From contig DASRDP010000110.1 of the NCBI GenBank assembly GCA_035652535.1, positions 1-51,408 of the forward strand: DNA of 51,408 nucleotides, in the 5' to 3' direction. This DNA comes from Chloroflexota bacterium. GTDB lineage: Bacteria; Chloroflexota; UBA6077; SHYK01. How positions within the stretch are numbered: position 1 is the stretch's first letter; every line of letters starts with the position of its first letter. The position numbers and the translations under genes were made by a program. Below are positions 1 through 51,408 of this stretch, piece by piece. The notes below the pieces were generated by a model. It worked only from the letters and a program-made list of their open reading frames with translations. It made no database searches and had not been told where the DNA came from.

Positions 1-504
1 CTCCAAGCGCTTCTCGTATGGCTCGTTCCGCGCATCCATGCGCGCGATGATCACGAAGTCCGGATCGACGCGGGTATCCACGGCGGCTTTGATCTTTCCG
101 GCAAACTCCTGGGCGGAGATGAACGCCGCTCCCTCGCCTGGGTCTTTCGGCGTCATCTGGTCCTCGATGTGGATGCCCGATACGCCCGAGCGCTCGAACT
201 CGCGCACGGCGCGCACGGTGTTGACGACGTTACCGTGCCCGGTCTCGCAGTCCGCAATGACCGGCAGGGTCACCGCGTCGGCGATGAGGGTAGCTCGCGC
301 AACCTGCTCAGTGAGGGTCAGCAGGCCCATGTCGGGGAAGCCGGCCGCCCGGTGGGACCCGGCGCCCGAGATGTGCACGAGGTCGAACCCGAATCGCTCG
401 ACCAGCAATGCGCTGATGACGTCATGGGTGCCTGGCGCCACGTGGCCGCCGGGTTCGTTGAGCATCCGGCGCAGGGCCTGCCGCTTCTCCTTCGCAGTTG
501 TCAC
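1..504 (-). CDS. PEP mutase / isocitrate lyase family protein (C-terminus outside window)
   Basis: This minus-strand gene starts at a GTG (504-502) preceded by a strong GAGGAGG ribosome site with 5 nt spacing. It runs 168 codons without a stop off the left edge, so the C-terminus is missing. The N-terminal half of the TIM barrel is clear: the metal-binding stretch around ADCETGHGN, then IEDQMTPK and IIARMDAR. Family members cleave or form C-C or C-P bonds in 2-oxo or phosphono acids (PEP mutase, oxaloacetate decarboxylase, methylisocitrate lyase). The KxCGH motif of true isocitrate and methylisocitrate lyases reads KDPGEG here. The catalytic Cys is therefore absent and a lyase of that type is unlikely. 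The exact substrate cannot be decided. It lies 78 nt downstream of the solute-binding-protein gene on the same strand and may share its transcript. Confidence 0.85.
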   Translation of the reverse strand, partial: MTTAKEKRQALRRMLNEPGGHVAPGTHDVISALLVERFGFDLVHISGAGSHRAAGFPDMGLLTLTEQVARATLIADAVTLPVIADCETGHGNVVNTVRAVREFERSGVSGIHIEDQMTPKDPGEGAAFISAQEFAGKIKAAVDTRVDPDFVIIARMDARNEPYEKRLE

Positions 505-582
505 GAATTCCTCCTCGGTTTGTGTTGCGCATTGTTTGGGATATGCAAAGCCGCGTACCAGGAGCGTCTGGTGGGTCGCCGG

Positions 583-2337
583 TCAATCGAGGTCCCAGAG
601 GTGGGCGTTTCGCGCCATGCCCCCGACCTCGCCCCCCGCCGAGAAGTCATCGGTCAATGCCCGCACGCCTTTGCGCACGGCCGCAAAGGTTGTGCGGTAG
701 TAAAGGGGCATCATGGGAAGATCTTCCGCCATGATCTCCCCCGCCTCGCGCAGGAGCTGACCCTGCCGCTGCTCGTCGAGAGTCGCTGCGATCGCGTCAA
801 GGATCGAGTCAAGGGCCTGGTTCGCGTAGTGCCCGTTGTTGCCGCCAGCCCATCGATTCTCCGCGGTGGCCTGGGCCCGACCGTCGAACGCGTCGAGGAA
901 CGTCTCACCGGCGCCCCGCGCCCGAATCACGATGCCAGGAAAGACCGAGACATACTCATTGTCGCGAGCGGCGCGCGCCGGAACGGTCTCGCTTGCATCG
1001 ATCCCCATCCGGCGCCAGGCGTCGGCGACGAGGGAGACCTCGCGCGACCAGGTGTCCAGCGCCCCGCGCACCTCGATCTCCACGCGGCGGCCCTCGCGGT
1101 CGACGAGACGCCCGTCGCCCGTCTGCCGCCAGCCGCCGGCCGCGAACGACTCCACGGCACGGGCTGGGTCATAGGGATAGCGCGCGAAGGGCTGGCCCGC
1201 CAGCTTGGCCCGCGGGTCCTGAACGAGCATGAACGAGTCGCCGCTGGTATTCGGGAATCCCGGCAACATCGATTCGCGGATCGCGTCGCGGTCGACCGCA
1301 TACAGCAGACCCCGGCGCAGGCGAACGTCCTGGCTCAGCTCAACGGGCCTTGCGAACTGGGGATCGAACTGGAAGAGGCCATAGAGGACGTTGTTCTGGC
1401 GTGAGAGGACCGTTCCCGCACCACTCTGTTGCCAGGTGTCCCGAAGCTGCATAGCGACGTCGTCGGAGAAGGTCTTGTCGGCGGCAATGTCGACCGTCCC
1501 GGCCTGGAGGTTCGCGGCGAGGACGCTGGCGTTTCCGATCGTCTTGATGATGACGGTGTCCAGCTTGGGGCGACCAAGGAAGTAGCCGTCGAAGCGCTCG
1601 TACACTTGCTGCTCACCAAGGCCGAAGTCGACGAGGCGGAACGGCCCGGTGCTGACGTATTCCGTGCTGAAGTAGGGCAGCGCCTTGAACGCCTGCCGGT
1701 CGCCCTGAAATGGCTCGCCCAGGAGGTGTTTCGGAAAAGGCCAGAAGCGGCGAAAGTCCATGTCAAGGGCCCGACTGAAGGGCGTCCGCCAGTGAACGAC
1801 GAGCGTCGCTGGGTCGGGAGCTTCGACGGATTCGGCCTGGAGGATCTCCTTCGACGCCGCGCTCAGGAAGTCAGGATCGCTCAGGAGCTGGAAGCTGAAG
1901 GCGAAGTCGTCCGCCGTGACTGGCGCGCCATCCTGCCAGCGGGCGCCGGGTCGGATCTTCCACGTCGTATCCATGCGACCATCCGGCGCGACGACGAGCG
2001 TGCCGTCATCCAGCGATGGAAGCTTGGCGGCGAGCCGAGGCTCCAGCTCACCGGCCGTGTCGATGCTCACGAGGCCCATCGTGTGCACTTCGGCTACCGA
2101 GTTCGCTCCGCCGCCAGTGATGTTGAAGTTCCACGGCCCATAGCCAGCGATCGAGTTGAGTACGCCGATGGTGAGCACCTTTGGGCGCGGAGACGTCGCC
2201 TCCTGCCGCGGCGCGCCGCGGAAGTCGCCCGACGGCGACGGCGTGCACGTGATAGCGAGCGCGGCCGCAAGCGCCATCGCAAGGCCGGGCCACCATTGGG
2301 CCCCACTTGCCGACGCGAGCCCGCCCACGGTGCGCAC
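583..2337 (-). CDS. ABC transporter substrate-binding protein, family 5 (peptide/nickel type)
   Basis: A 584-residue extracytoplasmic solute-binding protein of the SBP_bac_5 type, the capture component of oligopeptide, nickel or glycoside importers. The N-terminus has a hydrophobic segment (about residues 15-30) ending in ITC, an atypical lipobox, followed by a Ser/Pro-rich linker, so it is probably a lipoprotein. Typical family stretches follow: WKIRPGARWQDGAPVTADDF near 130-150 and SGGYVLQRL-like C-lobe content is not seen, but YVSTGPFRLVDF near 225 and the RGLLYAVDRDAIRESMLPG helix near 345 are diagnostic. The start is GTG 2337; the only in-frame alternative nearby is an ATG at residue 21, which would remove most of the signal sequence. 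No permease or ATPase gene is adjacent, so it is an orphan binding protein whose ligand cannot be inferred. Confidence 0.85.
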   Translation of the reverse strand: MRTVGGLASASGAQWWPGLAMALAAALAITCTPSPSGDFRGAPRQEATSPRPKVLTIGVLNSIAGYGPWNFNITGGGANSVAEVHTMGLVSIDTAGELEPRLAAKLPSLDDGTLVVAPDGRMDTTWKIRPGARWQDGAPVTADDFAFSFQLLSDPDFLSAASKEILQAESVEAPDPATLVVHWRTPFSRALDMDFRRFWPFPKHLLGEPFQGDRQAFKALPYFSTEYVSTGPFRLVDFGLGEQQVYERFDGYFLGRPKLDTVIIKTIGNASVLAANLQAGTVDIAADKTFSDDVAMQLRDTWQQSGAGTVLSRQNNVLYGLFQFDPQFARPVELSQDVRLRRGLLYAVDRDAIRESMLPGFPNTSGDSFMLVQDPRAKLAGQPFARYPYDPARAVESFAAGGWRQTGDGRLVDREGRRVEIEVRGALDTWSREVSLVADAWRRMGIDASETVPARAARDNEYVSVFPGIVIRARGAGETFLDAFDGRAQATAENRWAGGNNGHYANQALDSILDAIAATLDEQRQGQLLREAGEIMAEDLPMMPLYYRTTFAAVRKGVRALTDDFSAGGEVGGMARNAHLWDLD

Positions 2338-2516
2338 CTCAAATTCCGGTCTGGGCTTGACTTGACCCGGCGCTCAAGCAGATCGGTTCCACCAGGAGGC
2401 GAGTGTATGTAGGAAGCTCCGTCGTGTCCAGCACTCCGGTACCTCTGGCCGCGCTCCCTGTTGCGAAGGTACGTGCGTCGCGAAGTGGACGTTCCGCGGC
2501 GGTGGTTCGCGTCGGC

Positions 2517-2849
2517 TCAGCTCACTGCTCGGACCCCCACTTCGTCCAGGTGACGCAGGAGGTCAGCCGGATCGGCGTAGACGCGGTACGCGCCCGCCCG
2601 CTGCAGCTCGTCCTCGCCGTAGCCTCCGGACATGAGCCCGACGCCGAGGGCGCCGGCCCGCCGCGCCGCGAGGAGATCCCAGATGCTGTCGCCCACCACG
2701 ATGGATTGCTGAATGGCGCAGCCGAGCACATCGGCGGCGGCTACGAACAGATCGGGATCAGGCTTCGCGTGCGGGACCAGGTCCCGCGTGATGATGGGAG
2801 CATCGGGCGGCACCCCGAAACGGCGAATCGCGCGACCGACTCCAATCGC
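2517..2849 (-). pseudogene. HAD-superfamily phosphatase, C-terminal remnant
   Basis: The frame encodes the C-terminal half of a haloacid-dehalogenase-like hydrolase. It shows the motif III lysine in the context HAKPDPDLF, then motif IV in VVGDSIWDLLAA, and ends ADPADLLRHLDEVGVR. These are hallmarks of phosphoglycolate-phosphatase-like proteins. Motif I (the DxDGT nucleophile) and the cap domain are missing. Upstream, the same frame enters unrelated PIN-domain sequence after an in-frame TAG at 2850-2852. The remaining piece cannot be catalytic by itself. It is a relic of a deletion that joined two unrelated gene ends. Confidence 0.75.
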
Positions 2850-3081
2850 CTACGCCACGAAGGGGTTGTGGATCGTCAGCCCCTCGATGCGCTGCCCGTG
2901 CTGCAGCTCCTCGCTCAGCAGCCTCGTGCATCCCGAGGATAGCGGCGCGCCAACGATAAGCGAGTCGTAGGAGGTATAGCGGTATCGAGCCTGAATCTCG
3001 AGAGCACGCGCATAGACCGCCTGCCTCGGCATGATCGTCCACCGTGGCAATAGGACATCTTCGTCATCTCGTGCCTGAAAC
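2850..3081 (-). pseudogene. PIN-domain (VapC-like) toxin, C-terminal remnant
   Basis: The translated frame carries the C-terminal third of a PIN-domain ribonuclease: ARYRYTSYDSLIVGAPLSSGC, with the conserved Asp of the active site, then LLSEELQHGQ and the closing NPF. In VapC toxins this part follows a longer N-terminal half with three more acidic residues, none of which are present. Coding similarity begins almost exactly at the 3' end of the adjacent tRNA-Leu, and no antitoxin gene is nearby. It is therefore a truncated toxin remnant. The first usable start would be TTG at 3050; translation of the fragment is doubtful. Confidence 0.75.
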
Positions 3082-3082
3082 G

Positions 3083-3168
3083 TGGTGCCGAAGGGGGGAT
3101 TCGAACCCCCACGAGGTTGCCCTCAACGGTTTTTGAGACCGCCGCGTCTGCCGTTCCGCCACTTCGGC
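3083..3168 (-). tRNA. tRNA-Leu (anticodon CAA)
   Basis: The minus strand folds into an 86-nt class II tRNA. It has a 7-bp acceptor stem GCCGAAG/CTTCGGC, discriminator A and a genomically encoded CCA tail (3085-3083). The anticodon loop is CTCAAAA, giving anticodon CAA, which reads UUG. A long variable arm and a T-arm GGGGGTTCGAATCCCCC complete the structure. The long variable arm and anticodon identify leucine. The T-loop and 3' end abut a truncated toxin fragment. Confidence 0.96.
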
Positions 3169-3204
3169 CCGTATCACCGTCTGCTCCCGCGACGCGTGCC
3201 CGAA

Positions 3205-3232
3205 ATTATAGCTGCGCCCCTCCGGCCACCAA
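3205..3232 (-). promoter_or_regulatory. Probable promoter of tRNA-Leu
   Basis: On the minus strand a perfect -10 box TATAAT (3210-3205) lies 36 nt before the tRNA 5' end. A weak -35 TTGGTG (3232-3227) is spaced 16 nt upstream. Confidence 0.55.
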
Positions 3233-3310
3233 GAACATGGATAATCCCCTGCGCGGCACGGCGATCGCCTGCTCGATCTCCAAACTCGGGCGCATGACAG
3301 GGAGGCAGCG

Positions 3311-4105
3311 GTGGGACTTCTCTCGGGCAAGACGGCCCTCGTCTTCGGCGTCTCCAACGATCACAGCATCGCGTGGGGGATCGCCCAAGCCTTCGCGCGG
3401 GAGGGCGCGCGGCTGGGCTTCAGCTACGCCGTGCCCATGGAGCGCTGGGCGCGCCCCCTCGCGGAGTCCCTCGGCTCCACGTTCATCGAGCCGTGCGACG
3501 TGACGCGCGACGATGAGATCGCAGCCGTCATGGAAAAGGCCGAGGCGCAGCTCGGAGCCGTCGATGCCATCGTGCATTCGGTCGCCTTCGCGCGACGCGA
3601 GGAGCTCTCGGACGCGCCCTACTACTTGACTTCGCGCGACGGGTTTCACGTCGCCATGGACGTCAGCGTGTACTCCTTCACCGCGATCGCGCGCCTCGCC
3701 CTTCCGGTGATGCGGCCAGGCGGCGCCCTACTCACCATGACGTATCTCGGGTCCGAGCGCGTGGTCCCCCACTACAACGTCATGGGGCTCGCAAAGGCGG
3801 CCCTCGAGGCCAGCGTCCGCTACCTCGCCTACGACCTGGGCCGCGACGAGAAGCGTCTGCGGGTGAACGCCATCTCCGCCGGCCCGATCCGAACCCTGGC
3901 TGCGCGCGGCGGCATCACGGGGTTCGCCCGCATGCACGCGGAGTTCAAAGGAATCGCGCCCCTGCAGCGCAACGTGACCACCGAGGACATCGGCAACGCC
4001 GCCGTGTACCTGTGCTCCGATCTGGCGGCCGGTGTGACGGGAGAAGTCCACTTCGTGGACGCCGGCTTCAACATCGTCGGTGTGACGGAGAGCGAGCCGG
4101 GCTGA
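3311..4105 (+). CDS. fabI: Enoyl-[acyl-carrier-protein] reductase (NADH), FabI
   Basis: A 264-residue short-chain dehydrogenase/reductase that reduces trans-2-enoyl-ACP in the last step of each fatty acid elongation cycle. The divergent FabI nucleotide motif appears at the N-terminus (VFGVSNDHSIAWGIA, residues 11-25). The catalytic pair is Tyr155 and Lys162 in the spacing Y-x6-K, and the extra FabI tyrosine is Tyr145 (TYLGSE), matching Y146/Y156/K163 of the E. coli enzyme shifted by one. AGPIRTLAARG is also typical. The start is GTG 3311 with GGGAGG five nt upstream. The gene stands alone, with no other fab genes in the window, and faces a convergent small RNA unit and murI. Confidence 0.95.
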   Translation: MGLLSGKTALVFGVSNDHSIAWGIAQAFAREGARLGFSYAVPMERWARPLAESLGSTFIEPCDVTRDDEIAAVMEKAEAQLGAVDAIVHSVAFARREELSDAPYYLTSRDGFHVAMDVSVYSFTAIARLALPVMRPGGALLTMTYLGSERVVPHYNVMGLAKAALEASVRYLAYDLGRDEKRLRVNAISAGPIRTLAARGGITGFARMHAEFKGIAPLQRNVTTEDIGNAAVYLCSDLAAGVTGEVHFVDAGFNIVGVTESEPG

Positions 4106-4135
4106 GGCCGACCGGTGATGACCCCAAAAACAGCC

Positions 4136-4166
4136 TGAGGCCCTTTGGCACAGCCAAAGGGCCTCA
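4136..4166 (-). terminator. Rho-independent terminator (stronger on minus strand)
   Basis: A perfect 13-bp inverted repeat (4136-4148 / 4154-4166) with a 5-nt loop. On the minus strand it is followed within a few nt by a run of five T, which fits termination of the small minus-strand unit. On the plus strand it follows fabI by 30 nt but has no T tract, though it may still stabilise or stop that transcript. Confidence 0.8.
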
Positions 4167-4199
4167 TCCACAGGCCTGGGACATTACCTCGAAGGTCGG

Positions 4200-4244
4200 C
4201 TAGCGCACCGCCTCCGAGGTAATGCCCATAGGTTGATCACTCAT
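4200..4244 (-). CDS. Possible micropeptide (14 aa)
   Basis: The ATG at 4244 begins MSDQPMGITSEAVR and stops at TAG (4202-4200). The ribosome site AAGGAGGTGAT matches the 16S anti-Shine-Dalgarno over 11 positions, far better than any other start in this window, with 5 nt between its end and the ATG. Both sit inside the arm 1 strand of a predicted hairpin. I do not recognise the peptide. The strength of the ribosome site argues for translation; the short length leaves open that it is only a leader peptide that opens and closes RNA structures. Confidence 0.4.
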   Translation of the reverse strand: MSDQPMGITSEAVR

Positions 4245-4269
4245 GGGCATCACCTCCTTCGCGGTAGGG

Positions 4270-4299
4270 AATATATCACGGTATTGAGAGGCCAGCCAA
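4270..4299 (-). promoter_or_regulatory. Promoter of the small RNA/micropeptide unit
   Basis: Minus-strand -35 TTGGCT (4299-4294) and -10 TATATT (4275-4270) are separated by 18 nt. They lie just after the murI stop codon (4331) and 26 nt before the micropeptide start, so the unit does not depend on murI transcription. Confidence 0.55.
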
Positions 4300-4330
4300 A
4301 TCGAACACGCCGTCGCGTGTCACAAACGCA

Positions 4331-5140
4331 TCACCCGACGGCGGCCCCGATGGCGACGTGGCGAACCGGCCCCGGCTCGCGACCGGTGAGCGACGTGAAG
4401 ACGCGGGCGAACGTCGCGGGGTCGCCCGTCGTGAAGTAGCTCGTGCTCCCAACTTGCCCGTTCGCCGCGATCCCCTCGAGGCGCAGCACTCTCGCAACCT
4501 GGCGGGCCACGGCGCCGACGGGATCCAGCACCATGACCGAGGGGCCACAGAGGCGCTCAATGATGGGGCGCACAAACGCATAGTGGGTGCACCCGAGTAC
4601 GACGACGTCTGCTCCGGCGGCAAGGATCTCCGTCAGATAGCCTGCCAGCAGGCGCTCCATTTCCTCCCCACCCACGACACCCTGCTCAATGAGCGGCACC
4701 AGATCGGGGCACATCTGCGTGACCACGCGCGTCCCGACGGCGAACTCCTGAATCAGCCGAGCTAGGCGCCGGCTCACTGCCGTCGTCGGCGTCGCCAGCA
4801 CGCCAATGGTGGCGGTGCGTGTCTGCTCCGCGGCCGGCTTGACGCCCGGGTCCAGCCCGATGAACGGAACGTCGAAGCGCTGGCGCAAATGGCCGAGGGC
4901 CACGACGGACGCGGTGTTGCAGGCCACGACGATGGCCTTCGCATCCATCCCCAGCAGATACTCGACGATCTCGTCGCAGCGGCGCTCGATCTCACGCGGT
5001 GTCTTCGTCCCGTAGGGCGCCTGCTGGCTGTCGGCAAGATAGATACAACGCTCCCCCGGCGCGTGCGCGCGGATCGCCTGCAGTACCGTGATGCCGCCCA
5101 TGCCGGAGTCGAAAACGCCGATCGTCCGCTCGTCACCCAT
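4331..5140 (-). CDS. murI: Glutamate racemase
   Basis: A 269-residue Asp/Glu racemase that makes D-glutamate for peptidoglycan. Both catalytic cysteines are present, Cys74 in ACNTAS and Cys184 in LGCTHYAF, as is the N-terminal GVFDSGMGG with Asp11. The usual murI length is about 260-285. I chose ATG 5140 because it gives the family N-terminus and lies 10 nt behind a perfect TATAAT; longer in-frame extensions to about 5467 overlap the divergent gene and look spurious. There is no clear ribosome site, consistent with a leaderless or nearly leaderless mRNA. It is divergent from the fchA-like gene across 77 nt. Confidence 0.93.
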   Translation of the reverse strand: MGDERTIGVFDSGMGGITVLQAIRAHAPGERCIYLADSQQAPYGTKTPREIERRCDEIVEYLLGMDAKAIVVACNTASVVALGHLRQRFDVPFIGLDPGVKPAAEQTRTATIGVLATPTTAVSRRLARLIQEFAVGTRVVTQMCPDLVPLIEQGVVGGEEMERLLAGYLTEILAAGADVVVLGCTHYAFVRPIIERLCGPSVMVLDPVGAVARQVARVLRLEGIAANGQVGSTSYFTTGDPATFARVFTSLTGREPGPVRHVAIGAAVG

Positions 5141-5150
5141 TCCAAACTCG

Positions 5151-5156
5151 ATTATA
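5151..5156 (-). promoter_or_regulatory. -10 box of murI (leaderless type)
   Basis: A perfect TATAAT on the minus strand ends 10 nt before the murI ATG. A transcript starting 6-8 nt downstream would have almost no 5' leader. No convincing -35 is seen. Confidence 0.55.
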
Positions 5157-5203
5157 GGGGTCCCTCCGGGCACCCACGCGAAGAACGCGCGGGCGTCAGC
5201 CGA

Positions 5204-5209
5204 TAGAAT
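5204..5209 (+). promoter_or_regulatory. -10 box of the fchA-like gene (leaderless type)
   Basis: TAGAAT ends 8 nt before the ATG at 5218, so the transcript would start at or next to the start codon. It is back to back with the murI -10 box, about 50 nt away. Confidence 0.5.
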
Positions 5210-5217
5210 CCCCTCCG

Positions 5218-5850
5218 ATGGATCTGAGCAGCCTGACCATCGACGAATTCTTGGAGCGCCTCGGCTCATCCGATCCGACCCCGGGCGGCGGGAGCCTCGC
5301 CGCCCTGGCCGGTGCGATGGCCGCCGCCATGCTGGCGATGGTCTGCAACCTAACCGTCGGCCATGCACGCTATGCCGACGTGGAGCCCGAGGTCCGATCG
5401 CTGCTGGATCGCGCGCGCGCGATCCAGCAGCGCCTCCTCGCGCTGGCCAACGCGGACGTCGACGCATATGAGTCGGTGCGCGATGCCTATCGGCTCCCGC
5501 GAGGGGCCGAAGACGAACGAGCGCGGAGGGCGGCGGCCATCGAACGTAGCATGATTCGGGCGACCGAGGTGCCGGTCGACACCGCCGAAGCAGCCCGCGA
5601 GATCGTCGACCTCGCCCGCCGGGCCGCCGATATCACGAACGCCAACGCCCTCGGCGACGTCGTCGTCGCCGGACATCTCGCCGCGGCCGCCGTCCACGGC
5701 GCCGCCGCTCAGGCGCGTCTCAATCTCGCGACGATCTCCGACTCGTCCTTTGTCGAGCGTATCCGGGACCGAGTCGCTCGCCTCACCGACGACATGGACG
5801 CGCGCGTGGCAGACATGATGGCCGCGATCGATCGACGGGCCGACGGCTAG
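5218..5850 (+). CDS. fchA: Cyclodeaminase/cyclohydrolase family protein (FchA-like methenyl-THF cyclohydrolase)
   Basis: A 210-residue, mostly helical protein of the formiminotransferase-cyclodeaminase C-terminal family. The N-terminal signature SSDPTPGGGSLAALAGAMAAA (about residues 17-37) forms the folate site, and ANALGDVVVAGHLAAAAVHG (near 140-160) is the second conserved stretch. Stand-alone members act as methenyl-tetrahydrofolate cyclohydrolase (FchA) or formimino-THF cyclodeaminase. It lies directly upstream of folD, whose product lacks the lysine needed for cyclohydrolase chemistry, so I favour the cyclohydrolase role: 5,10-methenyl-THF to 10-formyl-THF. No formiminotransferase or histidine-degradation gene is nearby, which argues against the deaminase alternative. 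ATG 5218 fits both the -10 spacing and the family N-terminus. Confidence 0.85.
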   Translation: MDLSSLTIDEFLERLGSSDPTPGGGSLAALAGAMAAAMLAMVCNLTVGHARYADVEPEVRSLLDRARAIQQRLLALANADVDAYESVRDAYRLPRGAEDERARRAAAIERSMIRATEVPVDTAEAAREIVDLARRAADITNANALGDVVVAGHLAAAAVHGAAAQARLNLATISDSSFVERIRDRVARLTDDMDARVADMMAAIDRRADG

Positions 5851-5881
5851 CATAGAGCGAAGAAATACGAGCAAGCGGTTC

Positions 5882-5914
5882 GTGCTGAGGAAAGGGTGAA
5901 CGGTTCCTGAGCAC
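5882..5914. terminator. Imperfect hairpin after the fchA-like gene
   Basis: GTGCTGAGGAA (5882-5892) and TTCCTGAGCAC (5904-5914) pair over 11 positions with one mismatch, around an 11-nt loop. There is no T run, so it is a weak terminator or processing site between fchA and folD. Confidence 0.3.
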
Positions 5915-5952
5915 CCTTCATGCGGCCCGTCGGTCCTCCAAACAACCGCACG

Positions 5953-5958
5953 TATAAT
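5953..5958 (+). promoter_or_regulatory. -10 box of folD (leaderless type)
   Basis: A perfect TATAAT ends 9 nt before the folD ATG (5968). This supports that start and rules out a longer in-frame start at 5920, which would lie upstream of transcription initiation. Confidence 0.55.
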
Positions 5959-5967
5959 TTCCGGTCG

Positions 5968-6828
5968 ATGGCTGCGATCGTCGTCGACGGCAACGCCCTG
6001 GCGCGTGAGGTTCGGTCGGAGGCCGGCAGCCTCCTGTCACGGCTCGCGTCACGGGGCCTGCGATCCCCCTCCCTGGCCATCGTCCAGATCGGCGACGATG
6101 CCGGCGCCAGCCTCTACACGCGCCGCCTGCAACGCAGCTTCGCCGACACCGGCGTGCGCGTCGAGGTGCGGCAGCTCGCCGCCAGCGCGTCGCAGGGCGA
6201 GGCGCTGGCGTGTATCGCCGAGCTGAGCCGCGATCAGGCGATCGACGCCATCCAGGTCCAGACGCCGGTTCCGGCGCACATTGGCTTTTCGGCCCTCGCC
6301 GACGCTCTCGACCCCGCGAAGGACGTCGACGGCGTCCATCCGATCAACGCGGGACTGCTCGCCCAGGGCCGCCCGGCGATCGTTCCCGCGACGCCACTCG
6401 GGGGATTCGAGATCCTCACCCGCCATGGCATTGCCATCTCGGGCGCCCGCGCGGTCGTCGTTGGCCGCAGCCCGACCGTGGGCCGGCCCATGGCGCTCCT
6501 CCTCCTCCAGCACGACGCCACCGTGACGGTGTGTCACACGCGCACGAAGTCTCTGGGCTCCATCGTCGCCGAGGCCGAGATTCTGGCCGTCGCCGCCGGC
6601 CGGCCGCGGCTCATCGCCGCCGAGATGGTCCGGCCAGGCTCGGCGGTCATCGACTTCGGGGTAAGCGTGGTCGATGGGAAGGCGGTGGGCGACGTCGACC
6701 CGGCCGCTGCCGACCGGGCCGGCCTGTATACGCCCGTCCCGGGCGGGACCGGTCCCATGACGACGGCCATCCTGCTGCGCAACGCCATCACGCTGTACTG
6801 CCGGGCGCACGGAGTCGCCGAGCCATGA
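5968..6828 (+). CDS. folD: Methylenetetrahydrofolate dehydrogenase FolD, catalytic lysine replaced
   Basis: A 286-residue FolD-family protein. The usual enzyme oxidises 5,10-methylene-THF with NADP and then hydrolyses the methenyl product to 10-formyl-THF. Conserved here are the folate-site Tyr50, VQTPVP with the active-site Gln, KDVDGVHP with its Asp, the nucleotide loop VVGRSPTVGRP and the closing TPVPGGTGPMT. The lysine four residues after Tyr50 (YxxxK; K54 in E. coli, K56 in human) is Leu54 in the stretch SLYTRRLQR. In characterised homologues this lysine is required for cyclohydrolase activity. The dehydrogenase may persist, and the adjacent FchA-like protein could perform the second step. 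The TGA overlaps the next gene's ATG (ATGA), so the two are translationally coupled. Confidence 0.92.
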   Translation: MAAIVVDGNALAREVRSEAGSLLSRLASRGLRSPSLAIVQIGDDAGASLYTRRLQRSFADTGVRVEVRQLAASASQGEALACIAELSRDQAIDAIQVQTPVPAHIGFSALADALDPAKDVDGVHPINAGLLAQGRPAIVPATPLGGFEILTRHGIAISGARAVVVGRSPTVGRPMALLLLQHDATVTVCHTRTKSLGSIVAEAEILAVAAGRPRLIAAEMVRPGSAVIDFGVSVVDGKAVGDVDPAAADRAGLYTPVPGGTGPMTTAILLRNAITLYCRAHGVAEP

Positions 6829-7739
6829 AGCTGACACCTGGGAAGCTCCACACTGGGTTCATCCTCTCTGCCCTCGTCCTCGTGACGGCCGCCACTGCCC
6901 CGATCAACGCCCAGAACCGGGCGCCGGTGGCAATTCCGCCGGTCCACCAACTGGCCGCGTCGGCGGACACGCGGACGCTGGGAGAGCGAGCTCTCGATGT
7001 GGATCGCACCCTCGCGGTCGACATCGGCAGCCGCCCGGCCGGCAGCGAGGCGGAGCACCGCGCGGCCGCGTTCCTCGCGCAACAGTTCATCGAGATGGGC
7101 TACGCCACCGACGTGGTCCCGTTCGACTACACCACGAGCGGCGGCGGGTCTGGCACCAGCCAGAACGTCGTGGCCCATAGCTGGAGTGAGGATACCGGCG
7201 CGCCGCTGGTCGTCGTCGGCGCCCATTACGACTCGGTTCCGGCGGGCCCGGGCGCGAACGACAATGGATCGGGCACCTCGACCATGGTTGAGGTGGCCCG
7301 GGCGCTGTCCGGCGATCCGCCGGGGTCCGTCGCGGTCCGGTTCGTGGCCTTCGGCGCCGAAGAGATCGGCCTCAAGGGCAGCGCCGCATACGTCCGCAGC
7401 CTATCGATCCGGGACCGGCATCGGATCGCGCTGGCGATCAGTCTCGATATGTTGGCCGTGGGGGACGAAGCGCAGTTCGCCGGATCGGATCCGTGGCGAG
7501 ATGCGGCGATCGCTATGGCGGTCGACCGTGGCTACGACGCGCGTGATGCCACTGATGAGCTGCGTGGGCTCAGCGATCATCAATCGTTCCTCGACGCCGA
7601 TATTCCCGCGGTCCTCTTCCACGCGGAGAGCGACCCCGCGTATCACACCGCCCGCGACGTCATCGAACGAGTCCAGCCCGATTACATGGGGCTCATGGGC
7701 GACATAGCCATCGCGCTCATCCGGAGCGCGGCGGGCTGA
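6825..7739 (+). CDS. Secreted M28-family zinc aminopeptidase
   Basis: A 304-residue peptidase with an N-terminal signal sequence (basic MKLTPGKLH, hydrophobic core, probable cleavage after PINA at residue 29), so it acts outside the membrane. The co-catalytic zinc ligands of family M28 are visible: His134 (GAHYDS), Asp146 (NDNGSG), Glu179/Glu180 (GAEE, base and ligand), Asp208 (SLDM) and His274 (AYHTARD). This family removes N-terminal amino acids or cyclises N-terminal Gln, and the sequence does not decide which. The ATG at 6825 overlaps the folD stop. A longer open frame upstream is only the out-of-frame reading of folD. Confidence 0.9.
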   Translation: MKLTPGKLHTGFILSALVLVTAATAPINAQNRAPVAIPPVHQLAASADTRTLGERALDVDRTLAVDIGSRPAGSEAEHRAAAFLAQQFIEMGYATDVVPFDYTTSGGGSGTSQNVVAHSWSEDTGAPLVVVGAHYDSVPAGPGANDNGSGTSTMVEVARALSGDPPGSVAVRFVAFGAEEIGLKGSAAYVRSLSIRDRHRIALAISLDMLAVGDEAQFAGSDPWRDAAIAMAVDRGYDARDATDELRGLSDHQSFLDADIPAVLFHAESDPAYHTARDVIERVQPDYMGLMGDIAIALIRSAAG

Positions 7740-7742
7740 CGG

Positions 7743-8045
7743 ATGGCCCAACAACGCGATGCCGATCGCTCGCCTCTGGAGGCCCACGTCGTCGTCCGTG
7801 GTCGTGTACAGGGGGTCAACTTTCGGTGGTACACACAGCAGCAAGCACAGGCCCACGGCATTAGCGGGTGGGTGCGGAACTGTCCCGACGGCTCTGTGGA
7901 GGCCGTGCTCCAAGGCGCGCCGGAGGCAGTGAGAAGCATCGTGGAATGGATGCGGCTCGGCCCGCCCTCCGCCCGCGTCACCGAGACGGATGTGGAGTGG
8001 CGAGCGCCGGCAACTGTTGCCGACGCGTTCGAGATCATTCGCTAG
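7743..8045 (+). CDS. acyP: Acylphosphatase
   Basis: A 100-residue acylphosphatase, hydrolysing carboxyl-phosphate bonds in small acyl phosphates. The signature VRGRVQGVNFRWYT holds the catalytic Arg28, and GWVRN supplies Asn46. The fold and length match the family, with about 12 extra N-terminal residues. It starts 3 nt after the peptidase stop, so it is the last gene of a folD-peptidase-acyP unit. The physiological substrate is usually unknown for this family. Confidence 0.93.
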   Translation: MAQQRDADRSPLEAHVVVRGRVQGVNFRWYTQQQAQAHGISGWVRNCPDGSVEAVLQGAPEAVRSIVEWMRLGPPSARVTETDVEWRAPATVADAFEIIR

Positions 8046-8052
8046 CACGGAC

Positions 8053-8058
8053 TATCAT
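8053..8058 (+). promoter_or_regulatory. Possible -10 box for the dienelactone-hydrolase-like gene
   Basis: TATCAT lies 63 nt before the preferred GTG start at 8121, just after the acyP stop. No clear -35 is present. Confidence 0.3.
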
Positions 8059-8120
8059 TGGCGGGGGCCGGCAGGTGGCACCGGCCCGGCTCCACACTGC
8101 ACGAATCGGAGGGCACACGC

Positions 8121-8798
8121 GTGGCGGGACAGATGATCCAATTTCCATCGAATGGCGGCACCGCCGACGGCTACCTGGCCAAGCCGGCGTCTGGGTTGGG
8201 CCCGGGCGTCATCGTCGTCCAAGAGTGGTGGGGGCTCAACGACCACATCAAGAACGTCGCGGACCGTCTCGCGAACGAAGGATTCGTCGCGCTTGCGCCC
8301 GATCTCTATCATGGACAGCTGACTCGGGAGCCGGACGAAGCCGGCAAGCTCATGATGGCGCTCGACATCGACCGCGCGGAGAGGGACCTCCGCGGCGCTG
8401 CTGAGGCCCTGAGGCAGAACGGCGCGACGGGCGCGAAGGTGGGCGCGATTGGATTCTGTATGGGTGGACAACTCGCTCTCTATGCCGGCACCGTGAGCCC
8501 GCACGTCGGAACCGTCGTGGATTTCTACGGCATTCATCCCAACGTGAAGCCCGACTATTCGAAGCTCCAGGGACCGGTGCTGTTGCTCGTCGGAGACCAG
8601 GACCCCATGTCGGGACCGGGCCCGTCGGGTGAGGTCGAGCGCGCAATCAAAGCGGCGGGAAAGTCGGCGGAGATGGTCGTCTACCCCGGCGCCGGGCACG
8701 CCTTCGTCAACGACACCCGCCCCGACGCCTACAACGCCGACGCGGCGAAAGATGCATGGGAACGAATGGTTCGCCACCTGCGAGCCAACATTTCATAG
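8121..8798 (+). CDS. Dienelactone hydrolase family protein
   Basis: A 225-residue alpha/beta hydrolase with the cysteine nucleophile typical of dienelactone hydrolases, in GFCMGGQLAL, plus Asp in LVGDQDPM and His in GAGHAFVN. Family members hydrolyse lactones or esters such as carboxymethylenebutenolide. No aromatic-degradation genes are near, so the substrate is open. I chose GTG 8121 because GGAGGG sits 8 nt upstream and the next residues (AGQMIQFPSNGG) match the family N-terminus. A longer frame to 8058 lacks a ribosome site. Confidence 0.88.
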   Translation: MAGQMIQFPSNGGTADGYLAKPASGLGPGVIVVQEWWGLNDHIKNVADRLANEGFVALAPDLYHGQLTREPDEAGKLMMALDIDRAERDLRGAAEALRQNGATGAKVGAIGFCMGGQLALYAGTVSPHVGTVVDFYGIHPNVKPDYSKLQGPVLLLVGDQDPMSGPGPSGEVERAIKAAGKSAEMVVYPGAGHAFVNDTRPDAYNADAAKDAWERMVRHLRANIS

Positions 8799-8799
8799 G

Positions 8800-8820
8800 C
8801 AATCGCGACGATCGCGGTTG
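8800..8820. terminator. Hairpin between convergent genes
   Basis: CAATCGCGA and TCGCGGTTG pair over 9 positions (one G-U in one strand's RNA) around a 3-nt loop, between the stops of two convergent genes. There is no T run; a bidirectional terminator is possible. Confidence 0.35.
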
Positions 8821-8828
8821 AGGATACG

Positions 8829-9503
8829 CTACGACTCCGCGGACTCGTTGGCGGTCGCGGCGAGGCCCGCGCCGGACATCAGCTGCTCGGCGCGGCCAAG
8901 GTCCACCGCGCTGATGACTGGGAGCGCGTCCGGGTGCCAGAAGTCGAACGTGACGACAGACGCCTGGCCAGGATCCGGCGCCCGCACGTGGTCCGCCGTC
9001 AAGGCCTTCCCAGAGTAGCCGACTCGCAGGATTTTGATCGGGTCCCCATGGCTAATGCAAACGACCGTGGCTCCCGGGTGCCTGCGCAGGACAAGTCGAA
9101 GGGCACGGTTCATACGGGCGAATACGTCGGCGATCGTCTCGTCGCTGTCACCCTTCAGGGGATCGTAGTAGCTGAAGCCCTTGATTTCCCGCACCACCGC
9201 GTTTGACTCGCCCTGCCACGACGTATGGACTTCGGCGAGCCATGCGCAGCGCCGGACCGGCGCCCCAGGGCAATGCGCCGCGATGATCGCGGCCGACTGG
9301 CGCGCCCGGAGCAAGGGGCTGGTGTAGATCGCGGCCACGGCCTTGGTCTCGAGGTAGCACGCTGTGCGCTCGATGTCGTCCAGGCCCGTCGACGAGAGAC
9401 GCATGCGCGGGAGGCGCCCGTAGATCAGGTTCCGCGGGTTGTGGACGTTGCCGTGCCGGACGAAGATCACGCGGGACGGGGCGCTGGGTCCGAACCGGCC
9501 CAT
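8829..9503 (-). CDS. Histidine phosphatase family protein
   Basis: A 224-residue protein of the phosphoglycerate-mutase/phosphatase superfamily. The catalytic RHG is at residues 16-18 (VIFVRHGNVHN). The second histidine lies in CISHGDPIK, and YTSPLLRARQSA supplies the phosphate-pocket arginine. Members act on phosphosugars, alpha-ribazole phosphate or other phosphoesters; nothing here points to one. The start is uncertain: ATG 9503 gives the family-like N-terminus. A GTG at 9542, one nt after the nadC stop, would add 13 residues and suggest coupling. Neither has a good ribosome site. Confidence 0.85.
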   Translation of the reverse strand: MGRFGPSAPSRVIFVRHGNVHNPRNLIYGRLPRMRLSSTGLDDIERTACYLETKAVAAIYTSPLLRARQSAAIIAAHCPGAPVRRCAWLAEVHTSWQGESNAVVREIKGFSYYDPLKGDSDETIADVFARMNRALRLVLRRHPGATVVCISHGDPIKILRVGYSGKALTADHVRAPDPGQASVVTFDFWHPDALPVISAVDLGRAEQLMSGAGLAATANESAES

Positions 9504-9543
9504 TCGCAGAGCGGCAGGCGCTGTGGCCGCCGGCCCGGCCACG

Positions 9544-10467
9544 TCAGGCTCGCGTCGCGCGGGGCATCGGCTCGTCGATCTCGAAGTCCAGCCCAACGTC
9601 GAGCGCCGGCGTCGAATGAGTCAGGGCCCCGCTCGAGATCACGGTCGGCCCCGCCTCCGCGTAGGCGCGAACGGTTTCGAGCTTGACGCCCCCAGACACC
9701 TCGGTGACCGTCCTGCCGGCGATCATGCGAACGCCCTCCCGCACCTGCTCGGGCGTCATATTGTCGAACAAGATTGCGTCGACCGGCGCCTCGAGGATCT
9801 CGGGAATCTGGTCGAGGCGATCGACCTCGACCTGAACGCGCACCGTGTGGGGGACGCGGTCGCGCAGCATGCGCAGCGCCTCGAGGGTCCCAATCCCTTG
9901 ATTGCGCAGTGCGACCAGGTGGTTGTCCTTCACCAGGACGCCGTCGGAGAGGTTGTACCGGTGATTCCGTCCCCCGCCGACCCGGACCGCGTAGCGCTCG
10001 AGGACGCGAAGGCCTGGCGTCGTCTTCCGCGTATCGATGATGTGGACGGGGCAACCCTCGATCGCCTTGACGAAGCGCGCCGTGGCGGTCGCGATCGCGG
10101 CCATCCGCTGGACGAAGTTCAGGGCGACGCGCTCGCCCTTGAGGATGCTTCGGGCGGAGCCGCGCACCAACGCGACGGTCGTTCCCGGCTCGACGTGGGC
10201 TCCCTCGGACACGAGGCAATCGATCTCCACCGTCGAATCCAGCGCGCGGAAAACCTCCGAGAGAACGGGCGCGCCGCAGACGACGCCGCCGGACCGATAG
10301 ACGACGGCCGCGCGCGCCTTCGTCGCCGCTGGCACGAGGTTGTCGGTCGTAATGTCGCCAGAGCCAAGGTCCTCGGCCAGGGCATTCGCGACGATGCGAC
10401 GCACGTCGGCGATCGGCAAGTCGAGAGTTTCAGGAAGGAGCGCGGTGGCCGTGCCCGATGGGCTCAT
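9544..10467 (-). CDS. nadC: Nicotinate-nucleotide pyrophosphorylase (carboxylating)
   Basis: A 307-residue quinolinate phosphoribosyltransferase: quinolinate plus PRPP to nicotinate mononucleotide, pyrophosphate and CO2 in NAD synthesis. Signature stretches are AEDLGSGDITTD near residue 31, RTxTRK-type IDTRKTTPGLR near 144-154, GGGRNHRYNLSDGVLVKDNH near 164-183, and VEVSG-like TEVSGGV near 264. The ATG start at 10467 lies behind its own promoter. nadA and nadB are not adjacent. It is followed by the histidine phosphatase on the same strand. Confidence 0.95.
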   Translation of the reverse strand: MSPSGTATALLPETLDLPIADVRRIVANALAEDLGSGDITTDNLVPAATKARAAVVYRSGGVVCGAPVLSEVFRALDSTVEIDCLVSEGAHVEPGTTVALVRGSARSILKGERVALNFVQRMAAIATATARFVKAIEGCPVHIIDTRKTTPGLRVLERYAVRVGGGRNHRYNLSDGVLVKDNHLVALRNQGIGTLEALRMLRDRVPHTVRVQVEVDRLDQIPEILEAPVDAILFDNMTPEQVREGVRMIAGRTVTEVSGGVKLETVRAYAEAGPTVISSGALTHSTPALDVGLDFEIDEPMPRATRA

Positions 10468-10497
10468 GAAGGCATTACTCCATCGTCAGGATGGAGG

Positions 10498-10503
10498 ATT
10501 ATA
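10498..10503 (-). promoter_or_regulatory. -10 box of nadC
   Basis: A perfect minus-strand TATAAT lies between the TusA-like gene and nadC, 30 nt before the nadC ATG. The short leader can form a CCATC/GATGG hairpin. Confidence 0.5.
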
Positions 10504-10536
10504 CTCCGCGGGAGCAAAAATCAACCGCGCGACGCT

Positions 10537-10770
10537 TCACGCATGTGCCCGGCGCACCAAGCCCCGGTAGACCGGCGGGTTGGTTTCGATCCCGAGATAA
10601 ACGTGCCCAGTGGCGCGACACCATGCCGGAAGATCGAACAGGATCGCCTCATCGGTGGCCAACACTTCGAGGATTTCTCCCACCCCGATGTGCTGAATTC
10701 GCTGCGCGGCCCGGATGATCGGAATGGGGCACACGGTGCCGCGGGCGTCGACGGTCGCGGCCACATCCAT
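10537..10770 (-). CDS. TusA/SirA-family sulfur carrier-like protein
   Basis: A 77-residue protein of the TusA family. The conserved DARGTVCPIPII, with Cys14 in the CPxP motif, carries a persulfide in relatives that work in tRNA thiolation and sulfur transfer. The C-terminal half keeps the family pattern: ILEVLATDEA, then WCRATGH and LGIETN. No desulfurase or tus gene is nearby, so the partner is unknown. It starts 6 nt after the end of the large secreted protein gene on the same strand. Confidence 0.88.
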   Translation of the reverse strand: MDVAATVDARGTVCPIPIIRAAQRIQHIGVGEILEVLATDEAILFDLPAWCRATGHVYLGIETNPPVYRGLVRRAHA

Positions 10771-10776
10771 GCGCGG

Positions 10777-13700
10777 TCAGTAGCGGGTCAGGTTCACGAT
10801 GACGCCCAACGGCTCCGGGGGCGTGGACGTCACCATACCCCAGCCCTGCCAACCCGCTGGCAGCGCGTCGAGTGCAGGGAGATAAAACGTCCCCGATGCT
10901 CCCGCCGCGATCGTCTGCGTGACCGCGCCCGCGCTGGTGCCGTCTGGCGCTCGGAGATCGAGGGTCACGTCGCTCGATCCGGTCCCGAGGTTCTGCACCT
11001 GCACGCCGGCGTTCCAGCCGCCGCTATCCCGGGCCAGGTTGGGCGCCGCCACGCTGGTGGCACCAGCCCCAAACGCGCGATAGGTCATCGCCACGTCGCG
11101 CATTGTATTGACCTGATTTACGATCGCAACCAGGGGTTGGTCCCCGATGGAGGAGATAATCGCGGAGCCGACGAACCCATTGGGCAGGTCGGCGTTGGCT
11201 GGCTGATAGAACGTAGCAGACTGGCCCGGTTCCACGGCGCCGCGGTCTACCCACGTACCTCCCCCATCGCTCGCGAAGTACGTAATCAGCACGTCCGCGG
11301 TGGTGTCTCCGACGTTTTGCACCTGAATCCCCGTATCCCAGCCGTTGGCGTTCTTGAACAACAGTGGCGCGCTCAGCACGACGCTGCCACCGAGCGCGCC
11401 GTCGTAGCTCGCGCCGTTCCCACCATCGCGCGATTCGCTCACGAGCGCCGCGATCGAGCCGCCAGGGGCCACGTCGACTTGCAGGGAGCCTACGTATCCG
11501 TCCGGTAGGTTCGGATCGAGCGACTGGATCAGCGTGAGCGAGGCCTGACCTGCGATGATGAGGGTCCCCGTCCACGGGCCGCCGTCCCCATTTGACTGGC
11601 GGTACGTGTAATCGACGCTGACCGGGTCGGGACGCAGATTCTGGAGTTGCACGCTCGTCTCCCACCCGTTGTACCGCTTGAAGAGCAGCGGGATAAAGAC
11701 GTGCTCGGAGCCGGCTGCTACACCGCTGTACGCCAGCGCGTTGGCATCCGACGAGACTTCGGTCACCGAAGCGACGATGGGCTGCGCGCTATCGATCACG
11801 CCCGCGCCCGCATATCCGTCCACAAGCCCCGGCACGGCGCCGGGATCGACGATTTGCGAGCCATGCGGCGGCAGCGACAGGGAATATCGGCCAGACGTTC
11901 GGCCGGCATCGTCGAGGAACCGCAAGGTGGCGGAACTGGAGCTCTCCGAGGTGTTGGCTACGGACACAAGGGTCGTCCAACCGTACCAGTTGCGCATCAG
12001 GATGGGAAGCGCAACGTGGCCCGATGGCGCGTCGACTCCCACATACGAAGCCGCCTGTGCGCGGACGGGTGTCGGAGCCGTGGGAGTGGAAGTCGGCCCG
12101 ATGGTGGGAGCGGTCGTCGGGGTCGCCGTCGGCGTTATCGTTGGGCTCGGCGTCGGGCTCGGGGTCGGTGTGGGCGGCGGCAGCGTCGCGGCCAGCGCCT
12201 CAGCGACGAACTGGTCCACATCCACGAATGAGCCGGTCGAAGCGGCCGCGTGCTGTCCGAGAACGGTGATCACCAGGCGATGCCGGCCCGGCGGGAAGTC
12301 GCCGAAAGTGAGCGGCACGTTCCAGAGGGGTGTTGCGCTGTACAGGTCGATGGTGCCTTGTGTCACGCCGTCCACATCCACGCGCGCGATACCCCGATCT
12401 GGACCCTTCGACGTCACCCACGTAACGGACGGACCGTCGAATTCGATCGCGGCGCCAAGCCCAGCGCTCGCAGTCCGCCGCGCCACGCCGCCACTCGGGC
12501 CGCTGGTTGTCACGGTATCCCATGCCCCGGCGTACCCGATGAGCGGGCTGAACTCCTCGATGGTCTGTTGTCCATCGGGTACGGTCTCCGTGATGATGAT
12601 GGGCGCCCCGCCGACGATGTAATCCGTTGCGTCGGTCCCGTTGTTATCCGTGGCGCCGGCCAGGTCGACCTGATATTGCCCAGCCGTGGTGTGGAGCTGC
12701 TGCGTCGCTCCCGTCTGGTCCACGGCGGTGGCCGAGGTGGCCGCGGCACCCAGCAGAGCGGTCCGGCTCGTGGCGCTCCGATTCCAGGCAACGATCACGC
12801 GCTGGCCCGGCTTCTGCATCACGATCTGCTCGGTGTCGCCCTGTCGAGCGATCACGCCGGAAGTCGCTTTCGAGAAGGCGCGCGTGGCCACCTGGTAGGC
12901 GATGTACTCGGGCCTGATCGTCCCGACGTCCCGTACGAGGCCATAGGCCTCGGGCCATTCGGTGTCCTGAAACCGATACACGAGGAACCGGTCGACGCCC
13001 GCCGCGATGGAGTACGCAGCGGCTTGGATCACGTACGACGCCTGCTCGGTGACCGACGCGGACCAGGGATAGGGACGGAAATTGTTCATCGGTGACTCGT
13101 CCCACGCGGGCACGTTTGTCTCGTTCACCCAGATGGGCTTGACGCCGATGGTTGAAGCGAGCTTCTGCCTGCTCTGGGTCACCCGCTCGTAGATGTCCGA
13201 CGGGCGGCTGTACGTATGCCAGGCGAGAATATCGAAGTAGAAGTTGTTCGCCTTCGCGGTCGGGTCGGCTACCATCAGCCGAAGGATGTCGTCCAGAAAG
13301 TTGGGATTGGGCCAGTAGGCGAGCCCTCCCATCGCCACCTGGGCGGTGCGATCGACGGATCGAATCGCCAGGTAGCTCACTTTGAGCATCTGGTAATAGT
13401 CAGCCGTGCTCCCCGCCCAAAAGGTGTTCGGGTCGTCCTCTTCGTTCCAGATCTCCCAGTATCGGATGCGGCCCCCATAGCGCGTCGCCGTTTCCCGGAC
13501 GAAGCGGGCCCAAAGGTTACCGGGATCGTTCCAGGGGAGGTTGAGCCCGGTCGGGAGGTGGGTCCGCGAATCGGTCGCCCAATCAGGCATGCTGATAAGG
13601 ATTCCCTGGACGCGCAGTCCGCTGTTGTTGCTGGCCGTGATCATCGCGTCTGTCGTGGACCAGTCGAACCGGCCGCGCGTGGTCTCGATATCGGCCCAGC

Positions 13701-13923
13701 GAAACTCCCAGCGGTTCCAATGTGCTCCCGCGTTGAGGGCGAGCTGCTGCGAGACCGCCGATCCGTCGACGTGGTCTATGCCCCAGCGGTCGTCGGAATC
13801 CCGAACCGCGGGAAGCGGGACGAGATCCGCGGCGACGGCGTCAGAAAGCACCTGAACGGGCGAAGGGGGGAGAAAAAGAGTAACGGAAAGAAAGAGCGCG
13901 GCTATGGTCCTGAGGCGAAACAA
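10777..13923 (-). CDS. Large secreted glycoside-hydrolase-like protein with four C-terminal repeats
   Basis: About 1048 residues. Domains in order: a signal peptide (residues 1-31); a clan GH-A-like TIM barrel to about 350, with acid/base Glu161 in YWEIWNEEDD and a candidate nucleophile Glu268 in PIWVNETN; a beta-rich middle domain; a Pro/Thr/Ser linker (PTPTPSPTPSP); then four related repeats of roughly 95 residues. The repeats share FKNANGWDTGIQVQNVG-like starts, a GQS turn, LPNGFVGSA and PLVAIVN. The layout suggests an exported enzyme or adhesin anchored to or projecting from the surface. I chose TTG 13923 over upstream in-frame codons because the only promoter-like box (TACAAT, 13976-13971) would start transcription just before it. 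The glycan substrate cannot be predicted. Confidence 0.8.
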   Translation of the reverse strand: MFRLRTIAALFLSVTLFLPPSPVQVLSDAVAADLVPLPAVRDSDDRWGIDHVDGSAVSQQLALNAGAHWNRWEFRWADIETTRGRFDWSTTDAMITASNNSGLRVQGILISMPDWATDSRTHLPTGLNLPWNDPGNLWARFVRETATRYGGRIRYWEIWNEEDDPNTFWAGSTADYYQMLKVSYLAIRSVDRTAQVAMGGLAYWPNPNFLDDILRLMVADPTAKANNFYFDILAWHTYSRPSDIYERVTQSRQKLASTIGVKPIWVNETNVPAWDESPMNNFRPYPWSASVTEQASYVIQAAAYSIAAGVDRFLVYRFQDTEWPEAYGLVRDVGTIRPEYIAYQVATRAFSKATSGVIARQGDTEQIVMQKPGQRVIVAWNRSATSRTALLGAAATSATAVDQTGATQQLHTTAGQYQVDLAGATDNNGTDATDYIVGGAPIIITETVPDGQQTIEEFSPLIGYAGAWDTVTTSGPSGGVARRTASAGLGAAIEFDGPSVTWVTSKGPDRGIARVDVDGVTQGTIDLYSATPLWNVPLTFGDFPPGRHRLVITVLGQHAAASTGSFVDVDQFVAEALAATLPPPTPTPSPTPSPTITPTATPTTAPTIGPTSTPTAPTPVRAQAASYVGVDAPSGHVALPILMRNWYGWTTLVSVANTSESSSSATLRFLDDAGRTSGRYSLSLPPHGSQIVDPGAVPGLVDGYAGAGVIDSAQPIVASVTEVSSDANALAYSGVAAGSEHVFIPLLFKRYNGWETSVQLQNLRPDPVSVDYTYRQSNGDGGPWTGTLIIAGQASLTLIQSLDPNLPDGYVGSLQVDVAPGGSIAALVSESRDGGNGASYDGALGGSVVLSAPLLFKNANGWDTGIQVQNVGDTTADVLITYFASDGGGTWVDRGAVEPGQSATFYQPANADLPNGFVGSAIISSIGDQPLVAIVNQVNTMRDVAMTYRAFGAGATSVAAPNLARDSGGWNAGVQVQNLGTGSSDVTLDLRAPDGTSAGAVTQTIAAGASGTFYLPALDALPAGWQGWGMVTSTPPEPLGVIVNLTRY

Positions 13924-13970
13924 TCGGTTCCCTGTACTCCGGTAGCCCGCGCCGTGCAACGCGTCCCCGC

Positions 13971-13976
13971 ATTGTA
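13971..13976 (-). promoter_or_regulatory. -10-like box of the secreted glycoside-hydrolase-like gene
   Basis: TACAAT on the minus strand lies 47 nt before the preferred TTG start at 13923. It is divergent from the GT4 promoter about 75 nt away. Confidence 0.35.
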
Positions 13977-14048
13977 TCCCACGCTGTCCCCTGCCCGGCA
14001 ACGTCCGTTACAGCGTCATGAAAATTTCACACATTCCGAAACCAAGCC

Positions 14049-14079
14049 TTGACGCGCCGAATTGTCGGACAGGTAGAAT
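14049..14079 (+). promoter_or_regulatory. Promoter of the GT4 glycosyltransferase gene
   Basis: -35 TTGACG (14049-14054) and -10 TAGAAT (14074-14079) are 19 nt apart. A GGAGG ribosome site follows at 14097-14101. Confidence 0.6.
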
Positions 14080-14110
14080 GACCAGGTTCTCATTCCGGAG
14101 GTCGATGCCG

Positions 14111-15241
14111 GTGCGGATTGCTCAAATTGCGCCTGTTGTAGAAAGCGTTCCGCCAGCCAAATATGGTGGAACAGAGCGCGTAATTGCCGCGCTTTCGAAC
14201 GAACTTACCGCTCTTGGTCACGAAGTAACAGTCTATGCGTCTGGTGATTCCACTGTCGACGCAAACCTCGTGCCAGTAGTCGATCGAGCACTTTGGAAGT
14301 CAGAAAAGCCCACCTCTGATTTGCTCTTCCACCTGGCGGAGCTTGCGCGCGTCATTCGCGAGTCGGACCAATTCGACATCATCCATTCTCATCTCGATTG
14401 TCTTGCCTTCCCGTTCGCGCGGATGAGCAAGGCTCCAATGGTGCACACGATGCACGGCCGTTTGGACCTTCCCGAGCTCCGGCTGCTCACGGACGAGTTC
14501 CGAGATGTCAACCTCGTCTCCATTAGCAGCAGCCAACGGCGCCCCCTACCCGCCGCCAACTGGGTGGCGACGGTCTACAACGGGACGTTGGTCGAATCGG
14601 CCCCGTTTGGCCGCGGCGATGGCGGCTATCTCGTGTTCCTGGGGCGCATCTCCCCTGAAAAGGGGGTGGCGATGGCCATCGACGCCGCCATCGGCGCGGG
14701 ACTGCCGCTCAAAATCGCGGCACGGATGCCGCTGGAGCACGTAGACAATCCGTGGGTGAAGCAGGACTGGGCTTATTTTTGCGACGAGATCAGGCCGCGA
14801 CTCGCAAACCCTCTGATCGAATTCGTCGGCGAGGTGGACGATGCCGCGAAGCGCGACTTACTGAAAGACGCGCGGGCCTTGCTCTTTCCCATCGATTGGC
14901 CCGAGCCCTTCGGCCTGGCCATGGTGGAGGCGCTGGCATGTGGGACCCCCGTGATCGCTCGACCCCTCGGTTCCGTGCCAGAGCTGATCGAGGAGGGTCG
15001 GACCGGATTTATGTGCTGGACGGTCGACGAGATGATCCGCGCGTGCGAGCGCATCGACACGATCGATCGTCGCGCCTGTCGCGTGGCAGCCGAGACCCGC
15101 TTCTCTCACCGGGTGATGGCTGAGGCCTACCTCGCCGTGTACCGGTCTCTCATCGGGGAGTGGCAGACGGCGCGTGCGGTGGAGTTCGCGCGCCCGGCCG
15201 ACTATTCGACCGAACGTCCGATTCTGATCCCCAAGCTGTGA
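14111..15241 (+). CDS. Glycosyltransferase family 4 protein
   Basis: A retaining GT-B glycosyltransferase of about 376 residues. The N-terminal VRIAQIAPVVESVPPAKYGGTERV is the family opening with the glycine-rich acceptor loop, and IIHSHLD follows. The C-terminal donor domain has VFLGRISPEKG and the EX7E-type site PIDWPEPFGLAMVEALACGTPVIA. It probably transfers a sugar from a nucleotide-sugar donor to a lipid or glycan at the inner face of the membrane. GTG 14111 is 9 nt behind GGAGG; ATG 14105 is the alternative, only 3 nt behind it. The codon and base composition of the first part is a little less GC-rich than its neighbours. It stands alone between convergent and divergent genes. Confidence 0.88.
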   Translation: MRIAQIAPVVESVPPAKYGGTERVIAALSNELTALGHEVTVYASGDSTVDANLVPVVDRALWKSEKPTSDLLFHLAELARVIRESDQFDIIHSHLDCLAFPFARMSKAPMVHTMHGRLDLPELRLLTDEFRDVNLVSISSSQRRPLPAANWVATVYNGTLVESAPFGRGDGGYLVFLGRISPEKGVAMAIDAAIGAGLPLKIAARMPLEHVDNPWVKQDWAYFCDEIRPRLANPLIEFVGEVDDAAKRDLLKDARALLFPIDWPEPFGLAMVEALACGTPVIARPLGSVPELIEEGRTGFMCWTVDEMIRACERIDTIDRRACRVAAETRFSHRVMAEAYLAVYRSLIGEWQTARAVEFARPADYSTERPILIPKL

Positions 15242-15337
15242 CGATGCCCTCCACAGGGTGCGCCGTACGCCCGAACGAGGTCCGCGTCGTTCGATGGGTG
15301 CGCTTCCGTATACCGGGCTATGGCCCAACACGCGCTT

Positions 15338-16102
15338 TTATCGCGGGCGACGAGCAACGACGTTGACGCGAGGGCTATCCCACCCCACCGCCGTTCCGGC
15401 CAGGCTGCCATAGAGGGCCAGGACTTCGAATCCTGCGCGCGCCAGCAGGCTCTGGATCTCCGGGGCGCCATAGAGCCGCATGGAGTGCTGGTACTCTCTG
15501 CTCCGACCGTCGGGCCCAACCACGATGTCCCGACCCTGAAGCCGTCCGCTGAGCGCGTCCCATCGGCGCTCGTGCAGCACGACGGTTCCATCCTCCTGGC
15601 GATCCCAGTCCTTACCGACGAACCGCGACAGGATTCCGTCGCGGTTGGCGACGTCCAGCAAGAACTTGCCACCCGGTTTGAGGGCTCCCGCCGTCTCCCG
15701 AAGGAGAGCGAGATCCTCGTCTTCGGTCGCAAACTGGCCGAACGAACCGCCGAGGCACACCGCCGCATCGAAGGCCTGGGCAAATGGCAGCAACCGCATA
15801 TCCGCCCGCACGAAGGCTGCTGAAGCGCCGGTGTCGGCCGCCCGCTGGACCGCGAGGCCAAGGAAATATGCATTCAAGTCAAGCCCCACGACGTGGACTC
15901 CCCGAGCCGCCAAACTGGTGGCGTGGCGCCCATAGCCGCACGCGACGTCCAGAACCCGCTCGCCTCCCATGAGACCGAGGAGGCGATACGCTCGATCGGC
16001 CTCGCCGGCGCCTCTGCCTGCCTCGTCTGCAACGATGGCGAGGTAGTCGGGGCCGTAGATCCCGCCCTCCTCATACCAGTTAACCGCGGCCTCGTCTCTC
16101 AC
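15338..16102 (-). CDS. Class I SAM-dependent methyltransferase
   Basis: A 254-residue Rossmann-fold methyltransferase. Motif I is VLDVACGYGRHA near residues 50-61, motif II is VGLDLN, and ADMRLLPFAQAFDAAVCLGGSFG marks motifs III-IV. LKPGGKFLLDVAN is motif V. The C-terminal part (YQHSMRLYGAPEIQSLLARAGF) is common in small-molecule methyltransferases of this class. The GTG start overlaps the rsmI stop as GTGA, so it is translationally coupled to rsmI. The substrate is unknown. Confidence 0.88.
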   Translation of the reverse strand: MRDEAAVNWYEEGGIYGPDYLAIVADEAGRGAGEADRAYRLLGLMGGERVLDVACGYGRHATSLAARGVHVVGLDLNAYFLGLAVQRAADTGASAAFVRADMRLLPFAQAFDAAVCLGGSFGQFATEDEDLALLRETAGALKPGGKFLLDVANRDGILSRFVGKDWDRQEDGTVVLHERRWDALSGRLQGRDIVVGPDGRSREYQHSMRLYGAPEIQSLLARAGFEVLALYGSLAGTAVGWDSPRVNVVARRPR

Positions 16103-16806
16103 CCTGGCTCCTCACCGTTGCGCGCAGTGCGTGCTCCCGAGCCCGCGATGACCACGGTGAATTCCCCCTTCGGAGCATGAGCCTCGAAATGGGCAAGCGC
16201 TTCGGCAAGCGGCGCCCGGATCACCTGCTCAAAGCGCTTGGTCAGCTCGCGGCACACGGCCGCCCGCCGTTCTTCCCCGAATGCGAGCACGGCATCCCGC
16301 AGCGTGGCGACCAGGCGGTGGGGAGACTCGTAAAAGATCACGGTCTCCTTGTCGCACGCCAGCTCTTCGAGCTTGCGGCGCCGCTCGCCCAGCCGGCGCG
16401 GGAGGAACCCAACGAAGCGAAAGGCATGCGATGGGAGGTCGGAAAGCACGAGCGCCACGAGGGCGGCGGAGGGGCCCGGCACGCACGTAACCTCGCACCC
16501 AGCCGCGAGCGCCTCGTGGATGAGTCGATACCCCGGGTCCGAGACTCCGGGCATCCCGGCCTCGGAGATCACCGCCACATCCTCACCATTGACGATGCGC
16601 TCGATGATGCGCTCGATCTTTCCCGCGCCGGTGTAGTCGTGAAAGCTGGTCGCGGGCGTGCTGATCTCATAGTGGCGAAGCAGCACCCGGGCGGTGCGCG
16701 TGTCTTCCGCGGCGATGAGGGAGACGTCGCGCAGCACACGAAGCCCCCGCAATGTCATGTCTTCGAGGTTTCCAATCGGGGTTGCCACCACGTAGAGGAC
16801 CCCCAA
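16099..16806 (-). CDS. rsmI: 16S rRNA (cytidine-1402-2'-O)-methyltransferase
   Basis: A 235-residue member of the tetrapyrrole methylase fold that methylates the ribose of C1402 in 16S rRNA. The opening GVLYVVATPIGNLEDMTLR, then AEDTRTARVLLRHY and SEAGMPGVSDPG, identify RsmI; the last is usually SDAGTPGISDPG, so two positions vary. YESPHRL and KGEFTVVI follow. Its length is short compared with many RsmI proteins (about 280), missing the C-terminal extension. The start is TTG 16806 with GAGG 7 nt upstream. It is divergent from guaA. Confidence 0.93.
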   Translation of the reverse strand: MGVLYVVATPIGNLEDMTLRGLRVLRDVSLIAAEDTRTARVLLRHYEISTPATSFHDYTGAGKIERIIERIVNGEDVAVISEAGMPGVSDPGYRLIHEALAAGCEVTCVPGPSAALVALVLSDLPSHAFRFVGFLPRRLGERRRKLEELACDKETVIFYESPHRLVATLRDAVLAFGEERRAAVCRELTKRFEQVIRAPLAEALAHFEAHAPKGEFTVVIAGSGARTARNGEEPG

Positions 16807-16840
16807 CGCGTTCCTCGCCCTCCGTCGCCATCGCCAGCCA

Positions 16841-16847
16841 TATAATA
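16841..16847 (+). promoter_or_regulatory. Overlapping divergent -10 boxes of guaA (+) and rsmI (-)
   Basis: The near-palindrome CATATAATATG holds TATAAT on the plus strand (16841-16846) for guaA and TATTAT on the minus strand (16847-16842) for rsmI. The two polymerases could not occupy the site together, which would couple the two transcripts. Confidence 0.45.
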
Positions 16848-16892
16848 TGCACGGAACAGGCTCCGGCTGCGATCACGTGATGGAGGACGAAC

Positions 16893-18473
16893 CTGGCGCC
16901 GCAGACCTCGGTTGATTCGGTCACGTCAGGAATTCGACCTCACGAACACATCGCGGTCCTGGACTTCGGGTCCCAGTACACCCAGCTCATCGCTCGCCGG
17001 ATCCGCGAAGCGCACGTTTACTGCGAGATCCTCCCCCACGATGTGGCGCGGGATGGGCTCTTCACCGACGGACTCAAGGGCATCGTGCTGTCCGGCGGTC
17101 CAGCCAGCGTCTACGACGAAGGGGCGCCACAGGGGCCCGCCTGGCTCGTCGACGCGCCGGTTCCAATTCTCGCAATCTGCTACGGCATGCAGCTCCTCGC
17201 TCATAACCTCGGAGGCCGCGTGCAACCGGCGAACCGACGGGAATACGGCCACACGCGCATCGAGACCAGCGCGCCGCGCCACGTGCTCTTCCTCGATGTG
17301 CCGGACTCATTCAGCGCCTGGATGAGCCATGGCGATCAGGTCGAGGATCCGCCGCCCGGCTACACGACGATCGCCACCAGCGGGAATTGCGCGTGCGCGG
17401 CTATCGCCGATTCGCGCGGCAACGTGGGGCTGCAGTTCCACCCGGAGGTGGCGCACACGGCGCACGGCGCGCAGATCTTGGCGAACTTCCTCTATCGGAT
17501 TTGCGGCTGCACCGGCTCGTGGACACCCGAGCGATACGTCGACCAGCGGATCGCCGCGGCTGCAGAGCGGATCGGCAGCGAGTCCGCCATCTGCGCCCTG
17601 TCGGGCGGCGTCGACTCAGCGGTTGCCGCTGCCCTCGTCGATCGGGCGATCGGCGATCGATTGACCTGCGTATTCGTCGACACGGGCCTGCTCCGACTCG
17701 GCGAGGCCGACGAAGTTATGCGCGCGTTCCAGGCCCTCGACCTCAACGTGCGCGCCGTCGACGCGTCGCGGGAATTCGCCATGCAGCTCGCCGGGATCGA
17801 GGACCCGGAGGAGAAGCGACGGCGGATTGGCGCGCAGTTCATCGAGACGTTCGCACGAGAATCGGAACGCATTGGGAGCCCGAAGTTCCTCGTCCAGGGG
17901 ACCCTCTATCCGGACGTGATCGAGAGCGCCACGCGGGACAACCCGTTCGCGGCGAAGATCAAGACGCACCATAACGTGGGCGGACTTCCGGAACAGATCC
18001 CCTTCACCCTGGTCGAGCCGTTGCGCGATCTGTTCAAGGATGAAGTTCGCGACGTTGGACGCGCAATGGGCCTGCCGAACGAGATTCTTCTTCGCCAGCC
18101 GTTCCCGGGGCCTGGCTTGGCCGTGCGCATCATCGGCGAGATTACTCACGAGCGCCTCGACACACTGCGACGGGCCGACGCGATCGTGATCCAGGAGCTG
18201 CGCGCGGCCGGCCTCTACGACGATGTTTGGCAGGCGTTCGCCGTGCTGACGCCGGTCCGCACCGTCGGCGTCATGGGAGACGGCCGCACCTATGCGAACC
18301 TCCTCGCAATTCGGGCCGTCACGAGCGAAGACGCGATGACGGCAGACTGGGCACGACTGCCGTACGACCTGCTGGCACGCATGTCGTCCCGCATCGTGAA
18401 CGAAGTGCCCGGAGTCAATCGCGTCGTGTACGACATTTCGTCGAAGCCGCCCTCGACCATCGAGTGGGAGTAG
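16893..18473 (+). CDS. guaA: GMP synthase (glutamine-hydrolysing)
   Basis: A 526-residue GMP synthetase: XMP plus ATP plus glutamine to GMP. The N-terminal class I amidotransferase opens with [18 protein letters not shown], has the nucleophile Cys96 (AICYGMQLL) and the HPEV His/Glu pair. The ATP-pyrophosphatase loop is [13 protein letters not shown]. The C-terminal dimerisation domain ends in the standard PPSTIEWE. The start is unusual: between the in-frame TGA at 16878 and the domain there is no ATG, GTG or TTG. A CTG at 16893, 6 nt behind a perfect GGAGG (16882-16886), gives a full-length protein. The first conventional start (GTG 17043) would delete the amidotransferase N-terminus. It heads the purine operon. 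Confidence 0.95.
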
Positions 18474-18476
18474 GTC

Positions 18477-20420
18477 GTGCGAGTGCTCGTGGTTGGGGGA
18501 GGAGCCCGCGAGCATGCGCTGGTCTGGAAGCTTCGCTTCTGTCCGCAGGTGACCGCCGTCTACGCGGCCCCCGGCAACGCCGGCATCTCTTTTCTCGCGC
18601 ACACCGAGCCCGTGCGCGCGGACGACATCGGCGGACTTCTCAACATGGCGCGGGAGTACCAGATCGATCTCACCATCGTGGGCCCTGAAGCCCCCCTTGC
18701 CGCGGGCATCGTCGACGTATTCCAGCAAGCGCACCAGCGGATCTTTGGACCGAATCGCGCGGCCGCGCAGATCGAGGCGAGCAAAATCTGGGCGAAGCAG
18801 CTCATGGACCGAAACCACATCCCGACGGCGCGATGGAGCCTCGCCGGCGATCCCGATGAGGCGAGGAGCTACGTCCGAGAGTTCGGCATCCCGGTCGTCT
18901 TGAAAGCGGATGGCCTTGCCGGCGGCAAGGGGGCCGTCGTATGTCACACACCCGATGAGGCAGAGGCCACGATCCGCGATTTCATGGTCAATGCCACCCT
19001 GGGCGAGGCCGGAAAGCGCCTGGTCGTGGAAGAGTTTCTCGAGGGAGTGGAGCTGTCGGTATTCGGGCTCGCTGACGGTCGAACCGTGGTGCCGCTCATC
19101 GGGGCTCGCGACTACAAGCGCCTGGAGGATGGCGATCGAGGGCCGAACACCGGTGGAATGGGCGGCTATGCGCCGCCGAGCTACGCCACTGCTGACGTGC
19201 TGCGGTCCGTGAACGATACGATCCTCGCTCCCACGGTCCAGGCGATGGCGGCGGAAGGCACTCCGTACGTCGGTGTGCTGTACGCGGGACTCATGATGAC
19301 GACCGACGGGCCCAAAGTGCTCGAGTTCAACGGCCGGTGGGGCGATCCGGAGGCGCAGCTCGTCCTTCCCCTTCTGAAATCCGACCTGGCCGAGCTGATG
19401 GACGCGTGCATCGACGGCCAGCTTGGCGGGGCGGCCGTTGACTGGGTCGAGGGCGCGACGTGCGGCGTCGTGTTGGCGTCACCCGGCTACCCGCACGCGC
19501 CTCAGACCGGCAGCAAGATTGAGGGCCTCGACGACATTGACGAGGGCGTGTTCGCGTTTCACGGCGCAACCCGTGTGCTGAAGACGCCCGAGCCCAACCG
19601 GGGTTGGCTGCGGCGCGGTGTGCGCCGTACGACGGACGCGGATATCGGATTCTTCACTGACGGGGGGCGCGTCCTCACCGTGGTCGCGCGCGGCGCGTCG
19701 GTCGCCGAGGCGCGCACGCGGGCGTACGCGAACGTGGACCGGATCCATTTCGATGGCATGCAGTATCGGCGCGACATCGCGGCGCAGGAGCCGGAACCGC
19801 GCGACGCGCCGCGCCCGCTGACGCGCGAAGCGGACGCCATGGCTGCTCAATCTGCGGCGCCGACGCGCATCGACCCCGTGACGGCGCCCCGCGAGACTTC
19901 GACGACGGCCGAGCCACGAGAACACAAATCAGCCATGTTGGAGCGCGATGTTATGCCCCTCGTTTCTGTGCTCATGGGAAGCGAGTCCGACAGGCCGATC
20001 ATGGAAGAGACGGCGAAGGTCCTGGACGCACTGGGTATACCGCACGAAGTTCACGTGATGTCAGCCCACCGGACGCCCGAGCGAGTCCGCGAGTTTGCCC
20101 GGACCGCGCGGGAGCGGGGGATCGAGGTGATCATCGCGGGAGCCGGCGGCGCGGCGCACCTTCCCGGAGTCCTCGCGGCGCAGACGACGTTGCCCGTGAT
20201 CGGCGTGCCGATTCCCGGCAGCAGCCTCGGTGGACTCGATTCGCTCTTGTCCATCGTGCAGATGCCCGGCGGGGTGCCCGTGGCCACCGTCGCCACCGGG
20301 AACGCCGGGGCGCGCAACGCGGGCTACCTTGCCGCGTCAATCCTGAGTCTCGCCCACGATGAGATCGGCGCGCGATACCGAACGTTTCGTCGTGACCAGA
20401 GTGGAGGCGACCTGGCGTGA
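18477..20420 (+). CDS. purD: PurD-PurE fusion: phosphoribosylamine-glycine ligase / N5-CAIR mutase
   Basis: A 647-residue fusion. Residues 1-435 are PurD (GAR synthetase) with GNAGI, the ATP-grasp [13 protein letters not shown] (143-155), [10 protein letters not shown] and [12 protein letters not shown]. Residues about 436-490 are a Pro/Ala/Thr-rich linker. Residues 493-647 are Pur[14 protein letters not shown] with the phosphate loop at 500-505, SAHRTPERV (529-537), [24 protein letters not shown] and the closing repeat-like [13 protein letters not shown]. It would carry out step 2 and the carboxyaminoimidazole step of purine synthesis. GTG 18477 begins 3 nt after guaA. An internal ATG (19953) 9 nt behind GGAG could also yield free PurE. 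purK is not in the window. Confidence 0.93.
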
Positions 20421-20436
20421 ACAAGGACGATGCCCG

Positions 20437-21729
20437 ATGATCGACCGCTACACCTACCCGGAAATGAAGCGCGTTTGGTCTGAGGAGAACAAGCTCCAGA
20501 AGTGGCTGGACGTCGAGATTCACGTGTGTGAGGCATGGGCCCGAAGGGGCGTCATTCCCGCCGAGGACATGGAGTCCATTAGACGGGCGCAGCTCAACCC
20601 GGAGCGCATGGCCGAGCTCTTCTCCCAGACCCACCACGACATCGTCTCGTTTGTCCGCTCGGTGGCGGAAACCGTCGGTCCCGCCGGCCGTTTCATCCAT
20701 CTGGGTCTCACGTCATCGGACGTGCTCGATACGGCGATGGCGCTCCAGGTTGGGGAGGCCTCCGAGATTTTGGATCGAGACCTGGCGGGCCTGGAGGAAG
20801 CGCTGGTAGACCGCGCGCGGACGCACAAATACGCCATCACCATCGGTCGGACGCACGGCATTCATGCCGAGCCGACGACGTTCGGCCTGAAGCTGGCCGG
20901 CTGGGTGGCCGAGGTGCGACGCGGACGCGAGCGCCTTAACCGTGCGACGTGCGAGATGAAGGTGGGGAAGATCTCCGGCGCGGTGGGCACGCACGCGAAC
21001 GTGCCCCCAGACATCGAAGAGGAAGTGTGCGCCGCGCTCGGGCTCGCGGTCGAGCCGGTATCGACGCAGATCGTGCACCGGGACCGGCATGCCGCCTACA
21101 TCGCGTGCCTCGGTGTCATCGCGTCGTCCCTCGAGAAGTTCGCGACGGAGTTGCGGGCACTGCAGCGGACCGACATCGCCGAGGCGTTCGAGCCCTTCAG
21201 CGAGGGGCAGCAGGGCTCGTCGGCGATGCCCCACAAGCGGAACCCCGAGCTGGCGGAGCGCGTTTGCGGCCTCGCGCGCTTCATCCGCGGCGCGGCCGTC
21301 CCCGCCATGGAAAATGTTGCGCTGTGGCACGAGCGCGACATCAGCCACTCGTCGGTCGAGCGCCTCATCTTTCCCGATTCCTGTCTGGCCCTGGACTACA
21401 TCCTGCGAATCTTCGCTCACATCGTGCGCGGTATGGACGTCGATGAAGCCCGAATGCGGCAAAATCTGGACCGGACTCGGGGCCTCGTGTATTCGGGGCG
21501 CGTGCTCCTGGCGCTCATCGACAAGGGGATGGCGCGCAACGACGCGTACGAGCTAGTGCAGCGGTATGCGAAACGCGTTTGGGCTGGCGACGCAGGCCTT
21601 CAGGAGCTGCTGGCGTCAGACCCAACGGTGACGCAGCTCCTCCCCATCGACGAGCTGGGCGCGCTCTTCGACGCCGGCTACCACCTGCGGCACGTCGACA
21701 CGGCATACGAGCGATTGGGGATTAGCTGA
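20437..21729 (+). CDS. purB: Adenylosuccinate lyase
   Basis: A 430-residue fumarase/aspartase-superfamily lyase that removes fumarate from SAICAR and adenylosuccinate. Visible motifs are HLGLTSSDVLDTA (residues 88-100), GRTHGIHAEPTTFG with the catalytic His near 140, and the flexible signature loop GSSAMPHKRNP. ATG 20437 lies 8 nt behind AAGGA. An upstream extension in the same frame runs back into purE and is not used. The stop overlaps the purC ATG (TGATG). Confidence 0.95.
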   Translation: MIDRYTYPEMKRVWSEENKLQKWLDVEIHVCEAWARRGVIPAEDMESIRRAQLNPERMAELFSQTHHDIVSFVRSVAETVGPAGRFIHLGLTSSDVLDTAMALQVGEASEILDRDLAGLEEALVDRARTHKYAITIGRTHGIHAEPTTFGLKLAGWVAEVRRGRERLNRATCEMKVGKISGAVGTHANVPPDIEEEVCAALGLAVEPVSTQIVHRDRHAAYIACLGVIASSLEKFATELRALQRTDIAEAFEPFSEGQQGSSAMPHKRNPELAERVCGLARFIRGAAVPAMENVALWHERDISHSSVERLIFPDSCLALDYILRIFAHIVRGMDVDEARMRQNLDRTRGLVYSGRVLLALIDKGMARNDAYELVQRYAKRVWAGDAGLQELLASDPTVTQLLPIDELGALFDAGYHLRHVDTAYERLGIS

Positions 21730-22658
21730 TGGCGCACGCATTCTTGGAAGGAGCCCCCGCGCCGGCGGGCGTCAGCTCCGTCACGATTCCCGGTGTACCC
21801 GTGTTCGCGCACGGGAAGGTGCGCGACATCTTCGACCTGGGGGATCACCTGCTCCTGGTCGCGACCGATCGCCTTTCCGCCTACGACGTCGTCATGAATG
21901 AGCCGATCCCCGGCAAGGGGATCGTGCTCACCGCTCTGTCCGAGTTCTGGTTTCAGCGGACGGCCAGCATCGTTCCCAACCATTACGTCGCAACAGACGT
22001 TCGGGGCCTTTTCGCCGGGCAAGCGGGCGTATCCGAAGAGAGGTTGGCTGGGCTGCAAGGGAGGTCGATGCTCGTCCGAAAGGCAAAGCGAATCGACATC
22101 GAGTGCGTCGTGCGGGGTTACCTGGCCGGGTCAGGGTGGGCAGAGTACCGCCAGAGCGGGACGTGCATTGGTCACCGGCTGCCGAGCGGCCTCAAGGAAT
22201 CGGCTCGGCTACCCGAACCCATCTTCACGCCGGCCACAAAAGCAGAGACCGGGCACGATATGAATATCTCGACGGCGGAGATGGCGAACATCGTTGGGAC
22301 CGAGCTGACGCGGCGGCTGGAGGATGCGAGCACCCGTCTCTACTCCGCGGCAGCCCGGCACTGCGAAGACCGCGGAATCATCCTCGCCGACACGAAATTC
22401 GAATTCGGGCTGCTCGACGACGACGTCATCCTGATCGACGAAGCGTTAACGCCCGACTCCTCCCGATTCTGGCCCGTCGACGGTTATGCCGCGGGCAGCT
22501 CACCGCCCAGCTTTGACAAGCAGTACGTGCGCGATTACCTGGACTCGACCGGGTGGAACCACGAACCACCGCCTCCTCCCCTGCCGGGGGAGGTCATTGC
22601 CCGGACCTCGGAAAAATACCGCGAGGCCTACGTGCGCATCGCCGGAAACGCCCGCTGA
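21729..22658 (+). CDS. purC: Phosphoribosylaminoimidazole-succinocarboxamide synthase
   Basis: A 309-residue SAICAR synthetase joining CAIR and aspartate with ATP. It is the longer form of the family (like the yeast enzyme) rather than the 240-residue type. Motifs: GKVRDIFDLGDHLLLVATDRLSAYD near residues 29-51, IECVVRGYLAGSGW near 124-137, and LIDEALTPDSSRFW near 236-249. It is coupled to purB upstream (shared A) and to purS downstream (TGATG). Confidence 0.95.
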   Translation: MAHAFLEGAPAPAGVSSVTIPGVPVFAHGKVRDIFDLGDHLLLVATDRLSAYDVVMNEPIPGKGIVLTALSEFWFQRTASIVPNHYVATDVRGLFAGQAGVSEERLAGLQGRSMLVRKAKRIDIECVVRGYLAGSGWAEYRQSGTCIGHRLPSGLKESARLPEPIFTPATKAETGHDMNISTAEMANIVGTELTRRLEDASTRLYSAAARHCEDRGIILADTKFEFGLLDDDVILIDEALTPDSSRFWPVDGYAAGSSPPSFDKQYVRDYLDSTGWNHEPPPPPLPGEVIARTSEKYREAYVRIAGNAR

Positions 22659-22951
22659 TGGAAGATCGGGGGGCACAACGAAGCTGGTTGGCACGCGTGC
22701 GCGTGCTGCTCAAGCCGTCGATCAATGACCCGCAGGGCCAGGCCATCCAAAACGGCTTGCGGGCATTAGGCTTCGCCGACGTGGTGCAGGTTCGAGCGGG
22801 GAAGTATTTCGAGATCGTGATCGGGGCCGCCCATGCCCGCGACGCTGAGCGGCAGGCGGACGAGATGTGCCGGAAGCTCCTCGCGAACCCCGTGATCGAA
22901 GACTACCGCCTCGAGGTCGAGCACCACCGAACCGTCGGCGACGAAGTGTAG
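22658..22951 (+). CDS. purS: Phosphoribosylformylglycinamidine synthase subunit PurS
   Basis: A 97-residue PurS, the small bridging subunit between PurQ and PurL in the FGAM synthase complex. ARVRVLLKPSINDPQGQAIQ is the family start and GKYFEIVIG the central strand. The 10 residues before it (MEDRGAQRSW) are extra. ATG 22658 shares its A with the purC stop. PurQ and PurL normally follow, but here the operon ends and the next sequence is a decayed gene on the other strand, so purQ and purL must be elsewhere if the pathway is complete. Confidence 0.92.
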   Translation: MEDRGAQRSWLARVRVLLKPSINDPQGQAIQNGLRALGFADVVQVRAGKYFEIVIGAAHARDAERQADEMCRKLLANPVIEDYRLEVEHHRTVGDEV

Positions 22952-23429
22952 GCGGGACGCAGGGAGTTTGGGGCACCAACCCAACCGTCCGGCTCCGCCG
23001 ATCCATACCCTTGCGACGGCTGACCTCCAACCACCACTGCCAAGACGCCGACTGGGACGATCACGGCCAAAACTGCTATGGCCAAGAACGCGGTCCACGG
23101 CGCATTGCTCAGTGTTATGGGAAACAGGGCCAACGGGATCATGAACGCGGCAAAGGGCGGCGGATACAGATAACCCGCATTCAGGGCTAGGTTTCCCCCG
23201 AAGTGGCGGCACCGTAAGGGCTTTCACCATACAATACGGCGCGAGCAGCGTCGGAATAGACCATAACGTCGTAGCCGACGACTTCGCCTGGCGATTTTCC
23301 GCTCCGCAATGCCGACACATACAATGGAACGACGACGATAAGCGAGACGACCGCCACACTTGCCCCATAGCGCGCGCAGATCAGCGCCGAGGAGCTGAGA
23401 ACCTTCCAGCCGAGGCCGCATCGGTTCAT
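22952..23429 (-). pseudogene. GT87-like (DUF2029) membrane glycosyltransferase, frameshifted and truncated
   Basis: The frame from ATG 23429 reads a first membrane segment, then VGYDVMVYSDAARAVLYGESPYG, typical of the first loop of GT87/DUF2029 proteins. It hits a stop right after TSGET. Restoring one G in the run of five at 23195-23199 moves into the frame LALNAGYLYPPPFAAFMIPLALFP, the expected next motif (YPP) and second membrane segment. The similarity ends near the purS stop, so about two thirds of the protein is missing. The ATG overlaps the preceding gene's stop (ATGA), showing it was once the last gene of that operon. Confidence 0.7.
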
Positions 23430-24949
23430 GACGGCGAACGTTCGAAAACCGTCGCCGTCTTGTCACGATAGGCCACTCGCCACTCTGGCTCGGCTGCGAG
23501 CGCGTCTCCCAAGCGCGATCCGGACGGGATGAGCGCCCACCCGACGCCGTAGCGACGCAGGACTGCCTCCCAGTCTGGCTTGACCTCGACGACGTCGAGG
23601 TATTCCCGCAGCAATGCCTCCCCATAGAAATCTGTCTGGCCATCTATAAAAACGCGCTGGGACGGCCACAGTCGCTGGAGCACATAGCCTCCCCACACAA
23701 GCTCATTGAACCCATTGCCAGGCGGCGGATGGGCGGCGAGATAATCCACCGCCGCGACCGGCTGCAGTAGCGGGTCAAATCGGACCCCTATCGGCGCCGA
23801 TACGCCGTCATGCCACTGCACCACTCCGATCGTGGACACCAGCAAAGCGACCGCCGTCGACCACCAGCCAGCGCGGAGCATCGTCTCCACCCGTTCGAGC
23901 TGCATCCCGCGCTCGTGCACGGATCGAGCGAACCGTGCAAGGGGCCCGCGCAGCTGAACGTGTGGCAGCGCCGATAGCTGGGACGCGAGAGGCGGAGCCA
24001 GCACGATGAGCGCGAGCGGAATGTTTCGAGCCGAGTACAAAGAGGCGGCGATCAGCACCAGGACGATGGATCCTTCCGGCAGAGACGGGCGACGGCGTGA
24101 CCAGGCCAGCGCGGCGGCAACAATAACGAGAACCACAAGAAACGGCCAGAACATCGCTTCGTGGAAATTGGGCGACATGTACTCGTCCGTTCGATTCACG
24201 ATGAGGCCGGGGTACTGCGACAACACCGCGACGGAAGTGCCCCCGCTCGGATTCAACAAGCTCGCGACCCCCGACACCGCTACGACTGGCAGGAGTTGCC
24301 TGAGACGCTCAAGGGCCTGTCCCGCACGTGGCGTGAGCGCGAGCGCAGCGAGATCGCTTGCAAGGTACACGCCCATGACGACGAAGCCGATTAGGAACCC
24401 TCCATGGACATTCGCCCACGCGAGCATCGCAAGTGGCAGAAGACACAGCACACGTGGCCGGGCGCGGCCATGCCACCACGCCTCCAAAACCGCGCACGTC
24501 GCGGCTAGGCCCAGGAACGTGAAAACGTGAGGGCGAACGAGCCAATGCATCATCGAAAGCCCGGCAGCGGCCAACGTGATTACCAGCGCCAGCGCGACAC
24601 GCACGTTGCGGGCGCGAATGTTTGCGAACACGACGCAAAACGTGCTGGCGATGATCGCACCGTGCACGAGCACCGGTCCGGCCGGGCCCGCGACGCGAAA
24701 GGCGAGAGCAGTCGCGACTTCGCCCAGCCACTGGTACACCACCAGTGGCTGGCCGGCCATCGTATGGGAAAAGACGTCTTGGCGCGGAATGCTCATCGTC
24801 CTCAGGACGTAGTCCCCAACCGCGATGTGGCGGGCTGGGTCCCCATCCGCGCTTAGCATCTTGCTCCCATACGCGATGGCAGCGAGGAATGGGGCGATGA
24901 ACACGAAGTCCATGCATGAGGGAAGGATTGGTGTCTTGCGCGAGGTCAC
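23426..24949 (-). CDS. Polytopic membrane protein, GT-C glycosyltransferase-like
   Basis: About 507 residues with roughly ten membrane segments and a C-terminal soluble domain. The first extracytoplasmic loop DGDPARHIAVGDYVLRTMSIP with FSHTMAGQPLVVYQWLGEV is the pattern of bacterial GT-C-like proteins, in which an acidic residue of this loop is catalytic. The C-terminal FIDGQTDFYGEALLREYLDVV recurs in such proteins. It probably uses a polyprenyl-phosphate sugar, but the product is unknown. GTG 24949 overlaps the tyrS stop (GTGA); ATG 24913 is the alternative and would cut the first membrane segment short. It is followed by a decayed GT87-like gene. Confidence 0.65.
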   Translation of the reverse strand: MTSRKTPILPSCMDFVFIAPFLAAIAYGSKMLSADGDPARHIAVGDYVLRTMSIPRQDVFSHTMAGQPLVVYQWLGEVATALAFRVAGPAGPVLVHGAIIASTFCVVFANIRARNVRVALALVITLAAAGLSMMHWLVRPHVFTFLGLAATCAVLEAWWHGRARPRVLCLLPLAMLAWANVHGGFLIGFVVMGVYLASDLAALALTPRAGQALERLRQLLPVVAVSGVASLLNPSGGTSVAVLSQYPGLIVNRTDEYMSPNFHEAMFWPFLVVLVIVAAALAWSRRRPSLPEGSIVLVLIAASLYSARNIPLALIVLAPPLASQLSALPHVQLRGPLARFARSVHERGMQLERVETMLRAGWWSTAVALLVSTIGVVQWHDGVSAPIGVRFDPLLQPVAAVDYLAAHPPPGNGFNELVWGGYVLQRLWPSQRVFIDGQTDFYGEALLREYLDVVEVKPDWEAVLRRYGVGWALIPSGSRLGDALAAEPEWRVAYRDKTATVFERSPS

Positions 24950-26181
24950 ACCGGAACGATGCGGCAAAAGCGCTTCTTCCCAGCCCTTATCACGACCGCG
25001 CCCGCTCGAAGCGAGGACGTATCGACCATCGTGTCGATCGATGCAATTCGATCGCCGTTCACGTACGCGCCTCCCTGCCGAATGAGATCGCGAGCCGCAC
25101 GTTTCGACGGGACGAGCCCAGTTTGTACGAGCAGGTCCACCAGCGCTACACCAAGTTGGAGCGTTGCCGCGGGAATCGCGACCGACGGGGCAGCGTCGAG
25201 CTCGCCATCCCCCGCGAAGAGGGCATGACTGGCGCTCTGGGCGTCGTGCGCCGCGTGGTGACCGTGAGCGATGGCCGTGGCCTCGAACGCCAACCGCTCC
25301 TTCGCTGTTCGAAGGTCCGCCCCCTTCAGCTGCCCCAACTCTCGTACTTCGTGCATCGGCAGAAAGGTAAACAATGCGAGGAACCGCTCCACATCCTGGT
25401 CCGCGGTGTTGATCCAATACTGGTAGTAGTCATAGGCTGGAGTCCGTTCCGCGTCGAGCCACACTGCACCTCCGACTGTCTTCCCCATCTTCTCCCCGGA
25501 GGAAGTCAGAATCAGGGGCGCGACCATGGCGAACGCCTCATCACCAGTAACCCGGCGGATCAGATCGACGCCCGCCAGGATATTGAACCACTGGTCGACC
25601 CCGCCGATCTGCAAGGCGCAGTTCCAAACTCTGTGAAGATGCAGAAAATCATAGGCTTGGAGCAGCGCGTAATTCAGCTCGATAAAATTCAACCCTTCCC
25701 CTGTCACGCGTTCGCGATAGGTGCTGTGTTGCAGGAGCTGATTGACGCTGAAATGGACGCCGATGTCCCGCAGGAATCCGAGATAACTGAGGGATGCGAG
25801 CCAATCAAGGTTGTTGAGCATGAAAGCTCGATCGTGCGAGAAGTCAATGAATCGTTCGAATTGCCCGCGAAGACCGGCAATGTTTGTTGTGATCTCTTCC
25901 TCAGTAAGGAGGCGTCGCGTTTCCGTCTTCCCTGTCGGGTCACCAATCAGTCCGGTTCCGCCGCCCACGACAACAAGAGGAACATGCCCAGCGCGCTGAA
26001 AATGCGCAAGCATCATGATGGACACGAGGTGCCCGAGATGCAGGCTGGCGGCAGTCGGATCGTATCCGCAGTAGACAGTCAGGGATCCGTGTTCGAGCTC
26101 CGCGTGGAGACCGGCCTCGTTCGATACCTGTTGAACGAATCCTCGTTCCCTTAGTGTGTCGATGACGTCCGTCACACTCAC
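24946..26181 (-). CDS. tyrS: Tyrosyl-tRNA synthetase
   Basis: A class I aminoacyl-tRNA synthetase of about 411 residues. The HIGH motif is HLGHL in PTAASLHLGHLVSI. GGTGLIGDPTGKTETR, LLQAYDFLHL, QIGGVDQWFNI and the KMSKS equivalent EKMGKT follow. The C-terminus has an S4 RNA-binding domain (VPSKRAARDLIRQGGAYVNG). I prefer GTG 26181 (VSVTDVIDTLRERG). The longer TTG start at 26211 would fall upstream of the transcription start implied by the TAGAAT box at 26218-26213. It is cotranscribed with a membrane glycosyltransferase-like gene. Confidence 0.94.
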   Translation of the reverse strand: MSVTDVIDTLRERGFVQQVSNEAGLHAELEHGSLTVYCGYDPTAASLHLGHLVSIMMLAHFQRAGHVPLVVVGGGTGLIGDPTGKTETRRLLTEEEITTNIAGLRGQFERFIDFSHDRAFMLNNLDWLASLSYLGFLRDIGVHFSVNQLLQHSTYRERVTGEGLNFIELNYALLQAYDFLHLHRVWNCALQIGGVDQWFNILAGVDLIRRVTGDEAFAMVAPLILTSSGEKMGKTVGGAVWLDAERTPAYDYYQYWINTADQDVERFLALFTFLPMHEVRELGQLKGADLRTAKERLAFEATAIAHGHHAAHDAQSASHALFAGDGELDAAPSVAIPAATLQLGVALVDLLVQTGLVPSKRAARDLIRQGGAYVNGDRIASIDTMVDTSSLRAGAVVIRAGKKRFCRIVPV

Positions 26182-26196
26182 CGCCAGTTGGTTGGC

Positions 26197-27741
26197 ATGG
26201 AGACCGCCCAAGATTCTAAGGCCAAACTTTCTCGGAGCGTTCGCAATAGGGTGATTCCGACGACCGGGCCGCTATCAGAGCGGCGGACGCTCGCTTTGCT
26301 CGCCATGTCCGGCGTGGTTTCGACGGCCGTGGCAGCGGTTGGTCTCCTGTCTGTGGGCACCATTCTCGACATTCCTCGTTCGATTCGCGCCACGGAGCCG
26401 ATTACTGTCCTGTACGGATTCGCGGGCGGTCATTTTGCCGTGCTTGTGCTCCTCATCACGTTGTCTGCTTGTTTTCTCTCGTCGCTTTGGATTGCGTCCC
26501 GCCTCGTCACGAGGTTCAGCGCTGCGGTCACGTGGGCAATCGCCATTCCCCTCGCCGCAGTCTTCGTACTGGCATATCCGACCGGGTCGACCGACCTCTT
26601 CCACAACGTTGCCGACGGGCACACGCTCTGGGCGTATCGAGAATGGCCGGATGTCATACCACCATCGCAGCATAGCGACTCCGTTAACAACCTCGTGACG
26701 GAATGGCGGACGACAACGACCAAGTACGGACCAATTGCCTACGCGGTCGCGGCATTCCCGGCCGCTCTTGGCGGCGATGATCCCACTCGCAGTCTGATCG
26801 CCTACAAAGCGTTCGGTGCGTGCGCGCTCGTGGCGGTATCCGCGATGGTTGGCTGGGCCGTTTGGCGGACGGATTCGCGCCGCTGCTCGCAGTCCATCGT
26901 TATGGTTGGATGGAATCCACTCCTGCTCTACGAGGCGGCAACGAACGGGCATAACGACGTCGTGATGGCTGCATTCGCCATGACGTCATTACTGTTTGCC
27001 CGGCATCACGCGACCGTCCTCAGCGTGAGCATGCTTGCATTGAGTATTGCGGTCAAGTTCATGACCGGCCTTGTCGCTCCAATCATATGGGCGTGGCTCT
27101 TCTTGGTCGGCTCACCGCGACACCGACTGGTCCTGATCACGCTGGCGGTGGCGGGAATAATCGGCGCGGCACTCCTCTTCCCGACCTTCAAAGAGCGCAT
27201 TTTGGCGCCGCCCGGCCCGGCTGCGGGCCAAGGGCTGGTGGCGTCACCGACGTCGGTCTTGGCCTATGCGATCGAGCCGTGGCTGGGCGTAGACGGCATT
27301 CAAATCGCCCGCCGCCTCTGTTTTCTCGTCTTCGCGGCCGTCGTGTTCCGCACCGTCACGTCCCTCGACCACTCGTGGTCGTCGCTGCTGCGCGCTTCGT
27401 TCATCCTGCTCTTGGCGCTTCCCCTTCTCACCGCGACGCAGGTATACCCGTGGTACCTGCTGTGGTCCGTTCCCATCTCCGGCCTGCTCCTCGGCAGCGT
27501 GTTCGCGGACATCGGCATTGCCGCGTCGATCGCTGGTTTCATCTCGTACGCTGTGTGGCCGTGGCTACCCATTGACGCGATCAATGGGATTGATCGACCG
27601 AATCCTCTCGCCAACGCGCTCTACGTCTCAGCATTCTTTGGGATACCTTTCGCGTACGTGGTCCTCGCCCAGCGATTGCGCCTACCAAGTACCCAGGAGC
27701 GCGATCCCTTCAGAGCCACCGCAGCGCTCAACGGGTCGTAG
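26197..27741 (+). CDS. MptB-like polyprenol-phosphate mannosyltransferase (GT-C)
   Basis: About 514 residues with some twelve hydrophobic segments. The stretch VGWNPLLLYEAATNGHNDVVMAAF near residue 245 matches the conserved loop of polyprenol-phosphomannose-dependent alpha-1,6-mannosyltransferases (MptA/MptB) of Actinobacteria, and TEWRTTTTKYGPIAYA near 170 is the preceding extracytoplasmic loop. These enzymes extend mannan chains on the outer face of the membrane. The acceptor here is unknown. ATG 26197 is used; TTG 26188 and GTG 26251 are alternatives, none with a good ribosome site. It is divergent from tyrS and convergent with hisB. Confidence 0.75.
   Translation: METAQDSKAKLSRSVRNRVIPTTGPLSERRTLALLAMSGVVSTAVAAVGLLSVGTILDIPRSIRATEPITVLYGFAGGHFAVLVLLITLSACFLSSLWIASRLVTRFSAAVTWAIAIPLAAVFVLAYPTGSTDLFHNVADGHTLWAYREWPDVIPPSQHSDSVNNLVTEWRTTTTKYGPIAYAVAAFPAALGGDDPTRSLIAYKAFGACALVAVSAMVGWAVWRTDSRRCSQSIVMVGWNPLLLYEAATNGHNDVVMAAFAMTSLLFARHHATVLSVSMLALSIAVKFMTGLVAPIIWAWLFLVGSPRHRLVLITLAVAGIIGAALLFPTFKERILAPPGPAAGQGLVASPTSVLAYAIEPWLGVDGIQIARRLCFLVFAAVVFRTVTSLDHSWSSLLRASFILLLALPLLTATQVYPWYLLWSVPISGLLLGSVFADIGIAASIAGFISYAVWPWLPIDAINGIDRPNPLANALYVSAFFGIPFAYVVLAQRLRLPSTQERDPFRATAALNGS
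26213..26218 (-). promoter_or_regulatory. -10 box of tyrS
   Basis: Minus-strand TAGAAT lies about 32 nt before the preferred tyrS GTG. It sits inside the first codons of the divergent MptB-like gene, so the two promoters overlap. Confidence 0.4.
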
Positions 27742-27756
27742 CCGGAAACACCCGCG

Positions 27757-28371
27757 CTAAAGAACCCCTTTTGTGGAAGGGACCTCAGTTCCCAGTCGCT
27801 CGTCAAGCTGCGTAGCCCAGTCGAGCGCTTTGGCCAACGCTTTGAACGACGCCTCAACCTTGTGGTGGTCGTTGCGTCCGGTGAGAACCTGCACGTGCAA
27901 GCTCATCCGGGCCTCCATCGCCAGCGACTGGAGAAAGTGCGGCACCATCTGGCTCTTCATGTCGCCCACCGTTGCGCCCTCGATCTGCAAGTCCACAATC
28001 GCCATACCGCGGCCGCTGATATCCACAGCGGCCATGGCTAGCGATTCGTCGAGGGGGACGAACGCATGCCCCATGCGACGAATTCCTCGACCGTCACCCA
28101 GCGCTTGGCGAAGGGCCTGGCCGAGCGTAATCGCCACGTCCTCGATGCTGTGGTGGTCGTCAACGTGCAGGTCGCCAGTGGCTTGGACTTCAAGATCAAA
28201 TAGCCCATGCCTTGCCAGGCTTTCGAGCATGTGATCGAGAAACCCGACTCCGCTGGCCACGCTCGCATTGCCTCGCCCGTCGATGGTGAGCGATACGAGA
28301 ACGTCCGTTTCGCGCGTGACCCGGTGAACGCGCCCGGTTCGCTGCGAGCCGACCGTGGAGCTATCAGTCAT
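27757..28371 (-). CDS. hisB: Imidazoleglycerol-phosphate dehydratase
   Basis: A 204-residue monofunctional HisB that dehydrates imidazoleglycerol phosphate. The metal-binding repeats are GVGFLDHMLESLARHG, DDHHSIEDVAITLGQAL and, near the C-terminus, TGRNDHHKVEASFKALAKAL. The fused phosphatase domain of enteric HisB is absent. ATG 28371 overlaps the hisC stop by 8 nt and has GAGGGA upstream; a longer in-frame start at 28419 lies inside hisC and is unlikely. It is the last gene of the his operon here; hisH, hisA, hisF and hisI are not in the window. Confidence 0.95.
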   Translation of the reverse strand: MTDSSTVGSQRTGRVHRVTRETDVLVSLTIDGRGNASVASGVGFLDHMLESLARHGLFDLEVQATGDLHVDDHHSIEDVAITLGQALRQALGDGRGIRRMGHAFVPLDESLAMAAVDISGRGMAIVDLQIEGATVGDMKSQMVPHFLQSLAMEARMSLHVQVLTGRNDHHKVEASFKALAKALDWATQLDERLGTEVPSTKGVL

Positions 28372-29506
28372 GGGTCCCTCGCATTTCGGACCATTCGTCA
28401 ACCGCGGCAACAAGCGCATTCGTGTGCTCGGGGCGTCCAGCGCTTATGCGAACGGCATGGGTGAGTCGACCATGGGCGTATGTGCGCACGAGAATACCGC
28501 GCGATACGAGGTGGTCGTACAGGCGTCTCGGCGAGCCGTCCGCGGCCTCAACCAACACGAAGTTCCCTTCTGACGGCCAGCTACGAATGCCCTCGATCCG
28601 TCCGAGGGCTCTCGCCATTCGATCACGCTCTTCGATAATAGCGGTTACCGTCGCGTTGACGGCCTCGACATCCTCGAGCGTCGCCAGCACCGCGATCTCC
28701 GCTGCCCGATTTACATTGAACGGGGGCTTGATCTTCATGAGGGTGCTCACGATCTCCCGGGGAAACACGCCGTATCCGACGCGCAGGCCAGCGAGACCAG
28801 CCCACTTGCTAAACGTCCGCAGCACGACGAGGTTCTGGCCAGCCTCGACCAGACTCACTCGGGAGCGGTGCGCCGAGAATTCGACGTAGGCCTCGTCCAG
28901 GACCAGGACTGGACCCAGATCTTGCAGCGCTTGGACAGTCTCGGTGGGTTCCCACGTACCCGTCGGATTGTTCGGTGAGGCCACAAAGATCATCCGCGTC
29001 CTGGGCGAGATCGCCGCGCGTACGCCGTCAACGTCGACGTGCCAGTCTTCGGTTCGCGGAACATCAATCGGGATGGCGCCGCACAACTCCGCCGAAAAGC
29101 GATACATCCCGAAGGTCGGTGTGCAGTCGATGATCTCGTCGCCGGGCCTCAAGAAAGTCCGGCACAGAAGATCGATCAATTCGTCGGACCCATTCCCGAG
29201 TACGATCGTGTCCGGCGGGACCCCGGCGTACGCGGCCACCGCTTCCCTGAGAACCTTCTGGTCAGGATCCGTGTACCAATGGAAATGCTGATAGCGCGCC
29301 AGGGCGTCAGCCACGCGAAGCGAGCAGCCGTACGGGTTCTCGTTTGCGTCGAGCTTGACGATGTCGTCCACTGTGCGCCCGGTCCGCCGAGCGAGCGCAT
29401 CGAGGTCCTCCGGCGGCGTGTACGGAGCCATCCGCTGCACCCAGGGCACTGGTTCAGGCCTTCCGCTCGGCGCCAGTCGCCGGCGCGCGCCGGAATTAGA
29501 CGTCAC
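28364..29506 (-). CDS. hisC: Histidinol-phosphate aminotransferase
   Basis: A 380-residue fold-type I PLP enzyme converting imidazole-acetol phosphate to histidinol phosphate. The N-terminal LDANENPYG, NGSDELIDLL, SPNNPTGT, LDEAYVEF and the PLP lysine in RTFSKWAGLAGLRVGY are all present, with the C-terminal phosphate arginine in AVRISAG. The GTG start overlaps the hisD stop (GTGA). Confidence 0.95.
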   Translation of the reverse strand: MTSNSGARRRLAPSGRPEPVPWVQRMAPYTPPEDLDALARRTGRTVDDIVKLDANENPYGCSLRVADALARYQHFHWYTDPDQKVLREAVAAYAGVPPDTIVLGNGSDELIDLLCRTFLRPGDEIIDCTPTFGMYRFSAELCGAIPIDVPRTEDWHVDVDGVRAAISPRTRMIFVASPNNPTGTWEPTETVQALQDLGPVLVLDEAYVEFSAHRSRVSLVEAGQNLVVLRTFSKWAGLAGLRVGYGVFPREIVSTLMKIKPPFNVNRAAEIAVLATLEDVEAVNATVTAIIEERDRMARALGRIEGIRSWPSEGNFVLVEAADGSPRRLYDHLVSRGILVRTYAHGRLTHAVRISAGRPEHTNALVAAVDEWSEMRGTHD

Positions 29507-30855
29507 GGAACAACCGACCGCTGCCCGGGCTCGGCAAGCCGCGCCTCGATTGCGCTTGCGTGCGCCATCAGGCCTTCCGCGCGTGCCAGCGCAATGGCCG
29601 GAATCCCGAGATCATGGATCTGGGCATCGCCAAACCCGAAGACGGAAATGATCTTTGTGAAGTCATCGACAGTGAGCGGAGACGCGAAGCGCGCCGTCCC
29701 ACCCGTCGGCATGATGTGGCTGGGACCGGCGGTGTAGTCGCCAATAGCCTCGACCGACCGCTCCCCGACGAACACCCCGCCGGCATTGCGGACCTTACCC
29801 AGTTGCTCCCAGGGATTGGCAATCGCCAAGCATAGATGTTCGGGCGCGTGCTCGTTGGCGAAATCGATCGCTTCCTCCAACGACGCTGCCACGACCACCG
29901 CGCCGCGCTCCCGGAACGAGCTCGCGATGATTTCATGGCGCGGTGTCGAGGGGAGCAGCGCGCGCAATTCCTCGAGGATGCGCTCCACAAGTGTCCGATC
30001 AGTTGCTATGACGAGAGACTGGGCAAGGGGATCGTGCTCAGCCTGGGCGAGCATGTCCCACGCGATCCATCGAGGGTTTGCCGTCGAGTCGGCAATCACT
30101 ACGGTTTCGGTCGGTCCGGGGAGTCCGTCCAAACCGACGATGCTCGCCACCGCCTGCTTGGCGAGCACGACAAACAAGTTCCCGGGTCCGACGATCTTGT
30201 CAACTCGCTGAATAGCCTTGGTTCCAAACGCCAGCGCCGCGATCGCCTGTGCGCCGCCAACGCGATACACGCGATCGACGCCCGCGACACGCGCAGCCGC
30301 CAGCACGAGGGGGTTGACTCGGCCATCCTCCCCGGGTGGAGTAACCACCGTGACATCTCGGACACCGGCGACTCGTGCCGGTATCGCCGCCATGAGCACG
30401 GTGCTGGGATACACTGCCCGTCCACCAGGGGCGTAAATCCCGACACGATCGATCGGCACCACCATTTGGCCCAAGACCCCTCCGTCTGAGAAGTCGAGCC
30501 ACGTGTTGCGCCGCGAACGTTCATGGAAGACCCTGATCCGGTCCGCGGCACACGAGAGCGCGTCGCGGAGATCTTGACTGATCGCACTCATCGCGAGATC
30601 GAGCTCGGATTCGTCGACCGCCAATTCGTCCAGGGACACGCCGTCGAACGCCGCGGTGTACCGACGGATGGCCGAATCACCGCTGACGCGCACGTCAGCG
30701 ACAATTCGGTCCACGACCTGAGCTGCGGTCAGATTCTCGCCGAACACCTGCCGAATCCGATCGCGGACCAGTTCAGGGAGGTCGACGGATCCAGCCGACC
30801 TGCGCCCGAGAACGCGGTCGCGGGCGATCGCCACGCTCTCGTAGACCGATATCAT
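29503..30855 (-). CDS. hisD: Histidinol dehydrogenase
   Basis: A 450-residue zinc enzyme doing the last two oxidations from histidinol to histidine. Diagnostic stretches: GIYAPGGRAVYPSTVLM near residue 137, VGGAQAIAALAFGT, DKIVGPGN, the zinc/catalytic region MLAQAEHDP near 268, NEHAPEHL with the catalytic Glu/His, and YTAGPSHIMPTGGTARF. The ATG at 30855 overlaps the hisG stop (ATGA). Confidence 0.96.
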   Translation of the reverse strand: MISVYESVAIARDRVLGRRSAGSVDLPELVRDRIRQVFGENLTAAQVVDRIVADVRVSGDSAIRRYTAAFDGVSLDELAVDESELDLAMSAISQDLRDALSCAADRIRVFHERSRRNTWLDFSDGGVLGQMVVPIDRVGIYAPGGRAVYPSTVLMAAIPARVAGVRDVTVVTPPGEDGRVNPLVLAAARVAGVDRVYRVGGAQAIAALAFGTKAIQRVDKIVGPGNLFVVLAKQAVASIVGLDGLPGPTETVVIADSTANPRWIAWDMLAQAEHDPLAQSLVIATDRTLVERILEELRALLPSTPRHEIIASSFRERGAVVVAASLEEAIDFANEHAPEHLCLAIANPWEQLGKVRNAGGVFVGERSVEAIGDYTAGPSHIMPTGGTARFASPLTVDDFTKIISVFGFGDAQIHDLGIPAIALARAEGLMAHASAIEARLAEPGQRSVVP

Positions 30856-31952
30856 GTGGCGACCGTTCCTGGGTCGTCCTCTAGGGCGCGCAGGAGTGCT
30901 TCATAACTCCAGGCCTTGCTTTCGAATACATACGACAGCTGGAGCGCGGTGATGTCCGACGCGCCCGCGCGGCGCAGGGCATCGATGGCTTCCTGCAACC
31001 GCTCCCGCGCCACGATCACCGTAACCGCATACCAATCGCCCTCGTCTTGCTGGGACTTTGGGTAAACGCGGGCAATCGTCGGTCCGCGCAGTCCGGCGAT
31101 GTCGCCGTGCATGATGATCCGGCGAGCGACGACCTCGGGCGAGCCGCCGCGAACGTTCGCGGTCAGAGAAAGGTACGGACGCGCGCGCAGGAATGATTCC
31201 ATCGCGTCCAACATGATTCTCGTTTGTTCCAATTTCGCTTGACTTCGGGCGAGCGAATCGCGGTTGCCGATCAAACACGCTTCCGACAACAAGATCGTCC
31301 CATCGGAGATCGTCTTGAGCCGGTTCTCACGGAAGGTCACGCCGCTGGATGTGATATCCGCAATGAGGTCGGCGTAGCCCAAAGACGGGGCCGCCTCGAG
31401 CGCGCCACTGCTTTCGAGGAGTGTGAATGAATTCACGCCCCGGTCATACAAGAACTGACGCGTCAGATTCTCGTACTTCGTCGCAATGCGCAGCTCTCGC
31501 CCCCTCGCCCGAAACGCGGCGGAGATTTCAGACACGTCGTGCACGCTGGTCACGTCGATCCAACTCTCCGGCACGCCAAGCACCAGGGAGCACTTTCCGT
31601 ACCCGAGCTCGGGAAGGAGAACGACGACGCGGTCATCCTCCCTCCGGTGCTCGGCAACGACGTCGTACCCGGTAATGCCAAGATCGACGCTGCCCTCGTC
31701 TACTTTCGCGAAGATATCGCCGGCCCGTTGAAAGGTAACTTCGACGTCTCGAAGGGTACGAATCTCGGCGCGATATTGGCGCGGGTTCGATCGGTCCACG
31801 GGAAGCCCGCAGCCAGAGAGAAATGCAAGCGTCTCCTCTTCCATCCCCTTGCTGGGAACCGCGACCCGAAGGGGGCCAGAGTGCGCATGTCGCTCGTGGC
31901 GCGGATGTCTCGACGCAGTAGACTGGGGGGAGGGGCGCTTTTGCGTCAACAT
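30852..31952 (-). CDS. hisG: ATP phosphoribosyltransferase, long form
   Basis: A 366-residue HisG, first enzyme of histidine synthesis. The catalytic core has RVAVPSKGMEEETLAFL, DLGITGYDVV, RIATKYENLTRQF and the PRPP-type loop near DLIADITSSGVTFRENRL. After about residue 285 a C-terminal ACT/PII-like domain (DWYAVTVIVARERLQEAIDALR) is the histidine-feedback module of the long form. That form is a hexamer that does not need HisZ, which makes the HisS/HisZ-like protein encoded just upstream puzzling. About 25 Ser/His/Arg-rich residues precede the core; ATG 31952 overlaps the upstream stop. Confidence 0.93.
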   Translation of the reverse strand: MLTQKRPSPQSTASRHPRHERHAHSGPLRVAVPSKGMEEETLAFLSGCGLPVDRSNPRQYRAEIRTLRDVEVTFQRAGDIFAKVDEGSVDLGITGYDVVAEHRREDDRVVVLLPELGYGKCSLVLGVPESWIDVTSVHDVSEISAAFRARGRELRIATKYENLTRQFLYDRGVNSFTLLESSGALEAAPSLGYADLIADITSSGVTFRENRLKTISDGTILLSEACLIGNRDSLARSQAKLEQTRIMLDAMESFLRARPYLSLTANVRGGSPEVVARRIIMHGDIAGLRGPTIARVYPKSQQDEGDWYAVTVIVARERLQEAIDALRRAGASDITALQLSYVFESKAWSYEALLRALEDDPGTVAT

Positions 31953-33478
31953 GGTGCCTGCGCCGTGCGCGAACGTTCGATGATCACCTCCGCGAGCTCT
32001 GCCACCGGGACGCGCAGCTCTTCGAACGCGCGCATGTCGCGGAGCCCAACGGACTCGTGGGCGCGCTCCGCTTCACCGACGATCACGGCGAACGGAATGG
32101 AACGGCGATCGGCATGGCGCAGGCTGCCCTTGACACCGCGAAACCGAATTTCAACTTCAACCGGAACCCCGGTTCTGCGCAGCGTTGTTGCTATTCGCGC
32201 AGCCGCCGGGTAGTCGGCCTCGGTCACTGGTATTACCAGCGCGGTGGGTGGGGCCGACTGCCCGAAATCCACGGGCCCGCGCTCCAGAGCCGAAACCACT
32301 CGCTCGAGCCCATACGAGAAGCCACAAGCTGGGGTTGCCGAACGCCCGCCGAGGGCGCGGACGAGATCATCGTAGCGCCCGCCGCCTGCGATCTGGTTGT
32401 CGTCGCTATCGTAGACCTCGAACACGAGCCCGTTGTAGTAGCGAAGGCCCCGGGCGAGCGCGAGGTTGACGTGCACGCGGTCGCTCATTTGCAGGTACGA
32501 GTCGCAAAAACGAAGCGCGTCTTCCACCTCTCGGACCGGCCCATCATCGAGACCGTAGGCTGCGAGAACCTTTCGCACCTCCGGAATTGCATCCGCCGGT
32601 GGGCCCGCAACGTCGCGGAGCTTTCCGATAAATTCCACGGCCCGAGAAATCCCGGGCGTTGGATCCCTTCGGGAAGCCTTTTGGAGCAGTCGCTCGACGA
32701 TCTCGCCTGGCGATCTCGATCCTTCATCTAACCGAAGACTTGCCTGCTCCAGGATTTCGCTCGCGATTCGTGCAGCTTGCTCCGGTCCTACTGATCGGAA
32801 GAGATCGATGAGCGCGCTCGACTCGGGCTCACTCTCATCATTCGCGAAGCCAAGCTGCGCGGAAAGCCGCGTGACGACGTTCGACTCTTCCCCGGGCGCC
32901 CGCGACAGATGTTCCATCACGCCGAGCACCAGCGACTGGGCCTTGGCGTCCATGCCGAGCTGCGCCAGGAGCGCAAGCACCGCTCCGAGGTGCCCGACAA
33001 CGAAACGCGCGCTGGACAGTCCCAGACCGTCCAGGCCGAGACGCGCGAGGGACAGCACTTCGGCATCCGCGGCCGGTCCTTCCCCACCGATGCATTCAAC
33101 CCCCACTTCGGTGAACTGACGATACCGCCCGCGTTGGGGTTTTTCGTACCGAAATGTGGGCCCGGCGTATTGCAGGCGCAGCGGCAGCGGTCTATCCTGC
33201 AGCTCGTTGACGAATGCGCGAATGACTGACGCGGTAAATTCCGGTCGCAGGCAGATATTGCGATTCCAGTGGGTGAAGCTGTACATCCGCGCGGCGATTT
33301 CTTCACCGGACTTTCGAAGGAACAGGTCCGTTGACTCGAGGACCGGTGTGTCAATCGGCTCATAACCATACAGCCGAAACAGGTCGAGAAAGCGCTGTTG
33401 TACAGCCTGCTGAATCGCCCGGGCGGGCGGAACGACGTCGATTGTTCCCCGTATTCGCTGTATTTCCGAGATGTCCAA
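31946..33478 (-). CDS. Histidyl-tRNA synthetase-like protein (HisRS or HisZ-type paralogue)
   Basis: A 510-residue class II synthetase fold, about 80 residues longer than usual HisRS. It keeps RGTIDVVPP, motif 2 (FRYEKPQRGRYRQF, about 109-122), GGGRYDDLVRALGG, motif 3 (GFSYGLERVV, 386-395) and an intact C-terminal anticodon-binding domain. It departs from HisRS at diagnostic places. RPEGTA is RPEFTA (78-83). The histidine-A motif RGLDYY is RGLRYY (343-348). FHQ after motif 2 is FTE, and the NPLRILDSK stretch is not found; the insert (about 160-320) instead begins like HisZ (VVGHLGAVLALL). It may be a HisZ-like regulator, an odd HisRS or a paralogue. The start is TTG 33478. It heads the his operon. 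Confidence 0.75.
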   Translation of the reverse strand: MDISEIQRIRGTIDVVPPARAIQQAVQQRFLDLFRLYGYEPIDTPVLESTDLFLRKSGEEIAARMYSFTHWNRNICLRPEFTASVIRAFVNELQDRPLPLRLQYAGPTFRYEKPQRGRYRQFTEVGVECIGGEGPAADAEVLSLARLGLDGLGLSSARFVVGHLGAVLALLAQLGMDAKAQSLVLGVMEHLSRAPGEESNVVTRLSAQLGFANDESEPESSALIDLFRSVGPEQAARIASEILEQASLRLDEGSRSPGEIVERLLQKASRRDPTPGISRAVEFIGKLRDVAGPPADAIPEVRKVLAAYGLDDGPVREVEDALRFCDSYLQMSDRVHVNLALARGLRYYNGLVFEVYDSDDNQIAGGGRYDDLVRALGGRSATPACGFSYGLERVVSALERGPVDFGQSAPPTALVIPVTEADYPAAARIATTLRRTGVPVEVEIRFRGVKGSLRHADRRSIPFAVIVGEAERAHESVGLRDMRAFEELRVPVAELAEVIIERSRTAQAPC

Positions 33479-33524
33479 CGGCCGTCCGCTTCCTTACCTT
33501 CCGCGCCCCGCATGCATTCGCGGG

Positions 33525-33530
33525 ATTCTA
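33525..33530 (-). promoter_or_regulatory. -10 box of the his operon
   Basis: Minus-strand TAGAAT about 46 nt before the TTG start of the first his gene, with an AAGGAAG-like ribosome site between. Confidence 0.45.
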
Positions 33531-33544
33531 TCATTGCGGACGGT

Positions 33545-33550
33545 TAGAAT
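33545..33550 (+). promoter_or_regulatory. -10 box of the LuxR-type regulator gene
   Basis: Plus-strand TAGAAT 28 nt before ATG 33579. It is divergent from the his -10 box with only 14 nt between them, so the two promoters overlap. Confidence 0.45.
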
Positions 33551-33578
33551 AGCGCGCACCAGGCGGGAGCCGAATGAG

Positions 33579-34265
33579 ATGATTCGTGTGCTCATCGCGG
33601 ACAGTTCACCGTTGTTTCGGAAGGGCATGTGCGCTACGATTCAGGAACAATCAGACATGCAAGTGGTAGGCGAGGCGGAGACCGCGGACGATCTCATCCA
33701 CCTCGCTACGGACCTTAGCCCAGACGTCATCATATGCGGAATAAACTCAGCTGACGTCGGGGGCCCGGAGCTTACCCGGTCGCTCCATCTCCGGCTGCCT
33801 AACTCCGGAGTAATCCTTTTCACAGACGCCGAGGACGAGGAACAGATCTTTGAAGCGGTCAAGGCCGGCGCATGCGCCTATCTGCTGAAAACAACAGGTG
33901 CCGAAGAGCTTGCCTCAACGATTCGGCGGGTGGGGAGCGGCGAACACGTCATCGACGAGACGCTTCTCGTTCGCCCATCCATCGCATCCAAGGTCTTGCA
34001 GCAGTTCAATACTATTGGGGATGACACGCCCCAGGAAATTCAGCCCTTGCTCGCCCCGCTTTCGCCCCGGGAAATCGAGATCCTCGAGCAGATTTGCCAG
34101 GGAAATAGCAACAAGCAGATCGGGCGAGCGCTCTTCATCAGCGAGCATACCGTCAAGAATCACATCACCTCTATTCTCAAGAAACTTGCCGTCAACGACC
34201 GAACAGAGGCCGTGGTGTACTCTCTGCGTCGGGGATGGATCCGAGTCGATCCCATCGACCGGTAG
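33579..34265 (+). CDS. LuxR/NarL-type regulator with degenerate receiver domain
   Basis: 228 residues: an N-terminal receiver-like domain (1-120), a linker and a C-terminal LuxR helix-turn-helix (about 165-225: LSPREIEILEQICQGNSNKQIGRALFISEHTVKNHI). In response regulators the phosphorylated Asp sits in PDVVLLDxxMP; here PDVIICGINSADVGG puts Gly at position 54. The N-terminal acidic pair is reduced to one Asp (ADSS), while the switch lysine (K104 in YLLK) remains. Classical phosphorylation is therefore not possible. It probably works as a phosphorylation-independent, ligand- or partner-controlled DNA-binding protein. Its position directly before the flp/tad genes suggests it regulates the pilus. 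Start ATG 33579 has GGGAG upstream. Confidence 0.88.
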   Translation: MIRVLIADSSPLFRKGMCATIQEQSDMQVVGEAETADDLIHLATDLSPDVIICGINSADVGGPELTRSLHLRLPNSGVILFTDAEDEEQIFEAVKAGACAYLLKTTGAEELASTIRRVGSGEHVIDETLLVRPSIASKVLQQFNTIGDDTPQEIQPLLAPLSPREIEILEQICQGNSNKQIGRALFISEHTVKNHITSILKKLAVNDRTEAVVYSLRRGWIRVDPIDR

Positions 34266-34273
34266 GAAGATCG

Positions 34274-34304
34274 CGCTGGGGTCAACGCGCTCCACGCCCC
34301 AGCG
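34274..34304. terminator. Hairpin after the LuxR-type gene
   Basis: CGCTGGGG and CCCCAGCG form an 8-bp stem around a 15-nt loop, 9 nt after the stop. No T run; a weak terminator or attenuator before the pilin genes. Confidence 0.3.
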
Positions 34305-34336
34305 GTAACGATTCATCGGACTGTAACCATGTGCGG

Positions 34337-34342
34337 TATACT
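34337..34342 (+). promoter_or_regulatory. -10 box of flp pilin gene 1
   Basis: TATACT, 55 nt before the first pilin ATG. No clear -35 at the usual spacing; a dedicated regulator site is possible. Confidence 0.4.
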
Positions 34343-34397
34343 GAGGTTGCCTGTGAACCCCGGTTCGAGTCAACGGATCGTTACCAAGGGAGTCACG

Positions 34398-34589
34398 ATG
34401 ACGCATGAGGCATGGGCCGCGCTACTACGCGCACTCAGGGACTATCTCCCGGAGCGAGAGCCCGGCCAGGGCATCACGGAGTACGCGATGGTCCTGGCAA
34501 CGGTGCTGCTCGTGTTCATATTCGCGCTGAACTTGTTCGGAGGCGCAATCGGCAAGCTGCTAATCAGGGAAGCCGCGAGTCTGAGCTGA
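34398..34589 (+). CDS. flp: Flp/Tad-type prepilin 1
   Basis: A 63-residue class III signal prepilin. A short basic/acidic leader (1-24) ends in PGQG, followed by ITEYAMVLATVLLVFIFALNLFG: the Flp cleavage pattern G|xxxEY with Glu at +4/+5 before the hydrophobic assembly helix. After processing by a TadV-type peptidase (not in the window) it would be a pilus subunit of about 40 residues. ATG 34398 has AAGGGAG upstream. It is a divergent partner of the second pilin, which has its own promoter. Confidence 0.85.
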   Translation: MTHEAWAALLRALRDYLPEREPGQGITEYAMVLATVLLVFIFALNLFGGAIGKLLIREAASLS

Positions 34590-34609
34590 GCCTAGTACTT
34601 TTTTCCTAT

Positions 34610-34639
34610 TTGATTCGATCCCAAATGCCCTGGTATATT
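34610..34639 (+). promoter_or_regulatory. Promoter of flp pilin gene 2
   Basis: -35 TTGATT (34610-34615) and -10 TATATT (34634-34639) are 18 nt apart. They give a leader of about 130 nt with an AT-rich end and TTTGGAGGAA ribosome site. A T-run at 34599-34604 just upstream may end the first pilin transcript. Confidence 0.55.
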
Positions 34640-34777
34640 GGCCGAGCCGGGACCGCAGGCACAGTAACGGCCCGTTACATTCGAGGGGAGGTGTCGTACT
34701 AGAAGCGAGACCCGCGAATTTACACGGAACCCGGAATCTCAACGTCCTAAGAATTTATTTGGAGGAATCAAGTAACA

Positions 34778-34969
34778 ATGCTTAAGCGATTCGTAGAGGC
34801 CGCGAAGAACGCGATTTTTGGGGTCGCGACCGAGCGTGAAGAGGGCCAGGGCATGGCCGAGTACGCTCTGATTCTCGTCGGCGTCGCCATCGTGGTGATC
34901 GCCGCACTCGCCCTCATGGGCCCGGCAATCGCCAACCTGCTGAACCGGGTGAGCGCGAGCCTCAGCTAA
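34778..34969 (+). CDS. flp: Flp/Tad-type prepilin 2 (major pilin candidate)
   Basis: A 63-residue prepilin with leader ending EEGQG and the mature start MAEYALILVGVAIVVIAALALMG. It has the Tyr following Glu that is typical of Flp pilins. The C-terminus (NLLNRVSASLS) resembles that of pilin 1 (KLLIREAASLS). Having its own strong promoter, a long leader with GGAGGA and an immediate strong terminator, it is likely to be the abundant subunit, as for major pilins elsewhere. That ranking is inference. Confidence 0.9.
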   Translation: MLKRFVEAAKNAIFGVATEREEGQGMAEYALILVGVAIVVIAALALMGPAIANLLNRVSASLS

Positions 34970-34988
34970 CCGACAAAGCGAAGCGCAT

Positions 34989-35028
34989 AGCGAACCGGGG
35001 GTGGTTGCCACCCCCGGTTCGCTGTTTT
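34989..35028 (+). terminator. Strong Rho-independent terminator after flp 2
   Basis: A 16-bp GC-rich stem (34989-35004 with 35008-35023), 3-nt loop, followed by TTTT. It isolates the pilin transcript from cpaB. Confidence 0.9.
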
Positions 35029-35090
35029 GTGCCAGCGCGCAGCCGTATCGCGAACGGAGCGGTGTCCAAACGACTGCCCGAATGACTCCC

Positions 35091-35119
35091 TTGGAATATG
35101 CCAGTGTTGGCTCTATAAT
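35091..35119 (+). promoter_or_regulatory. Promoter of the cpaB-tadC operon
   Basis: -35 TTGGAA (35091-35096) and a perfect -10 TATAAT (35114-35119) at 17-nt spacing, 72 nt before the cpaB ATG. Confidence 0.65.
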
Positions 35120-35191
35120 GGCGCGCACGTCGGTGTAGGCAACACGAATCCTGGCTGCGCCGCGATTTGATCCACTGGGGGAACCCTCTTC

Positions 35192-36058
35192 ATGAACCGC
35201 CGCAGAATCGGTGTCACACTCATCGTTGCTGGTATGGTTCTCGCAGGAGCCATCGGGTTTCTCGTGTACCAACAAGCCAGCGCCGCCGAAGAGCTTCGCG
35301 CAGCGCAGCCCAGAAATTTTGGCGTCGTCGCCCTAGTGGATATCCCCGAACGAACCACGATCCTCGCCGAGCAGCTTGACGTCATTCGCGTTCCTGATGA
35401 AGCGCTTCCGCCCGGCGATGCGGTGTATCGTCCGCCTCAGGGCGCCAGTGATCAGCAGATTGAGGCAGGCAAGGCCGCGGCCAAGGCGAAGGTCGTCGGC
35501 CAGCTTACCGGTCAGCGGATCTATAAGGGCGAGGTTATTAACACCGAGCGCCTTGGCAAGCCGGCCGAGCAAGCCCACCCAGCCCTTCAAATTCCGCAGG
35601 GCAAAGTCTGGTACCACCTGCCGATTTCCGCAGGCAGCGGCGGCAAGGAAAGCAGCCAGTCACTCATCACGTTCCTCAACTTCGTGCGCCCTGGCGACTT
35701 CATCGACATCTACTACACGACCAACGAAACCCCGTCTCCCGGTTCCGCCGCGGAGGCCGCGAACCCGACCGTGGACTCGCTCAAGACGCTCTATACGCGA
35801 CGAATCCTTCAATTGGTGAAAGTTATCAACGTTGGACTGTTCCCACCCGGCACACCAACCGGTCGCGGCGAGCAGGATCTCACCCTTGAAGTAACCCCAG
35901 ACCAGGCGCTCGTCCTGAAGTGGTTGAAGGATGCCGCGGCGTCCACGGGGAGCATGGAATTCGTCGTGCGCTCGCCGCAGGATCCCGATCCATACACGTC
36001 CCCAACCGTGAATTTCGACGTGGTATCGCAGCAAACTGGGATCGGCACCGGGCGCTAA
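35192..36058 (+). CDS. cpaB: Pilus assembly protein CpaB/RcpC
   Basis: A 288-residue membrane-anchored protein with one N-terminal transmembrane helix (about 8-26), then a SAF domain (PRNFGVVALVDIPERTTILAEQLDVI, about 40-66, ending GQRIYKGEVINTERL). The C-terminal RcpC domain has VRPGDFIDIYYTTN near 167-180 and LTLEVTPDQALVLKWLKDA near 230-248. In diderms CpaB works with the secretin CpaC/RcpA; none is encoded here. ATG 35192 follows GGGGGA. Confidence 0.88.
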   Translation: MNRRRIGVTLIVAGMVLAGAIGFLVYQQASAAEELRAAQPRNFGVVALVDIPERTTILAEQLDVIRVPDEALPPGDAVYRPPQGASDQQIEAGKAAAKAKVVGQLTGQRIYKGEVINTERLGKPAEQAHPALQIPQGKVWYHLPISAGSGGKESSQSLITFLNFVRPGDFIDIYYTTNETPSPGSAAEAANPTVDSLKTLYTRRILQLVKVINVGLFPPGTPTGRGEQDLTLEVTPDQALVLKWLKDAAASTGSMEFVVRSPQDPDPYTSPTVNFDVVSQQTGIGTGR

Positions 36059-36099
36059 CTCGTGCTCCGCAGCCTCGCCCAGGGAACAGGCACCCAAGA

Positions 36100-37338
36100 G
36101 TGATTCGAGTTCTCGTCGCAGATGCTGCGGCTGATGATCGTGACGAAACGACACGGTTTCTTGCAGCAGAGGCAGACATCGACGTGGTGGCATCGGTGGG
36201 CGACAGCCGTTCCGCCATCGAAGCAGCTCAGGGTCTCGGTCCAGACGTAATCCTCCTCGATGCGTCGCTCCCGGGTGTGGGCCGGGACCGACTCATGCAG
36301 GACCTCGTTCAGGTGGCGCCCGCTTCGGCCATCATCGTGGTGTCCGGCAAGGCGGACGCCGACACGATGCGGCAAGCGATGCGGTCGGGAGCGCAAGACT
36401 TTCTCCCCAAGCCCCTCAAACCGGACGAGGTCTTGGTCAGCATCCGGCAAGTGTACGAAGCGAGCGCGCCGCGACGTGCGATCCTTGCAGGCGCTGTCAC
36501 ACCGACCTCTGAGCAGCCCTCCCTCGGCAAGATCATCTGCATGTTTAGCCCGAAGGGTGGTGTCGGGCGCACCACGATTGGTGTGAACCTCGCCATCGCC
36601 CTTCACCGGCTCTCGGGAAAGCGCGTCGCGATCGCTGACTGCAACCTCCAGTTTGGCGATGTGGGCATCGTTATGAACACATCGGCGACCAAGACGATCG
36701 CGGATCTGATCCCCACGATCAGCGACCTCTCGGAACAGGTCCTCCAGTCAGTTCTCGTACGGCATGAGTCTGGCGTGGACGTCCTGCTCGCTCCGACCCG
36801 CCCCGAAGTGGCCGAGCTCTTTCATCCGGAGCACGTGAAACAGATCCTCCAGGCCCTCGCGCGGACCCATCAGTACGTGATCGTCGACACGTGGACGACA
36901 TTTCAAGAGGTGATACTGGGAATATTTGACGTGTCCAGCGAGATCGTGTTGCTGACGACGCTTGACATGCCCGCCGTGAAGAACATTCGCGTCTTTCTCG
37001 ACGTCTGTGATGCAATCCAATACCCCAAGAATCGCGTACTGCTGGTGATCAATCGAGCGGATGCCTCGAGTGGACTGCGGATTCAGGACATCGAGGAGAG
37101 CATTCAGCACAAGGTGGCGGCGACGATCGTGTCCGGTGGCCCTCTGGTGACCTCATCGATTAACCGGGGCATTCCGTTTATCTTGACAGACCCCGAGGCC
37201 CAAATCTCGGAAAATGTCATGGATCTTGCGCGGCTCCTCCTCCGCCCCGAGGATCAAAATGCCGCGCCCGAACCGCAGCCGGTGGAAGCGGAACCCAAGC
37301 GCCGTCAAGGACTCGGGAGACTCATCCAGGGTCGATGA
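36100..37338 (+). CDS. cpaE: CpaE/TadZ-like receiver-ATPase fusion
   Basis: 412 residues. The receiver domain (1-120) is intact: Asp54 in PDVILLDASLPG and Lys104 in FLPKP. A MinD/ParA-type ATPase follows (about 143-390) with the deviant Walker A KGGVGRTT (152-159) and ADCNLQFGDVG. TadZ/CpaE proteins place the Tad machine at the cell pole or patch. A short tail (AAPEPQPVEAEPKRRQGLG) ends the protein. GTG 36100 gives MIRVLVADA as the receiver opening; an in-frame start at 35920 would overlap cpaB. Its complete phosphorylation site contrasts with the degenerate one in the LuxR-type neighbour. Confidence 0.9.
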   Translation: MIRVLVADAAADDRDETTRFLAAEADIDVVASVGDSRSAIEAAQGLGPDVILLDASLPGVGRDRLMQDLVQVAPASAIIVVSGKADADTMRQAMRSGAQDFLPKPLKPDEVLVSIRQVYEASAPRRAILAGAVTPTSEQPSLGKIICMFSPKGGVGRTTIGVNLAIALHRLSGKRVAIADCNLQFGDVGIVMNTSATKTIADLIPTISDLSEQVLQSVLVRHESGVDVLLAPTRPEVAELFHPEHVKQILQALARTHQYVIVDTWTTFQEVILGIFDVSSEIVLLTTLDMPAVKNIRVFLDVCDAIQYPKNRVLLVINRADASSGLRIQDIEESIQHKVAATIVSGGPLVTSSINRGIPFILTDPEAQISENVMDLARLLLRPEDQNAAPEPQPVEAEPKRRQGLGRLIQGR

Positions 37339-37434
37339 CTGCAAACTGAACGACACGAATACCAGTCAAATCGCGTAACATAACCAGCGCAACCATTCTC
37401 GTCATTCGGACACGCCAGCGGAGGGAACGCCACC

Positions 37435-38865
37435 ATGGGACTCTTGCGACGGATCGAGGGGGGTGGACCGCAGCCGCCCCGGGCAACCACTCCGGCGGGG
37501 CCACCCGCGCCCGAGCCTGCAGGCGCCCCTACCGAGGTCGCCACCGGCATCGTGACACCTCCCCGCCCCGCTGTTCCCTCCAGCCGGCCATCGGCAGATA
37601 CTCGCGCTCGCGAGCTCAAGACGCGGGTGAAGAGTCGTCTCATCGCGGACCTTGATCCAAACATGGACCTTTCGAAGACGACAGAGGTCCGCCAGAAAAT
37701 CAAGAACCTGTTCGACCAGATCGTCGAGGTCGAAAATATCGTCCTCACCCGAGCGGAGCGCGATCGACTGTTCGAAGAGGTCGCGGCCGACATCATCGGT
37801 TTCGGCCCGATAGAGCCGCTCCTGCAAGACGCGGCGATCAGCGAAGTCATGGTCAACGGCCCCGACCAGGTCTACATCGAACAGAAGGGACGGATCGTCC
37901 TCAGCGACGTGAAGTTCGACAACGATGACCACGTGCGTCGCATCATCGACCGCATCGTCTCGCCCCTTGGTCGCCACGTTGACGAGTCGAGCCCGATCTG
38001 CGACGCTCGCCTTCCCGACGGCAGCCGCGTCAACATTGTGATTCCTCCGATATCGCTGATCGGGCCGTGCGTCACCATTCGAAAGTTCTCCAAGACGCCG
38101 CTCACGGTTGATGACCTCGTCCGATTCGGGTCCATGACCCCCGAGATTGCTGAGTTTCTTCGCGCGTGCGTCCTCGCGCGTCTCAATGTGGTAGTGAGTG
38201 GCGGCACGGGATCCGGAAAGACCACACTGCTCAACGTTCTGAGCGGCTTTATTCCCGACGACGAACGCATTGTGACGGTGGAAGACGCGGCGGAGCTCCA
38301 ACTCCGTCAGGATCACGTCGTTCGCCTCGAGGCGCGCCCGCCGAACATCGAGGGCAAGGGCGCCATCACCATCCGAGACCTCGTCATCAACTGTTTGCGC
38401 ATGCGGCCCGACCGAATCGTCGTCGGGGAGTGCCGAGGCCGGGAGGCGCTCGACATGCTCCAGGCAATGAACACGGGCCACGATGGCTCCCTCACCACCG
38501 GCCACGCCAACTCTCCACGAGACATGTTGTCCCGACTCGAAACGATGGTCCTGATGGCGGGTATGGATCTGCCCGTCAGCGCCATCCGGCAGCAGATCTC
38601 ATCAGCCGTGGACGTCATCGTGCAGCAGGCCCGCCTTCGAGATGGCTCGCGCAAGATCACGCAAATCACCGAGGTCCAGGGGATGGAGGGCGATATCATC
38701 ACCCTCCAGGACGTGTTCGTCTTTGAGCAAGAGGGAATCGAGGGGGGGAAGATCGTTGGCCGCATCAAGCCAACCGGCGTGCGGCCAAAGTTCATGCCCA
38801 AGATCGAGGATGCCGGGATTCGCATGCCCGCGTCGGTGTTCGGCATTAGCGATCGCTTCTTCTAA
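37435..38865 (+). CDS. cpaF: Pilus assembly/secretion ATPase CpaF (TadA)
   Basis: A 476-residue GspE/VirB11-type ATPase that drives Flp pilus assembly. Residues 1-60 are a Pro-rich tail, then an N-terminal domain, Walker A GGTGSGKTT (256-264), the Asp box TVEDAAELQL, Walker B RIVVGECRG (328-336) and the His box LTTGHANS (353-360). ATG 37435 has GGAGGGAA 7 nt upstream. It is followed at short spacing by tadB and tadC. Confidence 0.95.
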   Translation: MGLLRRIEGGGPQPPRATTPAGPPAPEPAGAPTEVATGIVTPPRPAVPSSRPSADTRARELKTRVKSRLIADLDPNMDLSKTTEVRQKIKNLFDQIVEVENIVLTRAERDRLFEEVAADIIGFGPIEPLLQDAAISEVMVNGPDQVYIEQKGRIVLSDVKFDNDDHVRRIIDRIVSPLGRHVDESSPICDARLPDGSRVNIVIPPISLIGPCVTIRKFSKTPLTVDDLVRFGSMTPEIAEFLRACVLARLNVVVSGGTGSGKTTLLNVLSGFIPDDERIVTVEDAAELQLRQDHVVRLEARPPNIEGKGAITIRDLVINCLRMRPDRIVVGECRGREALDMLQAMNTGHDGSLTTGHANSPRDMLSRLETMVLMAGMDLPVSAIRQQISSAVDVIVQQARLRDGSRKITQITEVQGMEGDIITLQDVFVFEQEGIEGGKIVGRIKPTGVRPKFMPKIEDAGIRMPASVFGISDRFF

Positions 38866-38892
38866 TTCGAGCGAAAGGGCGGGGGACCACTC

Positions 38893-39864
38893 ATGACGAT
38901 GCTCCTCTCGATGGGAGTTGCGGCGGCAATCCTCATCCTCTTCATCGGCCTCGAACGGACCTTTGGCTACCGCCCCACGGCGCTCGATGAGCGCCTGCAG
39001 CGCTATGGCGGACGACGCGTCGAGAACTTCGAGGACGAAATGGCCGGCGGCTTTCAGCAATCTACCGCCGCCGTCGCCATCACCGGAACCGTCAGCCGAG
39101 CGATCCAAGGCCGTTCGTTCGCCGCGGACCTCGCGCTCGAGCTAGCCCGGGCGGATCTGACCTGGAAGCCCGCTGAGTTCGTGATCTTTCAGGCCGCATG
39201 TACGGTCATTCCTTCAAGCCTCATCGCTCTCGTGCTGGGGAACCCTGCTGCCTTCGTGGTCCTCGCGCTCGTAGGATTCTTCATCCCTCGCTACTGGTTG
39301 AAGCGTCGACAGAGCCAGCGTCTGAAGGCGTTCAGTGACCAAATGCCCGATACCATCACGCTCATGGCCAACACGCTTCGGTCGGGCATGAGCTTGCTGC
39401 AGTCGATGGAGATGCTTTCCCGAGAGGCGGCCCCGCCCACCGGGCCCGAATATGGCCGCGTCGTTCGCGAGATCGGTCTCGGAATCGGGCCGCAGGATGC
39501 GCTGTTGCACCTCGTCCGTCGGCTCAAGAGCGATGACCTCGACCTCATGGTGACGGCAATCCTCGTTCAGCACGAAGTCGGCGGTAACCTGGCCAAGATT
39601 CTCGACACGATCGCCCACACCATTCGCGAACGGGTCAAGTTGAAGGGCGAGATCCGAGCAATCACCAGCCAGCAGCGCATGGCAGGCTACATGCTCTCGG
39701 GTTTACCGCTCGTCGTGGCAGGCATGATCATGGTCATCAACCCGAAGTACTTGCGGGCATTTATCGAGCCCATGGGTCCCTGGACGGTATTGCCCGTCAT
39801 CTCAGTGTTCGGAATCATTCTCGGAACACTCGTCATGCGAAAGATCGTCGACATCGAGGTCTAG
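38893..39864 (+). CDS. tadB: Type II secretion F-domain protein TadB
   Basis: A 323-residue inner-membrane platform protein. One N-terminal helix (about 5-22), two central helices near 95-130, the cytoplasmic GspF domain (PDTITLMANTLRSGMSLLQSMEML through HEVGGNLAKILDTIAHTIRER, about 150-250) and two C-terminal helices (about 265-320). Tad systems use a TadB/TadC pair as the platform for CpaF. ATG 38893 lies 27 nt after cpaF. Confidence 0.9.
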   Translation: MTMLLSMGVAAAILILFIGLERTFGYRPTALDERLQRYGGRRVENFEDEMAGGFQQSTAAVAITGTVSRAIQGRSFAADLALELARADLTWKPAEFVIFQAACTVIPSSLIALVLGNPAAFVVLALVGFFIPRYWLKRRQSQRLKAFSDQMPDTITLMANTLRSGMSLLQSMEMLSREAAPPTGPEYGRVVREIGLGIGPQDALLHLVRRLKSDDLDLMVTAILVQHEVGGNLAKILDTIAHTIRERVKLKGEIRAITSQQRMAGYMLSGLPLVVAGMIMVINPKYLRAFIEPMGPWTVLPVISVFGIILGTLVMRKIVDIEV

Positions 39865-39900
39865 GACACCGGTCCGATCACCGGAGGGTAACTCGGCTTT

Positions 39901-40842
39901 ATGTCTATCGCCGTCATTCTGGTTCTTCTCGTTATCGTCGCGACGATCTTGATCCTCAGCGGAATCGCTCTCCCAATTTTCGAGCCCGATCCGGTCCACG
40001 AGCGCCTCTCGCAGTTCGCGGATCGACCGCGAACGCTCGAAGAGATGGAGCTCGAGCAGTCCTTTAACGATCGCGTGGTTCGGCCGATCGTTCAGAAGCT
40101 CTCCGGCGCCATGGAGCGCATGAACCGACGGAGAGACCCGCGGCAGCTTCAGCGCCAAGCATCCTCGATGCAAACGCGGCTGAATCTTGCGGGCAATCCC
40201 AACCATTGGACGCCATCAGACTTCCTCGGTGTGAAAGCGCTGTGGGCGCTCTGCATCGCGTTCATCGGTTTCGTCGGCGCAATTGTCGTCTCAGCTTCCC
40301 CCATGGCCATCCTCATTGGCGCCGCGGGTGCGCTCATTGGGTTCATCATTCCCGAGCTGTACCTCAATCAGCTCATTCGCCGCCGACAGCACGACATTCA
40401 ACGCTCGCTTCCCGATGCGATGGATCTCTTGGTCATCTGCGTTGAGGCCGGGCTCGGTTTCGACGCCGCGCTCCTCCGTCTCTGCCAGAAGATGGACAAC
40501 CACCTGACACGCGAGTTCTCGCGCGTGCTCCAAGAGCTACGCGTTGGTCGAGCCCGGCGCGACGCCCTCCGCGACGTCGTCGCCCGCACGCAGGTGCCGG
40601 ATCTCGCGAATTTCATCTCGGCGCTCATTCAAGCGGAGCAGCTCGGCGTGTCGGTCACCCAGGTGTTGGCGGTGCAGGCCGACCAGATGCGCACCCTCCG
40701 TCGCCAGCGCGCGCAAGAGCTTGCGCAACAGGCCCCCCTCAAGATGCTCTTCCCCATGCTGCTGTTCATCTTTCCGGCGCTATGCGTCGTGTTGCTGGGG
40801 CCCCTCTGGCCGCAGGTGTCGCAGTCCCATTTCGTCGGCTGA
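39901..40842 (+). CDS. tadC: Type II secretion F-domain protein TadC
   Basis: A 313-residue partner of TadB with the same layout: N-terminal helix (3-25), central helix pair (about 115-155), GspF domain (PDAMDLLVICVEAGLGFDAALLRLC through AEQLGVSVTQVLAVQADQMR, about 170-265) and a final hydrophobic helix. The GGAGGG site is 11 nt before ATG 39901. Confidence 0.9.
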   Translation: MSIAVILVLLVIVATILILSGIALPIFEPDPVHERLSQFADRPRTLEEMELEQSFNDRVVRPIVQKLSGAMERMNRRRDPRQLQRQASSMQTRLNLAGNPNHWTPSDFLGVKALWALCIAFIGFVGAIVVSASPMAILIGAAGALIGFIIPELYLNQLIRRRQHDIQRSLPDAMDLLVICVEAGLGFDAALLRLCQKMDNHLTREFSRVLQELRVGRARRDALRDVVARTQVPDLANFISALIQAEQLGVSVTQVLAVQADQMRTLRRQRAQELAQQAPLKMLFPMLLFIFPALCVVLLGPLWPQVSQSHFVG

Positions 40843-40859
40843 GTCGCGCCTTCCTGCGA

Positions 40860-41243
40860 ATGAAGGCGTGGAATGCAACCCGCGACGCGACCCTCGCCGA
40901 GCGGGGTAGCGTCGCTGATAACATCTGGACCAGAGGACGCGGCCTTTTAGGAACCCGGGCGCTGTCGACTGGTTCCGGTCTCCTGATCCGACCATGTTCC
41001 AGCATCCACAGCTTCTTCATGCGCTACCCATTCGACGCCATCTTCATCAGCCGCGAGGGCGCTGTCCTGCATCTGGTTCGGTCGATGAAGCCGTTTCGCT
41101 TGAGTCGCCTCGTCTTTGGCGCCCACGCTGTGCTCGAGCTCCCAGCGGGGACGATTGACGCCACCGGCACGCAAATCGGCGATGTGATCCAATGCTTCGA
41201 TGACGAAGACACCCCGATCGGTCATCAGCCAATGGACCACTGA
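40860..41243 (+). CDS. DUF192 family protein
   Basis: A 127-residue protein of the DUF192 family, a small beta-rich fold. Conserved stretches: ADNIWTRGRGLLGTRAL, LIRPCSSIHSFFMRYPFDAIFI with the IHTxxMRFPID-type core, and AHAVLELPAGTID. The biochemical role of DUF192 is unknown; genes of this family are often seen next to Tad loci. No signal peptide is visible. ATG 40860 is 17 nt after tadC, so it belongs to the pilus operon. Confidence 0.85.
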   Translation: MKAWNATRDATLAERGSVADNIWTRGRGLLGTRALSTGSGLLIRPCSSIHSFFMRYPFDAIFISREGAVLHLVRSMKPFRLSRLVFGAHAVLELPAGTIDATGTQIGDVIQCFDDEDTPIGHQPMDH

Positions 41244-41271
41244 GCGCAGGCTTTCGCGACAAGTGCGATAG

Positions 41272-43140
41272 GTGTGGTGTTTCGGCGTGACACAGCTCTC
41301 CCCTGGTGAGGCAGCTCGACCCGGCGCTGCACCGCTAACGGCCACGCGCGACGTGCGAGTTCCTCGGACATCGACGGCACATCGGGTGAGCTTACAGGCG
41401 CACGCGCTTCCTTCCATATCGCGCGATGAATGGCGCTGGCTCGCAATCGCCACGCTCGCCATTTTCGCTCTAACGCAGGTACCACCGACTATCGAGCGCA
41501 TGCTCGGACCGCGCGACTTCGTCCACGTGGGAACGTACCTGTACGTCCAGGACTTCGCTGCGTACCTGGCGGCAATGCGGGAAGGCGCCACGACAACGTC
41601 CTGGCTCGTACACAACACGTTCACCGCGGAGCCACACGACCCAGCCTTTCGATTCCAGCTCTACGTCGCGGCCGGAAAGCTCGCTGCCTGGGCCGGCGCC
41701 TCTCTGTTGACCGCCTTCGCGATTTTGGAGAACCTCGGACGTATTGCGCTATCAGTTTCCATGTACGTGTTCTTGGCCGCATTTCTTCCCGAGGCGTCTG
41801 GTCGAAGGCTCGCATTTATCCTTGCCATGTTCGGAGGCGGGTTCGCGGTTTGGGAGCACGCGATTTCGTCGCTGCTCCGTGTGGAGTCCGCTCTTGGCTT
41901 AAAGGCCTCGATGGAATATGTCACCTTCGTTGCGCTGTTCCTGGCGCCGCATCTTTCGCTTGGCTACGCCGCCTTCCTGCTGGCGTTCGTATTTTTCATC
42001 GCCGCGCTAGCCGGATCTCGTCGCGCTCTTGTATTTCTCGGCGCCGCGGTGGTTGCGCTGAGCCTCCTCAACCCCTTCAACCTCCCGGTTGTCCTCACGA
42101 CATTTGGCCTCTTCTCCGTCGCGCGATGGGTGTTGGGATCTCGGCGCCAGGTGGGAACTTATTCCCCTTTGGTTGTCGCGACGATCTGCGCTGCTCCAAT
42201 CTTGCTCATCGACTTCGTCACATTCCGACTCGATCCATTTTGGAACACGGCATACAGCTCGCCGATTGTGTTCCATAGCTCAATGCCCTGGGAGCTCCCT
42301 GTCGATTTCGGAATCGTCTTCGTGCTGGCCTGTCTCGGCCTCATTGCGACGTTCCGGCCGCACACCGCAGCGCGAGTCCCTGGACCCATCGGGCAAGACG
42401 TCGTGACAACAGGAGGGACTGGCTCCGCGAGCCGCTGGCTGCTTATCGCATTTCTCGCGTCGGCCTTCGTATGGTCGATGGATCCGGTCTTCTACCAGAT
42501 TCGCCTCCTGCTCGGATTTCAACCCGCGCTCGTCGTCTTCGCGGTAATCGGCTGGGACGCAGCATGCCATCGACTGCGTCGTCTAATCGAGGGCCGCGGA
42601 ACGAGCGAAGCCCGCGCCGCGGCCCTCGCGCGGCGTCTGGTCACCTATCCCACCGTGGCCCTCGCGAGCGCGACCGCCTTCACGATATTTCTGAGCCTCC
42701 TCATCTCGCTGGCCACCGACACTCCGTCGGCCCAGTACCGAATCGATCCGGACACCTACGCCGTGGGTGAATGGTTTAGCGCGAACACGACGTCCGACGA
42801 TGTCGTTGCGAGCGCCCCGATCGTCGGGAGCGTCCTTGCCGGCATGGTGAACGGGAGAGTGGTGGCTGGGCAGCCAATTACCCTGCATTTCGAGGAGAAG
42901 TCAGCCATGCTGATCTCTCTCTACCGTGGGGAGCTGTCGGTGGATCAGGCCCGCGCGTTCCTGAGCGCCAATCGCGTCTCATACGTCGTGGTTGGCCCGG
43001 GTGAGCGATCCATCGGACCGATGGACCCCGGCATCGCGCTCCATCTTCCCGTTGCCGTGCGCATCGGCAACACGGTCGCGTATCGCGTTCCTCCCGGAGC
43101 ACTCGACGCCCCAACAGAGGCGACCCCGGCCCGTGGCTGA
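41272..43140 (+). CDS. Polytopic membrane protein, GT-C glycosyltransferase-like (copy A)
   Basis: About 622 residues, with a hydrophilic N-terminus, some ten to twelve membrane segments (about 55-480) and a C-terminal soluble domain. The loop GTYLYVQDFAAYLAAMREGATTTSWL after the first helix has the acidic residue expected in GT-C catalytic loops. The C-terminal part (DTYAVGEWFSANTTSDDVV, then LSANRVSYVVVGPGERSIG) is shared with the next gene, so the two are paralogues. The start is uncertain (GTG 41272 or GTG 41287). It overlaps the next gene at GTGGCTGA. The sugar donor and acceptor are unknown. Confidence 0.65.
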   Translation: MWCFGVTQLSPGEAARPGAAPLTATRDVRVPRTSTAHRVSLQAHALPSISRDEWRWLAIATLAIFALTQVPPTIERMLGPRDFVHVGTYLYVQDFAAYLAAMREGATTTSWLVHNTFTAEPHDPAFRFQLYVAAGKLAAWAGASLLTAFAILENLGRIALSVSMYVFLAAFLPEASGRRLAFILAMFGGGFAVWEHAISSLLRVESALGLKASMEYVTFVALFLAPHLSLGYAAFLLAFVFFIAALAGSRRALVFLGAAVVALSLLNPFNLPVVLTTFGLFSVARWVLGSRRQVGTYSPLVVATICAAPILLIDFVTFRLDPFWNTAYSSPIVFHSSMPWELPVDFGIVFVLACLGLIATFRPHTAARVPGPIGQDVVTTGGTGSASRWLLIAFLASAFVWSMDPVFYQIRLLLGFQPALVVFAVIGWDAACHRLRRLIEGRGTSEARAAALARRLVTYPTVALASATAFTIFLSLLISLATDTPSAQYRIDPDTYAVGEWFSANTTSDDVVASAPIVGSVLAGMVNGRVVAGQPITLHFEEKSAMLISLYRGELSVDQARAFLSANRVSYVVVGPGERSIGPMDPGIALHLPVAVRIGNTVAYRVPPGALDAPTEATPARG

Positions 43141-44959
43141 ATCAACCGCCGGCTCGAATTCCACCCCCCAGGGTGGCGCGGGAGTGCCGACGATTCCGAA
43201 CCCTACTCCTCCATGGTCGAGGGCGACGGAATCCTGGGACGCGCGCCCGCCCGGCGCGATCGCACCAGACCGGCCCCCCGCGCTTTTTCCCGCGATCGCT
43301 CGTGCCGAATGGCAAGCGTTGCTGCTCGTCGGCGCGGTTATCCTGCTTCTCACGCAAGTTCCACCTACCGTCGAGCGCCTGGCAGGACCAACCGACCGGA
43401 TCCACCTCGGAAACTACTGGTACCACGAGGATTTCAGCGCGTACAGGGCGGCCATGCTGGAGGGCGAGAGGACGACATCCTGGCTTATTCACAACCCCGC
43501 GACGGCCGAGTCCCACCATCCTGCCCTCATGTTCCCGCTCTACGTCGCGTTGGGGAAGCTCGCAGCCACGACGGGCCTTCCGGACCTTGCCGTATTCGCC
43601 GCGGCGGAGAACGTCACCCGCGTGCTCCTCATCGCTACGCTCTACGTCTTCGTGGCGACGTTCCTCCCCAGTGCTCGCGGGCGCAGGCTCGCCTTCGTCC
43701 TCGCCATCTGCTCTGGTGGGCTCACGCTCTTTCTCGTCCCAATCCTCGAGAGCGTCGGAGTTCGAACGACCCTGGCGGGACAACCGTCGGTTCAAGTGGT
43801 AACTTTCGGGCTCCTGTTCACCGCACCGCACCTCGGTCTGGCCCTCGTCATGACCCTCAGCGCGCTGATCTGCATCCAGCCCGCGTTTCGTGGACACCGG
43901 GGCGCCCTCTGCATGATCGCCGTCGCTATTGTTTCCCTCGCCCTGCTGCATCCGTTCAACCTGCCGACGGTTCTGGCAACGATCGCCGTCTTCTTCCTCG
44001 CACGCGTCATTCGTGATCGGACGATCACCGCGAACGGGCTCCTAACCGGCCTCGTGGCGGGCGTTGCTGGGGCGCCACTCCTTCTCTACAACTTCGTCAC
44101 GTTCACCCTCGACCCCTTTTGGAGCAAAACCCACGGCGAGGCCAATACCCTCCCGAGCCCGCGGCCATGGGAGCTGCCCATGGACTACGGCGTCGTCTTC
44201 ATCCTGACCATCGTCGCCCTGTGGCAGCTCTGGCGCCGCCGGAGTCGGAGCGCTCCGGTGGATGGCCAGCCCGCAAACGCGGTGATTCTCCTGAGCTGGC
44301 TCGCCACCGGGACAGTGTGCATGTACCTCCCGCTGGCGTATCAACACCGCCTCGCATTCGGCCTACAGCCTGCGATGGCCGTCCTTGCCGCCGTCGGCTG
44401 GCCTACGGCGCACGACGCCTTGAGGCGCTTCTCCACTCGATGGCTGCGCGCTCGAAGGAGCCTCGCGACGGCCGCCGCCAACGTATCGCTCATCGTTCCC
44501 GCGCTGAGCCTCCCGCTCACCGTGTACGGCGCGCTCGCAATCTCGGCCGCGACGAACCGCCCCATCCACCTGTATGGCATCGACCGGAACACGTACGCGG
44601 TCGGGGAGTGGCTCGCGGCGAACACCGGGCCCGACGACGTGACGATTGGAGCGGTCACCACCGGCGACGTCCTCTCGGGTATTCTCCCGGGGCGCGTGGC
44701 CCTGGCACGACGGGCGGGCACCATTGACTTTGCGAGCAAAGAGCGGAACATGGAGGCCATGTACCAAGGCGAGCTGTCAAACGACTCGCTCCTCCGATTC
44801 CTGCGCGCGAATCGCGTCTCCTACATCATCGTCGGGCCCGAAGAGCGCCAGATCGGGCTGAATGACCCCGGTTCTCAGCTCGGCCTTCCAATTGCCGCGC
44901 GCGATGGGAGCGCCGTGGCCTACAGACTCCGCGCCGACACGGCTGCCGACGGTGGCTGA
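43133..44959 (+). CDS. Polytopic membrane protein, GT-C glycosyltransferase-like (copy B)
   Basis: About 608 residues and a clear paralogue of the preceding protein: LLTQVPPTVERLAGPTDRIHLGNYWYHEDFSAYRAAMLEGERTTSWL parallels its first loop. The ends match too (NTYAVGEWLAANTGPDDVT; LRANRVSYIIVGPEERQIG). It differs in a longer Pro-rich N-terminus. GTG 43133 lies inside the octamer GTGGCTGA, whose TGA ends copy A, so translation is coupled. A longer upstream frame exists only inside copy A and is not used. Confidence 0.65.
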   Translation: MAESTAGSNSTPQGGAGVPTIPNPTPPWSRATESWDARPPGAIAPDRPPALFPAIARAEWQALLLVGAVILLLTQVPPTVERLAGPTDRIHLGNYWYHEDFSAYRAAMLEGERTTSWLIHNPATAESHHPALMFPLYVALGKLAATTGLPDLAVFAAAENVTRVLLIATLYVFVATFLPSARGRRLAFVLAICSGGLTLFLVPILESVGVRTTLAGQPSVQVVTFGLLFTAPHLGLALVMTLSALICIQPAFRGHRGALCMIAVAIVSLALLHPFNLPTVLATIAVFFLARVIRDRTITANGLLTGLVAGVAGAPLLLYNFVTFTLDPFWSKTHGEANTLPSPRPWELPMDYGVVFILTIVALWQLWRRRSRSAPVDGQPANAVILLSWLATGTVCMYLPLAYQHRLAFGLQPAMAVLAAVGWPTAHDALRRFSTRWLRARRSLATAAANVSLIVPALSLPLTVYGALAISAATNRPIHLYGIDRNTYAVGEWLAANTGPDDVTIGAVTTGDVLSGILPGRVALARRAGTIDFASKERNMEAMYQGELSNDSLLRFLRANRVSYIIVGPEERQIGLNDPGSQLGLPIAARDGSAVAYRLRADTAADGG

Positions 44960-46235
44960 GATCGAGCAAGCGGCGCGTCGGCAGCGCAGGCCCTTCCGAC
45001 CGATCCCGGCTGCACACCGACTCGCCTTTTTCGTCACCATCTTCGCTGCGCTGTATTTGGCGTTTGACGTCTACATGTACGTCACGCGCGGACTATTCCT
45101 GTACGTCGGCGTCGACTACCGCTCGTTCTGGGCGTCCGCGCAGATCGCTCGCTCCGCGGGTTTCGCGGCGGTGTACGATCTCGACCTTCAGCGCCAGCTT
45201 CAGGAGCCGCTCGTCCACGCCTTCGCCTCCCCGCTGCACGAGCTGCAATGGGCCACGATTCCCACCCCGTACCTCCCGGGTTTCGTTGCGCTTCTGGGTC
45301 CACTGCTCTTGCTCCCGCCAGACCTCGGCTTTGTCGTCTGGACGGCCGTCAACGTCGTCATGACGCTGGGGTACCTGGTCTGGTTCTGGAGAGGCGTTGG
45401 GGGTTCTGCCACCCGTAGCCTGCTGCTCGCCCTGTGCCTGTCCTTCCCCATGCTCGAAACGTTCCAGTTCGGACAGGTGAACGGATGGCTCACCATTTTC
45501 CTGGGCGAATTCTTCCGCCTCGCCATCGCCCGCGCGGAGCTCCGCTCGGGACTGTGGCTGAGCTGCATGTTGTTGAAACCGCAAACCCTGATGCTCATCG
45601 CCCCGGGGCTCCTCGTCGCCCGGCGATGGCGCGCGGCTCTCGGAGCGACCGCCGGAGGAGCGGGAATCGTCGGAATTTCGCTCGCATTTGGCGGAATCGA
45701 TGCCCTCCTCGCCGATGCCCGGCTGATCTTCCTGTACTCGGGCCACGTTCCAAGCACCGTTCCGCGCGACATGATGAACTGGCGATCTCTCGCAATCCAT
45801 CTGTCCGACGCGCTTCCGGCTCAGCTCGCGTGGACGCTCGCGATGGCCGGATTGGTGGCCACCCTGGTCGCGGGCCTCGCCCTGTGGCTCAATGCTCGGG
45901 ACGCCTCGCCGGAGCAGTTCGCCCTCGTCGTGCTCGGCTCCTTTGCCGCGACGAGCGCGGTTGCCTGGCACGCGCACACCCACATGGGGCTTCCCATGAC
46001 GATCCCCCTCCTGTACCTGGCCGCCCGGGGACGGATATCGATAGCCACGCTCGCCGTGTGGCTCATCGCTCCATACGTGATGTTCGCCACGCTTCGCCTC
46101 GTGTTCGACCTGGGCAACGTTGGCGTGCTCTTCGTCAATCTCTATCTCCTGGGCTGGTCGATCGCGCAATTGAGAAGTCGTGCGAGCGAGGAAAGCGCAA
46201 CGACGGTCGCCTCAATCGCGCAAGCTTCCCCCTGA
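44952..46235 (+). CDS. GT87-family (DUF2029) membrane glycosyltransferase
   Basis: A 427-residue protein with a hydrophilic N-terminal tail and about ten membrane helices. GVDYRSFWASAQIARSAGFAAVYDL (about 55-80) is the GT87 first loop, followed by PYLPGF and FGQVNGWLTIFLGEFF. GT87 enzymes are polyprenol-phosphate-mannose-dependent mannosyltransferases. GTG 44952 again lies inside GTGGCTGA, overlapping the stop of copy B, so all three genes form one coupled unit. Confidence 0.75.
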   Translation: MAEIEQAARRQRRPFRPIPAAHRLAFFVTIFAALYLAFDVYMYVTRGLFLYVGVDYRSFWASAQIARSAGFAAVYDLDLQRQLQEPLVHAFASPLHELQWATIPTPYLPGFVALLGPLLLLPPDLGFVVWTAVNVVMTLGYLVWFWRGVGGSATRSLLLALCLSFPMLETFQFGQVNGWLTIFLGEFFRLAIARAELRSGLWLSCMLLKPQTLMLIAPGLLVARRWRAALGATAGGAGIVGISLAFGGIDALLADARLIFLYSGHVPSTVPRDMMNWRSLAIHLSDALPAQLAWTLAMAGLVATLVAGLALWLNARDASPEQFALVVLGSFAATSAVAWHAHTHMGLPMTIPLLYLAARGRISIATLAVWLIAPYVMFATLRLVFDLGNVGVLFVNLYLLGWSIAQLRSRASEESATTVASIAQASP

Positions 46236-46325
46236 GCGAAACGTCCCGCCACGGACCGCGCAGCGCCGACCGGTCCATCCTCGCGTCGCCGCTCCTGGGC
46301 GGAGCGGGCCGTGGAAAGAGGCAGA

Positions 46326-48005
46326 TTACGGTGAGACGCGCCTGAAGATCGTCACCCCTGGGCCGTCGTAAACAACCGCATAGCGCCGGTCCTCGCGCAA
46401 CGCCGCGCGGAGAGCATCGCAGCACGGCCGCACGTCGCTTTTCGGAAGATATACGTACTGGAAGCGCTCGCCGGCCGCGGCGGACCACGTGTCCAGGCAC
46501 GCGGCATCCGACCCGCCGCAGGCCCGCGCGGCCGCGTATGCCCGCTCCGTGCGCTCGAAGGCGCCCGGGATCCACTCGGTCCCCTGCACGGTGGCGAGGC
46601 TCCGCCGGCCGGCCAGCGTGGGAAACCACTCGCCAACCCGGTCGATCGCCCAGCCGGTCGATGGAATGATGAGGAATTCGCTGCCAGCGGGCGCTTCGGC
46701 GGCGACCCAGGCCATCGCGGCGCGTTCTGGCGGCGACAGCGGCACGAGCGCGCCACGGAATGCGGAATACGAGGCGAGGTTCATGACGATGACCACGCCC
46801 ACCCAGGCGGCCGCCAGCACGGCGCCAAGCGCCGGCAGGACCGCCCGCGGGAGCGTACGCGGGCCTATCGCAGGTCCGTCTGGTTCCCCTCGCTTCGCGG
46901 CCACCGGTGGGCCCTGCCCGCCAGCCGATAGCCGCGACTCCCGCTCCAGCGCGAACCGTGCGCGCATGGCCGGGCGCACGCCCAGCCGCGCGCCGATCGG
47001 CTCCGCAGCCATGGCCAGCGCGCTCGCGCCGCAGCCGAGCCCGACGGACGCGGGAATCGCGGCGAGCTGCCCAAACGCCCGAAAGTCCGCCAGGGCGAGC
47101 AGGCCGATCCACCCGACGAGGAGCCATGGCGCCCCGCCTCGGGCAACCGCCACCGAACACAGCGCGCCCCAGGCAACGGCGAAGGCGATGAACGCGATCG
47201 AAGAATCGTCGCCCCGTTGCGAGACGAGGAGCGTGACCCACGAGCCGGACTCGCTCGCCGTCGCGAACGGCCCGGGCCCATAGCGCGCGAGCATCGTCGC
47301 CCACCACGGCGCGGTCACGACGCCGATAGCGACGAACGACGACAAGAACCCGCGAGCCGCGACCGGGTCCCGACCGCGCCGGAGCAGAAGGACGAGGAGG
47401 CCCACGCCGACGAACAGCCCCCACTCCAGGTGCGATAGCACGGCTCCGGCCGCGAACACCACGAGCCCAAGCCACGGAAGCCACCGAGCGCGATGGGCGA
47501 ACTCCAGGCCAGCCCACAGCGCCAGGATCGCGAAGAGCTGGCCGAGCGCGCGCGTCAGCCCGCCGCCCATGATCATCGTGACGTAGCTCCCGGGAACCGC
47601 CGCGAACGCCAGCGTGGCGACGGCCGCTCCAGCAGGCGCCGAGATGGCGGCGCGCGCGAGAAGCGCGAATGCCCCCAGCGACAGGACCGCCGTCGCAGGC
47701 GGGACCAGATGGAGGACCTGAATCGCGTCGATCCTCAGCATGCTGGAGACGAGCGCGCCGACGTAGAAGCCCAGCGGCGGATACGCGAACGGGATCGCGA
47801 GCCCGTTGTAGTGGCTCAGCGAGGGCAGCGCGTAGCCGTTCCCCTGCACCTCGCGGATCATCTGCAGGAAGAGTCCGCCATCGTTTAGGGGGAAGTCGAC
47901 GGTCGCGACGGGCGCCAGCCGAAGCACGACCCCCGCGACGATCGCGACGGCCGTGAGGATGCCGGAGGCCGAGGGACGCGCTCCCGCCGCCAATCCCGCG
48001 CTCAA
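46326..48005 (-). CDS. GT-C glycosyltransferase-like membrane protein (copy C)
   Basis: About 559 residues. The first loop reads TVDFPLNDGGLFLQMIREV with the acidic FPLNDGG, then HYNGLAIPFAYPPLGFYVGAL and, after several helices, IMGGGLTRALGQLF. The soluble C-terminus has VQGTEWIPGAFER, CGGSDAACLDTW and a VYL...CC stretch. It is a close paralogue of the next gene upstream. TTG 48005 overlaps a TGA (48004-48002) as TTGA; that TGA ends the in-frame extension of the upstream gene. The annotated frame continues much further upstream without a stop, but only in a shadow frame. Confidence 0.7.
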   Translation of the reverse strand: MSAGLAAGARPSASGILTAVAIVAGVVLRLAPVATVDFPLNDGGLFLQMIREVQGNGYALPSLSHYNGLAIPFAYPPLGFYVGALVSSMLRIDAIQVLHLVPPATAVLSLGAFALLARAAISAPAGAAVATLAFAAVPGSYVTMIMGGGLTRALGQLFAILALWAGLEFAHRARWLPWLGLVVFAAGAVLSHLEWGLFVGVGLLVLLLRRGRDPVAARGFLSSFVAIGVVTAPWWATMLARYGPGPFATASESGSWVTLLVSQRGDDSSIAFIAFAVAWGALCSVAVARGGAPWLLVGWIGLLALADFRAFGQLAAIPASVGLGCGASALAMAAEPIGARLGVRPAMRARFALERESRLSAGGQGPPVAAKRGEPDGPAIGPRTLPRAVLPALGAVLAAAWVGVVIVMNLASYSAFRGALVPLSPPERAAMAWVAAEAPAGSEFLIIPSTGWAIDRVGEWFPTLAGRRSLATVQGTEWIPGAFERTERAYAAARACGGSDAACLDTWSAAAGERFQYVYLPKSDVRPCCDALRAALREDRRYAVVYDGPGVTIFRRVSP

Positions 48006-48136
48006 CGGGCGTCGGCTCGCGCGAACACTACCGCAGTAGGCTCGTTGAATACTGCCCGGTAGCGGTGATCCGCGCGAAGGGAGCCTTCGAGCGCGGGACA
48101 GCAGCGGCGCGACCCGTCTCGCGCCAGATAGACTTA
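48002..48136 (-). other. In-frame C-terminal extension after a premature TAA
   Basis: After the TAA (48136-48134) of copy D, the same frame stays open for 43 codons to TGA 48002. It encodes VYLARDGSRRCCPALEGSLR and beyond, which aligns with the last 42 residues of copy C, including the Cys-Cys pair. The TAA aligns with a Tyr of copy C (ERFQY|VYL). The simplest reading is a Tyr-to-stop point mutation or readthrough codon in copy D. Confidence 0.7.
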
Positions 48137-49843
48137 GTCCACCCCGATCCCCGTCTCCTCGCGCCACCGGTCCAGGCACGTAGCATCGTTGACGGCGCAT
48201 GCCTGCGCGAGCGCGTTCGCGTCGCTGAGCCGCGCGAATCGCCCGTCCGATGTCCACTCGGTCCCTTGCGGCGTGACCGCGCTCACGCGGCCCGCCAGCA
48301 CCGGAAACCACTCGCTCACCCGATCGCGCGGCCACGGGCGCCCCGTGATGATGAGGAACCGGCTCGACGAAGGCGTCGATTGCGATGCCCAGGCCATGGC
48401 GGCGCGCTCCGGCGGAGAAAGGGCGACGAATCCATCGCGGTCGGTCAGCAGCACGACCGTGACGGGCCAGAGCGCGAGGAACGCCGAGGCGGCGAGCGCG
48501 GGACCCACCCATCGTCGCCATCGGCCCCAGCCGCCAACGCCCGGCGCCGCCGTCCGCCAGGGCCTGATCCAGGAGATCCCGGCGGCGGCCAGCTCGCCGG
48601 CGGCGAGCGACATGGGAATGATGCTCGCGCGCGCGAGCTCGCGCGGTGCGAGGACCAGGATCAGTCCGATCCAGCCCAGCGCGAAGAGCCCGCGGCGACC
48701 GGAGGTCGCCAGTGCGAGGCAGCCGAGGAGCAGCGCCAAGAGGAACACGGTCGTCGCGACGCTCTCGAGTGTGGCGGCCGAAGACGCGGTCCCGAGCAGA
48801 AACGAGCCCTTCTGAAACGCGGCGAGAAACGCGCCCGGGCCATTCTGCCAGATCGCCACCCCGATCCACGGGCTCGCGATCGCGAGGGCCCCGATGCCGA
48901 CGGCGATGGACCGAGCCAGGCCCGCTCCGTTTCGGCCGAAGGCCAGGAAGATCGCGCCCGCGCTGAACGCCAGGAACCACGCGACGGACGGGTGGCTCAA
49001 CAGCGTGAGTCCGGACATGACGGCGCACAGGGCGACGGCCGCGCGCGATCGGGTCCGGTACATCGCGTAGGCCTGGTCGAGGGCCACGATCGCGAAAAGG
49101 AACCCGAGCCCACGCGTCAGCCCACCTCCCATCAGGAACGGCACGTACGCGCCGGGCGCCAGGGCGAAGAGCCAGATGGCAATTGCGGCCGCGATCCGTG
49201 ACGTCGTCGCCCGTCGAGCCGCCCACGCGAATGCCAGAAGCGCCACGAGGCTCACCGCGAGCGGGATGAACCGAAGGAGATCGATTGGGCTGGCGCCCGT
49301 CAGCTCGGCGAGGCCGGCGGCCAGATAGAAGCCGAGCGGCGGGTAGGTGAACGGCAGGTCCATTCCGTTGTAGTGCACCGTCGCCGGGAGGGCGAGGTGC
49401 GCGGCGCGCACCGCCTCGATCATGATCAGGAAGAGGCCGCCGTCCGTCAGCGGAAAGTCGGCGGACAGGACGGGCGCGACGCGCAGAGCGATCCCCACCG
49501 CCAGCGCCGCGACCACACCCCCAAACGCCGCGACGCGACCAGCCCCCTCGCCCGCCGAGGCAGGAGCGGCCGGCGTTGAGCGCAACACCCCCTCGCCCGC
49601 CGATACAGGAGCGGCCGGCGGTGAGCGCAGCTCCCCCTCGCCCGCCGCGGCGGGCGAGGGCGGGGGTGAGGGCAACTCTCCCTCGCCCGCCGATTCAGGA
49701 GCGGCCAGCGGTGAGGGCAACACCCCCTCGCCCGCCGATGCAGGAGCGGCCGGCGGTGAGGGCAGCTCCCCCTCGCCCGCCGCTGCAAAAGCGGCCGGCG
49801 GTGAGGGCGTAACCCCACCATCACCCAGGGGTCCCATGGTCAC
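48134..49843 (-). CDS. GT-C glycosyltransferase-like membrane protein (copy D), stopped early
   Basis: About 569 residues to the TAA at 48134. The N-terminus (about 1-95) is a low-complexity tail of six 15-residue repeats. The membrane domain then mirrors copy C: SADFPLTDGGLFLIMIEAV, HYNGMDLPFTYPPLGFYLAAGL and LMGGGLTRGLGFLF. The C-terminal soluble domain (PQGTEWTSDGRF, NDATCLDRW) is cut 44 residues short of the paralogue. GTG 49843 overlaps the preceding gene's stop (GTGA); ATG 49837 is two codons further in. The truncated protein keeps all membrane helices and may still work. Confidence 0.7.
   Translation of the reverse strand: MTMGPLGDGGVTPSPPAAFAAAGEGELPSPPAAPASAGEGVLPSPLAAPESAGEGELPSPPPSPAAAGEGELRSPPAAPVSAGEGVLRSTPAAPASAGEGAGRVAAFGGVVAALAVGIALRVAPVLSADFPLTDGGLFLIMIEAVRAAHLALPATVHYNGMDLPFTYPPLGFYLAAGLAELTGASPIDLLRFIPLAVSLVALLAFAWAARRATTSRIAAAIAIWLFALAPGAYVPFLMGGGLTRGLGFLFAIVALDQAYAMYRTRSRAAVALCAVMSGLTLLSHPSVAWFLAFSAGAIFLAFGRNGAGLARSIAVGIGALAIASPWIGVAIWQNGPGAFLAAFQKGSFLLGTASSAATLESVATTVFLLALLLGCLALATSGRRGLFALGWIGLILVLAPRELARASIIPMSLAAGELAAAGISWIRPWRTAAPGVGGWGRWRRWVGPALAASAFLALWPVTVVLLTDRDGFVALSPPERAAMAWASQSTPSSSRFLIITGRPWPRDRVSEWFPVLAGRVSAVTPQGTEWTSDGRFARLSDANALAQACAVNDATCLDRWREETGIGVD
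49547..49816 (+). repeat. Six tandem 45-bp repeats inside copy D
   Basis: Units begin with CTCGCCCGCC at 49547, 49592, 49637, 49682, 49727 and 49772, exactly 45 bp apart. Each codes a 15-residue block (PSPPAAPASAGEGVL type). The third unit contains a perfect 22-bp palindrome at 49637-49658. Being a multiple of 3, the array keeps several frames open on both strands. Confidence 0.9.
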
Positions 49844-51387
49844 GGCCCGTGCCGACGAAACACTTCCCGACCGTTCGGGTACCAGCGCGTCGACGTTTCC
49901 CACACCATCAGCGCGTCGCTCCCATCGAACGCGGCGGGATCGCCCGCCCCGGGACGACTGTGCTCCAGCAGGAACGAGGGATCGGGCGTCGGCGCCGCCC
50001 GGCGCCAGGCGGTCGAGAGGCGCACCAAGGCGGCGACCGGCGGCATGCTCGCGTCCGCGTTCTCCTCCACCGACCGAATCAGCGCCGTGGCGAACGCCGA
50101 ACTCGTGAACGGGCTCACGAAATCCCGGTCCGCGTAGAAGGCGAGCGTCCCGACCTCGCCGGTCACGGCGATTCGATCACGCCGGTCTGTGTGATCGCGG
50201 ACCCACAGGCCGATCTCGCGGTACTGGGCCATCGTCGCCCAGTTGGAGTGGATGAACGGCTCCCGAATGGGATAGCCCACGGCCAGCACCAGCGCCACCA
50301 GCGCGGCGACCGGCGGCAAGGCGCCGACGAGCGTCGTCAGCGCCGCGCCGCGCACGCGATCCCGCAGCTCCGCGACGCCCAGCGCGCCGACCAGCTCCAG
50401 CGGAACGACCTCCTGCAGGTAATACCACTGGAAGGCCCACACGCGAAGCAGGCTGTACGCGACGAAGTGGGTGGCGGCGTACGCCAGCAGCAGGAGGGCC
50501 GCGCCGCGCACCTCCCCTCGCCGCGACCGGAGGGCGAGGACCGCGAAGGGCGCGAGGATCAGCGAGCCGAGGGTCGCCAGCGGGTACGCCCGCGCGTAGT
50601 TCTGCCAACCGTTGGCGTAGCGGTCCGAGACGAACGCGCCCTCCGCGACTTTCAGGATGAGGGTGTCGGGCACAACCCAGCCGAGCTGCGTCCACGAGAA
50701 CGCCACCCACGGGCCGATGACGCCGAGGAAGAGCGCCGCGTGCTCCCAGCGAAGCCGCCGCTGCGCCATGAGCAGCCCGCCCAGCAGGATCGCCAGCAGC
50801 AGGGCGTCCGGCCGAGCGAGCGCCGCCAGCCCCAGGAAGACGGCCATCAACCCGAATCGCTCCGCGAGCCAGCACCAGACGACCGCGAGGAGGAGCGCCG
50901 CGGAGAGGAGCCCCTCGAGCCCGAGGCTGGAGAGCACCAGGGGGTTCGTGGCGACGGCGACGGTGGCGACCACCGCGAACACCGGCGAGCCGAACAGGCG
51001 CCGCGCCAGCGAACGGGCCGCGACGGACAGCGCGAGCAGCTCCAGCGCCGAAGCCACCACTACCGCGCCGGTGTACGAGCCGAGCGCGCGCCCCATCGCG
51101 CCCAGAAGGACGACGTCGAGGGGCGAGGTCGCCGTGTTCGCGACCTGCCCGGGGAACATCCCCCACGTGCCGGAGGTGAACAAGGTGCGCGCATAGGTGA
51201 GGGTGATGAACGCGTCGTCCACGTACGGAAGGTTCAGGACGCGCAGGGAGAGCGCGAAGGCGAGCCCCAGCGCGACCCACGGAAGCAGGCCCCGGCCCGG
51301 CAGCGAGGACACCATCCGCGCGCCATCCAGCGGACCGGGAGCGAACACCATCCGCGCGCCATCCAGCGGACCGGGAGCGAACACCAT
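49840..51387 (-). CDS. GT-C glycosyltransferase-like membrane protein (start near or beyond window edge)
   Basis: At least 490 residues, with about ten membrane helices and a soluble C-terminus. NLPYVDDAFITLTYARTLFTSG with QVANTATSPLDVVLLGAMG is the first loop of the arabinofuranosyltransferase AftB-like and related GT-C families, with the catalytic-type Asp-Asp pair. A C-terminal ASMPPVAALVRLSTAWRR domain follows. The N-terminus lies in 36-bp repeats, each holding an in-frame ATG (51315, 51351, 51387), and the frame is open to the window edge; ATG 51315 gives the shortest sensible protein. The stop overlaps the next gene's GTG. Confidence 0.7.
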   Translation of the reverse strand: MVFAPGPLDGARMVFAPGPLDGARMVSSLPGRGLLPWVALGLAFALSLRVLNLPYVDDAFITLTYARTLFTSGTWGMFPGQVANTATSPLDVVLLGAMGRALGSYTGAVVVASALELLALSVAARSLARRLFGSPVFAVVATVAVATNPLVLSSLGLEGLLSAALLLAVVWCWLAERFGLMAVFLGLAALARPDALLLAILLGGLLMAQRRLRWEHAALFLGVIGPWVAFSWTQLGWVVPDTLILKVAEGAFVSDRYANGWQNYARAYPLATLGSLILAPFAVLALRSRRGEVRGAALLLLAYAATHFVAYSLLRVWAFQWYYLQEVVPLELVGALGVAELRDRVRGAALTTLVGALPPVAALVALVLAVGYPIREPFIHSNWATMAQYREIGLWVRDHTDRRDRIAVTGEVGTLAFYADRDFVSPFTSSAFATALIRSVEENADASMPPVAALVRLSTAWRRAAPTPDPSFLLEHSRPGAGDPAAFDGSDALMVWETSTRWYPNGREVFRRHGP

Positions 51388-51408
51388 CCGCGCGCCATCC
51401 AGCGGACC
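51311..51408 (+). repeat. Tandem 36-bp direct repeats at the right edge
   Basis: Identical 36-bp units start at 51311, 51347 and 51383 (ACCATCCGCGCGCC...); the last is cut by the window edge after 26 bp. On the minus strand each encodes MVFAPGPLDGAR and offers an in-frame ATG. Confidence 0.9.

Follow-up and report, generated by a model that had tools for sequence, protein, structure and literature searches.

The window analysed here, the whole 51,408-nucleotide stretch of a contig from a Chloroflexota bacterium, contains a short segment between murI and an enoyl-ACP-reductase-like gene that carries a promoter, a strong ribosome-binding site, a tiny reading frame and a terminator. What does a unit of this kind do when no gene follows that it could control? 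From the sequence alone, the original prediction proposed either a regulatory RNA that stands on its own or a micropeptide whose synthesis is tightly controlled. We compared the element across the phylum and asked which of its parts are conserved.

Architecture of the locus

The candidate small RNA gene occupies positions 4299-4126 of the minus strand, promoter included. The promoter, Shine-Dalgarno (SD), ATG, 14-codon frame and three arms of the original prediction are all present on this strand. The predicted promoter TTGGCT-18-TATATT (4270..4299) has 9/12 matches (0.1 in shuffles) and a TG before the -10 box; such an extended -10 is also found in same-family members (TGATATGAT, TGATATCAT, TGGTATGAT). 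Transcription is predicted to start at about 4263, a few nucleotides 5′ of the extended SD AAGGAGGTGAT (4249..4259, minus strand), an 11-nt complement of the 16S 3′ end that occurs five times in the 4.45-Mb genome. The micro-ORF MSDQPMGITSEAVR (4200..4244, minus strand) runs from the ATG at 4244 through 14 codons to a TAG at 4202-4200.

Three arms, all on the minus strand, overlap these signals. Arm A (GAGGTGATGCCCAT, 4243..4256) takes in the greater part of the SD together with the spacer and the beginning of the ATG. Arm B (ATGGGCATTACCTCGGAGGCGGT, 4207..4229) lies within the ORF and can pair either with A (inverted repeat 4243-4265/4207-4229) or with arm C (CCTTCGAGGTAATGTCCC, 4178..4195), which is located 3′ of the stop codon (inverted repeat 4211-4227/4179-4195). 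An intrinsic terminator follows (4126..4166, minus strand), with a 3-nt loop and TTTTT about 5 nt past the stem; terminator and T run are as predicted, and the stem (4166-4136) has 14 bp, not 13. The minimum free energy of the 151-nt RNA is -82.3 kcal/mol (z -6.3), a value as good being reached in 0/200 shuffles.

Upstream, murI (Asp/Glu racemase family) lies on the same strand as the RNA. Downstream, the RNA converges with an SDR gene of enoyl-ACP-reductase type, and its own strand carries nothing ahead of that gene. A tRNA gene (Rfam tRNA) is located at 3086-3168 of the minus strand, just before the SDR gene.

Distribution across Chloroflexota

BLAST identified the same element in three genomes of the same family and in two further genomes of the phylum. 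A first covariance model, built from six sequences, was widened twice; of 400 genomes sampled from the phylum, the three successive models (the last termed R3) were positive in 58, 112 and 153, at E ≤ 0.01 for the first two models and E ≤ 0.001 for the third, where model E-values are rough and some matches near the thresholds are false. A lack of conserved arms or ORF in close relatives had been named as grounds for rejecting the prediction; both proved to be conserved phylum-wide. The element is present as a single copy in all but one of the 153 positive genomes (third model). Matches L064, L190, L201-L205, L207, L208, L211 and L212 were judged false by eye, the ORF or arms being missing; L179 and L232 are doubtful, and weak BLAST matches in G053 and G043 (L014, L015) were attributed to chance. 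One metagenome-assembled genome (MAG) has a contig that ends in a pair of inverted copies (L105; JADLCW010000533.1, 5809-5936) and a third copy at the start of contig JADLCW010000495.1; its extra copies are likely an assembly artefact.

A scan of 84,980 species, which covered the other phyla with one sequence pattern, yielded 79 stretches, all from Chloroflexota-named records or unnamed bacteria with one exception. The records included Chloroflexus, Roseiflexus, Oscillochloris, Herpetosiphonaceae, Thermomicrobiales, Anaerolineales and others. The exception (L138, JAAUTF010000045.1) is a Chloroflexales-type copy in a MAG labelled Candidatus Gracilibacteria, on a contig with a neighbour gene that also occurs at Oscillochloris-type loci; it probably represents a mis-binned or mislabelled MAG. 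The element was absent from a phage collection searched by blastn, and viral contigs scanned with the sequence pattern gave no match. Against Rfam 15, which includes Chloroflexi-1, the window and relatives matched only tRNA and tmRNA genes at the gathering score, weaker E-value matches being chance noise. A literature search limited to open-licence papers found no earlier description.

Covariation of the competing arms

The B:C helix covaries throughout. All 21 of its 21 model pairs show changes on both sides, double-sided change cells number 341 as compared to 114 in shuffles (0/500 shuffles as high), and sliding the alignment register destroys the signal in every register. Since the alignment was fitted to the structure, we added an alignment-free swap test. 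B:C pairing was stronger with the own partner (-33.7 kcal/mol) than with that of another species (-22.9 kcal/mol), and A:B pairing likewise (-21.9 vs -17.3 kcal/mol, divergent clades included).

Across 109 distinct members, arm A (AAGGAGGTGATGCC) hardly varies, whereas B and C drift, which indicates a further constraint on A; in C, no conserved sequence of its own was seen beyond complementarity to B. The constraint on A would most simply be the tail of 16S rRNA. In 11 of the 20 relatives' genomes searched within Chloroflexota, the 16S 3′ tail reads GGCTGGATCACCTCCTT. The 16S end was not found in the window's own genome, an incomplete assembly in which the candidate tails lie outside 16S, and the tails of relatives were used instead. 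Spacing between SD and ATG is 8 nt in 97/104 members. L052, L055, L059, L072 and L053 have AAGGGGGTG in place of AAGGAGGTG; the 16S tails in the family of L052, L055, L059 and L072 nevertheless read CACCTCCTT.

No conserved core was found beyond the SD/ATG region except for a short pre-SD box in some clades. At Chloroflexales and Thermomicrobiales loci this box, TGCCGNNCAGGC or ACCGNNCAGGGTA, immediately precedes the SD, a place that the -10 box takes in the family of the window and at Anaerolineae-like loci.

Predicted folding of the start region

The original prediction described the SD as buried. Arm A indeed covers most of the SD and the ATG; in many relatives, however, A:B is predicted to cover mainly GGUGAUGCCC and the start codon, with AAGGA, the SD's 5′ half, left largely open. 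In the energy model, GGUGAUGCCC is closed in the RNA without C (0.00-0.05 unpaired at most positions) and opens partially when C is included, with unpaired values rising to 0.14-0.39. With C, the SD is predicted to be mostly open in only 43/109 members. Forcing the SD open costs a median of 2.6 kcal/mol relative to the minimum, and the SD is open to a similar degree when the sequence 3′ of arm A is shuffled; this near balance of energies and the similar openness in shuffles leave the final state uncertain.

Conservation of the micro-ORF

An ORF of 12-22 codons is present in 145 of 147 distinct members, against 31 expected from shuffles, and in 35 of 37 matches not used in model building (7.5 expected). 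A first automatic count gave five failures, four of which arose from the script choosing an upstream G run (sequences shown for three). The distance from ATG to B is a multiple of three in 100/102 members, and indels in the loop are whole codons; B starts 18-24 nt past the ATG in most members. Changed loop codons comprise 561 non-synonymous and 88 synonymous cases. The ORF is thus kept even though non-synonymous changes far exceed synonymous ones, which indicates that translation is conserved and the peptide is not. The peptides are short, hydrophilic and not membrane-spanning, and no codon motif was found in the ORF. Within the loop, serine is almost always encoded by AGT and arginine by CGT, a pattern that points to a constraint on nucleotides, not residues. 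RNA structure alone may account for part of the codon constraint.

The ORF ends in TAG in 95, TAA in 45 and TGA in 6 members (n = 146), as compared to TGA in 134/356 neighbouring long ORFs, an avoidance of UGA with p ~1e-21, uncorrected for relatedness. It could possibly stem from release-factor-1 decoding or from the structure of the B-C loop.

Neighbouring genes and terminator

The genes beside the element vary by clade and include a convergent bL25, an upstream LysM lipoprotein, a carbon-nitrogen hydrolase, an M24 peptidase of the methionine-aminopeptidase type and murI. No co-directional downstream gene is constant across clades, such a gene being present only in the smpB clade. Since the neighbours differ by clade, the element appears to be a stand-alone RNA in most of them. 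A terminator hairpin of at least 8 bp is found in 142 of 145 members examined. Core and terminator pair no better with each other than when swapped (-11.5 kcal/mol for own pairs and -11.8 kcal/mol for swapped ones; rank 0.55), and therefore no antiterminator is visible. A terminator that is near universal outside the smpB clade and unpaired with the core does not fit a conventional attenuator. The idea of a stand-alone regulatory RNA thus gains strong support from phylum-wide arms and ORF, B:C covariation and the lack of both a constant downstream gene and an antiterminator.

In a single clade that takes in two families, the ribosome-rescue gene smpB lies directly downstream on the same strand, at 150-300 nt, in at least 22 loci, L172, L176 and L186 among them. 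In three of these loci, ssrA (tmRNA) then follows. Several hairpins of the smpB clade have no U tract.

Comparison with known systems

The mRNAs of type I toxins such as AapA3 of Helicobacter pylori and hok form successive metastable hairpins that hide the SD during transcription (PMC6733600). Our element resembles them in having hairpins that would hide the SD as the RNA is made. It differs in that there is no membrane toxin, the residues are unconserved, no antisense antitoxin was seen in a consensus promoter scan, and the element is phylum-wide and single-copy. RNAIII/hld and SgrS are dual-function or peptide-coding small RNAs. Small RNAs of this kind have been surveyed (PMC5521070); like them, the element would be an independent small RNA with an ORF inside, whereas its peptide gives no sign of selection on amino acids and what is chiefly conserved is the complement to 16S.

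Extended SDs and the rbfL leader ORF have been described in S. aureus (PMC13009471). With leader peptides and translational attenuators (trp, erm, rbfL) the element shares a short ORF, competing arms and a fold that would be chosen by translation, and the marks of a leader peptide, namely a short ORF, an SD inside competing arms and a conserved frame, are found in silico. Unlike trp, erm and rbfL, it has no constant downstream gene, no terminator-core pairing and no ORF codon motif, and smpB follows in one clade only. In Sinorhizobium, the leader peptide peTrpL is reported to act in trans (PMC7298713). The two would share a leader-type short ORF with a role beyond its own operon; the Chloroflexota RNA has no trp operon, is unrelated in sequence and encodes an unconserved peptide. 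Chloroflexi-1 RNA (RF01698) is a Chloroflexota RNA candidate from comparative genomics (PMC2864571) from which our element is distinct, as the window and relatives have no Rfam match to it. The resemblance to riboswitches noted in the original prediction is one of layout, no conserved aptamer-like core having been seen beyond the SD/ATG region and, in some clades, the box before it. The element would also set translation as signal apart from the peptide as product with no gene downstream, a combination that, to our knowledge, occurs in no described family.

Proposed mechanism and alternative explanations

We give an even chance to the proposal that this is a stand-alone Chloroflexota RNA in which translation of the micro-ORF switches between A:B, with the start hidden, and B:C, with the start open. 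The single-copy gene would yield an RNA of about 130-140 nt in the window, transcribed from a start beside the extended SD. During synthesis, arm B would pair with A and hide the start region; C, once made, would capture B in a longer and more stable helix, reopening A. The 5′ half of the SD would stay accessible as a landing site for the 30S subunit, and the initiating ribosome would read across B to the UAG or UAA between B and C. Because the ribosome passes through B, translation itself would reset the choice between A:B and B:C, and the peptide would be a by-product. The arms and their covariation, the kept frame with its unconserved peptide, the 16S complement, the terminator and the lack of a constant downstream gene are shown by computation; transcription, folding order, actual translation and output are inferred. 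Our best guess is that the RNA serves to read out or buffer initiating or free ribosomes, because the sole near-invariant sequence faces the 16S tail and smpB lies downstream in one clade.

Conservation of the 16S complement is also consistent with a ribosome trap, in which the 11-nt SD and the B:C hairpin, situated directly in front of the ribosome's entry site, would hold an initiating ribosome for hibernation or buffering and elongation would be secondary. In most members B starts at about the position of the ribosome's entry edge, as a trap would suggest. A pure trap has no need of a conserved frame and stop codon, and we consider it unlikely, although it heads the alternatives. Behind it we place control in cis: the RNA would be the leader or attenuator of a gene that follows it, such as smpB, with translation of the leader setting termination or access, and in most lineages that gene would have disappeared from this position. 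The smpB loci, at 150-300 nt on the same strand in at least 22 cases from two families, and the hairpins without U tract in several of them fit this idea; the next gene being convergent or different in most clades (the convergent SDR gene in the window) and the absent core-terminator pairing (rank 0.55), with no antiterminator seen, make it improbable.

An mRNA for a functional micropeptide, be it a type I toxin, a signal or a small regulator, with tightly controlled translation is more doubtful again. A strong SD, a frame and stop that are kept, and SD-hiding hairpins like those of type I toxin mRNAs would suit it, but the residues vary freely with non-synonymous changes above synonymous ones, the peptides are short, hydrophilic and not membrane-spanning, and a consensus scan of 4050-4400 found nothing on the plus strand that matches a promoter from which an antisense RNA could be made. 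On the evidence of these amino-acid changes, the micropeptide half of the original prediction is not borne out. We regard as least probable a trans-acting, base-pairing small RNA with arm C or the loop as its seed, whose ORF would only control the exposure of C. The independence of the gene, for which both a promoter and a terminator are predicted, would fit this idea, and C is free in the A:B state; the lack of conserved sequence in C beyond its complementarity to B argues against a seed.

Significance

Returning to the translation-driven switch, we put forward more tentatively, as a possibility that we ourselves doubt, that it acts in Chloroflexota as a housekeeping RNA and senses the availability of ribosomes, its product being the passage of the ribosome itself, and that it is tied to ribosome rescue (smpB) in one clade. 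If real, the element, spread over a deep phylum, nearly always single-copy and apparently undescribed, would count as a core RNA gene that annotation has missed, and its compactness would make it a suitable system for work on SD recognition and folding switches.
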